In this document: one piece after another, positions 1 to 52,384 of the stretch
How the letters are laid out: each line of letters begins with the position of its first letter
Numbering within the stretch: position 1 is the stretch's first letter
Notes under the pieces: generated by a model
Told to the model about the DNA's origin: nothing
Seen by the model: the letters and a program-made list of their open reading frames with translations, nothing else
The model's database searches: none
Source: an uncultured Acidimicrobiaceae bacterium
Lineage (GTDB): Bacteria; Actinomycetota; Acidimicrobiia; Acidimicrobiales; Aldehydirespiratoraceae
Assembly: GCA_913041415.1 (NCBI GenBank)
Contig: CAJWHS010000008.1
Coordinates: forward strand, 1-52,384
Direction of reading: 5' to 3'
Length of the DNA: 52,384 nt
Made by a program: the position numbers and the translations under genes

Positions 1-223
1 CGCGTGCGACGGTGCCGGGGGCCATGTCGAGTGCGGCAGCGAGCTCGCGGACGGTCGGAAGGCGACTGCCCGGTTCGAGCCGACCGACGGCGACCATCAC
101 TGAGATCTGGCCTCTCAGCTGCTCGAAGCGGGGGACGGCGCTGGCGGACTCCATGCGGATGACTATGCGACGTTCGTCGCCAGCCCGATCGGTGTAGCAA
201 ATGAGCGGTGTGCCTCGGTCCAT
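1..223 (-). CDS. GntR-family transcriptional regulator (N-terminal part, runs off the left edge)
   Basis: The complement reads from an ATG at 223 without a stop to the edge, giving 74 residues. Residues 25-74 form a GntR winged-helix start: the pattern PRFEQLRGQI, then GRLEPGSRLPTVRELAAAL, then MAPGTVAR, as in short YtrA-like GntR repressors. The effector domain lies outside the window, so the subfamily and ligand cannot be read. It diverges from the PII gene across 172 bases that hold a repeated motif, TTGTATCAAT, one copy 8 bases from its own start, so self-control and control of the PII gene are plausible. Confidence 0.8.
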   Translation of the reverse strand, partial: MDRGTPLICYTDRAGDERRIVIRMESASAVPRFEQLRGQISVMVAVGRLEPGSRLPTVRELAAALDMAPGTVAR

Positions 224-230
224 TGGTTTA

Positions 231-734
<504 letters not shown>

Positions 735-788
735 GCCTCTCGCTCTCGACGCCCACCGGGCGTCCACAAAAGTAGACCTGTTCGGCTC

Positions 789-819
789 ACGGCCCGCTCC
801 TCGATCGAGAGCGGGCCGT
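789..819 (+). terminator. Hairpin terminator after the PII gene
   Basis: A perfect 11-bp stem, ACGGCCCGCTC (789-799) pairing with 809-819, with a 9-base loop. There is no T run after it, as is common in high-GC actinobacteria. It separates the PII gene from the CoA ligase. Confidence 0.7.
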
Positions 820-926
820 TGCCGATGGGGCCGACGATGCTCGCGCCCCCACAGACAAGTTGTTTGCGTGGTTCGGCTCGCTCGCTACCGGTTCGCTACG
901 GTGCCCCTCGACACAGGGGGTCTCGC

Positions 927-2489
927 ATGTCCGCACCGATTCTCGACGCCACGTCGTTCTGGGGGTTGCTCACCGCACGCCACGAGTCGTCGCCCGATCA
1001 TCCGTTGCTCATTGACGATTCCGGTCGGTCGCTGACCGTCGCCGAGTTCGTCACTGAGGTCGAGCAGGTCGCCGCCGGTTTCCACGCCGTGGGCATCCGA
1101 GAGGGCACACCGGTCACGTGGGTGCTGCCGACCCGGATGGAGACGATCCTCTCGAGCTTCGCCCTCAGCCGACTCGGCGCGATTCAGAACCCGATCATCC
1201 ACATCTACCGTCACCGTGAAGTCGGCTTCTGCATCAAGCAGACCAGTGCTGAGTTCGTGCTGCACCCCGGCGACTGGGGCGGTTTCGACTACGGCTCGAT
1301 GGTCACCCAGGTGACGTCGGATCTCGACACGCCACCGACGCTCATCAACGGCTACGAAAACCTGCCGATCGGCGACCCTGGAATGCTGCCACCTGCGCCG
1401 GAGTACCCGGCCAGCGAAGCACCTGTCCGCTGGCGCTACTACACATCGGGCACAACATCGGATCCCAAGGGTGTGCTCCACACCGACCAGACACTCATCG
1501 CCGCCGGCACCGGCCTCGGCAAGGCGCTCGAGGTCACCAGCGACGACGTCGGTTCGATGGCCTTCCCGTATGCCCATATCGGCGGTCCCGACTACATCGT
1601 CATGATGTTGGCCTTCGGGCTTCCGGCCGTATTGATCGAGAAGTTTACGCCCGGCGGAGCAGTGGCCGCCTTTGACGAACACGGTGTCACCATGGCGGGT
1701 GGCTCGACCGCGTTCTACCAAATGTTCCTCGCTGAGGATCAGAAGGTCGACGGCAAGGTCATGCCTGCGTTGCGACTCATGGCGGGTGGCGGTGCGCCGA
1801 AGCCTCCCGAGGTCTACTACGCCGTGAAGGAGGGCATGGGGTTGCCCATCGTGCACGGCTACGGCATGACCGAGTGCCCGATGATCTGCAACGGTTCGCC
1901 ATCCGACAGCGACGACCAACTCGCAAACACCGAGGGCGCGCCGATCGAGGGCTGTGCGGTCTCCATCGTCGACCCCGAGACCGGCGAACTCGCCGGGCCG
2001 GGCGCAGAAGGCGAGGTGCGCGTCGCCGGACCAATGCTCTTCAAGGGCTACACTGACCCGTCGCTCGAAGCGGGCGCCTTCGACGAGCAGGGCCGCTTTC
2101 GCACCGGCGATCTCGGTGTGATGCACGAAGACGGCCACGTCACCCTCACCGGTCGGCTCAAGGACATAATCATCCGCAAGGGCGAGAATATCTCTGCAGC
2201 GGAGATCGAGAACGTGCTGTACGAGCTACCTCAGGTCGGGAACGCCGCCGTCATCGGACTGCCGGATCCCGACCGCGGCGAGCGAGTCTGCGCGGTGGTC
2301 GAGACCGCTCCCGATCAGCCCGATCTGACCTTCGACGAGTTGGTCGCCGCTTGCAAGGCCGCCGGCTTGATGACCCAGAAAATTCCCGAGCAGCTCGTGA
2401 TCCACGGTGAGGCGCTGCCGCGCAACGCCACGATGAAGATCCTCAAGTTCGAGCTGTGCGATAAGTACGCCGAGCTTCCGTGGCCCTAG
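927..2489 (+). CDS. AMP-forming acyl-CoA synthetase (class I adenylate-forming enzyme)
   Basis: 520 residues. It activates a carboxylic acid with ATP and CoA. Visible motifs in order: the phosphate-binding loop YYTSGTTSDPKGVLH, the adenine motif GYGMTECPM, the hinge and ATP-binding stretch FRTGDLGVMHEDGHVTLTGR followed by KDIIIRKGENIS, and the C-terminal lysine region PRNATMKILK. The start is set at MSAPILDATSF, preceded by GGGGG and a TACGGT box about 25 bases upstream; upstream in-frame codons look non-coding. Neighbours (LLM oxidoreductase, DUF35 protein, thiolase-like proteins) suggest fatty-acid, sterol or cyclic-acid breakdown. The acid substrate cannot be read; cyclohexanecarboxylate-type ligases are among the closest-looking families. 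Confidence 0.88.
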   Translation: MSAPILDATSFWGLLTARHESSPDHPLLIDDSGRSLTVAEFVTEVEQVAAGFHAVGIREGTPVTWVLPTRMETILSSFALSRLGAIQNPIIHIYRHREVGFCIKQTSAEFVLHPGDWGGFDYGSMVTQVTSDLDTPPTLINGYENLPIGDPGMLPPAPEYPASEAPVRWRYYTSGTTSDPKGVLHTDQTLIAAGTGLGKALEVTSDDVGSMAFPYAHIGGPDYIVMMLAFGLPAVLIEKFTPGGAVAAFDEHGVTMAGGSTAFYQMFLAEDQKVDGKVMPALRLMAGGGAPKPPEVYYAVKEGMGLPIVHGYGMTECPMICNGSPSDSDDQLANTEGAPIEGCAVSIVDPETGELAGPGAEGEVRVAGPMLFKGYTDPSLEAGAFDEQGRFRTGDLGVMHEDGHVTLTGRLKDIIIRKGENISAAEIENVLYELPQVGNAAVIGLPDPDRGERVCAVVETAPDQPDLTFDELVAACKAAGLMTQKIPEQLVIHGEALPRNATMKILKFELCDKYAELPWP

Positions 2490-2500
2490 TGGAGGCTGGC

Positions 2501-2513
2501 TAGAGTCGCCACC
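2501..2513 (+). promoter_or_regulatory. Leaderless-type promoter of the ArsC-like gene
   Basis: TAGAGT (2501-2506) followed by 7 bases and then the ATG at 2514. Transcription from this -10 would begin at or next to the start codon. A GGAGG at 2491-2495 is too far away (18 bases) to act as a normal ribosome site, which fits leaderless initiation. Confidence 0.5.
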
Positions 2514-2882
2514 ATGACCGCGATCTACCACAACCCCAATTGACAGTCGTCCAAGAACGCCGTGGCGGTCGCCACGGAGATGGGCGTCGAGTTCGAAGAG
2601 ATCCGTTACACGAAGAACCCACCGGATGAGGCGGCCCTTCGTGACCTGATCGCCAAGCTCGAGGACCCGGTCGAAAACCTTGTCCGCAAGGACGCCCAGT
2701 TCAAAAAGCTCGAACTCGTTGAGGACGACTACATCGGCAACGCCGACAAGGTCGTCGAGGTGCTGGTCGCTCACCCGAAGCTTCTGCAGCGGCCGGTGAT
2801 CGTCACAGCCGACAAGGCCATCATCGGTCGTCCGCTGGGCGACCAGAAGGCCAAGGAACGGCTCAACGACATGTTCAGCTGA
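2514..2882 (+). CDS. ArsC/Spx-family thioredoxin-fold reductase, probable selenoprotein (in-frame TGA at 2541-2543)
   Basis: Read through one TGA, the frame gives 122 residues with the layout of ArsC arsenate reductases: MTAIYHNPN, then TGA, then QSSKNAV. The TGA sits exactly where ArsC has its catalytic cysteine (IYHNPxC), so it should encode selenocysteine at residue 10. Downstream family positions are kept: NLVRKD (the Arg60 region of plasmid ArsC) and LQRPVIV with IGRP (the Arg94/Arg107 region). The reading frame, codon use and length are intact on both sides of the TGA, unlike a decayed gene. A perfect hairpin at 2560-2577 fits a bacterial SECIS. The likely role is reduction of arsenate or another thiol/selenol redox substrate; no ars operon is next to it. 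A simple nonsense mutation (TGC to TGA) is the alternative. Confidence 0.8.
2560..2577 (+). promoter_or_regulatory. Bacterial SECIS-like hairpin
   Basis: CCGTGGC (2560-2566), loop GGTC (2567-2570), GCCACGG (2571-2577): a perfect 7-bp stem with a 4-base loop beginning with G. The loop starts 23 bases after the TGA, inside the roughly 16-37 base window known for bSECIS elements, and the loop G agrees with the known need for a guanine early in the apical loop. It lies within the coding sequence, as bacterial SECIS elements do. Recognition by SelB is inferred; selA/selB/selC are not in the window. Confidence 0.68.
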
Positions 2883-2888
2883 TCTCGA

Positions 2889-3893
2889 TCAACCGAGGGC
2901 CCGAAGCGCCGCCGCCATCTGGCCCAGTGCCTCGACCGAGGCGTTGTGGGTGGTCAGCGACATGCGATCGGCCAGTGCGCCGTACTCCGCCTGGAGACGA
3001 GCAGCACACTCGGTCGGCGTACCGCGCACAGCCAGAAGGTCAAGCACCTCATCGTCGATCAGGGACCCGAGCTGATCCCATGCGCCAGACTTCGTCATCC
3101 CCCGCAGCATCGGCTGGAGATCGCCGAGACCGTGGTGGTCCAGCGTGACCTTGTAGGCGGGTGTCGACCCGTAGAACGCCAGGTTGCCGCGCATCGACTG
3201 CGAAGAACGCTCATATTCCTCGTCGGTCAGGCTCGGTGAGCAGATGCAGCCGACGTTGAGGGTGAGGTCGTGGCGGGTCTTCCCGCCGGACTCGAGGCCC
3301 TCTTCGATCAGCGGCATCGTCAACGACGTGAGGAAGGCGCCGGTGTTGAACGGATGAATGATCATGCCGTCGGCGTGGCGGGCCATGGCTCTGGTCATCT
3401 GGGGGCCGAGCGCACCGGCCCAGATGGGCGGTGGCGCGAACGGCATCGGCGGCGGCACGAAGATCGGTGTCATCAGGTCGAACCGATGGAAGTCGGTGAG
3501 GTGATCGAGCGGTGTGCCGTCGGCCCAGTTTGCCCAGATCGCTTTTGTCGCCTTCACGGTGTCGACCATGCGCCCGACCGGCCGGTCCCAGGTGGATGAG
3601 TACCGGCGCTCGACGTGCGGCTTGATCTGCGTCCCGAGCCCCAAGGCGAAGCGGCCACCGGTGGCCCGCTGGAGATCCCAGCCCTGGTACGCCAGGTGCA
3701 TCGGGGAGCGGGGGAACGCAATGGCCACGTTCGTGTAGAGGTCAAGGCCGGCGCTCGCAGCAGTCACCAAAGGAAAGAAAACGTCGCTGTTTCCCTCGAA
3801 CGTGAAGCCGCCGTCGATGCCTGCGGCCTGCAGCGCCGCTGCGTGGTCGGGCGTGGTCGCAAGGTCGCCACCGAGGCTCACGTCGATCTTCAT
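2889..3893 (-). CDS. LLM-class (luciferase-like) F420-dependent oxidoreductase
   Basis: 334 residues from MKIDVSLGGDL. Luciferase-like alpha/beta barrel features are visible: the N-terminal strand, TNVAIAFPRSPMHLAYQGWDL, GRFALGLGTQIKPHVERRY and the central PPPIWAGALGP, typical of actinobacterial F420-linked oxidoreductases (the MSMEG_2256-like group). It would transfer hydride between F420H2 and an unknown substrate. The start at 3893 has a TACCGT box 8 bases upstream on the same strand, a leaderless layout. It runs against the ArsC-like gene and away from the DUF35/thiolase operon. Confidence 0.85.
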   Translation of the reverse strand: MKIDVSLGGDLATTPDHAAALQAAGIDGGFTFEGNSDVFFPLVTAASAGLDLYTNVAIAFPRSPMHLAYQGWDLQRATGGRFALGLGTQIKPHVERRYSSTWDRPVGRMVDTVKATKAIWANWADGTPLDHLTDFHRFDLMTPIFVPPPMPFAPPPIWAGALGPQMTRAMARHADGMIIHPFNTGAFLTSLTMPLIEEGLESGGKTRHDLTLNVGCICSPSLTDEEYERSSQSMRGNLAFYGSTPAYKVTLDHHGLGDLQPMLRGMTKSGAWDQLGSLIDDEVLDLLAVRGTPTECAARLQAEYGALADRMSLTTHNASVEALGQMAAALRALG

Positions 3894-4071
3894 GGTCGGC
3901 GACGGTAGTTCGCCGGTGCGCTGCCGATGAAACCTCACCGAGTTCCGCCTCCACCCGAGCCTGTTGTCAGGGCACAGCACAGTCGACGAGTTGTCGTTTT
4001 CGTCCTCTCCGAACGGGCCTACTACGGTCGGGCTTTCGGCACCGGAGGGTGCCCAATCTTGGGGAGGCACG

Positions 4072-5064
4072 ATGGCCGACGAGGTACTCACCGCACCGCT
4101 GGTGCTCGAATACCCCTTCACCCGAACGACTGGACCGGTGATTGGAGGATTCCTCACCGGCCTGCGAGAAGGGGTGATTCACGGGGTCCGCCGGTCCGAC
4201 GGCACCGTGATGTGTCCGCCCTTAGAGTACGACCCGATCACGTCGGCACCGCTGTCCGAACTCGTTGCCGTGGGAACGGTCGGCACCGTCACCACCTGGA
4301 CCTGGAACGGCGAGCCCCGAGCACAGCAGCCGTTCACCCAGCCGTTCGCCTGGGCGATGATCACCCTCGACGGCGCCGACACGCCGATGCTGCATGCGGT
4401 CTTCGTCGACTCCGCCGACGACATGGCCACCGGTATGCGAGTCGAGGTCGTGTGGCGCGACAAACGTGAGGGCCACATCATCGATATCGCTGGTTTCATT
4501 CCGGCCGTCGCCTCGACCACCGGCGAGCCTGGCGCAATGCCGGGCGACGTCGAGCAGATCCAGTCGGTACGAACCTCGATCCGGATGGAGTACACCTACA
4601 CGCCGGGCCGGGCGCTCTCGCAGTACCTGCGGGCGATGAAGGACAAGCGCATTCTCGGCGACACGTGCCCGGAGACGGGCGAGGTCTCGGTACCGCCCCG
4701 AGGGGTTTCCTCCGTGGCCGGCAAACCGACACTTCCGGAGCTGGTCGACCTTCCCGATACCGGGTACATCGAGTCGTTCAACATCACCCGGGTTCCGATC
4801 AAGATGCGTCCCGACCTCACCCCGCCGTACGTGTCGGCGTGGATCGTCCTCGACGGTGCGTCCGTCGGCTTCATGGGTCTCGGCATGAATGTTGAGCCCG
4901 AGGATGTCCGGGTTGGGATGCGGGTGCGGGCCGTGTGGAAGCCCGACGACGAACTCGAGATGAGCGCTCAGAACATCCTCGGCTGGGAACCCACCGGCGA
5001 ACCCGACGAGGTGATCACCGACTACGCCCGAGTCGGCCGTATCGAGCAAGGAGACGACCAATGA
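4072..5064 (+). CDS. OB-fold / DUF35 acyl-CoA-associated protein with two repeats
   Basis: 330 residues. The N-terminal half has VMCPPLEYDPIT followed by an OB-like segment (VGTVGTVTTWTW), and the C-terminal half repeats the pattern (LGDTCPETGEVSVPPRG, then an OB segment ending VGMRVRAVWKP). DUF35 proteins partner with thiolase-like enzymes, for example ChsH2 with Ltp2 in sterol side-chain removal. The start at 4072 has GGGAGG five bases upstream. Its stop overlaps the next start (ATGA), so it is translationally coupled to the first thiolase-like gene. The zinc-ribbon cysteines are reduced: the first half shows only one Cys near the expected site, so zinc binding is uncertain. Confidence 0.78.
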   Translation: MADEVLTAPLVLEYPFTRTTGPVIGGFLTGLREGVIHGVRRSDGTVMCPPLEYDPITSAPLSELVAVGTVGTVTTWTWNGEPRAQQPFTQPFAWAMITLDGADTPMLHAVFVDSADDMATGMRVEVVWRDKREGHIIDIAGFIPAVASTTGEPGAMPGDVEQIQSVRTSIRMEYTYTPGRALSQYLRAMKDKRILGDTCPETGEVSVPPRGVSSVAGKPTLPELVDLPDTGYIESFNITRVPIKMRPDLTPPYVSAWIVLDGASVGFMGLGMNVEPEDVRVGMRVRAVWKPDDELEMSAQNILGWEPTGEPDEVITDYARVGRIEQGDDQ

Positions 5065-6113
5065 GGGACGTTGCCGTCGTCGCCTTCAGCCAGCGACAAG
5101 AAGCCATGATCAACACCGAGTCCGAAGTCGAATTCATGGTGCCGCTTATGAACGAGGCCAAGGATGCCGTCGGTCTCACGCAACAGGAGATGGGGTTCAC
5201 CTGCTCGGGATCGTCGGACTTCCTCGCCGGTCAGGCCTTCTCGTTCGTGATGACGATCGATGGCACCGGCCCAGTTCCGCCGATCAGCGAAAGTCATGTC
5301 GAACAAGACGGTGCCTGGGCGCTATACGAAGCGTGGGTGAAGCTGCAGTGCGGCGACATCGACACCGCCTTCGTCTACAGCTACGGCAAGTCGTCGCCCG
5401 GTTCGTTGCGCGACGTGCTCGCTACCCAGATGGACCCGTACTACGTGGCGCCGCTGTGGCCCGACGCCTTTGCCATCGAAGCGATGGCTGCGCGCCAGAT
5501 GCTCGATCAGGGTGTCGTCAGCGAGCAGCAGTTGGCCGAGATCGCCAGTCGCTCTCGTGCGCACGCAGCGTCCAACCCACACGCCGTGCGCACTGCGCCG
5601 AAGTCCGTCGATGAGATCCTCGCCGAGGACTACGCGATGGCACCGTTGCGGCCATCCGACCTGCCCGCCTCCTCCGACGGCGGTGCGGTGATCGTGCTCG
5701 CCGCAGACGACAAGGCTCGTGAGTTGTGTGATCGTCCGGCATGGATCCGCGGGATCGACCATCGTTCCGATGCCCACACCCTCGGGGTGCGGGATCTCAC
5801 CACCTCGATGTCCGCCCGCATCGCCGCCGAGAAGGCCGGTATCGGCAACGACAAGATCGACATCGCTGAACTGCATGCCCCCTTCTCGTCGAGCGAGGCG
5901 GTACTCACGAAGGCCCTCGGCCTGGGTGGGGACACCGTGATCAATCCATCGGGTGGGGCGCAGGCCGCCCACACGATGATGGCTTCGGGGCTGATCCGAA
6001 TCGGAGAAGCAGCCCAACGCATCAGTTGCGGTGACGCCGACCGTGCGGTCGCTACGGCCGCCAGCGGTCCGTGCCTGCAACAGAATCTTGTCGCCGTCCT
6101 GGAGGGGGAGTGA
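5061..6113 (+). CDS. Thiolase-like protein (SCP-x / Ltp2 type), first of a pair
   Basis: 350 residues, overlapping the DUF35 stop by four bases. Thiolase fold cues: the start MRDVAVVAFSQRQ, MGFTCSGSSDFLAGQ near the usual nucleophile region, the central SDGGAVIVLAADD, and NPSGGAQAAHTMMASGLIRIGEA near the C-terminus. The catalytic set of ordinary degradative thiolases is not clear, as in the SCP-x/Ltp2 retro-aldolase group, so cleavage of a side-chain acyl-CoA together with the DUF35 protein is a reasonable inference. It may form a heteromer with the next gene, three bases downstream. Confidence 0.78.
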   Translation: MRDVAVVAFSQRQEAMINTESEVEFMVPLMNEAKDAVGLTQQEMGFTCSGSSDFLAGQAFSFVMTIDGTGPVPPISESHVEQDGAWALYEAWVKLQCGDIDTAFVYSYGKSSPGSLRDVLATQMDPYYVAPLWPDAFAIEAMAARQMLDQGVVSEQQLAEIASRSRAHAASNPHAVRTAPKSVDEILAEDYAMAPLRPSDLPASSDGGAVIVLAADDKARELCDRPAWIRGIDHRSDAHTLGVRDLTTSMSARIAAEKAGIGNDKIDIAELHAPFSSSEAVLTKALGLGGDTVINPSGGAQAAHTMMASGLIRIGEAAQRISCGDADRAVATAASGPCLQQNLVAVLEGE

Positions 6114-6116
6114 GTC

Positions 6117-7274
6117 ATGGGTAAGGAGCGAGCAGCCGTTCTCGGGGTCGGCCAGACCAAGTACGACACCACCTACCCCGGCTCGATGGCCGGGATGTTG
6201 CGGGAAGCCGCAACCAATGCGCTCGAGATGTCGGGCAAGTGTTGGGACGACATCGACGCCGTGATCATGGGCAAGGCACCCGACTTCTTCGAGGGTGTGA
6301 TGATGCCCGAGGTGTACCTCGCCGAGGCCCTCGGGTGCGTCGGCAAGCCGATCATGCGGGTGCACACCGCCGGGTCGGTTGGCGGTTCCACCGCATGCGT
6401 CGCCACGTCGATGATCCAGTCCGGTGTGCACGAGACCGTGCTCACGATTGGCTGGGAGAAACAGTCGGAGTCCAACGCAATGTGGGCGCTCTCGCTGCCT
6501 CAGCCGTTTGCCACGTCGGTCAACGCCGGCGCCGGCGGCTATTTCAGTCCGATCATTCGTCGCTACATGATGATGACGGAGGCGCCCGAGTTGATCGGTT
6601 GCATGGTGGCCCTCAAGGACCGCAAGCATGCGCTGAACAACCCGTATGCCCACCTCCATCAGCCCGAACTCACCTTCGAACAGGTCGTCGAGTCGCCGAT
6701 GCTGTGGGATCCGATCCGGTACAGCGAGACCTGTCCGTCATCCGACGGTGCGTGTGCGATCGTCCTGGGCAGCGAAAAGGTCGCCGAGGCTCACGACGGT
6801 CCGGTCGCCTGGATCAAGGGCATCGCCATGCGGTCGGAGTCTGGCTCTTTCGCGGGGCGCAACATGGTGTCGCCTGCAGCCTCGGAGGCCTGCGCCGACG
6901 ATGTCTTCGCCCAGGCAGGCATTCATGACCGGCGCAAGGAGATCGACGCCGTCGAGATGTACGTGCCGTTCTCCTGGTACGAACCGATGTGGCTCGAGTC
7001 CTTGGGGTTCGCGGAGAAGGGGCAAGGTTGGAAGATGGTCGAGGAGGGCGCCACGTCGATCGATGGCGGTGACCTTCCGGTCAACTGCTCGGGTGGCGTG
7101 CTGTCGTCCAACCCGATCGGCGCCTCCGGCATGATCCGCTTTGGTGAGGCCGCGCTTCAGGTCATGGGCCTGGCCGGCGACCATCAGGTCGACGGTGCCA
7201 AGACCGCCGTGGGACACGCCTACGGCGGCGCGGCGCAGTACTACGCCATGTGGGTGGTCGGCGCCGACAAGTAG
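6117..7274 (+). CDS. Thiolase-like protein (SCP-x / lipid-transfer type), second of a pair
   Basis: 385 residues. It has the thiolase start RAAVLGVGQTKYD, HTAGSVGGSTACVATSMI where true thiolases carry the nucleophilic Cys (here Gly/Ser occupy that place), SDGACAIVLGSEKVAE in the core and NCSGGVLSSNPIGASGMIRFGEA with the conserved glycine loop near the end. Loss of the normal Cys suggests aldolase-like or non-thiolytic chemistry. It is the last gene of the DUF35-thiolase-thiolase operon, with no clear terminator before the next promoter at 7433. Confidence 0.8.
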   Translation: MGKERAAVLGVGQTKYDTTYPGSMAGMLREAATNALEMSGKCWDDIDAVIMGKAPDFFEGVMMPEVYLAEALGCVGKPIMRVHTAGSVGGSTACVATSMIQSGVHETVLTIGWEKQSESNAMWALSLPQPFATSVNAGAGGYFSPIIRRYMMMTEAPELIGCMVALKDRKHALNNPYAHLHQPELTFEQVVESPMLWDPIRYSETCPSSDGACAIVLGSEKVAEAHDGPVAWIKGIAMRSESGSFAGRNMVSPAASEACADDVFAQAGIHDRRKEIDAVEMYVPFSWYEPMWLESLGFAEKGQGWKMVEEGATSIDGGDLPVNCSGGVLSSNPIGASGMIRFGEAALQVMGLAGDHQVDGAKTAVGHAYGGAAQYYAMWVVGADK

Positions 7275-7445
7275 GCGTCGCGCGTTCGGCGGGAGGTCGC
7301 CGGCACCGACGGCATGCACATCGGCACGATCCTTAAGCCGGTTTTCGGCGCGAGGTGATCTGCTGCCGTCGTGGTGGCGAGAATGACGCGCGAGACGCAC
7401 GAACAAACGAGAGCGGAAGCCGGTGCCGGCGCTAGGTTCGGCGTC

Positions 7446-8144
7446 GTGCGCATTCTTGTGGTCGATGACGAAGTCGAGCTCTCGGAGGCGGTCGCCCGCG
7501 GACTTCGTCGGGAGGGTTACGCCGTCGATCTCGCTCATGACGGCCCCGAAGCGCTGAGCAAAGCCGAACTCACCCCCTACGATCTGATCTGCCTCGATCT
7601 CACCATGCCGGGTATGGATGGCCTCGAGGTTTGTGCACAGCTGCGGGAGAACCCGCCCAGCGGCGAGCAACCACGGATCCTTATTCTCACGGCGCGCGAC
7701 AGCATCGACGAACGCATTGAGGGGCTCGATCACGGCGCTGACGACTACCTGATCAAGCCGTTTGCGTTCGGCGAACTCACCGCCCGGGTGCGGTCACTCA
7801 TGCGTCGCGAGGCGGCGGGCACCACGGCGATTTTCACGGTCGGCGACATCGAACTCGACGATGCGACGAAGCGGGCCAAGCGCGGCGCTCGTGAACTTGA
7901 TCTCACGGCCAAGGAATTCGCGCTGCTGCGCTACTTCATGGCTCACGTCGACCAGGTCCTGTCCCAGGAGCATCTGCTCGAGCACGTCTGGGATGAGCAC
8001 GCAGACCCGTTCACCAACACGGTGCGGGTCACCGTGGGCACGCTTCGTCGTAAGTTGTCTGAGGGCGACGAGACCCAGGCGATCGAGACCGTGATCGGAT
8101 CCGGGTACCGACTGATCGACTCTGGCGCCGACGCCGATGGCTGA
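7446..8144 (+). CDS. OmpR/PhoB-type response regulator
   Basis: 232 residues from a GTG. Receiver domain: acidic pocket DDE (residues 7-9), phospho-acceptor Asp51 in LDLTMPGMDG, and the lysine in LIKPF near residue 100. The C-terminal winged helix carries LDLTAKEFALLRYFM and NTVRVTVGTLRRKL. The GTG is preceded by TAGGTT (7433-7438) and a 7-base spacer, a leaderless layout, which is why upstream in-frame codons are excluded. Overlaps the kinase gene by 8 bases, so the two are coupled partners. The stimulus is unknown. Confidence 0.92.
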   Translation: MRILVVDDEVELSEAVARGLRREGYAVDLAHDGPEALSKAELTPYDLICLDLTMPGMDGLEVCAQLRENPPSGEQPRILILTARDSIDERIEGLDHGADDYLIKPFAFGELTARVRSLMRREAAGTTAIFTVGDIELDDATKRAKRGARELDLTAKEFALLRYFMAHVDQVLSQEHLLEHVWDEHADPFTNTVRVTVGTLRRKLSEGDETQAIETVIGSGYRLIDSGADADG

Positions 8145-9375
8145 CGAGACCCTGGCTGTCCGCGCCGCCGAGGCGCTGCCCGGGTGGGCCGGCTCGATCC
8201 GGTTCCGCCTGATGGTGCTCTACTCGGTGCTGCTCTTCGGACTCGCCACCGTGGTCGTCGGTGGCATTTATGCCGGACTCGCCCGGAGTCTCGAGGACCA
8301 AGATGTCTCCCGCACCGAAGAGGCCGCCGTGCTGTTCCGCAGTGCTGACGGTCGCGACATGATCGGCGCGCTCGAGTTCGAAGTCCAGGACCCGCTCGCC
8401 GTCTTCGAACGCGAGGTCAACGAGCAGGCGCTCGATCAGCTCCGCACGTATGCCTTCGGTGCGCTCGGCCTGCTGTTCATCGGCAGTCTCGGTGTCGGCT
8501 GGTTTGTCGCCGGGCTCGTGTTGCGGCCGGTCGGGCGCATCACCTCCGTTGCGCGCGAGATCTCTGGCACTGATCTCTCACGCCGCATTGAACTCGAAGG
8601 GCCTGATGACGAGTTGAAGCAACTCGCCGACACCTTCGATGACATGCTCACCCGGCTCGACGAGGCGTTCGAGAACCAGCGGGACTTCATCCACGAGGCC
8701 AGCCACGAGCTCCGGAACCCTCTCGCCGTCATCCGAACGAACCTCGATGTCGTGCTCTCCGACCCCAACGCCGAGGCGGAGGAACTCCGCTCGGCAGGTG
8801 AGGTCGTGGGTCGCTCTGCTGAGCGCATGACAACGCTCGTCGACGACCTGCTCGTCTATGCCCGCCACGGCACTCGTGCGATGCGCGAGGAGGAGTTCGA
8901 CCTCGCGCAGCTCGTCAGCCATCTCGCCGATGAGTTCGCTGCGCCGGCCGACGCCGCAGGTCTGGCGCTCACCAAGCAACTGCCCGGCGAGCTCCTTCCG
9001 GTGTGTGGTGATGCTCCGGCGGTTCGGCGCGCGGTCGCCAACCTGATCGCCAACTCGGTGCGACTTGCGCCCGACGGCACGAACGTCACGGTGTCGGCCG
9101 ACCGGTTCGACGACTGGAACTTCGTTTCCGTCGCTGATGACGGCCCCGGCATTGCGCCGGAGAACCATGTCCGTGTGTTCCAACGCTTCTGGCGCGGCGA
9201 CCGGGAGGAGGCCCGTCAACAGGGTCGTTCCGGTCTCGGACTCACGATCGTTCGCCAGATCGTCGAGGCGCACGGCGGTCGGGTCGACCTCGCCTCCGAC
9301 ATCGGACACGGTTCGACCTTCGTCCTGTGGTTTCCTCGGAGCCTTGCGTCGCCGCTGCCCGAAGCCGGCGTCTGA
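8137..9375 (+). CDS. Membrane sensor histidine kinase
   Basis: 412 residues. Transmembrane segments at about 25-47 and 106-128 flank a short extracytoplasmic part of about 55 residues, followed by a HAMP linker (LRPVGRITSVAREIS). The phospho-acceptor is His190 in FIHEASHELRNPL. The ATPase part shows the N box NLIANSVRLAPDG, the G1 box DDGPGI, and the G2 box GRSGLGLTIV. Start overlaps the regulator stop, so the pair forms one two-component system. The small sensor loop gives no hint of the ligand. Confidence 0.93.
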   Translation: MADETLAVRAAEALPGWAGSIRFRLMVLYSVLLFGLATVVVGGIYAGLARSLEDQDVSRTEEAAVLFRSADGRDMIGALEFEVQDPLAVFEREVNEQALDQLRTYAFGALGLLFIGSLGVGWFVAGLVLRPVGRITSVAREISGTDLSRRIELEGPDDELKQLADTFDDMLTRLDEAFENQRDFIHEASHELRNPLAVIRTNLDVVLSDPNAEAEELRSAGEVVGRSAERMTTLVDDLLVYARHGTRAMREEEFDLAQLVSHLADEFAAPADAAGLALTKQLPGELLPVCGDAPAVRRAVANLIANSVRLAPDGTNVTVSADRFDDWNFVSVADDGPGIAPENHVRVFQRFWRGDREEARQQGRSGLGLTIVRQIVEAHGGRVDLASDIGHGSTFVLWFPRSLASPLPEAGV

Positions 9376-9384
9376 CCGAGTCGT

Positions 9385-9921
9385 TCAGCGGGGCACCTTC
9401 CACTCGACCTCGGCGTCGAACACACGCATGCCACGGGCCTCGTAGTTCGCTCGAGCATGAGGGCCGTCGAGTGAGCAGGTATGTAGCCAGACTCGCTCCA
9501 CACCTTCGAACGAGAAACCGTGGTGGATCGCGGCGGTGAGAAACCAGCCACCGAGGCCGTGACCGTGGACGCCGGTGCCGAGGCCGAAGTAGGTGATCTC
9601 CACACTCGACCCTTGCAGCTCGTATTCGCAGTACCCGACCGGTACGCCTCCGACGACACACGTGATGTGACGGTAGCCGGGAGCGGAGATCGTGGTCTCC
9701 CAGTGGTCGTCGTCGTAGACGTTGCGGTCGGTCCAGTGCCATGGCTGGCCGACGTAGTGGTACAGCCACCGGGCAAACGACACCGTCATCCGGTCGGCGA
9801 CGACGATCTCGGCGTCGAGTCGAGAGGGCGTGGGCGCAGAAACCAGCGCTGGCTCGGTGATCTCAAGGTGCCAGGTCGTGACCTCGACGGCACCCGGCGT
9901 GTTTTCGTCGATCGGCTGCAT
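9385..9921 (-). CDS. GNAT-family N-acetyltransferase
   Basis: 178 residues from the ATG at 9921 (an in-frame GTG lies 18 bases further upstream). The acetyl-CoA loop is seen as LGTGVHGHGLGGWFLTAA, the strand before it is VGYCEYELQGSSVEITYFGL, and the C-terminal ARANYEARGMRVFDAE is typical of GNAT ends. It is tail-to-tail with the kinase gene, 9 bases apart. Substrate unknown. Confidence 0.8.
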   Translation of the reverse strand: MQPIDENTPGAVEVTTWHLEITEPALVSAPTPSRLDAEIVVADRMTVSFARWLYHYVGQPWHWTDRNVYDDDHWETTISAPGYRHITCVVGGVPVGYCEYELQGSSVEITYFGLGTGVHGHGLGGWFLTAAIHHGFSFEGVERVWLHTCSLDGPHARANYEARGMRVFDAEVEWKVPR

Positions 9922-10026
9922 CCGGTTTAGGCCTCGCACACGTTGTACCGAGGGAAGGTCAAAATCTTCACGTCGATTTCTCGGAAGCTTACGAGACCTT
10001 TCGCCTTCACCCCGTACCTTTCGCCT

Positions 10027-11520
10027 ATGGTTCGAAACCCGATCAACGAACTGCCCGACGAAAACTCCCCCGATTTGTCGGGCTTTCCCGTCGGCGAGCG
10101 GCCGCCTGGAGCAGACAGCACTGAGTTGGGTGAAACCCTCACACCCACCTCGACTCCGTCCTCACCGACGGATCCCGCGGCTAGTCGCCCAATGGGCCTC
10201 TCCTCGTCAGCTCCGATCCCGCCGCCACCGCCGCTCCTCGGCGGTGACGGACCCTCCCCGGGATCCGGAGCGACCCCCTCGACGGCTCCGTGGGCCCCGA
10301 CGCCCCGTTCGAGCCTTCCCCCTCGTCCGGCCGACCAGGCGTTTCCTCCCACCAACTGGTCGGCCGGGTCCCCGTCGGCATCACCCGACGTCTCAGCTGA
10401 GCACGCATCGATCCCCGGCTCGAGCGCAAGTCGATGGCGGGTTGCGACCGGTATCCTTGGCGGTATGGCACTCAGTGTGCTGCTCGTCGGTGGCGGCTAC
10501 CTGATCGGTGAGCAGCAGGCTGATCCCGTTCCAGTCATCCAAGATCAGGCGATCACGCCGGCCACCGACACTGCATCCGATGTAAACGCCGTTCCCGCCA
10601 CCACGGCATCCCCAATCGTCGACCTTGAGCAGGCCGCAATCGAGCCCGCCACGGCGGTGGCTCGCGCTGTCACGCCATCGGTGGTGCGGATCAGCACCGG
10701 CTTTGGTCAAGGCAGCGGGATCATCTGGGATGCGGCCAACGGCTACATCGTCACCAACGACCACGTCACCGACACCGCCGACACCGTCAGCGTGCTGCTC
10801 CACGATGGGGTGGAGGTCAGCGGTGTCGTGATCGGCGGCGATGCGGCGCGCGACATCTCGGTCGTGCAATTCGATTCCAGCGATCTCGATCTTGTCGAGG
10901 CCACTTTTGCTCCGAGTGAGACGGTCGAGGTCGGGCAGTTGGCCGTCGCCATCGGCTCGCCGTTCGGTCTTGACCAGTCCGTCACTGCAGGCATCGTCAG
11001 TGCTGCGAACCGCATCAATCCCTTCGGCGGTTCCGACGAGGCGAATCCGGTGCCGGTCGAGATGATCCAGACCGACGCCCCGATCAACCCGGGCAACTCC
11101 GGCGGCGCCCTCGCCAACCGCGACGGACATGTCATCGGTATGAACACCTCGATCCGCACCGACGGGTCCAGCGACAACGCCGGCGTGGGCTTTGCGGTGC
11201 CGAGCGACACGATCGTTTTGATCGCCGAGCGGATCATCAACGGCGAGTCGCTCGAACTCGGTTTCCTCGGTGTCAGTGGCGACACGCCGACCGACGGAAC
11301 GCTGGGTGCTCTCGTTACTTCGGTGGTCGGCGGCGCCCCCGCCGACGAAGCCGGTCTCGAGGTTGGCGATCTCATCATCTCCGTCGATGGCGTTGTGGTT
11401 GCGACGATGGAGGAGTTGGCGGCGGACTTCAAGTTCTTCCGCCCCGGCGAACTGGTCAAGATCGAGGTGCTGCGCAGCGGTGATCGGCTCGTCTTCGAGG
11501 TCACCGTCGGATCCAACTGA
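10027..11520 (+). CDS. HtrA/DegP-like membrane serine protease with PDZ domain
   Basis: 497 residues. A proline- and serine-rich cytoplasmic segment (1-138) precedes one membrane helix (about 140-161). The protease domain has the triad His246 (TNDHV), Asp276 (RDISVV) and Ser358 (NPGNSGGAL); a PDZ domain covers about 410-495 (LGFLGVSGD to the end). It would degrade or process misfolded proteins outside the membrane. The start is placed at 10027 because TACCTT (10015-10020) lies six bases before it, a leaderless layout. It stands alone before ftsY. Confidence 0.9.
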   Translation: MVRNPINELPDENSPDLSGFPVGERPPGADSTELGETLTPTSTPSSPTDPAASRPMGLSSSAPIPPPPPLLGGDGPSPGSGATPSTAPWAPTPRSSLPPRPADQAFPPTNWSAGSPSASPDVSAEHASIPGSSASRWRVATGILGGMALSVLLVGGGYLIGEQQADPVPVIQDQAITPATDTASDVNAVPATTASPIVDLEQAAIEPATAVARAVTPSVVRISTGFGQGSGIIWDAANGYIVTNDHVTDTADTVSVLLHDGVEVSGVVIGGDAARDISVVQFDSSDLDLVEATFAPSETVEVGQLAVAIGSPFGLDQSVTAGIVSAANRINPFGGSDEANPVPVEMIQTDAPINPGNSGGALANRDGHVIGMNTSIRTDGSSDNAGVGFAVPSDTIVLIAERIINGESLELGFLGVSGDTPTDGTLGALVTSVVGGAPADEAGLEVGDLIISVDGVVVATMEELAADFKFFRPGELVKIEVLRSGDRLVFEVTVGSN

Positions 11521-11573
11521 CACCCAGAGCACCCGCCGGGCGGGTTCACGTCCACCGGTAGACTCACGGTTTC

Positions 11574-12692
11574 ATGTTGCTCGCAACCATCATTACCATC
11601 GCCGCCATCGTCATGATCTCCGCGTCGTTCGTCGTGCTCCGCCGCGAGCGCAACGAGGGCCTGACGATCGATCCGCCGGATCTCACCGGTGTCGTCGACA
11701 TCTCCGATGTCCTTTCCGGGATCGAGGTGGCCGACGCAGACTCGATCGTGGAGAACGCGCTGGTCGTGGACGATGCGCCTCGTCCGTCATTTCGTGAGCG
11801 ACTCGCCGGTGCACGGGCGTCGCTCAGTGGCTTCTTCGGTGGCATCTTCGCCGGCGGTATCGACGGTGACACCTGGGAGGCGCTTGAAGAAGCGCTGATC
11901 CGTGCTGATGTCGGTGTCGCCACCTCGACCGAGATCATGGAGGCGGTGAAGGCCAAGACTGAGGCTGAAAGCGTCGAAGATGCCGCCGGGCTCCCGGCGC
12001 TCGTGAAGGCCGAGTTGGTCGATCGACTGTCGGGCTTCGATCGTTCGCTGTCGACCGATGTCGTAGCGGTGGGCGGTCAACCCGGCCCAGCGGTGTGGCT
12101 GTTCGTCGGCGTCAACGGTGTCGGCAAGACCACCACGATCGGCAAGCTTGCGAAACGCGAGGTCGACGCCGGACGAAAAATCATGCTCGCCGCGGGCGAC
12201 ACGTTCCGTGCGGCCGCCGCCGAACAGCTCACTATGTGGGCCGAGCGTAGCGATGTGCCGATCGTCCGCGGCGCTGAGGGCGCCGACCCGTCATCGGTCG
12301 TGTTCGACGCCGTCGAGTCGGCCAACGCCCGCAACGCCGACGTCGTGCTGGCCGACACGGCCGGCCGCCTGCAGACCAAGACCAACCTCATGGAAGAGCT
12401 GTCGAAGGTTCGCCGGGTGGCCGAGAAGGGCGCCGGTACCGTCACCGAGACGCTGCTCGTGATCGACGCCACCACAGGTCAGAACGGCATGAGTCAGGCC
12501 AAGCAGTTCGCCGACGCTGTCGACGTTTCGGGCGTGGTACTCACCAAGCTCGATGGTTCGGCCAAGGGCGGCATCGTCGTTGCCATCCACACCGAGCTTG
12601 GCGTGCCGGTGAAGCTCGTCGGTCTGGGCGAGGGCATCAACGACCTCGTCGAGTTCGACGAGGTCGAATTCGTCGATGCCCTTTTCGAGTAG
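11574..12692 (+). CDS. ftsY: Signal recognition particle receptor FtsY
   Basis: 372 residues. An N-terminal membrane anchor (residues 1-22) and a short acidic linker are followed by the NG GTPase domain: GVNGVGKTTTIGKLAK (P loop), GDTFRAAAAEQL, DTAGRLQTKTNLMEEL and TKLDGSAKGG. FtsY docks ribosome-SRP complexes at the membrane. TAGACT (11559-11564) lies 9 bases before the ATG. Ffh, its partner, is encoded 600 bases downstream with one small membrane protein between on the other strand. Confidence 0.96.
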   Translation: MLLATIITIAAIVMISASFVVLRRERNEGLTIDPPDLTGVVDISDVLSGIEVADADSIVENALVVDDAPRPSFRERLAGARASLSGFFGGIFAGGIDGDTWEALEEALIRADVGVATSTEIMEAVKAKTEAESVEDAAGLPALVKAELVDRLSGFDRSLSTDVVAVGGQPGPAVWLFVGVNGVGKTTTIGKLAKREVDAGRKIMLAAGDTFRAAAAEQLTMWAERSDVPIVRGAEGADPSSVVFDAVESANARNADVVLADTAGRLQTKTNLMEELSKVRRVAEKGAGTVTETLLVIDATTGQNGMSQAKQFADAVDVSGVVLTKLDGSAKGGIVVAIHTELGVPVKLVGLGEGINDLVEFDEVEFVDALFE

Positions 12693-12720
12693 CGCCTTCC
12701 TCTCCAAGCGGTAGGGGGTT

Positions 12721-13185
12721 TCAGGCAGTCGGGGTCGTCAGCGAGGTGTGGCCGCAGCCCTCGACGGAGCCGCTCACCGTCGCGATTGCTTGTTGGACTC
12801 GGACCTGATCGGTATTCGACTGGGCGTCGAGGAGGGCAACGGCAAGGTCGCCGTCGGCCCGCTCGACCGCCTGAACCGTCAACAGCGTAAAGTCAAAGAG
12901 GCGAGCCACGTCGGTGCGCAGCTCGGCGGGGGCGATCGCTCGGGCCTCGTCGAGGATGGTTTGGAGGTTGACGATGTTGTCGAGCGTGTCGCCATCGACC
13001 GAACCATCGAGGATCGAGCGCCACGTGCTGATGGCGTTGGCCGTTTCGCACCAGACGATCTCGTCGAACGCTTCGACCTCGACCGCTTCGGGCGTCAACG
13101 AGTCGTCACTCACGACGATGGCAGTGACGATGAAGGCCGCAGAAAGTGCGGCGATCACGCCCCACTGGCGCAAGGTGAAGTTCAC
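12721..13185 (-). CDS. Small membrane-anchored protein of unknown function
   Basis: 154 residues from a GTG. One N-terminal membrane helix (about 8-26, WGVIAALSAAFIVTAIVV) with a short N-terminal tail is followed by an acidic exported domain with a pair of cysteines (WCETAN near residue 46 and GCGH near the C-terminus) that could form a disulphide. I do not recognise the family. It lies between ftsY and ffh, opposite to both. Confidence 0.65.
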   Translation of the reverse strand: MNFTLRQWGVIAALSAAFIVTAIVVSDDSLTPEAVEVEAFDEIVWCETANAISTWRSILDGSVDGDTLDNIVNLQTILDEARAIAPAELRTDVARLFDFTLLTVQAVERADGDLAVALLDAQSNTDQVRVQQAIATVSGSVEGCGHTSLTTPTA

Positions 13186-13289
13186 CAGCGTTACGCTAGC
13201 GAGGCCGGATGTCCCTGCCGTCGTCGAGCTCGTCGACCGGCTGCACTGCCATCTTGACCAACCGGAGACGCCGCTACCCTAACTCCACC

Positions 13290-14765
13290 ATGTTCGAGAC
13301 ACTGTCCGATCGATTCGACGGGATCTTTAGTCCCCTCCGCGGCCGCGGCAAGCTGACCGAGGCCGACGTTGACGATGTCCTGCGCGAGATCCGACTCGCT
13401 CTGCTGGAAGCCGATGTCAACCTCGATGTCGCCAAGAACCTCGTCGGTCGCATTCGCGAGCGTTCGGCGGGCGAGGAGCTGTCGAAAGCCCTCAACCCGG
13501 CTCAGCAGGTCATCAAGATCGTCCTCGAGGAGTTGGCCACCAGCCTCGGTGGCGAGGCGATGAAGATCACCTACGCCTCCAAGCCGCCCACCGTCGTGCT
13601 GATGGCGGGCCTGCAGGGTGCCGGTAAAACCACCAACACCGGCAAGCTCGCCCAGTGGTTCAAGAAGCAGGGGCGCAACCCCCTGCTCGTGGGCGCCGAC
13701 CTTCAACGCCCCGCCGCGGTTGAACAGCTCCGCACCCTCGCCGGTCAGGTCGGCGTGCCGGTTTTCTCCGAACCGACCGATCCCGTCGATGTTGCCTCAA
13801 AGGCGATCGCGGAGGCCGAACGCACCGGCCGCGACGTTGTCATCGTCGACACCGCCGGTCGTTTGGCGATCGACGAGGCGTTGATGGAGCAGGTCCGCCA
13901 GATCTCCCGCCAGGTCCAGCCCGACTACACCTTCCTTGTCATCGATGCGATGACCGGTCAGGACGCCGTCAACACCGCAAAGGCGTTCAACGACACTCTC
14001 GAGCTCGACGGTGTCATCTTGACCAAGCTCGACGGTGATGCCCGCGGTGGTGCGGCGCTGTCCGTCAAGGAGGTCGTCGGCAAGCCGATCGCCTTCGCCT
14101 CGACCGGCGAGAAGCTCGACGACTTCGAGACCTTCCACCCCGATCGTCTTGCCAGCCGCATTCTCGGCATGGGCGACGTCGAGACGCTCATCGAGAAAGC
14201 CGAAGAGGCCTTCGAAGCCGAACAGGCCGAAGAAGCCGCAGCCCGCCTCATGGAGGGCACTTTCACGCTCGATGACTTCCTCGAGCAGATGCAGCAGATC
14301 AAGAAGATGGGTCCCATCGGCAACCTGATGGGCATGATGCCGGGCATCCCCAAGGAAGCCCGCGATGTCGAGATCGACGACCGTCAGATCGCCCGCATCG
14401 AAGGCATCATCCGCTCGATGACCCTGGCCGAACGCGCTGACCCCGACTTGATCGATGGCTCCCGCCGCCAGCGCATTGCACAGGGTGCCGGTATGCAGCC
14501 CGGCGACGTGAAAAACCTGCTCGACCAGTTCACGCAGATGCGCAAGATGATGAAGCAGTTCGCGGGCTTCGGCACGAAGAAGCAGAACCCCAAGAACCGG
14601 AGAGGGAAGAACAGCAAGAAGGGCAAGCAGAAGGGCGGGCGCCGCAAAGGCGGGCGCGTCACAGAGAAGGGGGCGGCCGCCGTGCCGAAGTCGCCCCTCA
14701 CGCTTCCCGGCCTCGAGGGTGGCGAGGGGCTCGCGCCGGGCTTCCCGAGCCTGCCCAACAACTGA
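13290..14765 (+). CDS. ffh: Signal recognition particle protein Ffh (SRP54)
   Basis: 491 residues. N domain, then the GTPase with GLQGAGKTTNTGKLAQWF, DLQRPAAVEQL, DTAGRLAIDEALM and TKLDGDARGGAAL, then the methionine-rich M domain (MGPIGNLMGMMPGIP, SRRQRIAQGAG), which binds 4.5S RNA and signal sequences. The C-terminal tail is strongly basic and Gly/Lys-rich. The start is MFETLSDRF at 13290; a TACCCT box lies 9 bases upstream. It heads the rpsP-rimM-trmD-rplS group as in many bacteria. Confidence 0.97.
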   Translation: MFETLSDRFDGIFSPLRGRGKLTEADVDDVLREIRLALLEADVNLDVAKNLVGRIRERSAGEELSKALNPAQQVIKIVLEELATSLGGEAMKITYASKPPTVVLMAGLQGAGKTTNTGKLAQWFKKQGRNPLLVGADLQRPAAVEQLRTLAGQVGVPVFSEPTDPVDVASKAIAEAERTGRDVVIVDTAGRLAIDEALMEQVRQISRQVQPDYTFLVIDAMTGQDAVNTAKAFNDTLELDGVILTKLDGDARGGAALSVKEVVGKPIAFASTGEKLDDFETFHPDRLASRILGMGDVETLIEKAEEAFEAEQAEEAAARLMEGTFTLDDFLEQMQQIKKMGPIGNLMGMMPGIPKEARDVEIDDRQIARIEGIIRSMTLAERADPDLIDGSRRQRIAQGAGMQPGDVKNLLDQFTQMRKMMKQFAGFGTKKQNPKNRRGKNSKKGKQKGGRRKGGRVTEKGAAAVPKSPLTLPGLEGGEGLAPGFPSLPNN

Positions 14766-14888
14766 TCGTCGGTTCGACTCCGGGTCGGAGGTTGGAACAG
14801 ATGCGCTCGCCAGGTTGAATGACCCGGTTGTTCGGGCCCCCAGGGCGCCCGATGAAGAACTCCGAAGCAGACAAGAAGAGATCAACTC

Positions 14889-15326
14889 ATGGCCGTCAAG
14901 CTCCGTCTCATGCGGATGGGTAAGAAGAAGCAGCCCACCTACCGCGTCGTCGCCGCCGATTCGCGCTCGCCGCGCAACGGTCGCTTCATCGAAATCATTG
15001 GCACCTACGAGCCCCGCCAGGACCCGTCGGTCATCAAGATCGACAACGAGCGTGCGGTTCACTGGCTTGCCAACGGCGCCCAGCCGACCGACCGAGTCGA
15101 GAAGCTCTTGAAGGTCTCCGGCGCCTGGACCGAACACACCGGCGAGTCATTCGACGCCACCATTCCCGAGCGTGCCGCCCGCAAGAGCAAGAAGCAGCTC
15201 GAGAAGGAAGCCGAGGCCGCTGAGGCTGTGGCTTCCGAGGTGGAGGACGCCGCCGACGAAGCTGATGTCGGCGACGGTGCTGAAGCCGCGGATGACACCG
15301 CCGACGCCGAGGGTGGCGACGAGTGA
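14889..15326 (+). CDS. rpsP: Ribosomal protein S16 with acidic C-terminal extension
   Basis: 145 residues. The first 80 or so form S16 ([35 protein letters not shown]). After about residue 95 there is an added tail rich in Ala, Glu and Asp, longer than the usual 80-90 residue S16. A leader of about 120 bases precedes it. The stop overlaps the next start (GTGA), coupling it to khpA. Confidence 0.96.
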
Positions 15327-15571
15327 GCGCCGACGCCGCCAGCCGCGTCTGCGAGTTCGTCGTCAAGCAGATCGTCGACAACCCCGATGGCGTGTCGGTT
15401 GCCCAGAGCGAGACCGACGGCGGCATCCGCCTCGACGTCTCGGTCGCCGACGGCGACATGGGCCGTGTTATCGGCAAGCGGGGCCGCGTCGCCTCGGCCA
15501 TCCGCACCGTGGTGCGCGCTGCAGGCGTCGACAACGACCTCACCGCCATCGAGGTCGAGTTCGTCGACTGA
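15323..15571 (+). CDS. khpA: KH-domain RNA-binding protein KhpA (YlqC family)
   Basis: 82 residues from a GTG that overlaps the S16 stop by four bases. A single type-II KH domain with the RNA-binding loop GKRG in [21 protein letters not shown]. Members bind RNA, often with KhpB, and affect cell division and translation. The position between rpsP and rimM is the conserved one. Confidence 0.92.
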
Positions 15572-15572
15572 C

Positions 15573-16061
15573 GTGCTCGAGATCGGCCGCATCTCCCGTC
15601 CGCACGGTGTGCGCGGCGAGGTGAGCGTGCTGCTCACCTCCAACCGGACCGAGCGCCTCGACCCCGGGTCCGTGCTCGAGACCGCCAGTGGCCCTCTTGA
15701 GGTTCTTTCAGCGCGTCCGCACAAGGGTTCGTGGCTCGTCGTCTTCGAGGGGGTGCAGGATCGCAACGCCGCTGATGCGCTGCGCAACGTTGTGCTGCTC
15801 GGCGAGCCGATCGACGACCCCGACGAGTTGTGGGTGCACGAGCTCATCGGGGCCACCGTGATCGACCAGGACGGCACCGCCCGCGGCACCGTCACTCACC
15901 TGCTCGAGAACCCGGCCTCCGACCTGCTCGAACTCGACAGCGGCACCCTCGTGCCGATGCAGTTTGTGGTGTCGCATACTCCCAACGACGAGATCCATGT
16001 CGAAGCGCCCGTCGGCTTGTTCGATCTCGAAGAAGCCGCCTCGGAACGAGATCAGGACTGA
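15573..16061 (+). CDS. rimM: Ribosome maturation factor RimM
   Basis: 162 residues from a GTG one base after the khpA stop. The N-terminal RimM domain begins LEIGRISRPHGVRGEVSV; the C-terminal PRC-barrel has LWVHELIGATVID and SDLLELDSGTLVPMQFV. It assists assembly of the 30S head near S19. Operon position agrees. Confidence 0.94.
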   Translation: MLEIGRISRPHGVRGEVSVLLTSNRTERLDPGSVLETASGPLEVLSARPHKGSWLVVFEGVQDRNAADALRNVVLLGEPIDDPDELWVHELIGATVIDQDGTARGTVTHLLENPASDLLELDSGTLVPMQFVVSHTPNDEIHVEAPVGLFDLEEAASERDQD

Positions 16062-16065
16062 CCCC

Positions 16066-16800
16066 ATGCGGATTGATGTCTTCTCGATTTTTCCGAAGAT
16101 GGTCGACCACATCGCCAACCAGTCGGTGATCGGGCGCGGTCGCCGCGATGGCCATCTCAACATCCGAGTGCACGACCTGCGTCAGGCCACGACCGACGTT
16201 CACAACACGGTCGACGACGCACCCTTTGGCGGGGGCGCCGGCATGGTGATGATGCCGGAGCCCCTCTTTGGCGCCGTGGAGGCCGTCGATCCGCCGCGGC
16301 CACTGTTCTACCTGTCGCCCTCGGGTCGTCGCTTCGATCAATCGATGGCCCACGAACTCGCCGAGCTCGACGGTTTCTCGCTGCTGTGCGGCCGCTACGA
16401 AGGTGTCGACGAGCGGGTCTGCGAACATCTGTGCGACGGCGAGATCTCGGTTGGTGATGTCGTCCTCGCCGGTGGAGAGATCGCCGCAGCGATGATCATC
16501 GAGGCGGTCGGCCGCCTCGTGCCGGGTGTGCTCGGCAACGCGACCTCAGTCGAGGACGAGTCGTTCGCTGACGGACTACTCGAGTACCCGCAGTACACCC
16601 GACCGGCGGAATTTCGCGGGTGGGGGATCCCCGATGTGTTGCGGTCCGGCGACCACGGCAAGGTTGCTCGCTGGCGCCTCGCCAAGGCGATCGAACGCAC
16701 GGCGCACAACCGCCCCGACCTTCTCGACGCCCGGGGCGGTCTCAGCGATGACGAGCAGCGAGCACTCGACGAGTTTGGGATCGATCTTCCCAAGCACTGA
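16066..16800 (+). CDS. trmD: tRNA (guanine37-N1)-methyltransferase TrmD
   Basis: 244 residues from ATG 16066, four bases after rimM. SPOUT-knot features: MRIDVFSIFP, DDAPFGGGAGMVMMPEP, the AdoMet knot LLCGRYEGVDERV, EISVGDVVLAGGE, and YPQYTRPAEFRGWGIPDVL. It makes m1G37 in tRNAs reading CNN and CGG codons and prevents frameshifting. Dimeric, cytosolic. Confidence 0.96.
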   Translation: MRIDVFSIFPKMVDHIANQSVIGRGRRDGHLNIRVHDLRQATTDVHNTVDDAPFGGGAGMVMMPEPLFGAVEAVDPPRPLFYLSPSGRRFDQSMAHELAELDGFSLLCGRYEGVDERVCEHLCDGEISVGDVVLAGGEIAAAMIIEAVGRLVPGVLGNATSVEDESFADGLLEYPQYTRPAEFRGWGIPDVLRSGDHGKVARWRLAKAIERTAHNRPDLLDARGGLSDDEQRALDEFGIDLPKH

Positions 16801-16892
16801 GTTCGGGGCGCTCTGGAAGAGCGATCCGAAGTGACCATGCCGGTGCCCCTGATCGCCACGGCGTGGAGGGTGGCAATGCACGGCCGTCCCCC

Positions 16893-16898
16893 TAGCAT
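16893..16898 (+). promoter_or_regulatory. Candidate -10 box of rplS
   Basis: TAGCAT in the 164-base gap between trmD and rplS. It would give a leader of about 60 bases, so rplS may be transcribed separately as well as from the rpsP operon. No good -35 is visible. Confidence 0.35.
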
Positions 16899-16964
16899 TG
16901 TCGGTCGGCCCGGGCAGTTCGTCCCGCCGATGATCCATTCTCCCGATCCGTACGGAGCGCAGCG

Positions 16965-17312
16965 ATGCAGCCCACCGATCTCGTCGACAATCTCAGCAAG
17001 CGGAATGACATCCCCGAGTTCGCCCCCGGCGACACCCTCAAGGTCCACGTTCGCGTGATCGAGGGCAACCGTGAGCGCACCCAGATGTTCGAGGGTGTCG
17101 TCATCCGCCGTCAGGGTTCGGGCCTGCAGGAGACCTACACGGTCCGCAAGCTCAGCTTCGGTGTGGGTGTCGAGCGCACTTTCCCGGTCCACACCCCCAT
17201 TGTCGAGCGGGTTGAGTTCGTGAGCCGCGGCGACGTCCGTCGAGCGAAGCTCTACTACTTGCGCGACCGCATCGGCAAAGCTGCCAAGATCAAGGAGAAG
17301 CGCGACAAGTGA
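16965..17312 (+). CDS. rplS: Ribosomal protein L19
   Basis: 115 residues, the normal L19 length: [53 protein letters not shown], and the basic C-terminus [11 protein letters not shown]. It sits at the 30S-50S interface. It closes the ribosomal-maturation operon and is followed by a hairpin. Confidence 0.97.
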
Positions 17313-17319
17313 TCGCGCT

Positions 17320-17337
17320 GCGTCGGCGTGCCGACGC
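17320..17337 (+). terminator. Hairpin after rplS, possible terminator
   Basis: GCGTCGGC (17320-17327) pairs with 17330-17337 (8 bp, 2-base gap, in practice a 4-base loop). No T run follows. It lies 8 bases after the rplS stop and before the next promoter. Confidence 0.4.
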
Positions 17338-17365
17338 CGTCGCACCCCGTTCCTAGGTTCGGGGC

Positions 17366-17715
17366 ATGGCCACCTCCGACAAATCCAAAGCTGTCCTCGG
17401 GCAGTGGGGTGAGCGCCGCGTTGCCCCCACTACGAGTCCGCGGCCTACGTCGTCTTCGATCTCAATTGGCGCGTGCAGGGCGGCGAGCTCGACCTCGTGA
17501 TGACGCGGGGTGACAAGATCGTGTTCTGCGAGGTCAAGACTCGAAGCAGTGGGCGGTTCGGCTCGGGCTTCAAGGCGGTCGATGAACGGAAGTAACGCTT
17601 CCTGCGTTGCGCCGCCTTGTCATGGCTCGACGCCCACCGTCGACGTGGTCGTCTCCGATTCGATGTCGCCACGGTCACCGGTCCACGGATCGAGATCGTC
17701 GAAGTGGCGTTCTGA
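17366..17715 (+). pseudogene. yraN: Broken YraN (UPF0102) endonuclease-like gene
   Basis: Translation begins MATSDKSKAVLGQWGERRVA and then needs a one-base frame change near 17426-17428 to continue as HYESAAYVVFDLNWRVQGGE, LDLVMTRGDKIVFCEVKTRS and FGSGFKAVDERK, the signature of the YraN family with its nuclease-like E-x-K (EVKTR). A TAA at 17594-17596 then replaces the usual Gln of RKQ, after which the family-like tail (RFLRCAALSWLDAHR, up to IEIVEVAF) continues to a TGA at 17713. Two independent lesions in an otherwise well-kept sequence indicate recent loss. A TAGGTT box with a 6-base spacer still precedes the ATG. YraN normally sits beside comM, which is also destroyed here. Confidence 0.85.
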
Positions 17716-17803
17716 TCGAGCGGTTGGCAAGGTTCGCCCGATGCCGAGTCCTGAAGGTGGGCGTTCTGTTGTCTGTCGTGGGGCGGCCACTCGGTGCGGC
17801 GCG

Positions 17804-18028
17804 CTAGCGGCCCTTCTTCTTCGAGCGAGCCTTGCGGGTCTTGCGGCCGTCCCAGCAGCCTCGGTGCCAGTGCCGACGCAGGTCAGGAGCTTCCTTGGGC
17901 ACGATGGCGTAGTGGCCGGTGCCCGGCTCGATGTCGCGGTTGCAGTTCGGACACACGTACCACTTGTTCGTCTGGTACGGCTGCAGGAAACGGACATCGA
18001 CCTCCCCGTAGGCCTCTGGATCGTCCAT
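17804..18028 (-). CDS. Small zinc-ribbon-like protein (CxxC ... HWHxxC)
   Basis: 74 residues from ATG 18028. Cys26-x-x-Cys29 (YVCPNCN) and His53-Trp-His55-x-x-Cys58 (RRHWHRGCW) could hold one metal ion; the tail is highly basic (KTRKARSKKKGR), suggesting nucleic-acid contact. Similar small actinobacterial proteins exist but have no proven function that I know of. Its ATG overlaps the stop of the upstream 38-residue membrane protein by one base (TGATG), so the two are coupled. Confidence 0.7.
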   Translation of the reverse strand: MDDPEAYGEVDVRFLQPYQTNKWYVCPNCNRDIEPGTGHYAIVPKEAPDLRRHWHRGCWDGRKTRKARSKKKGR

Positions 18029-18144
18029 CACGCGCTCCCGAAGAAGACCCACAGCAGCAAGAGGACCCCAACAACGATTGTTGCGCCGACGAACACGTAG
18101 TCGGCGGGGCGACGCCGATGTGGCCGTGTGGGGTCCATTCCCAT
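18028..18144 (-). CDS. 38-residue single-helix membrane protein
   Basis: ATG 18144 to the TGA at 18030-18028. A basic N-terminus (MGMDPTRPHRRRPADY) leads into one hydrophobic helix (VFVGATIVVGVLLLLWVFF). The stop overlaps the ATG of the zinc-ribbon protein, which argues that it is a real gene. A second ATG two codons in (18138) is also possible. No family recognised. Divergent from the cytochrome gene. Confidence 0.55.
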   Translation of the reverse strand: MGMDPTRPHRRRPADYVFVGATIVVGVLLLLWVFFGSA

Positions 18145-18165
18145 GGGGTCAGTATCGTCGTTGAC

Positions 18166-18540
18166 GTGCGTTCCGCAACCTCGGCCCCCGTGCTCGTTCG
18201 CATCGTTCTCGTGGTCGCCTTCGTCCTCCCACTCGGTGCGTGCGCTGGTGAGTCACCCGAAGTTCCCCTCGGCCCCGACGGCACCCCCGATCCGGCGTTG
18301 ACGATGGGACGCGACGTGTACTCGCAGCGCTGTGCGAACTGTCATGGCGCCGGTGGTGGGGGCGGCACCGGTCCGAAGTTGAGCGACGGGCAGGTGATCA
18401 TCGCCTACCCCGATCCGGCTGATCAGCGGTTGCTGATCGCCAACGGCCGCAATGCCATGCCGTCGTTCTCCGGTTCGCTCTCGAGTACTCAACTCGACGC
18501 GGTCGTCCGCTACACCCGCGAGGTGTTGTCCCAGTCCTGA
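18166..18540 (+). CDS. c-type cytochrome lipoprotein
   Basis: 124 residues from a GTG. The signal peptide ends in a lipobox LPLGAC, with Cys26 as the lipidated residue. The mature part has one heme site, CANCH (in YSQRCANCHGAGG), and a likely axial Met in NAMPSF. It would carry electrons at the outer face of the membrane. The start is supported by TATCGT (18153-18158) with a 7-base spacer, a leaderless layout. No oxidase or dehydrogenase partner is adjacent. Confidence 0.88.
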   Translation: MRSATSAPVLVRIVLVVAFVLPLGACAGESPEVPLGPDGTPDPALTMGRDVYSQRCANCHGAGGGGGTGPKLSDGQVIIAYPDPADQRLLIANGRNAMPSFSGSLSSTQLDAVVRYTREVLSQS

Positions 18541-18608
18541 CGTAGGAACGCCATGCGATTGATCGTCGGCGTGACGGCGACTTCCACCCGTTCTTTTGTC
18601 TAGGTCCC

Positions 18609-18919
18609 ATGTTCGCCACCCTGGTGTCAGCCACCCTGTCCGGCGTCGAGGGCTGGTCTGTCACCATTGAGGTTCAGGTTGCAGATGGGTGTGCGCCGGT
18701 CCTCGACGTCGACGACGTGCTGGTCGCACTCGGGCCCACATCAATCGTCGGGGATGGGCTCGGCGGGGCAGAGGTGGTCATCCCGTGGCATCTGCGCGCG
18801 GTTTTCGATGCGGTCGATGACGGCCCTACCGCGGTCGACCAGTGCTCGATGTCGTCACGTCGCTCGCTGAGTTGGTTGCGTCCGGTCACGTCGTCGATGA
18901 CGGCGTCCGGGTGCGTTGA
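18609..18919 (+). pseudogene. comM'-'dprA deletion scar
   Basis: The first 27 codons (MFATLVSATLSGVEGWSVTI and EVQVADG) are the start of a ComM/YifB Mg-chelatase-like helicase. At about 18687-18692 the sequence changes to CAPVLDVDDVLVALG, the end of the DprA Rossmann domain, and after DDGPTAVDQ the frame shifts by two at about 18842, continuing as LDVVTSLAELVASGHVVDDG to a TGA at 18917: the DprA C-terminal winged helix. The bulk of comM and most of dprA are therefore missing, joined inside one 311-base remnant. The first frame stays open into xerC by chance. ComM and DprA act in natural transformation and recombination, so both functions are lost here. Confidence 0.78.
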
Positions 18920-18971
18920 GCGTGACGTGGCCGCGCCATCACCGTGCGTGAGGCACGACTACAGTGTGTGT

Positions 18972-19850
18972 GTGGCTGCCTGGTACGTCTCCGCCTGGCT
19001 CGAGTCGCTCACGCGTATCGCTCCGTCGACCCGCAGCGTCTATGAGCGTGACATGGCGGCGGCGGTCGCCTGGCTAGACGAGCACGGTGTCACCAATCCT
19101 TCGGCGGTCGAGCGGCGCACGCTGCGGGCCTACCTCGCCGATCTCGAACTTTCCGGCTACGCCCGCCGCACGATCGCTCGCAAGGCGTCGGTGCTACGCC
19201 GCTATTTCGACTGGGCGCGGCGCACGGGACGGGTCGAGAGCGACCCAAGCGCAGCGCTCACTGCGCCGAAGGGCACCGCCAACCTTCCCACCGTGTTGAC
19301 CGCCGCCGAGATGGACGGCCTTCTTGAAGGGTCCGCCCGAGCCGCCGGCGAGCCCGGCGAGATCGACCTCCGCGATCGAGCGGTTATCGAGTTGCTCTAT
19401 GGCAGCGGGATACGGGTGAGCGAATTGTGCGGTCTCGAACTCGACGACATCGACAACAGCGGGGTGCTCCGGGTCTGGGGCAAGGGGTCCAAGCAACGGA
19501 TCGTGCCCGTCTCCGAAGCGGCCGCCGACGCGGTCTCCCGGTGGATTCGTGAGGGTCGACCGAGCATGGTCACCGCCGATACTGCGAAGCCCTCACTGTT
19601 CCTCAACCGGGCGGGCCGCTCGCTGACACCGCGCGATGTGCGACGCATCCTCGATCGTCGAGCGGTATCCCCGACGCACCCGCATGCGCTGCGTCACACC
19701 TTTGCCACTCATCTTCTGGACGGAGGTGCCGATTTGCGTGCTGTGCAGGAAATGTTGGGTCACTCCGATCTCGCCACCACCCAGATCTATACCCGGGTCA
19801 GTCGCGAGCGCATGCGCGACGTTCACCGATCGACACACCCGCGCGCCTAG
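18972..19850 (+). CDS. xerC: Tyrosine recombinase XerC
   Basis: 292 residues. The N-terminal SAM-like domain (residues 1-100) is followed by the catalytic domain with Arg148 (GSGIRVSEL), the lysine turn GKGSKQR (171-176), His238-x-x-Arg241 (HALRHTFATHLL), His264 (LGHSDL) and the nucleophile Tyr273 (QIYTRV). It resolves chromosome dimers at dif with XerD. The start is placed at GTG 18972 because TACAGT (18960-18965) lies 6 bases upstream; the longer open frame belongs to the comM/dprA scar. A location just before rpsB is the usual actinobacterial one for this chromosomal Xer, so it is not a mobile-element integrase. Confidence 0.9.
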   Translation: MAAWYVSAWLESLTRIAPSTRSVYERDMAAAVAWLDEHGVTNPSAVERRTLRAYLADLELSGYARRTIARKASVLRRYFDWARRTGRVESDPSAALTAPKGTANLPTVLTAAEMDGLLEGSARAAGEPGEIDLRDRAVIELLYGSGIRVSELCGLELDDIDNSGVLRVWGKGSKQRIVPVSEAAADAVSRWIREGRPSMVTADTAKPSLFLNRAGRSLTPRDVRRILDRRAVSPTHPHALRHTFATHLLDGGADLRAVQEMLGHSDLATTQIYTRVSRERMRDVHRSTHPRA

Positions 19851-20047
19851 GACTCCCGTGGTCGAACGCGTCGATGACATCGATTGCGTTGGCCCAATGG
19901 GGGTGTGGTTGGTGCGATCGTCGTTGGTTCTCGGTCGAGGTGAACGCCCCGCTTTGGGGAGGCTCCGTCGGGGTGGCCCGGTAGCATGGCGGACGGTCTG
20001 TTCGCAGACTCTGTGCAACCTCACAAGGAGGTCGTCAGCCAACGTCA

Positions 20048-20089
20048 GATCCGGACCACACCCGGTCGCCTCGGCGTCCGGTCCGGATC
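20048..20089 (+). promoter_or_regulatory. Inverted repeat in the rpsB leader
   Basis: GATCCGGAC (20048-20056) pairs perfectly with GTCCGGATC (20081-20089) around a 24-base GC-rich middle, ending 19 bases before the S2 start. S2 mRNA leaders commonly fold into structures bound by S2 for self-control; that role here is inferred. The rest of the 258-base gap from 19851 holds no gene I can support; it has an AAGGAGG-like stretch at 20023-20029 unrelated to the S2 start. Confidence 0.4.
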
Positions 20090-20108
20090 CCTCAACCGGG
20101 AGAACATC

Positions 20109-21032
20109 ATGGCAGTCATTTCCATGAAGCAGTTGCTTGAAGCCGGCGTCCACTTTGGGCATCAGACCCGTCGCTGGAACCCGAAGATGAAGCGCTTCAT
20201 CCACGGTGAGCGCTCCGGCATCCACATCGTCGACCTGCACCAGACGCTCACCCACCTCGAGTCGTCCTACGTGTTCGTTCGCGATCTCGTCGCCAACGGC
20301 GGCACTGTGCTGTTCATCGGTACGAAGAAGCAGGCCCAGGACTCGATCCAGTCCTACGCCGAGCGGTGCAACATGCCCTACATCAACGAGCGGTGGCTCG
20401 GCGGCATGCTCACCAACTTCCAGACCATCTCGAAGCGTGTCTCGAAGATGCAGGAGTATCGCCGCATGCGCGACTCCGGCGAGTTCGAGGCCATGCCTAA
20501 GAAGGAAGCCCTCCTTATCAGCCGCGAGCTGACCAAGCTCGAGCGCAACCTGGGCGGTATCCGCGACATGCAGAAGCTACCCGCCGCCGTCTTCGTGCTC
20601 GACACGAAGAAGGAGCACATCGCCGTCACCGAAGCTCGCAAGATCGGCATCCCGATTGTCGCGGTCGTCGACACCAACTGCGATCCCGACCTCGTCGACT
20701 TCGCTATCCCCGGCAACGACGATGCGATTCGTGCAGGTGAACTCATGAGCCGTGTCATCTCCGACGCAGTACTTGAGGGCCGTTTCATCCGCTCGAAGAA
20801 GGCCGAGGCCTCGGGTGAGGCCCCGGCTCAGCGCAACGTCCTCGAAGAGGCCGAGATCGCCGAGCAGCAGGACCGGGCCCGTGCCGAGGCTGCCGCCGAG
20901 GCCGCCGCTCGCGAAGGCCGTGTGGCCGCTGCAACGGCCGAGGCCGACGCACCGGCCGCCGAAGATGACGCGCCTGCCGATGCCGAGGAAGCCACGCCCT
21001 CCACCGGCGATGAAGGCACCACCGAGTCCTGA
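20109..21032 (+). CDS. rpsB: Ribosomal protein S2 with acidic Ala-rich tail
   Basis: 307 residues. S2 features: [53 protein letters not shown], and [12 protein letters not shown]. After about residue 235 a 70-residue tail rich in Ala, Glu and Asp extends past the usual length of about 240-260. Starts the rpsB-tsf-pyrH-frr group, the standard bacterial order. Confidence 0.97.
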
Positions 21033-21075
21033 TTCGAACGATCCCTTTCCACTCCGAAACTCAAGGAACACCGAC

Positions 21076-21864
21076 ATGAGCTTCACCGCCAAGGACGTGA
21101 AGGCCCTCCGCGACGCCACCGGCGCCGGCATGATGGACGCCAAGAAATCCCTCGAGGCTGCCGATGGCGACATGGAAGCAGCCACCCAGGCCCTTCGCGA
21201 GAAGGGTCTCGCGAAGGCCGATGCCCGCTCCGACCGTGACAACGATGAGGGCACCGTTGCGATCGCCGTCGACGGCAACACCGCCGCCGTGGTGCAGATC
21301 AAGACCGAGACCGACTTCTCGGCCAAGAACAACGCCATCACCACCCTTGCGCAGACCCTTGCCGATGCCGTCCTCACGGGTGGCCCCGGTGCGGTCGACG
21401 CCCACGCCGACGCCATCGATGATCTCAAGGTCACGATCAAGGAGAACATCGAACTGGGGGCGGTCGAGCAGATCATCGCCACCGACGGCAACATCCTCGA
21501 CACCTACCTGCACAGCCAGGACGGGCGCGGGGTGATCGCCGTCGTCGTCGAGGGCAATGGCGTCAGCCAGGAGGACCTCCATCAGGTCGCTCTGCACATC
21601 GCGTTCGCTAAGCCCACGTACCTGTCCTCCGACGAGATCCCTGCCGATGACATCGAAAAGGAGCGGGTCTCGCTCCTCGAGATCACTAAAGCGGAGGGCA
21701 AGCCCGAGCAGGCCTGGGACAAGATCGTCACGGGCCGACTCAACGCCTGGAAGGGGGAGCGTGCCCTCCTCGAGCAGGGTCTTCACGGCGACAAGACCGC
21801 CGTGAAAGACAGCCTCGGAGGCGGAAACATTGCGCGCTTCATCCAGGTTGTGATCGGATCATGA
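21076..21864 (+). CDS. tsf: Elongation factor Ts
   Basis: 262 residues. Typical start MSFTAKDVKALRDATGAGMM and DAKKSLEAADGD (UBA-like domain), then the core with ETDFSAKN (TDFV-motif equivalent), GVIAVVVEGNG, HIAFAKPTYL and the end NIARFIQVVIG. It exchanges nucleotide on EF-Tu. AAGGA lies upstream of the ATG. pyrH follows after four bases. Confidence 0.96.
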   Translation: MSFTAKDVKALRDATGAGMMDAKKSLEAADGDMEAATQALREKGLAKADARSDRDNDEGTVAIAVDGNTAAVVQIKTETDFSAKNNAITTLAQTLADAVLTGGPGAVDAHADAIDDLKVTIKENIELGAVEQIIATDGNILDTYLHSQDGRGVIAVVVEGNGVSQEDLHQVALHIAFAKPTYLSSDEIPADDIEKERVSLLEITKAEGKPEQAWDKIVTGRLNAWKGERALLEQGLHGDKTAVKDSLGGGNIARFIQVVIGS

Positions 21865-21868
21865 CTGA

Positions 21869-23193
<1,325 letters not shown>

Positions 23194-23223
23194 ACCTCGC
23201 ACTGCTCTGGAAGGGCGTACCCG

Positions 23224-24528
23224 ATGAGTGACGAATCCAACGAGTTCGAGGGCTTTCGAGTCGCCGATAGCGGTGAACCCGTCGACGAGTTCGCGGCGCC
23301 GGGCCGTTCGGTCTTCGGCGACGACGAAATCTCCTTCGAGGAGGACGACGACGCCATCCCGCACTGGAGCGAGCCGCCGACCGGGTCGGTGCCTCAGGTC
23401 GGTGGCGATGCGTCGATGACCTTCGAACCGACTACGGAGCCGACCCTCCCCGAGGCCGAGCCCGACGAACTCGCTGCCTGGGCCGACGTGTCGTCCACGC
23501 CCCACTTGACCAACGACGGGCCCGATGCGGCGCCGCCCGTGCAGCTGGGTGACGTGTCCGACGCCGCCGCCGACTTTTTCGGTTTTGATGATGACCAAGA
23601 TTCCGGTCGTCTCGGCACGGCGATGTCGGAGCCGGCCACTGCTGGTGATGAGCCGTCGCTCGGAGAATCACTGGGTGCGGTCGCTGGGGCAACCGGCAAT
23701 CGAGACATGCCGATGGCGGTCATCGTCGGTGTGGCTCTTGCCGTCCTGTTCTTTGCAGCGATGGCCGTCGGCCCGGTGCCCGCCCTCGTGATCGTCACGA
23801 TTGCGTTGTCCCTTGCCGCCGTCGAGTTCTACAACGCCGTGCGAGTCGCCGGTTACCAGCCCGCTGTGCTGCTTGGTCTCACCGCTGTGCTCTCCCTGCC
23901 GCTGGCGGTCTATTGGAAGGGCGAAGCGGCGATCGGACTAGTGCTCGTATTGTCGATCCTGTTTGGCTCGCTCTGGTACGTCATGGGCGTCAGCCCTGAC
24001 GGCGCCATGCGTGGCCTCGGCGCAACGCTGCTAGGCATCGTGCACATCGGCGTGCTCGGCAGTTTCGCCGCCCTGATGTTGTCGGTCGACACCTACGGAA
24101 AGGGTGTGCTTACCGTTGCCATAATCCTCACCGTTCTCCACGACGTTGGCGGACTCTTCATCGGGAAGGCGCTCGGCCGCACCCCACTGTCGTCCGTCAG
24201 CCCCAACAAGACCATGGAAGGCCTCATCGGTGGTATGGCCGTCGTGCTGATCGCCGCCATCGTCATGGGCGTCATCGGGCAGCCTGCCCCGCTCGCCGGC
24301 GACGCCTTCGATAGCAGTGGATTGTTCACGATGATCGTGATCGGTATCGCTGCAGCGCTCGCTGCTCCGATCGGTGACCTGGCCGAGTCGCAGATCAAGC
24401 GCGATCTCGGCATCAAGGACATGGGTACGATCCTGCCCGGCCACGGGGGCTTGCTCGACCGCTTCGACGGGCTGCTGTTTGTGTTGCCGACGGTCTGGTT
24501 CGTCGCCAACGCCTTCGTGTTCAGCTGA
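23224..24528 (+). CDS. cdsA: Phosphatidate cytidylyltransferase with long acidic N-terminal region
   Basis: 434 residues. Residues 1-160 form a hydrophilic, acidic, low-complexity cytosolic part absent from most CdsA proteins. From about 162 several membrane helices follow, then the CDS signature: SPNKTMEGLIGG, and GDLAESQIKRDLGIKDMG with ILPGHGGLLDRFD near the end. It makes CDP-diacylglycerol from CTP and phosphatidate. The start is the ATG 30 bases after frr. Followed by dxr after seven bases, as in many bacteria. Confidence 0.93.
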   Translation: MSDESNEFEGFRVADSGEPVDEFAAPGRSVFGDDEISFEEDDDAIPHWSEPPTGSVPQVGGDASMTFEPTTEPTLPEAEPDELAAWADVSSTPHLTNDGPDAAPPVQLGDVSDAAADFFGFDDDQDSGRLGTAMSEPATAGDEPSLGESLGAVAGATGNRDMPMAVIVGVALAVLFFAAMAVGPVPALVIVTIALSLAAVEFYNAVRVAGYQPAVLLGLTAVLSLPLAVYWKGEAAIGLVLVLSILFGSLWYVMGVSPDGAMRGLGATLLGIVHIGVLGSFAALMLSVDTYGKGVLTVAIILTVLHDVGGLFIGKALGRTPLSSVSPNKTMEGLIGGMAVVLIAAIVMGVIGQPAPLAGDAFDSSGLFTMIVIGIAAALAAPIGDLAESQIKRDLGIKDMGTILPGHGGLLDRFDGLLFVLPTVWFVANAFVFS

Positions 24529-24535
24529 GCCGACG

Positions 24536-25708
24536 ATGACCACCTCGGTGTCGGTGCTGGGTTCGACCGGCTCGATCGGCACGCAGACACTCGAGATCAT
24601 TCGCGAGCGCCCCGGCGACTATGTCGTCACGGCGCTCGGTGTCGGTCGCAACCCCGACGTCATCGCCCAAGCCGAAGAGTTTCGCCCCCAGGTTGTCGCA
24701 GTTGCCGATGCAGAGGCGGCGGCCGAGATCGGGCCGCAGCTGCCCGAGGGCGCCGACCTGCTGGTGGGCGATGCGGCGATGGCCGACGCTGCACTCACCG
24801 CCGATACCGTCATCAACGGGGTCGTGGGCTTCGCCGGACTGCCCGTCACCCTCGCGACACTCGAGGCGGGCAAGCGTCTCGGCCTGGCCAACAAGGAGTC
24901 GTTGATCGCCGCCGGGCCGGTGGTCCAGCGGGCATGGCAGACCCCAGGTGCGGAGCTGGTTCCGGTCGACAGCGAGCACTGTGCGGTGCATCAGTGTTTG
25001 CGGGCCAACGGCGTTACCGACAAGGTCAACGCAAGCGATCGAGTTCATCGCATCGTGCTCACGGCGAGTGGGGGGCCGTTTCGAGGCCGCACCCGTCAAG
25101 ACCTCGAGCAGGTCACGATCGACGATGCTCTGGTCCATCCCACATGGTCGATGGGGCCGAAAATCACGATCGACTCGTCGACGTTGATGAACAAGGGTCT
25201 CGAGGTGATCGAGGCCCAAGAACTGTTCGGCGTGTCGTTCGACGAGATCGATGTCGTCGTTCATCCGCAGTCGGTGATCCACTCGATGGTCAGCTACACC
25301 GACGGTGCGACGATCGCCCAACTCTCCATGCCGGACATGCGTCTGTGTATCGGGTACGCGCTGGCCTACCCCGATCGCCTCGACGTGCCGTATGGCGCGA
25401 TCGATTGGACCACACTGAGCCGACTCGACTTCCAGCCCCCTGACCTGGAGGCCTTCCCGTGTCTTGGTCTGGCCTACGATGCCGGGCGGGCAGGTGAGAC
25501 AGCACCAGCATGGCTGAGTGCTGCCAATGAGGTCGCGGTCGACGCATTCCTCGCCGGCTCGATCGGATGGGTCGACATCGGCGAGGTAGTCGATGCAGCA
25601 CTCCAACGCTGGCCCGGGTCTCCCGCGAGCGATATCAATGCGGTGCTGGCAGCCGACGCGCAGGCGCGCGATGTCGCATTGGCGGTGATCTCGGCGAAAA
25701 TGGCGTGA
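24536..25708 (+). CDS. dxr: 1-deoxy-D-xylulose 5-phosphate reductoisomerase
   Basis: 390 residues. NADPH-binding LGSTGSIGTQTLEI, the substrate region NKESLIAAG, PVDSEHCAVHQCL (a Cys where most enzymes have Ser), SGGPFRG and HPTWSMGPKITIDSSTLMNK. It makes methylerythritol phosphate, the committed step of the MEP isoprenoid pathway; ispG, a later step, lies two genes on. Its stop overlaps the next ATG by one base. Confidence 0.96.
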   Translation: MTTSVSVLGSTGSIGTQTLEIIRERPGDYVVTALGVGRNPDVIAQAEEFRPQVVAVADAEAAAEIGPQLPEGADLLVGDAAMADAALTADTVINGVVGFAGLPVTLATLEAGKRLGLANKESLIAAGPVVQRAWQTPGAELVPVDSEHCAVHQCLRANGVTDKVNASDRVHRIVLTASGGPFRGRTRQDLEQVTIDDALVHPTWSMGPKITIDSSTLMNKGLEVIEAQELFGVSFDEIDVVVHPQSVIHSMVSYTDGATIAQLSMPDMRLCIGYALAYPDRLDVPYGAIDWTTLSRLDFQPPDLEAFPCLGLAYDAGRAGETAPAWLSAANEVAVDAFLAGSIGWVDIGEVVDAALQRWPGSPASDINAVLAADAQARDVALAVISAKMA

Positions 25709-27213
25709 TGCAGACCGAGACCCCGGTGCCCCCGCCGGAATCCGTCCCGGCGTCGGCTACCGACACCGAGACCACCAACGATTTCAGCGGCCCGATCCTC
25801 ATGATCGCCGCCATCCTCGCCCTTGGCTTTCTCGCCAGCTGGGGCTGGGCCTTTTTTGTCGTTGCGCTGATCTTCATGATCTTCATGCACGAACTCGGTC
25901 ACTACCTCACGGCTCGCTGGACCGGCATGAAGATCACCGAGTTCTTCATCGGTTTCGGACCCCGACTCTGGTCGTTCCGCAAGGGCGAGACCGAATACGG
26001 CGTCAAAGGCGTCCCGGCCGGCGCGTACGTCCGAATCATCGGAATGAACAATCTCGACCCGGTTGAGCCGTGCGACGAGCAACGGTCGTACCGGGTCAAG
26101 TCGTGGCCGCGCAAGATGCTCGTCGTCTCGGCTGGCTCTGCGATGCACTTCATCATGGCGATCGTTCTGCTCGCTGCGCTCGCCCTCTTCTATGGCGTGC
26201 AGAACGATGACGGCGTCTGGCAGGTCTCGCGCACGTCACAGGCGAGCGCCGCCGCCGAACTCGGCATCGAGCCGGGCGACATGATTCTCAGCATAGGCGG
26301 TGAGGAGGTCACGGGCTTCCTGCAGTTCGGCGACCTCGTCCGGGCCCGTGGGGGTGAACTCACGGAGTTCACCTGGGAACGCAACGGCGAGGTCATCACC
26401 GATGCCGTCGTCATCGGCAGTCGTCTCACCGGTGAGGGCGCGGACGCCTTTCAAGGGCTCCTCGAACGCGACCGCATCCTTGCGATCGAGGGCACCGACG
26501 TCGCCAGCTGGGACGATGTCCTCACGGTGCTCGAAGGCCGGGAGGGCGAGTTCGTCGACATCACGGTCGACCCGGTCGGTGAGCAGCTCCCCCGCGTCAT
26601 GGTCGACGTCGAGATCCTCGACATCACCTCGGTCGAGAACCCCACCGTCGGGTTCTTCGGCGTGGGCGATGAGCCGCTGCTCGACAATCTCGGTCTGTTC
26701 GGATCGGCATGGCACGGGGTCACGACCTTCGGCGAGTGGATCGTCGTTTCCGGCGAGGCGCTAGTGCAGTTCTTCACCCCGAGCACCCTCGGGAACTTCT
26801 TGTCCGACACGCTCGGCGGCGGCGGCGCAGTTCTCACCACTGCCACCGATGTAGCCGATCAGCGCGAGATCAACAGTCGAGCGCTGAACATCCGTAATCC
26901 CGACGAGGAGCGGATCCTATCGATTTATGGCGCCGCCCGACTCGGTGCCAATGCGAGTTTCGAGGGCCAACTCCAACTGCTCGCGATTCTTAACATTTTC
27001 ATCGGTGTGTTCAATCTCTTGCCGCTGCCCCCGCTTGATGGTGGACACGTGGCCATTGGCACCTACGAGCGCCTCCGCTCGGTGGGGGGCCGCAAGCACG
27101 AAGTTGACTTCGCCCGGGTGCTACCCCTGACGTATGCGGTGTTCGCATTCCTAGTCGTCATCGGTGTCTTCGCCCTCGCTCGCGACATCATCGACCCGAT
27201 CGACATCGGCTGA
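25708..27213 (+). CDS. rseP: Site-2 membrane metalloprotease RseP/RasP
   Basis: 501 residues. The zinc site is HELGH (61-65) in an early membrane helix, completed by the LDGG motif (about 443-446) in LPLPPLDGGH. Two PDZ-like segments lie between (about 170-240 and 245-310). These proteases cut membrane-spanning anti-sigma factors and leftover signal peptides. Start ATG 25708 shares a base with the dxr stop. The N-terminal 25 residues are acidic and Pro-rich. In mycobacteria the same neighbourhood (dxr-rip1-ispG) holds Rip1. Confidence 0.94.
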   Translation: MQTETPVPPPESVPASATDTETTNDFSGPILMIAAILALGFLASWGWAFFVVALIFMIFMHELGHYLTARWTGMKITEFFIGFGPRLWSFRKGETEYGVKGVPAGAYVRIIGMNNLDPVEPCDEQRSYRVKSWPRKMLVVSAGSAMHFIMAIVLLAALALFYGVQNDDGVWQVSRTSQASAAAELGIEPGDMILSIGGEEVTGFLQFGDLVRARGGELTEFTWERNGEVITDAVVIGSRLTGEGADAFQGLLERDRILAIEGTDVASWDDVLTVLEGREGEFVDITVDPVGEQLPRVMVDVEILDITSVENPTVGFFGVGDEPLLDNLGLFGSAWHGVTTFGEWIVVSGEALVQFFTPSTLGNFLSDTLGGGGAVLTTATDVADQREINSRALNIRNPDEERILSIYGAARLGANASFEGQLQLLAILNIFIGVFNLLPLPPLDGGHVAIGTYERLRSVGGRKHEVDFARVLPLTYAVFAFLVVIGVFALARDIIDPIDIG

Positions 27214-27272
27214 GCCGGGGGGCGTGCCGCCCGTCATCTCCGAGCGAGCGTCGGGCCGATAGCGTTGGGGGC

Positions 27273-28505
27273 GTGGAGTTCGCGCAAAGCTTCCCCCGCC
27301 GGGAGACCCGACAGATCATGGTCGGCGACGTCCCGGTCGGCGGAGGTGCCCCCATCACGCTTCAGTCTATGACGATCACCAAGACGGCGGATTACGAGGC
27401 GACGCTGCAGCAGGTCTACGGTTTGGCTGCAGCTGGCTGCGACATCGTGCGATGCACGTGCAACGAACCGGAGGCGGCGGAAGGTCTCGCGCGTATCGTG
27501 CCGCGTTCTCCGGTGCCGATCATCGCCGACATCCATCACCAGTACCGGCGCGCACTCGAAGCACTTGAGGCCGGTGTCCACGGCCTTCGTCTCAACCCGG
27601 GCAACATCCGCAAGCCCGAGCACATCAAGACCGTTGCTCGCGAGGCCAAGGACCGAGGCATTCCGATCCGCATCGGGGTGAACGGCGGCTCACTCGATCC
27701 TGCGCTGTACGACAAGTACGGCGGCAAAGTCACCCCGGAGGCGATGGTCGAGTCGGCGTTGCAGGAGATCGCCTACTTCGAGGAGGTCGACTTCGACCTC
27801 ATCAAGATCTCGGTGAAGGCTTCCTCGGTCCCGCTGATGATCGAGGCCTACCGCCAGCTCAGCGAGGTCACGGACCATCCCCTGCACCTCGGCGTCACCG
27901 AGGCAGGTCCGCCACCGGCGGGAACCTTGAAGGCCACTGCCGGCATCGCCACCCTGCTCGCCGAAGGCATCGGCGACACGATCCGTTACTCCCTCACCGC
28001 CGACCCGGTCGAGGAGGCCAAGGCCGGCCGCCAACTGCTCGAGGCCATGGGCCTGCGCGCGCGCAAGAACATCGACCTGATCGCGTGTCCGTCATGCGGT
28101 CGGGCCGAGGTCGACGTCTACACCGTTGCCCAGGACGCCATGACGGCCTTCGGTGAGCGGGAGATCCCTCTGCAGGTCGCTGTGATGGGCTGCGTCGTGA
28201 ACGGGCCGGGAGAGGCCCGCGACGCCGATCTCGGCATTGCTGCGGGCAACAAGCGCGGCCACCTGTTCGTGAAGGGCCAGAACGTAATGGTTGTTCCCGA
28301 GGACGAGATGGTCGACACCCTTGTCGAATGGGCCGAGTTCATCCACGAGCACGGCGCCGATGCAGCCCTGGAAAAGGCAAAGGCCACCAAGGACGCCGCC
28401 CGCAAAGCCGCGCAAGAGGACCGCGACCGGAACCTTGGAGAGCGTGGAGAGGACGCCAACGAATCCGAGGCCGTCATCGCTGAGATCCGTCGCCGCGAGG
28501 GCTGA
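27273..28505 (+). CDS. ispG: 4-hydroxy-3-methylbut-2-en-1-yl diphosphate synthase
   Basis: 410 residues from a GTG. Barrel part with PITLQSMTITKTADYEAT, RCTCNEPEAAEGL, IIADIHHQYRRAL and GLRLNPGNI; the [4Fe-4S] ligands are in CPSCGR and GCVVNGPGEA. It performs the penultimate MEP-pathway step. The C-terminal 40 residues are an added charged helix. TAGCGT (27260-27265) lies 7 bases before the GTG, a leaderless layout, so it has its own promoter. Confidence 0.95.
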   Translation: MEFAQSFPRRETRQIMVGDVPVGGGAPITLQSMTITKTADYEATLQQVYGLAAAGCDIVRCTCNEPEAAEGLARIVPRSPVPIIADIHHQYRRALEALEAGVHGLRLNPGNIRKPEHIKTVAREAKDRGIPIRIGVNGGSLDPALYDKYGGKVTPEAMVESALQEIAYFEEVDFDLIKISVKASSVPLMIEAYRQLSEVTDHPLHLGVTEAGPPPAGTLKATAGIATLLAEGIGDTIRYSLTADPVEEAKAGRQLLEAMGLRARKNIDLIACPSCGRAEVDVYTVAQDAMTAFGEREIPLQVAVMGCVVNGPGEARDADLGIAAGNKRGHLFVKGQNVMVVPEDEMVDTLVEWAEFIHEHGADAALEKAKATKDAARKAAQEDRDRNLGERGEDANESEAVIAEIRRREG

Positions 28506-28506
28506 G

Positions 28507-28917
28507 GTGGCGAAGGCTGTGGTGTCGGTCACCGACGCTTGTGGCCGGACCCTGCCGAAGGTGTCGGTCAAGAGTGGCGAACCGGCCGACGGCTATGCCT
28601 CCGTCACGATCGCCAATCGGCGGATTCACGTACCGCTCACCCAAGATGAGTTCAATCGCGTGGCCGACCTCCAGAGGCGTCAGCGGCGGTCGGTGTTTGG
28701 CGGGGTTGCCTGCCTGTTCGTCGGGGTGAGCCTTGCCCGCTTCCCGCTGATGGTGCCGTTGGCGCTTGTGATCGGTGCGATCTCCCTGATCCTGTGGATC
28801 GTCATACGGCTTGCCCTTCGGGCATACCTCCCCGGAATCGCCGTCGAGGGGTCGAACGTCCGTCTCACCCGTCTTCACGCCGGGTTCGTGGCGGCGCTTG
28901 CGTCGTCGGATTCCTGA
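28507..28917 (+). CDS. Two-helix membrane protein of unknown function
   Basis: 136 residues from a GTG one base after the ispG stop. An N-terminal soluble part of about 55 residues (with a short Cys-containing DACGRTLPKVSVKSG) precedes two close hydrophobic helices (about 59-100). I do not recognise the family. Spacing suggests co-transcription with ispG. A TACACT box for the next operon begins directly after its stop. Confidence 0.68.
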   Translation: MAKAVVSVTDACGRTLPKVSVKSGEPADGYASVTIANRRIHVPLTQDEFNRVADLQRRQRRSVFGGVACLFVGVSLARFPLMVPLALVIGAISLILWIVIRLALRAYLPGIAVEGSNVRLTRLHAGFVAALASSDS

Positions 28918-28980
28918 TACACTCCTCTCATCGTTCTTCAGCCGGTTTCGGATGAGGCGTGGCCGCAGGCCACGCCTTTC
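28918..28980 (+). promoter_or_regulatory. rimP-operon promoter box and leader hairpin (terminator or attenuator)
   Basis: TACACT at 28918-28923 is a TANNNT-type -10. It is followed at 28955-28977 by a perfect 10-bp hairpin, AGGCGTGGCC-GCA-GGCCACGCCT, running into TTCTC. If transcription begins near 28930, this hairpin is in the leader of rimP-nusA-infB and could attenuate it; otherwise it ends the ispG unit. The 50 bases between hairpin and ATG carry the ribosome site GAAAGGGGAG. Confidence 0.55.
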
Positions 28981-29028
28981 TCAGTTATGGAACCGTTTCC
29001 ATCTCGATGACCACGAAAGGGGAGTGCC

Positions 29029-29538
29029 ATGGCTGTTGTCGATCGAGTTCGTGAGCTGGTGGCCCCGGTCGTCGCCGACGTTGGCGCCGAGCTCTACGAC
29101 GTCGAATTCAACGGCGGGATTCTGCGGATCCTGGTCGATGCCGATGGCGGCATCGATATCGACGCAATCAAGACAATTTCGAAATCCTCGAGCCGAGTGC
29201 TCGACGAGGCCGATCCGATCCCGGGCCGCTACACCCTCGAGGTCTCCTCACCGGGTCTCGAGCGCCCGCTCCGCACCCGTTTGCACTATGACCGGGCGGT
29301 CGGTGAGACCGTGAAGATCAAGACGTTCGCCGATGTCGACGGCATCCGCCGCTTTTCCGGCACCCTTGTCGGTGCCACAGACGCCCGATTCATGCTGGAG
29401 ATCGACGGCGACACCCGGTCGTTTGCCTACGACGACGTGTCGAAGGCCCGCACCGTGTTCGAATGGGGCGGCGCCCCCAAGCCCGGCCAGGGCGACAAGC
29501 GTCCGAGCATCCCAGAATCGCAGAGAGAGGCTCACTAA
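29029..29538 (+). CDS. rimP: Ribosome maturation factor RimP
   Basis: 169 residues. N-terminal domain with VADVGAELYDVEFNGG and ILRILVDADGGIDIDA, then YTLEVSSPGLERPLRT and the C-terminal SH3-like domain. It helps early 30S assembly. Strong ribosome site at 29016-29025. Its TAA overlaps the nusA ATG by one base (TAATG). Conserved rimP-nusA-ylxR-infB-rbfA order. Confidence 0.94.
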   Translation: MAVVDRVRELVAPVVADVGAELYDVEFNGGILRILVDADGGIDIDAIKTISKSSSRVLDEADPIPGRYTLEVSSPGLERPLRTRLHYDRAVGETVKIKTFADVDGIRRFSGTLVGATDARFMLEIDGDTRSFAYDDVSKARTVFEWGGAPKPGQGDKRPSIPESQREAH

Positions 29539-30767
29539 TGAACCAGGACATGATGGAGGCGCTGCAGGCGCTCGCCACCGACCGAGGTATCTCCGTTGAT
29601 GCGCTCTTCGGGGCGCTCGCGGACGCCCTTGAGCACGCCTACAAGCGCATGCCGGATGCGTACGAGTACGCCTGGGTTACGATCAATCCCGAAACCATGG
29701 AGTTCCAGGTCTTTGCCCAAGAACTCGACGAGGACGGCGAGCCCGTCGGCGACGAGTTTGAGGTCACCCCCGACAACTTCGGACGCATTGCGGCACAAAC
29801 CGCCCGCCAAGTGATGACCCAGCGCATCCGTGAGGCCGAACGCGAGCTGAAGTACGAGGAATACGCCGGCCGCGAAGGCGACATCGTCACGGGCATGATC
29901 CAGCAGACCGACGCCCGCTACACGCTGCTCGACCTCGGTCGGGTGGAGGCGCTTTTGCCTCAGGCCGAGCAGGTGCCGTTCGAACGCCCCGACTCGAACG
30001 CCCGCATCAAGGCGTACATCGTCGAGGTCCGCAAGACGGCCAAGGGCCCGCAGATCGTCGTCAGCCGCACCCACCCGGGTCTGGTCAAGCGCCTCTTCGA
30101 ACTCGAGGTCCCCGAAATCGCCGACGGCATCGTGGAGATCAGGGCCTGTGCTCGCGAACCAGGCCACCGCACCAAGATCGCCGTGTGGTCCAACGATGCG
30201 AACGTCGATCCGGTCGGCGCCTGCGTCGGCGCTCGCGGCGCCCGCGTGCGTCAGGTCGTCAACGAACTCCGTGGCGAGAAGATCGACATCGTGCCGTTCC
30301 ACGACGATCTGCAGGAGTTCGTCACCCGTGCCCTGAGCCCGGCGAAGGTCACCGAGGTGCGTCCCGACGAGATGACCGGCGATTGCGACGTCATCGTCCC
30401 CGACTTCCAGCTGTCGCTGGCGATCGGCAAGGAGGGCCAGAACGCCCGTCTTGCCTCTCGTCTCACCGGCTGGGGAATCAACATCAAGTCCGAGACCCAA
30501 TTCGCAGAGGAGCAAGCGTACGCCGAGGGTGTCGAGTGGGCCGACGGTGAGTGGATCCAGGATCCCGAGACCGGCGAGAACCTGTGGCAGCCCGCAGATG
30601 GCAGCGACCCGATCTCCGAGGCCGGCTATCTGGCTATGCAGGAGGAAGAAGCGGCCGCGACCGACGAGGCTTCTGCGACCGATGACGAGTACAGCGAGGA
30701 CGAGGCCGGTGATGGCCCCGTTGCCGATGCGGGCGACGAATCGGCTGCCGACGACGAGGCCGAATAG
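29538..30767 (+). CDS. nusA: Transcription termination/antitermination factor NusA
   Basis: 409 residues. N-terminal polymerase-binding domain (1-120), an S1 domain (GDIVTGMIQQTDARYTLLDLG), KH1 (VDPVGACVGARGARVRQVV) and KH2 (LAIGKEGQNARLASRLTGW). The last 60 residues are acidic, replacing the long C-terminal repeats of proteobacterial NusA. Controls pausing, termination and rRNA antitermination. Confidence 0.96.
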   Translation: MNQDMMEALQALATDRGISVDALFGALADALEHAYKRMPDAYEYAWVTINPETMEFQVFAQELDEDGEPVGDEFEVTPDNFGRIAAQTARQVMTQRIREAERELKYEEYAGREGDIVTGMIQQTDARYTLLDLGRVEALLPQAEQVPFERPDSNARIKAYIVEVRKTAKGPQIVVSRTHPGLVKRLFELEVPEIADGIVEIRACAREPGHRTKIAVWSNDANVDPVGACVGARGARVRQVVNELRGEKIDIVPFHDDLQEFVTRALSPAKVTEVRPDEMTGDCDVIVPDFQLSLAIGKEGQNARLASRLTGWGINIKSETQFAEEQAYAEGVEWADGEWIQDPETGENLWQPADGSDPISEAGYLAMQEEEAAATDEASATDDEYSEDEAGDGPVADAGDESAADDEAE

Positions 30768-30775
30768 CGGTTCTG

Positions 30776-31042
30776 ATGCCGATCCGGACCTGTGTGGGGT
30801 GCCGTGAGCGCCTTGAACAGGCCGAATTGGTTCGGATCCGGGCAACTCCGGACGGCCTCGCACTCGGGCGGGGACCGGGCCGGGGGGCGCATGTGTGCCT
30901 CGATCGGGCATGCCTCGACGCAGCCATCGCTCATCAGGCCATAGGTCGGGCCCTGCGAACCGCGGCAGACGCGGATGATCTCGCTAGGCTTCAGACGTCG
31001 TGGCCATTGCAACCTGTCGCGCGTGCGCGAGAGCAGGAGTGA
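30776..31042 (+). CDS. ylxR: YlxR family RNA-binding/nucleoid-associated protein
   Basis: 88 residues. The signature RTCVGCRERLEQAELVRI with CxxC, then GRGPGRGAHVCLDRACLDAA with the second Cys pair, characteristic of YlxR (DUF448). It always lies between nusA and infB. Biochemical role is not settled; nucleoid association has been described for the family. Confidence 0.9.
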   Translation: MPIRTCVGCRERLEQAELVRIRATPDGLALGRGPGRGAHVCLDRACLDAAIAHQAIGRALRTAADADDLARLQTSWPLQPVARAREQE

Positions 31043-31130
31043 CCACTGACGACGCAGATTGTGTCGTCAAACAAGTGAGCGATCCGGCGGGTTCGAGAGC
31101 GAACACCGGGTCAGAAGGGCAATTGCCTCA

Positions 31131-33896
31131 GTGCCAAACAGCATTCGCGTCTACGAACTCGCACGAGAACTCGGCATGACCAATGCCGAGGCGCTCGATC
31201 TCGCCGAGTCCTTGGGGATCGGCGTCAAGAGCCACTCCTCGAGCATCGTCGACGCGCAGGCCGATCGTGTTCGCCGCAAGGCCGAGCGTGAGGGTCTGGT
31301 TCGTGATGAGCAGCCCGAGGAGCCGAAGCCGGCGAAGAAGGCGGCCAAGAAGTCCATTAAGAAGGCAACGAAGAAGGCGGCGGCCAAGAAGGCGGCGGCC
31401 AAGAAGGCCGCAGTGCGCGTGGAGGCGCCGGCCGACGATGCGGGTGTCGAGGAAGCCGTTGGCGCTCCCGATCCGGGCACCGATGAGCCGGTAGTCGTGG
31501 CCGAACCGGTGGTTGCGGAGCCGCCCGCTCCTGAGCCCGAAACGCCGGCTGCCCCTGCCCGCGTGATCTCCTCAAGCGGCAGTGCTGCGCCCCCGAAGAA
31601 GCCGACCGCGATCGAGGATGCTCCGGCACCGGTGGCGAAGAAAGTCGTCAAGAAAGTTGTCAAGAAGGTCGTCAAGAAAGTCGCTGTCGATCCGTCGACG
31701 CGGCAGCCGACCTCGGGTTCGGGCAAGCCGATCCCACCACCACCTCCTCCGCCGCGTTCCTCTTCGGGCAAAGCGATCCCGCCACCCCCGGGTGGCCGTC
31801 CCAGTGGGCCCGGCGGTGGGCGTCCGGGTGGTCCGGCTCGCGGCCCCATGCCGGGTGGTCGCCGACCCAGCGGCCCTCGCGATTCCGTGCCGGGCGCCGG
31901 TGCTCCCCCTGGCGGTGGCCGCGGTGGTCCCGGTGGTCCCGGTGGTCCCGGTGGTCCCGGTGGCCGCGGTGGTCCCGGTGGCCGTCCGGGTGGTCCCGGT
32001 CAGCGTCCGCCCCGCCGCAAGGGTCGTCGCCGTCGCAACCGCGAAGAACTCCAGCCGATGGATGCGCCGAGCTATACACCGATGGATGCACCGGTCCCCG
32101 AGGGCGAGGTTGTCGTCGAGCGGGCCTCAACTGCTCTTGATCTCGGCCCAAAGCTCAACCGTACGGCGGCTGACGTCGTCCGGTTCCTTATGCAGGCCGG
32201 CGAGATGGTCACCGCCACGCAGTCGCTGAGCGACGACATGATCGAACTGTTCGCCGCTGAGATCGGTGCCGAGATTCGTCTGGTCGATCCGGGTGAGGAG
32301 CAGGAGGTCGAACTCCAGAAGCTGCTCGTCATCGACGACGATTTAGGCGACGACGCGCCGCTCCGTCCGCCGGTGATTACCGTGATGGGTCACGTCGACC
32401 ACGGCAAGACGCTGCTGCTCGACCGCATCCGAAATGCCAACGTCGTCGACGGCGAGGCTGGCGGCATCACCCAGCACATCGGTGCGTACCAGGTCGAGCG
32501 CCATGGTCAGAGGATCACCTTCATCGACACGCCGGGCCACGCTGCGTTCACCCAGATGCGAGCCCGTGGTGCGGAGTCCACCGACATCGTCATCTTGATG
32601 GTGGCCGCCGACGACGGCGTCATGCCGCAGACCATAGAGGCGATCAATCACGCGAAGGCGGCCGAAGCGCCGATCATCGTGGCGGTCAACAAGATCGACC
32701 GTGAGAACGCCGACGTCGACAAGGCGATCGCTGGCGTGGCCGAGCACAACCTTGTTCCCGAGGAGTGGGGCGGCGACACGATCTTCCAGCGGGTTTCGGC
32801 GCTGCAGAACGTCGGCGTCGATGAACTGCTCGATCAGGTTCTGCTCGTCGCTGAGGTCGAGGATCTTCGCGCGACTCCCGAGGGACGAGCCCAGGGCATC
32901 GTTCTGGAGTCGAACCTCGACATCGGTCGGGGTCCGGTGGCCACGGTCCTAGTCCAGAGCGGCACTCTCCGGGTCGGCGATCCGATGGTTGCCGGTGCCG
33001 CGTGGGGCCGTGTCCGTGCCCTGGTCAACGATCAAGGTGAGCAGGTCAAGGAAGCTGGCCCCTCGACTCCGGTCCAGGTTCTTGGTCTCTCCGAGGTCGC
33101 CGACGCCGGTCGCGAGTTCGTCGTTGCGCCGAATGAAAAGGTGGCCGGCCGGGTGGCCGACACACGTGAGCACTGGCAACGTCAGTCCTCGCTCGGCCGC
33201 GAGGCTCACGCCCTCGCCGGCGGCGCCAAGCTCGAGGACATCTTCGACCAGATCCAGCGCGGCGAGGCTGCCATGCTGAACCTGATCATCAAGGCCGACG
33301 TCAACGGCTCGCTCGAAGCCCTCACCGAGTCGCTCCGCAAGTTGGAACGTGACGAGGTCAGGATCGGCTTCGTGCATCGAGGTGTTGGCGGCATCACCGA
33401 GAACGACATCCAGTTGGCGGCGACCGCCAACGCCACGATCATCGGTTACGGCGTGCGGCCCGACCGCAAGGCCCGCGATCTCGCCGATACGGAGAAGGTC
33501 GAGATCCGCACCTACGAGATCATCTACCACCTGCTTGAGGACATCGAATCGGCGATGGTCGGTCTGCTGGCGCCCGAGTTCGAAGAGGTCGTCACCGGCG
33601 ACGCCGAGGTGCGCGAGATCTTCTCGGTGCCCCGTATCGGCAAGATCGCCGGTTGCTACGTCCTCAATGGTGTCATCACCCGCAACTCCAAGGTGCGCTT
33701 CATCCGGGAAGGGACGATCATCTGGAAGGGCACGGTCCAGTCGCTCAGGCGCTTCAAGGACGATGCCCGTGAGGTCGCCGCCGGCTACGAGTGTGGCATC
33801 GGCCTGTCGGACTTCCAGGATCTGCGCCCCGGCGACATCATCGAGACCTACGAGGAGCGCGAGATCGAGCGCACCCTCGAAAACCTCGGCAGCTGA
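31131..33896 (+). CDS. infB: Translation initiation factor IF-2
   Basis: 921 residues from a GTG ([17 protein letters not shown]2-N domain). A long low-complexity region follows: Lys/Ala runs, an acidic/Pro part, a KKVV repeat and a Gly/Pro/Arg-rich stretch (about residues 60-300). The GTPase has GHVDHGKT (about 420), DTPGHAAF and NKIDRE, followed by domains II-IV ending at IERTLENLG. It places initiator tRNA on the 30S subunit. AGAAGG precedes the start. The stop overlaps the rbfA start by one base. Confidence 0.96.
31638..31685 (+). repeat. Four 12-base tandem units inside infB
   Basis: Units of the form AAGAAAGTCGTC with few changes, each encoding Lys-Lys-Val-Val (the last Lys-Lys-Val-Ala). 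They form a basic segment of the disordered IF-2 linker. Confidence 0.8.
31923..31958 (+). repeat. Four perfect 9-base tandem units inside infB
   Basis: GGTGGTCCC repeated four times without change, encoding Gly-Gly-Pro; degenerate copies continue to about 32000. Identical codons in each unit point to recent slippage rather than old divergence. Confidence 0.85.
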
Positions 33897-34333
33897 TGGG
33901 CAAGGGCCGCGGCCGGCACAACCAATCCGGCGCTCCGGGAACGCACACAGCCAAAGTAGGCGAGTTGATCCGTCGGGTCATCGCGTCCGAACTTGAGTAC
34001 ATCGAGGACGAACGGCTCGATCTCGTGTCGCTCACAGGTGTCGACGTCGACCGTGATCTCCACAAGGCGGTGATCTACTTCACGACCTTCGACCGTGACG
34101 GCGATCCCGAAATCGACGAAGCATTCGAGGAGTATCGCGGCCGACTGCGCCATGCGGTGAGCCAGGGCACCCAGTTGCGTCGCGCACCCGAATTGGAGTT
34201 CCGCTCGGACTCGACGCTGCGCTCTGCGGCGCGCATCGAGGCGATCTTGCGCCAGGAAGCCGAGCGCCCACCGGTGCCGGATCTCAATCCCGGCGATGCC
34301 AGCGAGGCTGGGGATGGGCGCGAAGGCGAGTAG
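33896..34333 (+). CDS. rbfA: Ribosome-binding factor A
   Basis: 145 residues. KH-like core: RVGELIRRVIASEL-type start (here KVGELIRRVIASEL), TGVDVDRDLHKAVIYFTTF, LRHAVSQGTQLRRAPELEFR and an acidic C-terminal tail. It aids 16S 5' end maturation in the cold. Start shares a base with the infB stop; the 3' end overlaps truB by about 20 bases. Confidence 0.93.
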   Translation: MGKGRGRHNQSGAPGTHTAKVGELIRRVIASELEYIEDERLDLVSLTGVDVDRDLHKAVIYFTTFDRDGDPEIDEAFEEYRGRLRHAVSQGTQLRRAPELEFRSDSTLRSAARIEAILRQEAERPPVPDLNPGDASEAGDGREGE

Positions 34334-35195
34334 CGCCGGTCCGCACGGTGTCGTCGTGATCGACAAGCCGGCGGGCTGGACCAGCCACGATGTCGTTGCC
34401 AAGTCCCGCGGCGTGATCGGCACCCGGAAGGTTGGCCACTCGGGCACGCTCGATCCCGACGCAACCGGCGTGCTGGTGCTCGGCGTGGGACATGCGACCC
34501 GCCTGCTGCGGTTCCTCACCGAGCTGCCGAAGTGCTACGAGGGCGAGATCGTGCTCGGGACGGAGACGACGACGCTTGACGCTGCCGGCGAGATCACCGC
34601 CACCCACGACATGTCGGCGGTCACCGACGATCAAGTGCGTGCTACTGCCAACCACCTCACCGGGGATCTGTTGCAGGTGCCGCCGATGGTCTCGGCGATC
34701 AAGATCGACGGCAAGCGGCTTCACGAAATGGCCCGTGAGGGCAAGGAGGTCGATCGGCCTCCGCGTCCGGTGCGGGTCGATCGCTTCGAAGTCGAGCCAG
34801 TTGAGGGAGAGCGGGGTTTGTGGCGCTGTGTCGTCGACTGTTCGTCGGGGACCTACATTCGCTCGTTGGCGGCCGATCTCGGCACTGCGCTCGGCGGGGG
34901 TGCACATCTGCGCTCGTTGCGACGCACGTCGGTGGGTGGCTTCACGCTCGACGATGCCGGCACGATCGAGTCGCCGACGCTGTTGCCGATCTCAGCAGCG
35001 GTTCAGCACCTTGAGTCGGTCCTCGTCGATGACGACACTGCCGTGCTGGTGGGCCACGGCCGCGTCCTTCCGCTTGAACGGTTGCGGGTCTCCGGTGCGG
35101 GGCCGTGGGCGGTGCTGAGCAAAGATGGGGCGCTCCTGGCGGTGTACGAATCGCATTCCCAGGGCGGGAAACCGACCGTGGTGATCCCCCGGTAG
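34314..35195 (+). CDS. truB: tRNA pseudouridine-55 synthase
   Basis: 293 residues from ATG 34314 (another in-frame ATG lies at 34296). Motifs: GVVVIDKPAGWTSHDVV, VGHSGTLDPDATGVL with catalytic Asp47, QVPPMVSAIKIDGKRLHE, and CSSGTYIRSLAADLG. It makes psi55 in the T arm of tRNAs. Overlaps the end of rbfA. Confidence 0.95.
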   Translation: MGAKASSAGPHGVVVIDKPAGWTSHDVVAKSRGVIGTRKVGHSGTLDPDATGVLVLGVGHATRLLRFLTELPKCYEGEIVLGTETTTLDAAGEITATHDMSAVTDDQVRATANHLTGDLLQVPPMVSAIKIDGKRLHEMAREGKEVDRPPRPVRVDRFEVEPVEGERGLWRCVVDCSSGTYIRSLAADLGTALGGGAHLRSLRRTSVGGFTLDDAGTIESPTLLPISAAVQHLESVLVDDDTAVLVGHGRVLPLERLRVSGAGPWAVLSKDGALLAVYESHSQGGKPTVVIPR

Positions 35196-35227
35196 CGTTT
35201 CTCCAGATCCCCCGACCCTGAGGCGCC

Positions 35228-36181
35228 ATGGAACTCCTGCACGACCGCCGTGATCGACTGGCCGACGACACCGCCGTCGCGGCCACGATCGGTGTGTTCG
35301 ACGGTGTGCACCTTGGTCATCAGGAGGTCTTCCGGCAGGTCCGAGCCGCCGCCGACCGACTCGGAGTGCGTTCGGCGGTTGTGACCTTTGACGGCCACCC
35401 GGCCCATGTGGTCCGTCCGGAGAACGCGCCGAAGCTGCTCACCACGCTCGACCAGAAACTCGAGTTGATCGAGGTGCAGGCTATAGATTGTGTGTACCTG
35501 ATTTCCTTTGATGGGGCTCGGGCGGCAACACCCCCTGACGTGTTTGTGCGGGAGGTTTTCGTCGAGGCGCTGCACGCCAAAGCGATCGTCGTTGGTGAGG
35601 ACTTTCACTTCGGTGCAGGTCGCTCCGGCGACGTCGACGGCATGGCCCAGATGGGTGAGGAGTTTGGCTTCGAGGTTCACCCGCTCGAGTTGATCCGTCA
35701 CGACGACGAGGCTCGGGAGCCGGTGTCGTCGACTAAGATTCGGCGAGCTCTCGCCGGGGGCAATGTCGCCTACGCCGCGTCGATGCTCGGTCGCCCCTAC
35801 GAGGTCCGCGGGGTCGTCGAGGCGGGGGATCAGCGAGGTCGTCAGATCGGCTTCCCGACGGCGAACATCCCGGTCCCGAACGTGATGGCGTGGCCCGCTG
35901 ATGCGGTGTACGCCGGCTGGTGCACTCGTGAGAACGGTGAGCGCCACCAGTGTGCGATCAATATCGGTCGCCGGCCCACATTCTACGAGCATGCTGAGCA
36001 GTCGCTGCTCGAGGCGCATCTCATCGATTTTGATGGTGATTTGTACGGCGAGGAAGTTGCAGTCGCCTTCGTCGACTTCCTGCGTAGTGAGCGCAAGTTC
36101 AACGGGCTCGAGCAGTTGTCCGAACAACTCAAGGTCGATATCGACGACGCTCGAGCGGTGTTGCGACGCATGTCGAACTGA
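35228..36181 (+). CDS. ribF: Bifunctional riboflavin kinase / FAD synthetase
   Basis: 317 residues. N-terminal FMN adenylyltransferase with TIGVFDGVHLGHQEV and VVGEDFHFGAGRSG; PVSSTKIRRALAGG leads into the riboflavin kinase domain with GRQIGFPTANIPV and INIGRRPTF. Makes FMN and FAD. Followed 32 bases later by riboflavin synthase. The gap is too short for an FMN riboswitch. Confidence 0.96.
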   Translation: MELLHDRRDRLADDTAVAATIGVFDGVHLGHQEVFRQVRAAADRLGVRSAVVTFDGHPAHVVRPENAPKLLTTLDQKLELIEVQAIDCVYLISFDGARAATPPDVFVREVFVEALHAKAIVVGEDFHFGAGRSGDVDGMAQMGEEFGFEVHPLELIRHDDEAREPVSSTKIRRALAGGNVAYAASMLGRPYEVRGVVEAGDQRGRQIGFPTANIPVPNVMAWPADAVYAGWCTRENGERHQCAINIGRRPTFYEHAEQSLLEAHLIDFDGDLYGEEVAVAFVDFLRSERKFNGLEQLSEQLKVDIDDARAVLRRMSN

Positions 36182-36213
36182 TCCAACCAATCAGCAGAAA
36201 GAAGCCTGGATCG

Positions 36214-36810
36214 ATGTTCACCGGTTTGGTCGAAGAGGTCGGCACTATCCGCTCCGTCGCGCCTGTCGGTGAGGGCGCCCGCGTGACGATTGCGGCGTCG
36301 ACCGTGCTCGACGACGTGGAGATGGGGGCGTCGATCGCTGTGAATGGGTGCTGCTTGACCGTCGTCGAGTGGGGTGACGACTGGTGGTCCGCCGACGCCG
36401 TACCCGAAACGATAGATCGCACGAACCTCGGCGGCCTTGCGCCCGGCGATCCGGTCAACCTCGAGCGCCCACTTGCCGCCAACGGCCGCTACGGCGGCCA
36501 TGTCGTCCAGGGTCATGTCGACGGCACGGGTGAGGTGCAATCGATCGGAGAGCTCGACGATGGCTCGTGGCGGTTCACCTTCACGCTGCCGTCCGAGCTT
36601 GCGAACTATGTCGTCGAAAAGGGGAGCATCGCTGTCGACGGCATCAGCCTCACTGTTGCAGCGGTTACGCCCTCCACCTTCTCCATCGCGATCATCCCGC
36701 ACACCTTTGCCGTGACGGCGATGGGCCAGCGCAACGTTGGCGATACCGTCAATCTCGAAGCCGACGTGCTCGCCAAGTACGTGGAGCGTCTCGTCTATCC
36801 CACGCAGTGA
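36214..36810 (+). CDS. ribE: Riboflavin synthase (alpha chain)
   Basis: 198 residues in two lumazine-binding repeats. Begins MFTGLVEEVGTI, with SIAVNGCCLTVVE in the first half and the partner SIAVDGISLTVAAV in the second; GGHVVQGHVDGTGEV is the family motif. It dismutates two lumazines to riboflavin. Sits in ribF-ribE-ribBA; no ribH or ribD is in the window. Confidence 0.96.
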   Translation: MFTGLVEEVGTIRSVAPVGEGARVTIAASTVLDDVEMGASIAVNGCCLTVVEWGDDWWSADAVPETIDRTNLGGLAPGDPVNLERPLAANGRYGGHVVQGHVDGTGEVQSIGELDDGSWRFTFTLPSELANYVVEKGSIAVDGISLTVAAVTPSTFSIAIIPHTFAVTAMGQRNVGDTVNLEADVLAKYVERLVYPTQ

Positions 36811-36818
36811 AGAGCCCC

Positions 36819-38045
36819 ATGCCTGACTTCGCTTCCATCTCCGCTTCGCTAGACGCGATCGCCGCTGGATCTCTCGTCGTGTTGGTCGACGATGACTCCG
36901 AAACCGCCACGGGAGCGCTGGCCGGTGCTGCGCAGTTCATGGATGCCGAGAGGCTCGTGTGGCTGAGCCGCCGGGTGACCGGTCTCATCGGCGTCCCGAT
37001 GTCGGTCGACCGGGCAGACGAGCTCGAGCTCGACCTCATGGTAGCCGAGGACGAAGCCACCGGTCGCAGGGCGTTCACCGTCTCGGTCGACCTCATCGAA
37101 GGCAACACCATCGGGTCCTCGCCAGCCGATCAGGCTCGCACCATCTCCGCCCTGGCCCGCGCCGAGGTCGCCGCCGGTGATTTCGCTCGTGCTGGCCATG
37201 TCTTCCCGCTGCGGGCCCGCGACGGTGGCGTGCTGAAACGGGCCGGGCACGCCGAAGCGGTGGTCGATCTGTGCCGTCTTGCCGGTCTCAGCCCGGTCGG
37301 GGTCGTGGCCGACCTCGTGAGCGCCACGGGCGGCATGATGCCGCTCGACGACGCAGCCGCGTTCGCCGCCGATAACGATCTGCTGCTCGTGTCGATCGCC
37401 GATGTCGTTCGTCACCGGCGCAAGAGCGAGATCTTGGTCGAGCAGATGGGCGTGGCTCGGGTACCGACCAAGCACGGCGACTTCATGTGTCATGCCTACC
37501 GTTCGGTGCTCGATGGTGTCGATCACATCGCGTTTGTCATGGGCGATGTCGATGGTGGCGATCCGCCGCTCGTGCGGGTCCACAGCGAGTGCCTCACCGG
37601 TGACATCCTCGGCAGTCTCCGCTGTGACTGCGGTCCTCAGCTTGATCTGGCCCTCCAGAAGATCGCTCACGAGGGTCGAGGCGTTCTAATCTACCTTCGG
37701 GGTCATGAGGGTCGCGGCATCGGCATTGGCCACAAGATGCGTGCCTACGCCCTGCAAGATCAGGGTCTCGATACGGTCGAGGCCAACGCTGCGCAGGGTC
37801 TCCCGGTCGACTCCCGCGAGTACGGCGTGGGAGCGAACATGCTCGCCGATCTAGGCGTGAGTCGCTTCCGCATCATGACCAACAACCCGGCGAAGCTCAC
37901 CGGCCTCGATGGCTATGGGCTCGAGATCGTCGATCGGGTGCCGGTCGAGATCGCGTCGAACCCGGAGAACGAGAAGTACCTCGAGACAAAGCGAACCCGC
38001 ATGGGTCACGCGCTGTCGGAGGCTCCTGAAACCGAGGCCGACTGA
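36819..38045 (+). CDS. ribA: RibBA fusion: GTP cyclohydrolase II with a degenerate DHBP-synthase domain
   Basis: 408 residues. The C-terminal half is an intact GTP cyclohydrolase II: zinc cysteines in SECLTGDILGSLRCDCG, RGHEGRGIG, DSREYGVGA and NNPAKL. The N-terminal half has the DHBP-synthase fold (GHVFPLRARDGGVLKRAGH) but the catalytic/metal stretch DDEDRENEGD is replaced by DDDSETATGA, the usual GHTEA is GHAEA, and the CEL motif is ADL. Arg and the acidic residues needed for 3,4-dihydroxy-2-butanone-4-phosphate formation are missing, so this half is probably inactive or regulatory. GTP opening would remain. A separate ribB is expected elsewhere. Confidence 0.9.
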   Translation: MPDFASISASLDAIAAGSLVVLVDDDSETATGALAGAAQFMDAERLVWLSRRVTGLIGVPMSVDRADELELDLMVAEDEATGRRAFTVSVDLIEGNTIGSSPADQARTISALARAEVAAGDFARAGHVFPLRARDGGVLKRAGHAEAVVDLCRLAGLSPVGVVADLVSATGGMMPLDDAAAFAADNDLLLVSIADVVRHRRKSEILVEQMGVARVPTKHGDFMCHAYRSVLDGVDHIAFVMGDVDGGDPPLVRVHSECLTGDILGSLRCDCGPQLDLALQKIAHEGRGVLIYLRGHEGRGIGIGHKMRAYALQDQGLDTVEANAAQGLPVDSREYGVGANMLADLGVSRFRIMTNNPAKLTGLDGYGLEIVDRVPVEIASNPENEKYLETKRTRMGHALSEAPETEAD

Positions 38046-38087
38046 TCTCGAGGCGCGCCGGCCGGTTCGGTGCGCGTGTCTGGGTGA

Positions 38088-40595
38088 TCAGGCCCGGTCG
38101 AGGAGCGAGGCCGTGAGCCGCTCGGCCTCACGGGCCCGGAATGCGGCGTTGATGCGCTGACGTTCGAGGTGCTGCTCGACCTGCTTGCCGGCCTGCGGGA
38201 TCGGGTGCTCGTCGAGGAAGGAGGCGACGGCCTCGACGAAGTCGGGTTCGTCGAGGGCCGTGATGCCGGACAGCATGCGTGGGATCGAGTTCGACGGGAA
38301 GCGTTCGTCGAGATCGTCCCAGTTGGTGGTGACGAAATCCCACACCCGTCGGGCGACCGCTCGGCCCCCGAGCGCACGGGCGATTAGGTACGGGGCGTCT
38401 TGGGTGCGTACGGTGCCGTCGGCGATGTCGCCGAGGAGTCGCTCGACGAGTTCAAGCGAGCGGAAGCCGGCGAGCGCCCGCTGGTTGCGGATCTCGGTCA
38501 CGGGATCGGTCGCATCGAGCCAGGCGGCGCGGATCGTGTCGAACTCGGCCTTGCCGCCGTGATGGGCGACGACGGTGAGTGCGGCGGCGCCGAGTGACGC
38601 ATCGGGGTGCTCGACGGCGTCCTTTGCGGCGGCGATCACCTCGAGGTCGTCTCCGGCAGTGCCGAGGAGGCGCACGAGCGTGGCCCGGAGTTCGAGCGTG
38701 CGGTCGTCGTCGTCACCCGGCTCGAAGCCGATAGAGGCGAGGGCCGGACCAGCGAGTTCGCGGATAGTGCCGGCGAGTACGTCGGCGGCTGTGCCTTCAA
38801 CGAGACGGTCGAGACCGTGCAGCCCGGTCGCAAGGGCCTGCCATACGTTGAGGTCGTCCTCCCCGGCAAGCGCTCGGGCGAGGCGCAGGAAGTCGGCAGC
38901 TGACAGCGACCCGGCCACGGTGAGCGCCCACGCATCGTCGACAAGGCTGTGGCGTTCGGTTGGGGTGCGATCGCCGGGGCCACTCGCTTCGAGGTCGGCA
39001 AGGATCGCCTCGTCGATGGCGGCGCGAAAGAAGCCGGCAGCGCCGGCGTTCACGGTGGTGGGGGTGCCGGTGATGCCGGTGAGCAGCATCGACCGCTCGG
39101 TGAGCAGCGCCGAGGTGGTCTCACCGTCGTGACGGATGACCAGCGGCACCGACCAGGTGCGGTTGTCGGCGACATCGGGATTTAGGGTGAACGCCCGCTG
39201 CTCGACTCGAAGGCCATGCGCGGTGGCGGTGGCGGTGATGATGGGATGACCGCCCTGGTAGATCCATTCGTGCATCAGCGACTGCACGGGCTGACCCGTG
39301 ACCGCCTCGAGCGAGGCCCACAGGTCGGTGGTCTCGGTGTTCGCGTACGAGTGGATGTCGAGGTAGTGGCGCACACCGTCACGGAAGACCTCAGCGCCGA
39401 GGTACTGCTCGAGCATGCGGACGACGGAGGCACCCTTTTCGTAGGTGAGGAGGTCGAACATCCCCTCGGCTTCTTGTGGGGTGACCACCGGGAATTCGAT
39501 CGGACGGGTCGAGGCGAGGGCGTCGACGTCGAACGCCGCCGATCGGGCTCGCGCGAACGTATCCCAGACTCGCCAGTCGGGCCGGTAGGCGTCGCTGCAG
39601 CTCGTCTCCATGAACGTGGCGAATGCCTCGTTCAACCAGATCCCTTCCCACCACTGCATCGTGACGAGGTCGCCGAACCACATGTGCGCGAGTTCATGGT
39701 TGATGACGTCGGCGGCACGCTGGAGCTCGGGCTGGCTCGCGTCGGCAGGGTCGATGATCAGCAACACCTCGCGGAACGTCACGCAGCCGAGGTTTTCCAT
39801 CGCACCGAACGCGAAGTCGGGGATGGCGATCAGGTCGACCTTGTCGGAGGGGTAGGGGATTGCGTAGTAGTCGGCAAACCAGTCGAGGGCCGCAGCGGCG
39901 ACATCGAGGGCGAATGAGGTGCGGTCGCCCTGACCGGGGCGGTGGACGACACGGATGGGCACATTGCCCGCATGGACCGGTTCAGTGGCCTCCAACGGGC
40001 CGACGACAAAGGCGACGAGATAGGTCGACATCGTCATCGTCGGGGCGAACTGAATGCGGCGACGGCCATCGTCGAGCGTGGTCTCGGCGACCTCGCTCGT
40101 GTTGGTGACGGCGAGATGGTCGGCATCGACGATCAGCGTTGTCTCGAAGGTCGCCTTGTACTCGGGCTCGTCCCAGCACGGGAAGCAACGGCGAGCGTCG
40201 GTCGACTGGAACTGGGTGGTGGCGATCGTGTGCTCGGCGCCGTCGTCGGCGGTGTACGTCGATCGATAGAAGCCGTGAAGTTGATCGTTGAGGATGCCGT
40301 CGAACGTCACCTGCACGGTGGCGAGGCCTGCGGCGACCTCACCGTCGAGGGTGAGCGTGAGCCGCTCGGTGTCGTCGTCGAGCGTGGCGGCAGCAGTGCG
40401 GGTGGTGCCGTCGATCACGACCGACGCCGAGTGGATTGTCAGCTCGATGCTGTTGAGCACGAGGCTTGAGGTCGGCTCGAGGATCTCGACATCGATCTCG
40501 ACGGTGCCGGTGAAGGTGTGGGCATCTAGGTCCGGTGCCAGCTCGAGCCGGTAGGTGGACGGGACGGCGAGGCGGGGGAGGCGTGGATCGGTCAC
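38088..40595 (-). CDS. pepN: Aminopeptidase N (M1 metallopeptidase)
   Basis: 835 residues from a GTG. M1 features: GAMEN at 264-268 (exopeptidase motif), the zinc site HELAH (300-304) with the distal Glu323 in WLNEAFATFME, the TYEKGASVVRMLE region with the catalytic Tyr, and an ERAP1-like helical C-terminal domain. It removes N-terminal residues from peptides. TAGCCT (40608-40603, same strand) lies 7 bases before the GTG, so a longer reading frame that runs over the divergent kinase gene is not used. Convergent with ribBA. Confidence 0.93.
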   Translation of the reverse strand: MTDPRLPRLAVPSTYRLELAPDLDAHTFTGTVEIDVEILEPTSSLVLNSIELTIHSASVVIDGTTRTAAATLDDDTERLTLTLDGEVAAGLATVQVTFDGILNDQLHGFYRSTYTADDGAEHTIATTQFQSTDARRCFPCWDEPEYKATFETTLIVDADHLAVTNTSEVAETTLDDGRRRIQFAPTMTMSTYLVAFVVGPLEATEPVHAGNVPIRVVHRPGQGDRTSFALDVAAAALDWFADYYAIPYPSDKVDLIAIPDFAFGAMENLGCVTFREVLLIIDPADASQPELQRAADVINHELAHMWFGDLVTMQWWEGIWLNEAFATFMETSCSDAYRPDWRVWDTFARARSAAFDVDALASTRPIEFPVVTPQEAEGMFDLLTYEKGASVVRMLEQYLGAEVFRDGVRHYLDIHSYANTETTDLWASLEAVTGQPVQSLMHEWIYQGGHPIITATATAHGLRVEQRAFTLNPDVADNRTWSVPLVIRHDGETTSALLTERSMLLTGITGTPTTVNAGAAGFFRAAIDEAILADLEASGPGDRTPTERHSLVDDAWALTVAGSLSAADFLRLARALAGEDDLNVWQALATGLHGLDRLVEGTAADVLAGTIRELAGPALASIGFEPGDDDDRTLELRATLVRLLGTAGDDLEVIAAAKDAVEHPDASLGAAALTVVAHHGGKAEFDTIRAAWLDATDPVTEIRNQRALAGFRSLELVERLLGDIADGTVRTQDAPYLIARALGGRAVARRVWDFVTTNWDDLDERFPSNSIPRMLSGITALDEPDFVEAVASFLDEHPIPQAGKQVEQHLERQRINAAFRAREAERLTASLLDRA

Positions 40596-40694
40596 GGAGT
40601 GGAGGCTAGCGAGACGGCGAGGCCGACGATGAGGCCGCCCGAGCTGCCGCTCGCCGGGCGGCTGGGGCGCTAGCCTGCCGGGGTTCACCTGCGG
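40596..40694. promoter_or_regulatory. Divergent promoter region between pepN and the PfkB kinase
   Basis: Both sides carry TAGCCT: at 40603-40608 on the minus strand, 7 bases before the pepN GTG, and at 40671-40676 on the plus strand, about 30 bases before the kinase start. The latter is followed by GGAG (40697-40700), so the kinase has a short leader while pepN looks leaderless. Confidence 0.5.
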
Positions 40695-40706
40695 TTGGAG
40701 CCTGAG

Positions 40707-41693
40707 TTGCGCGCGAATCCCGATCTTGACCTCGATGTCGTCGGGGTTGGCAACGCCATCGTCGACGTGATCTCGACGGTCCCGGAGGACTTTCTCGATC
40801 AGCACAGTCTGGTCAAGGGGGCGATGACCCTCATCGATACGGAGCGCGCCACGTCGCTCTATGCCGCAATGCCACCAGGTATCGAGACTCCGGGCGGCTC
40901 GGCGGCCAACACGATGGCCGGTGTCGCCAGCCTCGGCGGTCGGTCGATCTATATCGGCAAGGTCCGTGACGACCAGCTTGGCGAGGTCTTTGCCCACGAC
41001 ACCCGCAATGGCGGCGTGGGGTTCGACGTGCCGTTCGCCACCGAGGGCGAACCGACCGCCCGTTCGCTCATCCAGGTCACGCCCGACGGTGAGCGAACGA
41101 TGAACACCTTTCTCGGTATCTCGGCATTCTTGAGCCCCGGTGACATCGATCAGGAGATCGTCGAGTCGGCTGCGATCACCTACTGCGAGGGGTATCTCTG
41201 GGACCGTGAAGAGGCAAAGGACGCGATTCGCCACGCCATGGCGATCGCCTCCGATGCCGGACGCATTGTGTCATTGACCCTCAGCGACTCGTTCTGTGTC
41301 GACCGACACCGAGACGAGTGGATGGGTCTGCTCGACGATCGAGTCGATCTAGTCTTCGCCAACGATGCCGAGGTCTGCTCGATGTTTGAGACCGACGACT
41401 TCGACGCCGCAGCCCGGCAGATCGCAGACATGGTGGAGGTCGCGGCGCTGACCCGAAGTGCCGAAGGGTCGGTCGTGCTCGCGAACGGCGAGCGGTTCGA
41501 CGTTCCCGCCACGCCCGTCGAGCGCGTGGTCGATGCCACGGGTGCCGGCGATCTCTTCGCCTCAGGCTTCATCTATGGCCTCTCGGTTGGCGTGTCGGTT
41601 GAGCGGTGTGCCGAGCTCGGGTCGATCGCAGCGGGTGAAGTCATCACGCACATGGGTCCGCGCCCCCGTGTGCGGCTCAGCACACGGATCTGA
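40707..41693 (+). CDS. PfkB-family sugar/nucleoside kinase (adenosine-kinase-like)
   Basis: 328 residues from TTG 40707, chosen because GGAG lies six bases upstream; a TTG at 40695 is possible. The PfkB signature begins VVGVGNAIVDV, TPGGSAANTMAGVASLGG (substrate lid region) and ends VVDATGAGDLFASGF with the catalytic Asp. The length and pattern match the adenosine/ribokinase branch. Phosphorylates a sugar or nucleoside with ATP; add and upp further right make nucleoside salvage an attractive reading, unproven. Confidence 0.87.
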   Translation: MRANPDLDLDVVGVGNAIVDVISTVPEDFLDQHSLVKGAMTLIDTERATSLYAAMPPGIETPGGSAANTMAGVASLGGRSIYIGKVRDDQLGEVFAHDTRNGGVGFDVPFATEGEPTARSLIQVTPDGERTMNTFLGISAFLSPGDIDQEIVESAAITYCEGYLWDREEAKDAIRHAMAIASDAGRIVSLTLSDSFCVDRHRDEWMGLLDDRVDLVFANDAEVCSMFETDDFDAAARQIADMVEVAALTRSAEGSVVLANGERFDVPATPVERVVDATGAGDLFASGFIYGLSVGVSVERCAELGSIAAGEVITHMGPRPRVRLSTRI

Positions 41694-41720
41694 ACTGCGT
41701 CGACCGGCCGCCGCGGCTGC

Positions 41721-41749
41721 TTGACAGGCGGATAATAGTCGTTATTATC
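41721..41749 (+). promoter_or_regulatory. Promoter and palindromic operator of the TetR gene
   Basis: TTGACA (41721-41726), 16 bases, TATTAT (41743-41748), then 8 bases to the ATG. A perfect inverted repeat, GATAATA-gtcgt-TATTATC (41731-41749), fills the spacer and covers the -10. A TetR repressor bound here would block polymerase, so self-repression is the likely mode. Confidence 0.75.
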
Positions 41750-41756
41750 AGAAGCG

Positions 41757-42374
41757 ATGGCTGCCACCGACGCGCTCCACACCAGCGACGACATTACCGA
41801 CCGCCTGCTCACGGCAGCGATCGAGGTGTTCACCGAGCGCGGTATCGAAAAGGCCGGCGTGGCGTTGATCGCCCGTCGAGCTGGGCTGACGACCGGTGCG
41901 ATCTACAGCCGCTGGGAGGGCAAGCAGGATCTCCTCCTCGACGCACTCGACGTCGTCTTGATGCAGCAGATCGCCCAACTCCTCGCCGTCGGCCCTGATG
42001 CCAGCGCAGCCGATGTGCTCGGTTCGCTCGGCGCCGACCTCATGAACCGGGAGTTCGCCGGTGATGCACTCATGCTCGAAGCCCTGGTCATGGCCCGACG
42101 TGACCCGGTCTTCCGCACGACCCTCCGCGACCGTATGGCCGACGAGGAATCCCACCTCGCCACCCTGATCGACAACGGCAAGGACGCCAGCATCATCGAT
42201 CCCGCGCTCTCCACCTGCGCCATCCTGACCCTATGCCAGGCGATCTCGCTTGGCTTCGTGGTGATGGGCGCCATCGAGAAACCGACTGCTGACGCCGACG
42301 AGTGGAACACCGTCATTGATCGGCTGGTCACGGCGGCCTTGCCCGCCACCGACCCTGCCCTCTATCGACCCTGA
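41757..42374 (+). CDS. TetR-family transcriptional repressor
   Basis: 205 residues. The N-terminal helix-turn-helix is clear: DRLLTAAIEVFTERGIEKAG followed by VALIARRAGLTTGAIYSRWEGKQDLLLDAL. The C-terminal ligand domain is alpha-helical and not informative about the ligand; it shows acyl-CoA-type lipid regulator spacing only loosely. Lies 21 bases before the diiron gene, so it probably controls itself and the two genes that follow. Confidence 0.9.
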   Translation: MAATDALHTSDDITDRLLTAAIEVFTERGIEKAGVALIARRAGLTTGAIYSRWEGKQDLLLDALDVVLMQQIAQLLAVGPDASAADVLGSLGADLMNREFAGDALMLEALVMARRDPVFRTTLRDRMADEESHLATLIDNGKDASIIDPALSTCAILTLCQAISLGFVVMGAIEKPTADADEWNTVIDRLVTAALPATDPALYRP

Positions 42375-42395
42375 CCCTGACCACGAGGACCTCTC

Positions 42396-43592
42396 ATGAC
42401 TACCGCTGAAGGCAGCAAGCACACCGCCGAGCGCAACAACTTCGACGATGCCAACGACGTCGATCGCATCATGGAGATCGCGCAAGCGAACGACAATCCT
42501 CATGAGTTGATCCACCTCGTGCAGGACAACGCCGACGCGATTTTCACCTGGAACTACGACAAGGGTGAGCGGGCCAAGCTCGACAAGCTCTACGAGAAAT
42601 CCAAGACCAGCCAGTGGAACGCCACCACCGACCTCGATTGGTCGATCGAGGTTGATCCCTACGAGGCGCTCAACCTCCAGCTCGAACTCCAGATGGATCC
42701 GTCCAACGTGGAGGATCCCGATTCGCCGCTCTACTCGTGGGGCGACAAAGAATGGCGTGAGTTCGGTCTCCAGTCGGCCAAGTGGCGCCTGAGCCAGTTC
42801 ATGCACGGCGAGCAGGGCGCGCTGCTGTGCACCGCCAAAATCGTCGAGACCGTTCCGTGGATCGACGCCAAGTACTACGCCGCTCAACAGACCGTCGACG
42901 AGGCCCGCCACGTCGAGGCCTTCGCTCGGTATCTCAACGAGAAGCTTGACGGTGGTTACCCCGTCAACCCGCACCTGCGGCTGCTGCTCGACGACATCAT
43001 CAACGATTCCGACTGGGACATGACCTACCTGGGCATGCAGATCATGGTGGAAGGTCTGGCCCTGGCGGCGTTCGGCTTCATGCACGACCTTACTGAGGAA
43101 CCGCTGCTGAAGAAGATGCTCCGCTACATCATGAGTGATGAAGCCCGTCATGTGGCCTTTGGTGTCTTGAGTCTCCAGGAGGTGTATCAGGACATGACCC
43201 TCGCCGAGATCCAGCATCGTCAGGAGTTCGCCTTCGAGGCCGCCCTGCGCATGCGCGACCGCTTCCTGCAGCAGGAAGTCTGGGAGTACATGGGGGTTGA
43301 CAGCCGGGTCATGTGCGAGCGACTCCTCAACGCTCCGGAGGAAACCAAAGTCTTCCAGCGGATGCTGTTCTCCAAGATCGTCCCGAACTGCCGCAAGCTC
43401 GGCCTACTCGATGCTGGCGAGGGCTGGCTGCGTGAAAAGTTCACGGAGATCGGCGTGATCGAGTTCGAACACATGCCCGACACGGGCGACGAGTTCCTCG
43501 AGTACGATCTCCAAGAAGAGAACTTTGAGGACAAGGCGCAGTCGATGCATGAGGCTGCTGCTACCACAGCGATGGGGAACGCCGAGGTCTGA
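42396..43592 (+). CDS. Ferritin-like diiron protein (oxygenase or desaturase type)
   Basis: 398 residues, mostly helical. Metal ligands are evident as a four-helix set: Glu139 (HGEQGA), Glu169 and His172 (DEARHVEAF), Glu219 (MVEGLA), Glu249 and His252 (DEARHVAFG). This is the ribonucleotide-reductase R2 / AurF-like arrangement. It lacks a signal peptide. Function unknown; with a TetR repressor and a dienoyl-CoA isomerase beside it, an oxidation of an acyl or aromatic substrate is plausible. GAGG precedes the ATG. Confidence 0.82.
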   Translation: MTTAEGSKHTAERNNFDDANDVDRIMEIAQANDNPHELIHLVQDNADAIFTWNYDKGERAKLDKLYEKSKTSQWNATTDLDWSIEVDPYEALNLQLELQMDPSNVEDPDSPLYSWGDKEWREFGLQSAKWRLSQFMHGEQGALLCTAKIVETVPWIDAKYYAAQQTVDEARHVEAFARYLNEKLDGGYPVNPHLRLLLDDIINDSDWDMTYLGMQIMVEGLALAAFGFMHDLTEEPLLKKMLRYIMSDEARHVAFGVLSLQEVYQDMTLAEIQHRQEFAFEAALRMRDRFLQQEVWEYMGVDSRVMCERLLNAPEETKVFQRMLFSKIVPNCRKLGLLDAGEGWLREKFTEIGVIEFEHMPDTGDEFLEYDLQEENFEDKAQSMHEAAATTAMGNAEV

Positions 43593-43610
43593 CCCCGTAG
43601 CCTTTCGGCC

Positions 43611-44477
43611 ATGGGATACACCTGTTTCGAGATTCAGGAAAGCGCAGGCGTTGCGCACGTGATCCTCTCGCGCCCTGACGAACTCAACACGATGGTTCCG
43701 GCCTTCTGGTCGGAACTGCCGGAGATCATCGACGAGATGAGCGACTCGGGCCGGGTGCGCTGTGTCGTCGTCTCCTCGACCGGCAAGCACTTCAGCGCCG
43801 GTATGGACCTGTCGGTGTTCACCGGCGGCGACGTGTTGACCGAAGGTTCGGACGCTGCCTCCGGCGGCGACAGCAACGAGGTGGGTCGTCAGCGGGCCAA
43901 CCTCCGCACGAACGCAATGCATCTCCAGCGGTCATTTTCGGCACTGGAGGAGGCCCGCATGCCCGTCCTTGTGGCGATCCAGGGTGGTGCGGTCGGCGGC
44001 GCCGTCGACATGGTCACCGCAGCCGACTGTCGCTATGCCACCGAGGATGCCTGGTTCTGCATCCAGGAGATCAACATCGGTATGACCGCCGATGTCGGGA
44101 CCTTGCAGCGTCTGCCGAAGCTCATCCCCGACGGAATCGTTCGCGAACTCGCGTATACCGGTGACCGCATACCGGCGCAGCGAGCCAAGGAGGTCGGGCT
44201 CGTCAACGAGGTGTACGCCGACCAGGCCACCATGCTCGAGGACGTGCTCGGCATCGCCGGCCGTATCGCCTCGAAGTCACCGCTCGCGGTCTACGGATCG
44301 AAGCAGTCGATCGTCTACGCCCGCGATCATTCAGTGGCGGACTCGCTCAACCAGATCGCCACCTGGCAGACCGGCATGTTCCAGCCCCGGGACATGATGG
44401 AGTCGTTCCAAGCCCAGATTGAGAAGCGCGAGCCGGAGTTCGACGATCTCAACCCGGTGCGGCGAGGGCTGGCCTAG
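43611..44477 (+). CDS. Delta3,5-delta2,4-dienoyl-CoA isomerase (crotonase family)
   Basis: 288 residues. Crotonase fold with the oxyanion site FSAGMDLSVF and QGGAVGGAVD. Three acidic residues, Asp133, Glu153 and Asp161 (in IQEINIGMTADVGTLQRLPK), fall at the same spacing as the Asp176/Glu196/Asp204 triad of rat dienoyl-CoA isomerase ECH1, favouring that activity over simple hydration. It would handle odd-position double bonds in fatty-acid oxidation. TAGCCT (43598-43603) is 7 bases before the ATG. Its stop shares CTAG with the opposite gene. Confidence 0.85.
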   Translation: MGYTCFEIQESAGVAHVILSRPDELNTMVPAFWSELPEIIDEMSDSGRVRCVVVSSTGKHFSAGMDLSVFTGGDVLTEGSDAASGGDSNEVGRQRANLRTNAMHLQRSFSALEEARMPVLVAIQGGAVGGAVDMVTAADCRYATEDAWFCIQEINIGMTADVGTLQRLPKLIPDGIVRELAYTGDRIPAQRAKEVGLVNEVYADQATMLEDVLGIAGRIASKSPLAVYGSKQSIVYARDHSVADSLNQIATWQTGMFQPRDMMESFQAQIEKREPEFDDLNPVRRGLA

Positions 44478-45055
44478 TGCTCAGCGAGGGCGACATCGCC
44501 CACGCACACGAGCGTGGCCGCGATCCAACCGCCGAGCGCACCGAAGTCGTCGTCGAGCGCGCTGCCGTCGGCGAGCCGATCCTCGTCAAGCTCGTATGAG
44601 CCCTCGTAGCTGACCTCGATTGCGAACTCGGGATCGGAGAGGTCAGCGCTATAAATGGACTCGACTGTGGGGCCGCTTCGGGTGAGTGGGTCGCGCCCGA
44701 TAGGCGGTGACTCGAGGGGAAGGGAATCGAGCACCATGCTGGGGTCGGGTGTTTCAGTGAGGCGCTGGCGTCGGAGGACGATCTCGATCTCGATGCGCGG
44801 CGGTTCGGTGAATTCCTCCTCGACATACCAGCTGCGGTACGCCGTCTGGCTCCAGGTCGGCCAACTGCAGGTGATGTCGGCCTGCACCCGGGGCGGTTGC
44901 CCTTCGCCTGGCAGCCCGTAGGAGGTCTGCCACATCAGATCGCCGAGGAGGACGTCGCTCTGGAAGCGTTCCTCGAAGGCCTGTCGCTCCAGCCGAGCCT
45001 GCTCGAAGGCGTCGCGTAACGCCCCGATGGCGTCGGTGAAAACGTGATCAAGCAT
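44474..45055 (-). CDS. Protein of unknown function
   Basis: 193 residues from ATG 45055. An N-terminal charged coiled-coil-like helix (residues 5-32), then a beta-rich middle with regular strands (PRIEIEIVLRRQRL, FAIEVSYEGSYEL) and an acidic stretch before a hydrophobic end (GGWIAATLVCVGDVAL). No signal peptide. I do not recognise it. The stop is the complement of the CTAG shared with the crotonase gene; the hydroxyacid dehydrogenase lies 9 bases upstream, so the two probably share a transcript. Confidence 0.7.
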   Translation of the reverse strand: MLDHVFTDAIGALRDAFEQARLERQAFEERFQSDVLLGDLMWQTSYGLPGEGQPPRVQADITCSWPTWSQTAYRSWYVEEEFTEPPRIEIEIVLRRQRLTETPDPSMVLDSLPLESPPIGRDPLTRSGPTVESIYSADLSDPEFAIEVSYEGSYELDEDRLADGSALDDDFGALGGWIAATLVCVGDVALAEH

Positions 45056-45064
45056 CAACGAACC

Positions 45065-45991
45065 CTAGTAGCCGGCGCCGACGTCGACGGGGCCGATCAA
45101 CTCGTCGCCGGCGATCCAGCGGCCGACGTTGACCCGCACCCGGTCGGCGATCAGCGGGAGGCCCATCTCGGGGGTGTTGCCCACGTGCGGGGTGATAACA
45201 CAGTTGTCGAGTTCCCAGAGCGGGTGGCTGTCGGGAAGGGGCTCGGGGTCGGTGACGTCGAGCACGGCGCCGGCGATCATGCCCTCGCGCAGTGCAGTCA
45301 CGAGGTCGTCGGTGACGACGTGACCGCCGCGACCAGCATTGCAGAGCCACGCATCGCTGCGCATCGCTGCGAGCGTCTCGGCATCGACGATGTTGCGGGT
45401 CTCATCGGTGAGGGCGAGGGCGACGATGACGGCGTCGGCATCGGCGACGGCCTCGTGGAGGCGGTCGGTGGTGAGGGTGCGAGCAGCGCCGGGGACGGGG
45501 TCGGCGCTTCGTCGGACGACGGTGACGTCGCAGCCCCATGGCCCGATGAGTTCCATGAAGGATTCGGTGATCCCGCCGCCTCCGAGGATGGTGAGTTTCG
45601 CTCCGAGCAGGTTCTTGCCGTCCTGCACCGGCCAACTCGACGCCCGCACATAGCGGGGGATGTCGCGAACTGCCGTCAACAGGGCCGTCATGATCCATTC
45701 CGCCACGGGCGGGGCGTAGACCCCTTTGCCACAGGTCCATGTGTGGTCGTGGTCGAGGTGATGCTGGAAGGTTTCGATCCCCGCATAGGGAAGCTGGATC
45801 CACTCGACGCCGGGGCCGGCCTCGATGATGTTCGGGAACGCGTCGGCGGCGGCGGGATCGGCGAAGATGAGCGCGCTGGCCTGCTCGATCGGGACGACGG
45901 TGCCACCTGCAGCCTCGACGGCCTCGACCATGACGGCGTGCATCGCCGGGCGGGTGCTGGGTTCGACGGCGATCAGGTGACGTTCCGGCAC
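45065..45991 (-). CDS. D-isomer-specific 2-hydroxyacid dehydrogenase
   Basis: 308 residues from GTG 45991. NAD-binding loop as LTILGGGGITESF, and the catalytic set Arg in CNAGRGGHVV, Glu in DVTDPEPLPDSHPL and His in TPHVGNTPE. It reduces a 2-oxo acid or oxidises a D-2-hydroxy acid. The start is set by TAGCGT (46005-46000 on this strand) 8 bases upstream; a longer reading frame to 46048 has no family support. Substrate unknown. Confidence 0.88.
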   Translation of the reverse strand: MPERHLIAVEPSTRPAMHAVMVEAVEAAGGTVVPIEQASALIFADPAAADAFPNIIEAGPGVEWIQLPYAGIETFQHHLDHDHTWTCGKGVYAPPVAEWIMTALLTAVRDIPRYVRASSWPVQDGKNLLGAKLTILGGGGITESFMELIGPWGCDVTVVRRSADPVPGAARTLTTDRLHEAVADADAVIVALALTDETRNIVDAETLAAMRSDAWLCNAGRGGHVVTDDLVTALREGMIAGAVLDVTDPEPLPDSHPLWELDNCVITPHVGNTPEMGLPLIADRVRVNVGRWIAGDELIGPVDVGAGY

Positions 45992-46086
45992 GGACGAGGA
46001 CGCTACCGCGAGGAGCGAATGCCCGCGACAAATGCCTCGCCAGACCATCCCCGACCGAAGGCGCTCGCTGCGCGCAAGATGGCGAT

Positions 46087-46215
46087 ATGCACAACCCCGA
46101 ATACGACAGCGCCGACGAGTTCGGCGACGGTATCGATTGGGGCGACGAGCCTGAGATCGACGGTGCCGCCTCCTGCAACCGCGAGAACCCCGAGGAGTGC
46201 GAGGCCTGCCAGTAG
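46087..46215 (+). CDS. 42-residue acidic protein with Cys cluster
   Basis: MHNPEYDSADEFGDGIDWGD at the start, ending with three cysteines in CNRENPEECEACQ. Codon third positions are G/C-rich as in neighbouring genes. It fills the gap between two leftward genes. A metal-binding role is possible from the Cys spacing (C-x8-C-x2-C). No clear ribosome site or -10 is visible, so confidence is moderate. Confidence 0.45.
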   Translation: MHNPEYDSADEFGDGIDWGDEPEIDGAASCNRENPEECEACQ

Positions 46216-46224
46216 GCCAGAGTG

Positions 46225-46845
46225 TCAGTCGATCCCGTACTGACGATCGCCAGCGTCACCCAGCCCCGGAACGATGAATCCCACCTCGTTGAGATGCGAG
46301 TCGACTGCAGCAGTCACCACCCGGTCGAACGCGCCGGAGGTCCGGAGTGCCTCGATTCCCTCCGGAGCAGCGAGCAAGCAGATCAGCGTGACGGTGCCTG
46401 CGCCAGCCTTCTGAACCTGCTCTGCTGCGTAGATCGCCGAGCCGCCCGTTGCGAGCATCGGGTCGAGCAGATGGGCGGGGCGGCCCTCAAGCGCAGGGAT
46501 CGTGTTCATGTACACGGTCGGCTGCAGGGTCTCCTCGTCTCGTCGCAGTCCGAGGAAGCCCGTCTCCGAGCCCGGGAGCGCTTCCAGCCCGGCGTCGAGC
46601 ATGCCTAGGCCAGCCCGGAGGATCGGGATAAGGACGGGCTGGTCGACGAGTTCGATCCCGTCGGCTGGCCCCATCGGCGACTCGACCGTGACCGGCGTGG
46701 TCGGGATCGAACGGGCAGCCTCGAAGATCAACGCCCGAGCCACTTGGTGGAGGAGCTGACGAAAGCGGCGGCGATCGGTTGCGGCATCACGGAGTTCTGT
46801 GAGCTGGGCTGCGACCACGGGATGTTCGAGAACGTCGACGTGCAC
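46225..46845 (-). CDS. upp: Uracil phosphoribosyltransferase
   Basis: 206 residues from a GTG. Start VDVLEHPVVAAQLTELRD, then VLIPILRAGLGMLDAGLEALP, the PRPP motif LDPMLATGGSA and the uracil-specific C-terminus GFIVPGLGDAGDRQYG. Converts uracil and PRPP to UMP. Next to adenosine deaminase, indicating nucleobase salvage. The 37-base gap to add suggests a shared transcript. Confidence 0.95.
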   Translation of the reverse strand: MHVDVLEHPVVAAQLTELRDAATDRRRFRQLLHQVARALIFEAARSIPTTPVTVESPMGPADGIELVDQPVLIPILRAGLGMLDAGLEALPGSETGFLGLRRDEETLQPTVYMNTIPALEGRPAHLLDPMLATGGSAIYAAEQVQKAGAGTVTLICLLAAPEGIEALRTSGAFDRVVTAAVDSHLNEVGFIVPGLGDAGDRQYGID

Positions 46846-46882
46846 GTCACGAGCATGCCACGGTCCACCGTCCGAGTTTCAG

Positions 46883-48001
46883 TCAGAGTGGCAGCTCAAC
46901 CTGCCAGGCCTCGAGCGGTGCGTAGTGGGGCTTGATGATCTGCTCGATGATCTGCAGCCGATCCCGGAACGGAAGGAAGCTCGACTTCATTGCGTTGACC
47001 GTGAGCCAACGGAGCCGAGCCCAGTCGTACCCGAAGGCGTCGACCAGCGCTGCCATCTCCGAGCTCATCGTGACACCTGACATCAGGCGGTTGTCGGTGT
47101 TGACCGTGACCCGGAAGCGCAGCGCCACAAGCTTGTCGATCGGGTGGTCCTCGATGCGCTCGACCACACCCGTGTTGACGTTGGAGGTGGGGCACACCTC
47201 GAGCGGTATGCGAGCATCGCGCAGGAAGTGGCTCAACCGGCCGAGCTGGGACTCACCGCCGGGCGTGGTGGTCCAATCCTCGACAATGCGGATGCCATGG
47301 CCCAACCGTTCGGCGCCGCAGTACTGCACGGCCTTCCAGATCGAGCGGGGTCCGTAGGCCTCGCCGGCGTGGATCGTGACGTGGAAGTTTTCTCGTTGGC
47401 AGTACTGAAACGCCAACAGGTGGTCGTCAGGCGGAAATCCGTCTTCGGGGCCGGCGATGTCGAAGCCGACAACACCGTGATCACGATGGCGGATGGCCGC
47501 CTGGGCGATCTCGAGGCCTCGATCGAGATGGCGCATCGCCGAGCAGATGATGCGGATCGTGAGGTCGGTTCCGCTGGCGCCGGCCTCGAAGCCGGTGATG
47601 ACCGCCTCGATCACTGCATCGAGCGAGAGTCCCCGCTCGGTGTGTAGCTCTGGCGCGAACCGAATCTCGGCGTATACGACGCCGTCGGCGGTGAGATCCT
47701 CGGCGCATTCACGGGCGACTCGTTCGATCGCCGGGGCGGTCTGCATCACGCCCACGGTGTGAGCGAACGTCTCCAGGTACAGGGTGAGGTCCTTGCGGTT
47801 GGCGCCTCGCAGCATCCATGCGGCGAGTTCGTCGGCGTCGGCGGTGGGGAGATCGGCGTAGCCGGTTTCGTCTGCAAGTTCGATGATCGTCGAGGGGCGC
47901 AGGCCGCCGTCGAGGTGGTCATGGAGCAGGACCTTGGGTGCTCGGCGGATGCGCTCAAGCGTGGGGGGCCCGACGTCCGGGCCGTTCAGGGGGGTTTCCA
48001 T
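46883..48001 (-). CDS. add: Adenosine deaminase
   Basis: 372 residues. Metal ligands HDHLDGGLRP (His27, His29), the substrate loop HAGEAYGPRS (His and catalytic Glu), CPTSNVNTG and NTDNRLMSG (catalytic Asp). It turns adenosine or deoxyadenosine into inosine. Actinobacterial members share this GGLRP form. Upstream on this strand a GATAAT/TAATCT box lies 5-7 bases before the ATG. Divergent from an MFS transporter. Confidence 0.94.
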   Translation of the reverse strand: METPLNGPDVGPPTLERIRRAPKVLLHDHLDGGLRPSTIIELADETGYADLPTADADELAAWMLRGANRKDLTLYLETFAHTVGVMQTAPAIERVARECAEDLTADGVVYAEIRFAPELHTERGLSLDAVIEAVITGFEAGASGTDLTIRIICSAMRHLDRGLEIAQAAIRHRDHGVVGFDIAGPEDGFPPDDHLLAFQYCQRENFHVTIHAGEAYGPRSIWKAVQYCGAERLGHGIRIVEDWTTTPGGESQLGRLSHFLRDARIPLEVCPTSNVNTGVVERIEDHPIDKLVALRFRVTVNTDNRLMSGVTMSSEMAALVDAFGYDWARLRWLTVNAMKSSFLPFRDRLQIIEQIIKPHYAPLEAWQVELPL

Positions 48002-48006
48002 ACCTC

Positions 48007-48028
48007 AGATTATCGCTGGGGGTAGGGT
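48007..48028. promoter_or_regulatory. Face-to-face leaderless promoters of add and the MFS gene
   Basis: Only 33 bases separate the two starts. TAGGGT (48023-48028) is 6 bases before the MFS ATG; on the other strand GATAAT (48014-48009) is 7 bases before the add ATG. The two -10 regions nearly touch, so the genes cannot be fully transcribed from both at once without interference. Confidence 0.5.
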
Positions 48029-48034
48029 CCCGGA

Positions 48035-49204
48035 ATGTCGATGCGGCGCAGTCTTCTCGGCGTCGTCCTGGTCTCCGCCATGGCCGCGTCGAGCTTCTCC
48101 ATCTTTGCGATCGCTGTGCTGGCTTCGCCGATCATCGACGACCTCGGGATCAGCCGGACCCAGCTCGGCCTCATCGTTTCGGTCAACACCGGCCTCGGGG
48201 CGCTCTCGGCGCCCCTTTCGGGTCGGTTGACCGACCGCATCGGGCCGCGGCGCGCCGTGTTGATCCTGCTAGCGCTATCGGCCGTGTCGATGACGATCAT
48301 GGGTCTGGCACGGCATCCCGGGATCCTGCTTCTCTCCAGCATCGTGGCCGGCCTGCCACATGGATGGGGCAACCCCGCCACGAATGCGCTGATCGCCTCA
48401 ACCCTCGAGCCAGGTCAGCGAGGTGTGATGACCGGAATCAAGCAGAGCGGAGTGACCCTCGCCATTTTCGTCGCCGGCATTTCCCTGCCGGCGCTCGAGG
48501 GTGTCTGGGACTGGCAGGCTGCATGTCTCGTGTTCGGCGTGGTGTTCGCTGCGTTCGTGGTGATGGCCTGGATCCTCCTCCCCGCCGACGTCGGCCCGCC
48601 TCGGTCCGCCACAGTCACGGTCCATGAACGCTCACCCCTCTCGCCGTTCATCTATCGACTCGGGCTCTACGCCCTGCTGATGGGACTCGCCGGCGGCGCC
48701 ATCGGCCGCTTTCTGCCCCTCTTCGCCGAGGAAAAACTTGGCTACAGTCTGGCGGTCGCCGGATTCGCCGCATCACTGTCGGGTCTGCTCGGTATGGGCT
48801 TCCGCATCGCCGCCGCTCGAATGGCCGAGACTCGCATCGCCCCGTCGGCGCTGCTGGTGCAACTGTCCTCCGTTGCGGTGGTGTCGTCGTTGCTGCTCGC
48901 CCTTTCGGTGCCGTTCGGTCGATGGCTGCTGTGGCCGGCCGTCGTGCTCTATGCGGCCGGCCACACCGCCTGGAACGCCGTGGCCAACCTGACGGTGATC
49001 ATGAGGGTCGAACAACGCGACGCCGGTCGCGCGTCGGGTATGATCATCCTCGGCTTCTTGATGGGCCTGACGATCGCGGGTCCTTTGACGGGTGCGCTCG
49101 TCGACGCCACCGGCCGTTACGAACTCGTCTGGTGGGCTTCGGCAGCACTGGCGGCGGTGTCAGCTGCGGTGCTCGCCGCTCGCAGGCGGCCGCAGCATCG
49201 GTAG
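48035..49204 (+). CDS. Major facilitator superfamily transporter
   Basis: 389 residues with 12 predicted membrane helices. The loop 2-3 signature is GRLTDRIGPRRAV, and a second-half counterpart is weaker. The start VVLVSAMAASSFSIFAIAVL and IKQSGVTLAIFVAG resemble the cyanate/sugar-type MFS group. Substrate unknown; the divergent add gene hints at a purine link, unproven. The last 45 bases overlap the end of the opposite GNAT gene. Confidence 0.88.
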   Translation: MSMRRSLLGVVLVSAMAASSFSIFAIAVLASPIIDDLGISRTQLGLIVSVNTGLGALSAPLSGRLTDRIGPRRAVLILLALSAVSMTIMGLARHPGILLLSSIVAGLPHGWGNPATNALIASTLEPGQRGVMTGIKQSGVTLAIFVAGISLPALEGVWDWQAACLVFGVVFAAFVVMAWILLPADVGPPRSATVTVHERSPLSPFIYRLGLYALLMGLAGGAIGRFLPLFAEEKLGYSLAVAGFAASLSGLLGMGFRIAAARMAETRIAPSALLVQLSSVAVVSSLLLALSVPFGRWLLWPAVVLYAAGHTAWNAVANLTVIMRVEQRDAGRASGMIILGFLMGLTIAGPLTGALVDATGRYELVWWASAALAAVSAAVLAARRRPQHR

Positions 49205-49759
49205 CAGCGCCACGCCGTCGGCGAACCGGATCGTTGTGAGCTGCTCGAACCCGTGGCGGGCGTACAGCGCTGCGCTTCGGGGCGTAGTGGCTTCCAGGTA
49301 GGCCGCAATCGATTCTGCGTCGCAGATCCGGAGGACCCGTTCGAGCAAGAGCGAGCCGAGGCCTTGCCCTCGGGCTGTGGTTCGGGCGCCGATGAACTGC
49401 AGGTAGAAGTGAGGCTCGTCCGGGTGCCACTCGGCCATCTCGATGAAGTGAGGTATTGCAGCCTCCATTCGTTCGGGAATGCCGCGCGCTCCGAAGAAAC
49501 CCGACATCGCCTCGGTGTCGGTGGTGATGCCGGGCGGACTCCACAGCGCTGCGCCGAGTTCCTCGACCACATAGGTGTGCCCGTTCACTACGAAGGCGTC
49601 GTAGGCGATGGTCATGACCTCGACCATGAGGTCGTGTTCGGCGCGCCGGCCGTCGATGTCGAAGAGATGAGCGAAGATCGGGTCGGTCGCGAACGCGTCG
49701 GCGAGCGTCGCAATCGCCGTCTCGCGATCGCGTGGAGTTGCGTGCCGAGCGAGGCTCAC
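49160..49759 (-). CDS. GNAT-family N-acetyltransferase
   Basis: 199 residues from a GTG that overlaps the PhyH stop (GTGA). Acetyl-CoA loop ARTTARGQGLGSLLLERVL, then ESIAAYLEATTPRSAALYAR with HGFEQL, the typical C-terminal GNAT pattern. Last gene of the leftward permease-PhyH-GNAT unit. Substrate unknown. Confidence 0.86.
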   Translation of the reverse strand: MSLARHATPRDRETAIATLADAFATDPIFAHLFDIDGRRAEHDLMVEVMTIAYDAFVVNGHTYVVEELGAALWSPPGITTDTEAMSGFFGARGIPERMEAAIPHFIEMAEWHPDEPHFYLQFIGARTTARGQGLGSLLLERVLRICDAESIAAYLEATTPRSAALYARHGFEQLTTIRFADGVALLPMLRPPASGEHRS

Positions 49760-50601
49760 GCGAAGCCCCGCAGCGGGAGCTCTAGGGGCCGACGCAGCCA
49801 GTTGTCGGCCGGGTAGTCGGCCACGCCGTCGATCACGTGCAGCGTGTAGGCGTGCCGACTACGGCTCGAGGTGTTGGGGGCACTCCAATGGGGGAGTGTG
49901 CCGTGCAGCAGGACGAGCGTGCCGACGTCGGCCTCGAGCGGCACGAGATCGTCGGTGGCGTAGGGCTCCGGGTCGAGGGTCTCCATCCTGGCTTCGGTGA
50001 GGTCAGGGGCCATCCGGTACCGATACTTCACCGGGATGCGGTGACCACCCGGGTGGACCCAGAGACAGCCGTTCTCTTGCGTGGCGTCCTCGATGGCGAA
50101 CCAGAAGCCGATCACCGACTGGGGTTCGGTCCAGAGAAACGTGTGGTCGCAATGGAGACTGACCTCACCTCCGATACCGGGCTGCTTGAAGATGTACATC
50201 GACTGGATCAGCTGTGGGTCCCCGAAGCCGAGATCGGCGGCGACCGCTGCCAGCTGCGGTGTGCGACTGAAGGTCTCGAACGCCGGGTCGAGGTCGTGCA
50301 TGGCGTGGCCGAGCTTGTTGACCGCCAGCCGCAGGGGCACGGTGAGCATTCCGTTGTCGACGGCGCCGTCCTCGAAGAACCAGCGGACCTTGTCGCCCGA
50401 GTCGAGGAACCAATCGTCGTCACCGTGAGCCTGCTCAGAGGTATCGAAGACGGTGAGGCCGGCCCCGTCGGAGGGGTCGATCTCGTCGAGGAGTTCCTCG
50501 ATGTGAGCCTTCAGTTCGTCACAGCGCTCCCGTGACACGAAGTCAGGGAGGATAAGAAACCCGTCGCGTTCGAATGTTGCCAACTGCTCGGGGGAGAGCA
50601 T
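49756..50601 (-). CDS. Phytanoyl-CoA dioxygenase (PhyH) family Fe(II)/2-oxoglutarate oxygenase
   Basis: 281 residues from ATG 50601. Start QLATFERDGFLILPDFVSRE, the iron site HCDHTFLW (His-x-Asp) and the distal His in LVLLHGTLPHWS; the Arg in SSRSRHAYTLHV likely binds 2-oxoglutarate. It would hydroxylate a small molecule. It starts two bases after the ABC permease stop, so it belongs to that transport operon and may act on the imported compound. Confidence 0.88.
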   Translation of the reverse strand: MLSPEQLATFERDGFLILPDFVSRERCDELKAHIEELLDEIDPSDGAGLTVFDTSEQAHGDDDWFLDSGDKVRWFFEDGAVDNGMLTVPLRLAVNKLGHAMHDLDPAFETFSRTPQLAAVAADLGFGDPQLIQSMYIFKQPGIGGEVSLHCDHTFLWTEPQSVIGFWFAIEDATQENGCLWVHPGGHRIPVKYRYRMAPDLTEARMETLDPEPYATDDLVPLEADVGTLVLLHGTLPHWSAPNTSSRSRHAYTLHVIDGVADYPADNWLRRPLELPLRGFA

Positions 50602-50603
50602 GA

Positions 50604-51845
50604 TCAGGTTTCGCCCTTGCGGTACGGCTGTCCGAGACTCACCGGCATGCGCAGTCGCTGGGCGAAGAAGACCAGCACGAGGAGCACGACGACATAGGGC
50701 AGCGTGTTCGACCACCAGCTGGGAACGGTGTCGGCCACGATCCACCAGAACAGCGCAGCGAAACCGAGGATGGCAGCAAGGATCGTGTCGGTGCGGTTCT
50801 TGCGGCTGAAGGCCCAGATGCCCACGGCAGTGAAGGCGATTGCGTTCACCAGCAACATGGCGTGAGACGCCGTGCCGTCAAGATCGCGAAGATCGAGACC
50901 GAACACGTAGCCAAACAGCAAGGCACCGAGCAGCACGCCACCGGGACGCCAGTTGCCGAAGATCAGCGCAGCGAGACCGATGAAGCCTCGACCGGCGGAA
51001 TTGCCGCCCTGGAACAGGCCCGACAGCTCTGTGGAGATGAAGGCACCACCAAGGCCGGCGAGGCCACCGGACATGATCACGGCGATGTACTTGTACCGGA
51101 TGATGTTGATGCCCTGAGCCTCACCGGCCGAGGGCATCTCGCCACAGATCCGCACCCGCAAACCGAAACGGGTACGCCAGATCACAAACGCCGTGATCGG
51201 CACCAGGGCAATGGCGATGATCGCAACCCAGCTCGTGCCCCGCAAAAGACCGCGAGACAGCTGAGCGATGTCGGAGAGATACCAGATCTCCCATTGGCTG
51301 ATCGTGAGCAGCCAGTCAGGTGATTCCCATCCGAAGATGGTGCCGCCCGCAAGGAAGGGGACGTCCCAGTCGCCAACTGCGCTGGTGCGCGGCGAAGTGG
51401 TGGGGGAGTCCCAGATCTCCTCAGACAGATATCTCGTGATCGCAGGCGCCAAGATGTTGATCGCCACGCCGGAGATGATGTGGTCAACCTGGAAGGTCAC
51501 CGTCGCGATTGCGTGGAGCAGGCCGCCGATCATGCCGCCGGCGATGCCAATGGCCAGGCCCCACCAGGCGCCGTAATTGATCGAGCCCCAGGCGCCGAAC
51601 CACATACCGAGGATCAACATGCCCTCGAGGCCGATATTGACGACTCCGGCCCGTTCGGAGAAAAGGCCACCGAGACCAGCGAGGAAGATCGGCACGGCGA
51701 AACGGAGCATCTCGCGAGCGGTGGCGACCTGGGTGAGGCGTTCGGTATCGCTGATCGTCTGGACGAGGGTGAGCAAGAAGACGCCTAGGGCGGCATATAG
51801 CGCCCACCGGGCCCAGGCGGGCATGCGAGCGAGGGTCGCAATCAT
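50604..51845 (-). CDS. ABC transporter permease, nucleoside/simple-sugar type (second permease)
   Basis: 413 residues, about ten membrane helices. The family motif ERAGVVNIGLEGMLILG is clear, as in YufQ/NupQ-like permeases that work with BMP-type binding proteins. The region IGLAALIFGNWRPGGVLLGALLFG is the conserved cytoplasmic contact. Start overlaps the stop of the upstream permease (ATGA). Ends with charged C-terminal tail QRLRMPVSLGQPYRKGET. Confidence 0.9.
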   Translation of the reverse strand: MIATLARMPAWARWALYAALGVFLLTLVQTISDTERLTQVATAREMLRFAVPIFLAGLGGLFSERAGVVNIGLEGMLILGMWFGAWGSINYGAWWGLAIGIAGGMIGGLLHAIATVTFQVDHIISGVAINILAPAITRYLSEEIWDSPTTSPRTSAVGDWDVPFLAGGTIFGWESPDWLLTISQWEIWYLSDIAQLSRGLLRGTSWVAIIAIALVPITAFVIWRTRFGLRVRICGEMPSAGEAQGINIIRYKYIAVIMSGGLAGLGGAFISTELSGLFQGGNSAGRGFIGLAALIFGNWRPGGVLLGALLFGYVFGLDLRDLDGTASHAMLLVNAIAFTAVGIWAFSRKNRTDTILAAILGFAALFWWIVADTVPSWWSNTLPYVVVLLVLVFFAQRLRMPVSLGQPYRKGET

Positions 51846-52384
51846 GACGGGACCACTTCTCGCTCGGTGGCCAACGCTTCGGCGGCCTCGCGCGCCTCGT
51901 CTCGTTCTCGTAACCGGTTAGCGACGCCGTAGGCGATCACAGCGCTGAGCAAGACGATGCCCTGCATGATCACTGCAATTTCTCGGGAGGCGGCTCCGGT
52001 CGAGTCGAGCACACCCGACGAAACGTCAAGGAAGGCGAACAGCAATGCGGCGAAGGCCATGCCGCCCGGGTTGTTGCGGCCGAGGAGCGCAACGCCGATG
52101 CCTTGGAAGCCGAGACCCTGGATGGGGTCGGGGGGAAACTTACCGGTGTCGGCGAGTTCGACCATGCCGATCAGGCCTGCGACTGCTCCCGACAGCATCA
52201 TGGCGGCGAGCACCATGCGCTTCGGCGGGACGCCTCCCGCGCGGGCGGCGAACGGGTTGATGCCGCTGGCCCGGAGGTCAAAACCGAAGCGGGTGCGGTT
52301 CAGCAGAACGTAGTAGGCGATACCGACGAGAACGGCGACGAGGAACATGCCGGTGAGGTCCTTGCCCTGGCCAACCTCTCTCGT
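51842..52384 (-). CDS. ABC transporter permease, nucleoside/simple-sugar type (first permease, truncated by the right edge)
   Basis: The C-terminal 180 residues are visible; the frame is still open at the edge. RTRFGFDLRASGINPFAARAGGV and IGVALLGRNNPGGMAFAALLFAF are typical of the YufP/NupP-like partner of the gene that follows. The end is a charged helix rich in Arg and Glu. ATPase and lipoprotein binding subunits should lie beyond the window. Confidence 0.88.
   Translation of the reverse strand, partial: TREVGQGKDLTGMFLVAVLVGIAYYVLLNRTRFGFDLRASGINPFAARAGGVPPKRMVLAAMMLSGAVAGLIGMVELADTGKFPPDPIQGLGFQGIGVALLGRNNPGGMAFAALLFAFLDVSSGVLDSTGAASREIAVIMQGIVLLSAVIAYGVANRLRERDEAREAAEALATEREVVPS

Follow-up and report, generated by a model that had tools for sequence, protein, structure and literature searches.

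Within the window, by which we mean the whole stretch of 52,384 nucleotides that was analysed, a reading frame runs from ATG 2514 to a final TGA at 2880-2882 and contains one other in-frame stop, a TGA at codon 10. We consider that this internal TGA is very probably read as selenocysteine (Sec, U), the rare 21st amino acid, at the active site of an arsenate-reductase-like (ArsC-like) enzyme; standard gene calling would truncate a gene of this form. The features of the locus are as follows.

819-2489, forward strand: acyl-CoA ligase (AMP-binding), the upstream neighbour, given as context only
2501-2506, forward strand: TAGAGT, a -10-like box 7 nt 5' of the ATG, assigned by consensus match only
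2514-2882, forward strand: putative Sec-containing ArsC-like gene (Pfam ArsC), 122 residues with U10 in a UxxS motif, open but for codon 10
2538-2540, forward strand: AAT codon preceding the TGA, which supplies the U 5' of UGA
2541-2543, forward strand: in-frame TGA (UGA), the proposed Sec codon, at the catalytic position
2560-2577, forward strand: predicted SECIS hairpin, stem 2560-2566 / 2571-2577 with apical loop GGUC at 2567-2570, supported by covariation, synonymous constraint and folding energy

With the TGA codon read as Cys, the translation matches Pfam ArsC (PF03960) at 7e-16, with 58.7 bits against a cut-off of 24, and the frame is otherwise open; an earlier reading of the sequence without database searches (the sequence-only reading) was thus correct in describing it as ArsC-like on either side of a single TGA. 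It was also correct in placing that TGA exactly at the codon for the catalytic Cys, because a search against solved chains aligns residue 10 with the catalytic Cys12 of E. coli ArsC. Its further argument, that a random stop would be unlikely to hit that one codon, carries little weight by itself: the open reading frame contains no sense codon one base away from TGA, and a TGA could therefore hardly have arisen in a single step except at a Cys codon. Judging from the aligned genes, it is conservation over dozens of genomes that rules out chance, and not the position of the TGA alone.

The hairpin, CCGTGGC-GGTC-GCCACGG, lies where it had been described, with its stem 16 nt and its loop 23 nt past the TGA. 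The limits for bSECIS elements are a loop of 3-9 nt, a stem of 4-16 bp, a G in loop position 1 or 2, a UGA-to-loop distance of 16-37 nt and a minimum free energy (MFE) of at most -7.5 kcal/mol (PMC13188914), and the hairpin falls within all of them (4-nt GGUC loop, 7 bp, 23 nt, -12.8 kcal/mol). Its earlier use as evidence for a SECIS holds in this respect but not as an argument standing by itself: of arbitrary codons taken from the window's other genes, 7.8% are followed at SECIS distance by a stem of at least 7 bp whose loop bears a G, and the hairpin alone therefore proves little. Because the hairpin and the TGA position were each weak in isolation, comparative evidence had to decide.

On its sequence, the region upstream of the ATG is compatible with an mRNA that has no leader or almost none. 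The 12 closest homologues have a TANNNT box 7-10 nt 5' of the ATG, and the GGAGG at 2491-2495 is too distant from the ATG for normal initiation. The true start might instead lie after the TGA, at GTG 2562, leaving the upstream codons untranslated and giving a protein of 106 aa; this start is indeed listed among the standard-code ORFs. We rejected it as highly unlikely, since the residues encoded before the TGA (I/V-Y/F-H-N) are conserved while their codons differ chiefly in the third base, and since the 106-aa form would have neither the first strand nor the catalytic loop. The genes neighbouring the locus include those for a P-II protein, the acyl-CoA ligase, a luciferase-like monooxygenase and thiolase-type enzymes. 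As a separate observation on gene order, an acyl-CoA ligase lies directly 5' on the same strand at 26 of the 46 loci that share the hairpin type of the window (class 1, below), and in no other group.

The window belongs to a metagenome-assembled genome (MAG) of the Acidimicrobiia, 2.68 Mb in 143 contigs and 97% complete. The sequence-only reading had held that a selenoprotein here should be accompanied by selA, selB, selC and selD, and all are found: selA, selB, selD and tRNA-Sec each score above curated cut-offs, selB adjoins selA on contig C57, and the tRNA-Sec has TCA at the anticodon position (checked by eye). The selD gene (L018, G000:C18:10-834), which is cut by a contig end, has an in-frame TGA of its own, at the U of the motif SHGAGUGCKL; downstream of it lies a hairpin whose loop contains GGTCG.

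We compared the gene across two sets of genomes. The first comprised 61 genomes, the window's own and 60 relatives, of which 40 have the TGA form: all nine of the genus, 35 of the 37 of the family and five belonging to different families within the order. In each of the 40, selA scores above the cut-off. The second was an even sample of the class, 296 genomes with homologues accepted at E up to 1e-20, in which 32 genomes carry TGA forms and 33 carry Cys forms. There selA is present in 32 of 32 TGA genomes versus 12 of 33 Cys genomes (Fisher p = 8e-9, with shared ancestry ignored). When the catalytic codon was read in the DNA of 90 homologues, 66 proved to have TGA there and the other 24 a Cys codon (TGC or TGT), so that the expected alternation of Cys and TGA among relatives does occur, and at the same codon. 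Named records at 92-96% protein identity come from MAGs of Acidimicrobiaceae or Acidimicrobiales. One TGA form lies outside the class, in the same phylum, and a scan of viral contigs turned up no relative.

The alignments indicate that the hairpin is under selection. In class 1 (45 sequences) pairing holds in 99.0% of the cells of the stem, and compensatory changes occur at three pairs, with 15 two-sided cells versus 2.8 in shuffles, while slid controls collapse; RNAalifold recovers the same hairpin unaided. Third-base entropy at four-fold sites is 0.18 bits in the hairpin codons versus 1.46 elsewhere, without overlap. The Cys homologues offer one comparable site, which shows normal variation.

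A second class of hairpin, CAAUGC-CGUGM-GCAUUG, occupies nearly the same place in 13 orthologues, mostly from another family of the order (L094, L097-L105, L057, L060 and L107). Its stem is almost invariant in these 13 genes, and covariation hence has nothing to act on; the minimal hairpin, at -5.0 kcal/mol, misses the bSECIS limit. Seven more TGA genes have other candidate hairpins, and two of these (L061 and L114) again have GGUC in the loop. L061 (G032:C13:228975-229262) is a second, distant ArsC-like paralogue found in a related genome, with a TGA at the catalytic codon. The SECIS of E. coli fdhF has GGUC in its apical loop too, with a closer spacing and a shorter element.

These results bear directly on whether the gene is simply broken. 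A lone stop in a good frame resembles a fresh nonsense mutation, and TGC to TGA is a single step, so that one might suspect a pseudogene, or else a mistake in sequencing or assembly behind the TGA. However, this TGA is shared by dozens of genomes that were assembled separately, at protein identities of 45-96%, and the frame before and after it is undamaged; the selected hairpin, too, would have no place in such an account. No relative showed a frame-breaking change elsewhere in the gene, which is the kind of damage that had been named in advance as grounds for refuting the selenoprotein reading. We regard the pseudogene or error reading as refuted by the conservation of the TGA, with a residual chance that is close to nil.

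On a tree of the proteins, built after masking the catalytic column and having many weak forks, at least six changes between TGA and Cys are needed. The clearest case lies within a single genus. The homologue in genome G078 (L117, G078:C1:138369-138683) has TGC and is nested inside the class-2 TGA clade. Its congener G109 has the TGA form together with selA, selB and tRNA-Sec, and the hairpin of G109 is gone in G078. We found no selA in G078, and neither selB nor tRNA-Sec above the cut-off, in a draft that is 99% complete and in which absence is never certain. The combination of TGC, lost Sec genes and lost hairpin is what reversion would be expected to leave once the Sec trait had been lost, and G078 is thus an apparent case of Sec-to-Cys reversal coupled to that loss. 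It would amount to a natural experiment in which Sec genes were lost, TGA became TGC and the hairpin disappeared.

The same comparisons speak to a selenium-free decoding of the codon. UGA read-through is known in bacteria, and another tRNA, for Trp or Cys for example, might in principle read codon 10. Under ordinary read-through, however, it would be hard to see the TGA form confined to genomes with selA, TGC in the nested genome without Sec genes, and a SECIS-like hairpin that covaries. We therefore rejected this explanation, to which we give only a very small probability.

Taken with the position of the codon, the evidence from the sel genes, from the alternation of Cys and TGA, and from the hairpin, in both its fit to the bSECIS limits and its covariation, supports the selenoprotein reading first made from the sequence alone. 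We put at about 0.95 the probability that the product of 2514-2882 is a selenoprotein belonging to the known ArsC (UxxS) family, with Sec inserted at codon 10 through SelB and the GGUC hairpin. In the proposed mechanism, SelB carrying Sec-tRNA-Sec would bind the GGUC-loop hairpin 23 nt past the UGA, and selenocysteine would enter at codon 10. That this insertion actually takes place is what we infer from the genes and their conservation.

The base immediately 5' of the UGA may belong to the signal as well. Of the 59 genes of class 1 and class 2, the two main hairpin classes, 58 have CAT or AAT as the codon preceding the TGA, so that this base is U in all 58; among the other His and Asn codons of these genes, 335 end in C and 74 in T. 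At the SelD loci (L018 and L132-L143), all 12 Sec-SelD genes read have GGT before the TGA, although Gly is more commonly encoded by GGC. The remaining seven TGA genes are mixed, with T before the TGA in four. These counts are inflated by relatedness, yet the gene's other synonymous sites show free variation. We suggest tentatively, and with somewhat more doubt than belief, that the Sec signal of Acidimicrobiia includes an extra element 5' of the codon, the U that two unrelated selenoproteins both keep, and that the ArsC family has switched hairpins around the same Sec codon. If so, the two-hairpin switch would make SECIS turnover testable inside one orthologous family, and the well-populated alignments allow tests of SECIS requirements, including that of the base before the UGA.

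At the protein level, an AlphaFold2 model built from 16 sequences (the window protein and its relatives) has a mean pLDDT of 82. Its best PDB matches are arsenate reductases, with a TM score of 0.73-0.77 to E. coli ArsC (normalised to query length). Three arginines, R58, R93 and R106, correspond to R60, R94 and R107 of E. coli ArsC and are retained in essentially all homologues. The motif at the Sec site is U10-Q-S-S13, and the protein contains no Cys at all. Assignment to an ArsC/Spx family, as originally proposed, is accordingly sustained for ArsC and not for Spx: the CxxC redox switch of Spx is absent, with UxxS in its place and no second Cys, which makes the protein ArsC-like and not Spx-like, and Spx models score at most 35 bits against cut-offs above 120.

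We propose that a selenolate would replace the catalytic Cys of ArsC-like reductases beside the three conserved arginines, and that this single selenol would be resolved by an external thiol or redoxin, on which the cycle of a protein without Cys must draw. Actinobacterial mycothiol and mycoredoxin are the obvious candidates for the external reductant. The substrate, we infer, is arsenate, another oxyanion or an oxidised thiol. Arsenate is plausible, and its role is uncertain because the protein, with Cys scored for U, reaches 90.6 bits on the NCBIfam model for glutaredoxin-linked arsenate reductase (TIGR00014), below the cut-off of 106.05, and because no ars genes adjoin 2514-2882. These same two facts, along with Spx structures that are nearly as near in fold, favour a selenoprotein with a different job, namely that of a thiol-disulfide reductase, a peroxide reductase or an ArsC-fold regulator. 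Such a role has nearly an even chance, falling just short of it, in view of the three ArsC arginines in essentially all homologues, the absence of CxxC and the nearest solved structures being arsenate reductases. That estimate concerns function only and does not enter into a sum with the other readings.

The window gene belongs to a kind of Sec-containing ArsC that is already known. As the sequence-only reading had said, such proteins were found in marine surveys: the reports give 14 UxxS sequences from the Sargasso Sea in 2005 (PMC1088965) and 77 from GOS in 2008 (PMC2398784), and reviews list the family as "arsenate reductase (ArsC) 1", UxxS, PF03960 (PMC9312934, PMC13188914). By those descriptions, the published family resembles the window gene in its catalytic Sec, UxxS motif, downstream bacterial SECIS and marine origin. 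UxxC, by contrast, characterises both the GOS "Arsenate reductase 2" (PMC2398784) and the Sec arsenate reductase-like family NF041106, which is also ArsC-like with Sec; the window protein is UxxS and Cys-free. E. coli ArsC (plasmid R773; PDB 1i9d, 1jzw), a glutaredoxin-linked arsenate reductase, shares the fold, the nucleophile position (C12 for U10), the arginines and the single catalytic residue, but has Cys for Sec at about 30% identity. Spx/MgsR belongs to the same fold superfamily; Spx has the CxxC switch, whereas the window protein has UxxS and lies far below the Spx cut-offs. Our literature search found no report linking Acidimicrobiia with Sec-ArsC, although one may exist. As far as these searches tell, what is new is the lineage of the host, the presence of two classes of hairpin, the reversal coupled to loss of the Sec genes, and the U that precedes the UGA. 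The published ArsC 1 accounts, in the portions available, consist of reads or single accessions and name no actinobacterial host; the comparison with them is by description, and to it the present analysis adds the host, its machinery, the covariation and the Cys reversal. The selenoprotein family, so far represented chiefly by reads from ocean metagenomes, is now tied to a definite actinobacterial class.

Follow-up and report, generated by a model that had tools for sequence, protein, structure and literature searches.

A comM'-'dprA deletion scar and the repeated loss of competence genes in a genus of uncultured Acidimicrobiia

The window analysed here is a single contig (C8) of 52,384 bases, which lies within the draft genome G000 (2.68 Mb, 96.9% complete) and carries, just upstream of an intact xerC, a confirmed deletion scar: a pseudogene in which the first codons of comM are joined to the last part of dprA. 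We have little doubt that this scar was left by a deletion through the two genes once the lineage no longer used natural transformation, a process in which DprA and ComM protect incoming single strands, help to load RecA, and extend heteroduplex. Judged from the loss of genes, natural transformation has very probably disappeared convergently in this genus, the habitat of which is apparently marine. Our comparison covers nine genomes of the genus (G000 and eight others, G001–G008) and a wider sample of 61 genomes of the order, representing 34 genera, with the intact locus of G003 (L032) serving as the reference for alignments. The assemblies of the genus are all multi-contig drafts of 85–98% completeness (85–89% for G001, G002, and G005, and 98% for G004), in which single absences could be gaps. 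In the literature on Acidimicrobiia and competence, we found no study of this genus.

The scar and its intact counterpart

In G003, the locus consists of yraN (116 aa), a gene for a small zinc-ribbon-like protein encoded on the opposite strand, cytochrome c, comM (501 aa), dprA (a 406-aa frame), xerC, a whiG-type sigma factor gene (258 aa), an M23 peptidase/alpha-beta hydrolase gene (546 aa), and rpsB. The original prediction had read the ancestral order from the remnants as yraN-comM-dprA-xerC-rpsB, and the genes that it listed are all present in G003, although it omitted cytochrome c, whiG, and M23. Intact comM-dprA orthologues occupy the same syntenic place, with aligned flanks, in G003, G006, G007, and G008. 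DNA identity between G003 and the window is ~92–94% on both flanks of the scar, and synteny remains unbroken for many kb on each side at 91–94% identity. The window aligns with G003 over 17801–18676, as far as comM codon ~23, and again over 18684–19884, from dprA codon ~319 on, with 2.2 kb missing between the comM start and the dprA tail; comparison with a relative that retains the intact locus thus confirms both the deletion and its boundaries (Table 1). Farther upstream, G006 carries downstream of yraN an additional transporter-like gene of ~400 aa (L033 3081–4327), which is absent from the G000/G003 subclade, and G007 has an insert of similar size after yraN. The window itself holds ~58 bases after yraN (17724–17781) that are not in G003, and the proposal that they are a remnant of this transporter-like gene was rejected, comparison having given no match.

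Table 1. Features of the scarred locus, in window coordinates
Feature	Position	Strand	Evidence or remarks
yraN pseudogene	17366..17715	+	1-bp deletion at ~17425, nonsense TAA at 17593-17595; aligned to G003 yraN
comM remnant: start codon and 27 codons	18609..18689	+	21/27 aa identical to G003 ComM; DNA alignment to 18676
413-codon open frame, comM start through scar to xerC	18609..19850	+	ORF listing
Deletion joint comM'/'dprA	18681..18688	+	Three-way junction alignment with G003; parental copies share GCCGAyGG
dprA 3'-end remnant	18684..18925	+	Shares the comM frame to ~18835, frameshifted beyond; tblastn, alignment
25-bp deletion, frameshifting	18835..18836	+	Flanked by two CGA trinucleotides; global alignment to G003 dprA
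xerC, intact	18972..19850	+	95% aa identity to G003
whiG-type sigma factor remnant, first 9 codons	19858..19884	+	Junction alignment with G003
M23 peptidase/alpha-beta hydrolase 3'-end remnant	19880..19943	+	Joint TCGAT at 19880-19884; alignment with G003
rpsB, intact right-hand anchor	20112..21032	+	96% aa identity to G003

The fused frame opens with its ComM part, MFATLVSATLSGVEGWSVTIEVQVADG, and continues directly and in frame with the DprA part, CAPVLDVDDVLVALG, whereas after the 25-bp deletion the DprA part is read in another frame as VLDVVTSLAELVASGHVVDDGVRVR. Tblastn against G003 DprA gives 64% over residues 266–348 in the fused frame and 100% over residues 326–348 in the next frame; similarity to DprA is thus clear in two frames, and both the in-frame fusion of 27 ComM codons to a DprA tail and the frameshift within that tail had been called correctly. 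Only ~80 C-terminal residues of DprA are left in the window, split over the two frames, and the dprA reading frame is disabled by the missing core domains, the frameshift, and a new stop. The codon at 18917–18919, which had been taken for the original DprA stop, is this new one (CGC to TGA), the ancestral TGA lying two codons on at 18923–18925. An Asp-Gly does stand at the joint, its codons being 18684–18689 rather than 18687–18692 as first placed. Guidance of the deletion by short homology, also part of the original prediction, is plausible in view of the motif shared by the parents (7/8 identical), but the argument is weak because that motif is common in the window (33 copies).

Nor does the supposition of one deletion do justice to the locus, which was hit by the 2.2-kb and 25-bp deletions and by a separate one of 2.4 kb between xerC and rpsB (G003 counterpart, L032 2882–5390). 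The last of these removed the whiG-type sigma gene together with the M23 peptidase gene and fused the first nine whiG codons to the final ~20 of the M23 gene. The yraN frame is open in G001, G003, and G005, and looks truncated in G004.

It has also to be considered whether the fused frame encodes a functional new protein, in which the ComM start and the DprA tail, acting as a leader or N-terminal extension of XerC, are kept by selection. The comM'-'dprA joint is in frame in G000, G005, G004, and a genome of another genus (G032), these four being the only scars in which the start region of comM and the tail of dprA are both retained, and different later indels in G000 and G005 let the fused frame reach xerC without a stop. 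However, chance joining at short comM/dprA matches in the G003 sequence falls in frame at a rate of 0.40–0.46, because comM and dprA share codon-phase composition, and four in-frame joints out of four have p ~0.03–0.04. Moreover, the G005 copy of the fused frame lacks an ATG, the G004 copy contains stops, and the N-terminal extension of the xerC frame lacks both conservation and any Pfam domain, the XerC integrase domains being the only Pfam matches on the 413-codon frame. Since in G003, with dprA intact, the frame ahead of xerC is comparably open, as is expected in GC-rich DNA, the 413-codon frame needs no special explanation. The case for selection on the fused frame was judged weak when set against the chance in-frame rate; we regard the four in-frame joints as a curiosity and a functional fusion as very improbable, and we treat the spot as a pseudogene in what follows.

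Transformation genes across the genus and the order

Profile searches found no DprA (PF02481, the Rossmann-like DNA_processg_A domain) in the window or in the G000 genome, no match over the cut-off to full-length ComM/YifB (TIGR00368, AAA+ Mg-chelatase-like) in that genome, and no comEC, comEA, or pilus ATPases (PF00437) there either. A PF13541 match on G000 contig C40 was rejected as ComM, as it covers profile positions 59–119 only, in a 454-aa frame that is probably RadA. An intact copy of comM or dprA elsewhere, which would have made the scar a mere duplicate, is thus absent from the 96.9% complete genome, as is any other dprA, comEC, or comEA. The original prediction had linked the loss of DprA to the loss of natural transformation, a proposal that gains further support from the absence of comEC, comEA, and every pilus ATPase.

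The same five families (dprA, full comM, comEC, comEA, and PF00437) are all present in four of the nine genomes of the genus (G003, G006, G007, and G008) and all absent from the other five (G000, G001, G002, G004, and G005). The pilus ATPases of G003 lie in clusters that resemble those of Tad (Flp) pili, judging from the sequences of the neighbours; besides tad1 (see below), a second tad locus is intact there on contig C38. A TGA flagged in the match to a tad ATPase of G003 is most simply explained as the gene's own stop. Across the order, dprA is present in 53/61 genomes and comEC in 48/61 (28 of 34 genera), so that the loss in this genus, though unusual, is not the only one. G032, from another genus of the family, is without dprA and comEC and has its own in-frame comM'-'dprA scar; there (L236 10880–11243, minus strand), ~14 ComM codons and ~108 C-terminal residues of DprA form an uninterrupted fusion.

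Fragmented drafts of 85–98% completeness invite the suspicion of an assembly or binning artefact, that is, of a chimeric join with the com genes left on unbinned contigs. Against this, the synteny described above is unbroken on both sides of the scar, the five gene families are missing from exactly the same five genomes, one comEC joint is shared by two separate assemblies, and the completeness of G004 is 98%. The comM-dprA, comEC-comEA, and tad scars all lie inside contigs despite the draft state of the assemblies, and we consider that an artefact can be dismissed almost entirely in favor of true deletion.

Between whiG and rpsB, the M23 gene is likewise intact in all four genomes of the genus that keep the transformation set. 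All five that lack the set have lost it, through different deletions that number at least two or three, and C-terminal stubs are left in G001, G002, and G005; a TAG flagged in the G008 match does not interrupt the frame. Among the 61 relatives, M23, counted as present where the match is strong and more than a stub, accompanies comEC in 46 of 48 genomes, compared with 2 of 13 genomes lacking comEC (Fisher p = 1e-8, without correction for ancestry). In Neisseria gonorrhoeae, type IV pilus expression is described as being affected by an M23 peptidase (PMC11980366). That the actinobacterial protein belongs to the transformation machinery, where it would make an opening in the wall for the pilus or DNA, is a tentative proposal that we hold to be possible but doubtful; a competence or pilus role of some kind is plausible for this candidate gene from its pattern of occurrence, and the alternative is that its loss reflects co-erosion of adjacent, unneeded envelope genes. 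In four genomes from separate families of the order (G044, G051, G056, and G057), dprA is kept while comEC and the M23 gene are absent, which suggests that DprA has a use, or decays more slowly, without DNA uptake. In G051, the M23 gene is cleanly absent between rpsB and whiG, with dprA, xerC, and whiG present and comEC absent. In the DprA tree, G019, G044, G051, G056, and G057 are not grouped together, although many of its deep nodes are unresolved.

Number and order of the losses

In G003 coordinates, the comM-dprA deletion joins 5133–5155 to 7386–7389 in G000, 5266 to 7469 in G005, and 5003 to 7621 in G001, and that of G004, clearest when compared with G006 and G007, is yet another one. At the tad1 locus (L171 2300–10440, on G003 contig C66), there are four different deletion joints in G000, G001, G002, and G005, those of G000 and G005 being 4969 to 8131 and 4809 to 8070, respectively. 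The comEC-comEA joint is 6851 to 9289 in both G000 and G005, and 6900 to 9226 in G001. As each of G000 and G005 still has bases of dprA, comM, and tad that are missing from the other, neither's comM-dprA or tad1 deletion can derive from the other's, and the combination of a common comEC-comEA joint with incompatible comM-dprA and tad scars places the loss of the channel first on this branch. In the ancestry of G000 and G005, therefore, comEC went first, and DprA/ComM and the pilus were lost later, separately in each line.

A 23-kb tree resolves the genus as ((G000,G005),(G003,(G001,G002))), with G004 beside G006 and G007, which keep the genes, and with support of 98/99 for the node uniting G003 with G001/G002, although the nesting of G003 among the genomes that lack the genes rests on a short branch. 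With genomes that keep the genes also lying outside, parsimony requires three changes, which we read as three losses. It might nevertheless be argued that the four subclade genomes lacking the genes descend from a single ancestral loss that was later widened by erosion, with G003 being their sister or having had the locus restored by recombination. The shortness of the branch that joins G003 to G001/G002 would allow this, as would a smaller 10-kb set, which gives the same tree and does not reject one clade of these genomes (AU p = 0.136). Some deletions are moreover nested, that of G001 over those of G000 and G005, that of G002 over that of G001, and the whiG-M23 deletion of G000 over that of G005, and such pairs (G001 over G000, G002 over G001) could have arisen as a single older deletion eroded further. 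Yet the AU test on 23 kb rejects a single clade of the four (G004 left aside, p = 0.02), and no one wide deletion explains both G000 and G005, each of which keeps bases lost by the other. The position of G004, in the other clade with G006 and G007, makes its loss separate in any case. We consequently regard a single ancestral loss as unlikely, and complete losses that were also separate in G001/G002 and in G004 as shown with good support.

Such a history fits a process that begins with the loss of the ComEC DNA channel and continues with the separate decay of DprA, ComM, and the pilus. Without ComEC and pili, DprA and ComM would have no substrate, so that deletions through them would be neutral; the locus may then be worn down by deletions between short repeats, whereas selection would preserve xerC and rpsB next to it.

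Significance and relation to known systems

The genus offers a rare case in which the steps in the loss of a gene-transfer mechanism can be put in order in wild, uncultured bacteria whose relatives are only a few percent apart, and with it a natural experiment on the effect of losing transformation on recombination, defence, and genome content. It also suggests that the M23 peptidase gene may be a hitherto uncharacterised competence gene of Actinomycetota, a candidate that is testable in Micrococcus luteus. In that species, transformation depends on comEC and tad genes, and the few com genes that can be recognised include DprA (PMC4322843). The genomes of the genus that keep the machinery carry the same comEA-comEC, tad, and dprA set as this Tad/Flp-dependent system (PMC4322843, PMC8467076), but in Acidimicrobiia the transformation role is assigned by homology, and we found no experimental data.

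In Legionella pneumophila and Acinetobacter baumannii, transformation genes have been lost or disrupted within species (PMC11472951), and the likeness is that close lineages turn non-transformable, with damage to com genes included. There, however, loss is mostly tied to mobile elements and the machinery genes are seldom hit, whereas in the present genus simple deletions have taken out the whole gene set, and no element was seen where the ends are joined. ComEC loss has been surveyed across bacteria and amounts to 10.7% of actinobacterial strains (PMC6299819), which likewise concerns a channel protein missing from some members of a lineage whose ancestor had it; many of those cases are endosymbionts or intracellular pathogens, unlike the genomes without the machinery here, which at 2.4–3.1 Mb are close in size to those that keep it (2.3–3.3 Mb). 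The loss of competence genes is thus a known kind of event, and it is the repeated, ordered, and complete character of the loss, together with the link to the M23 peptidase, that raises the interest of the present case.
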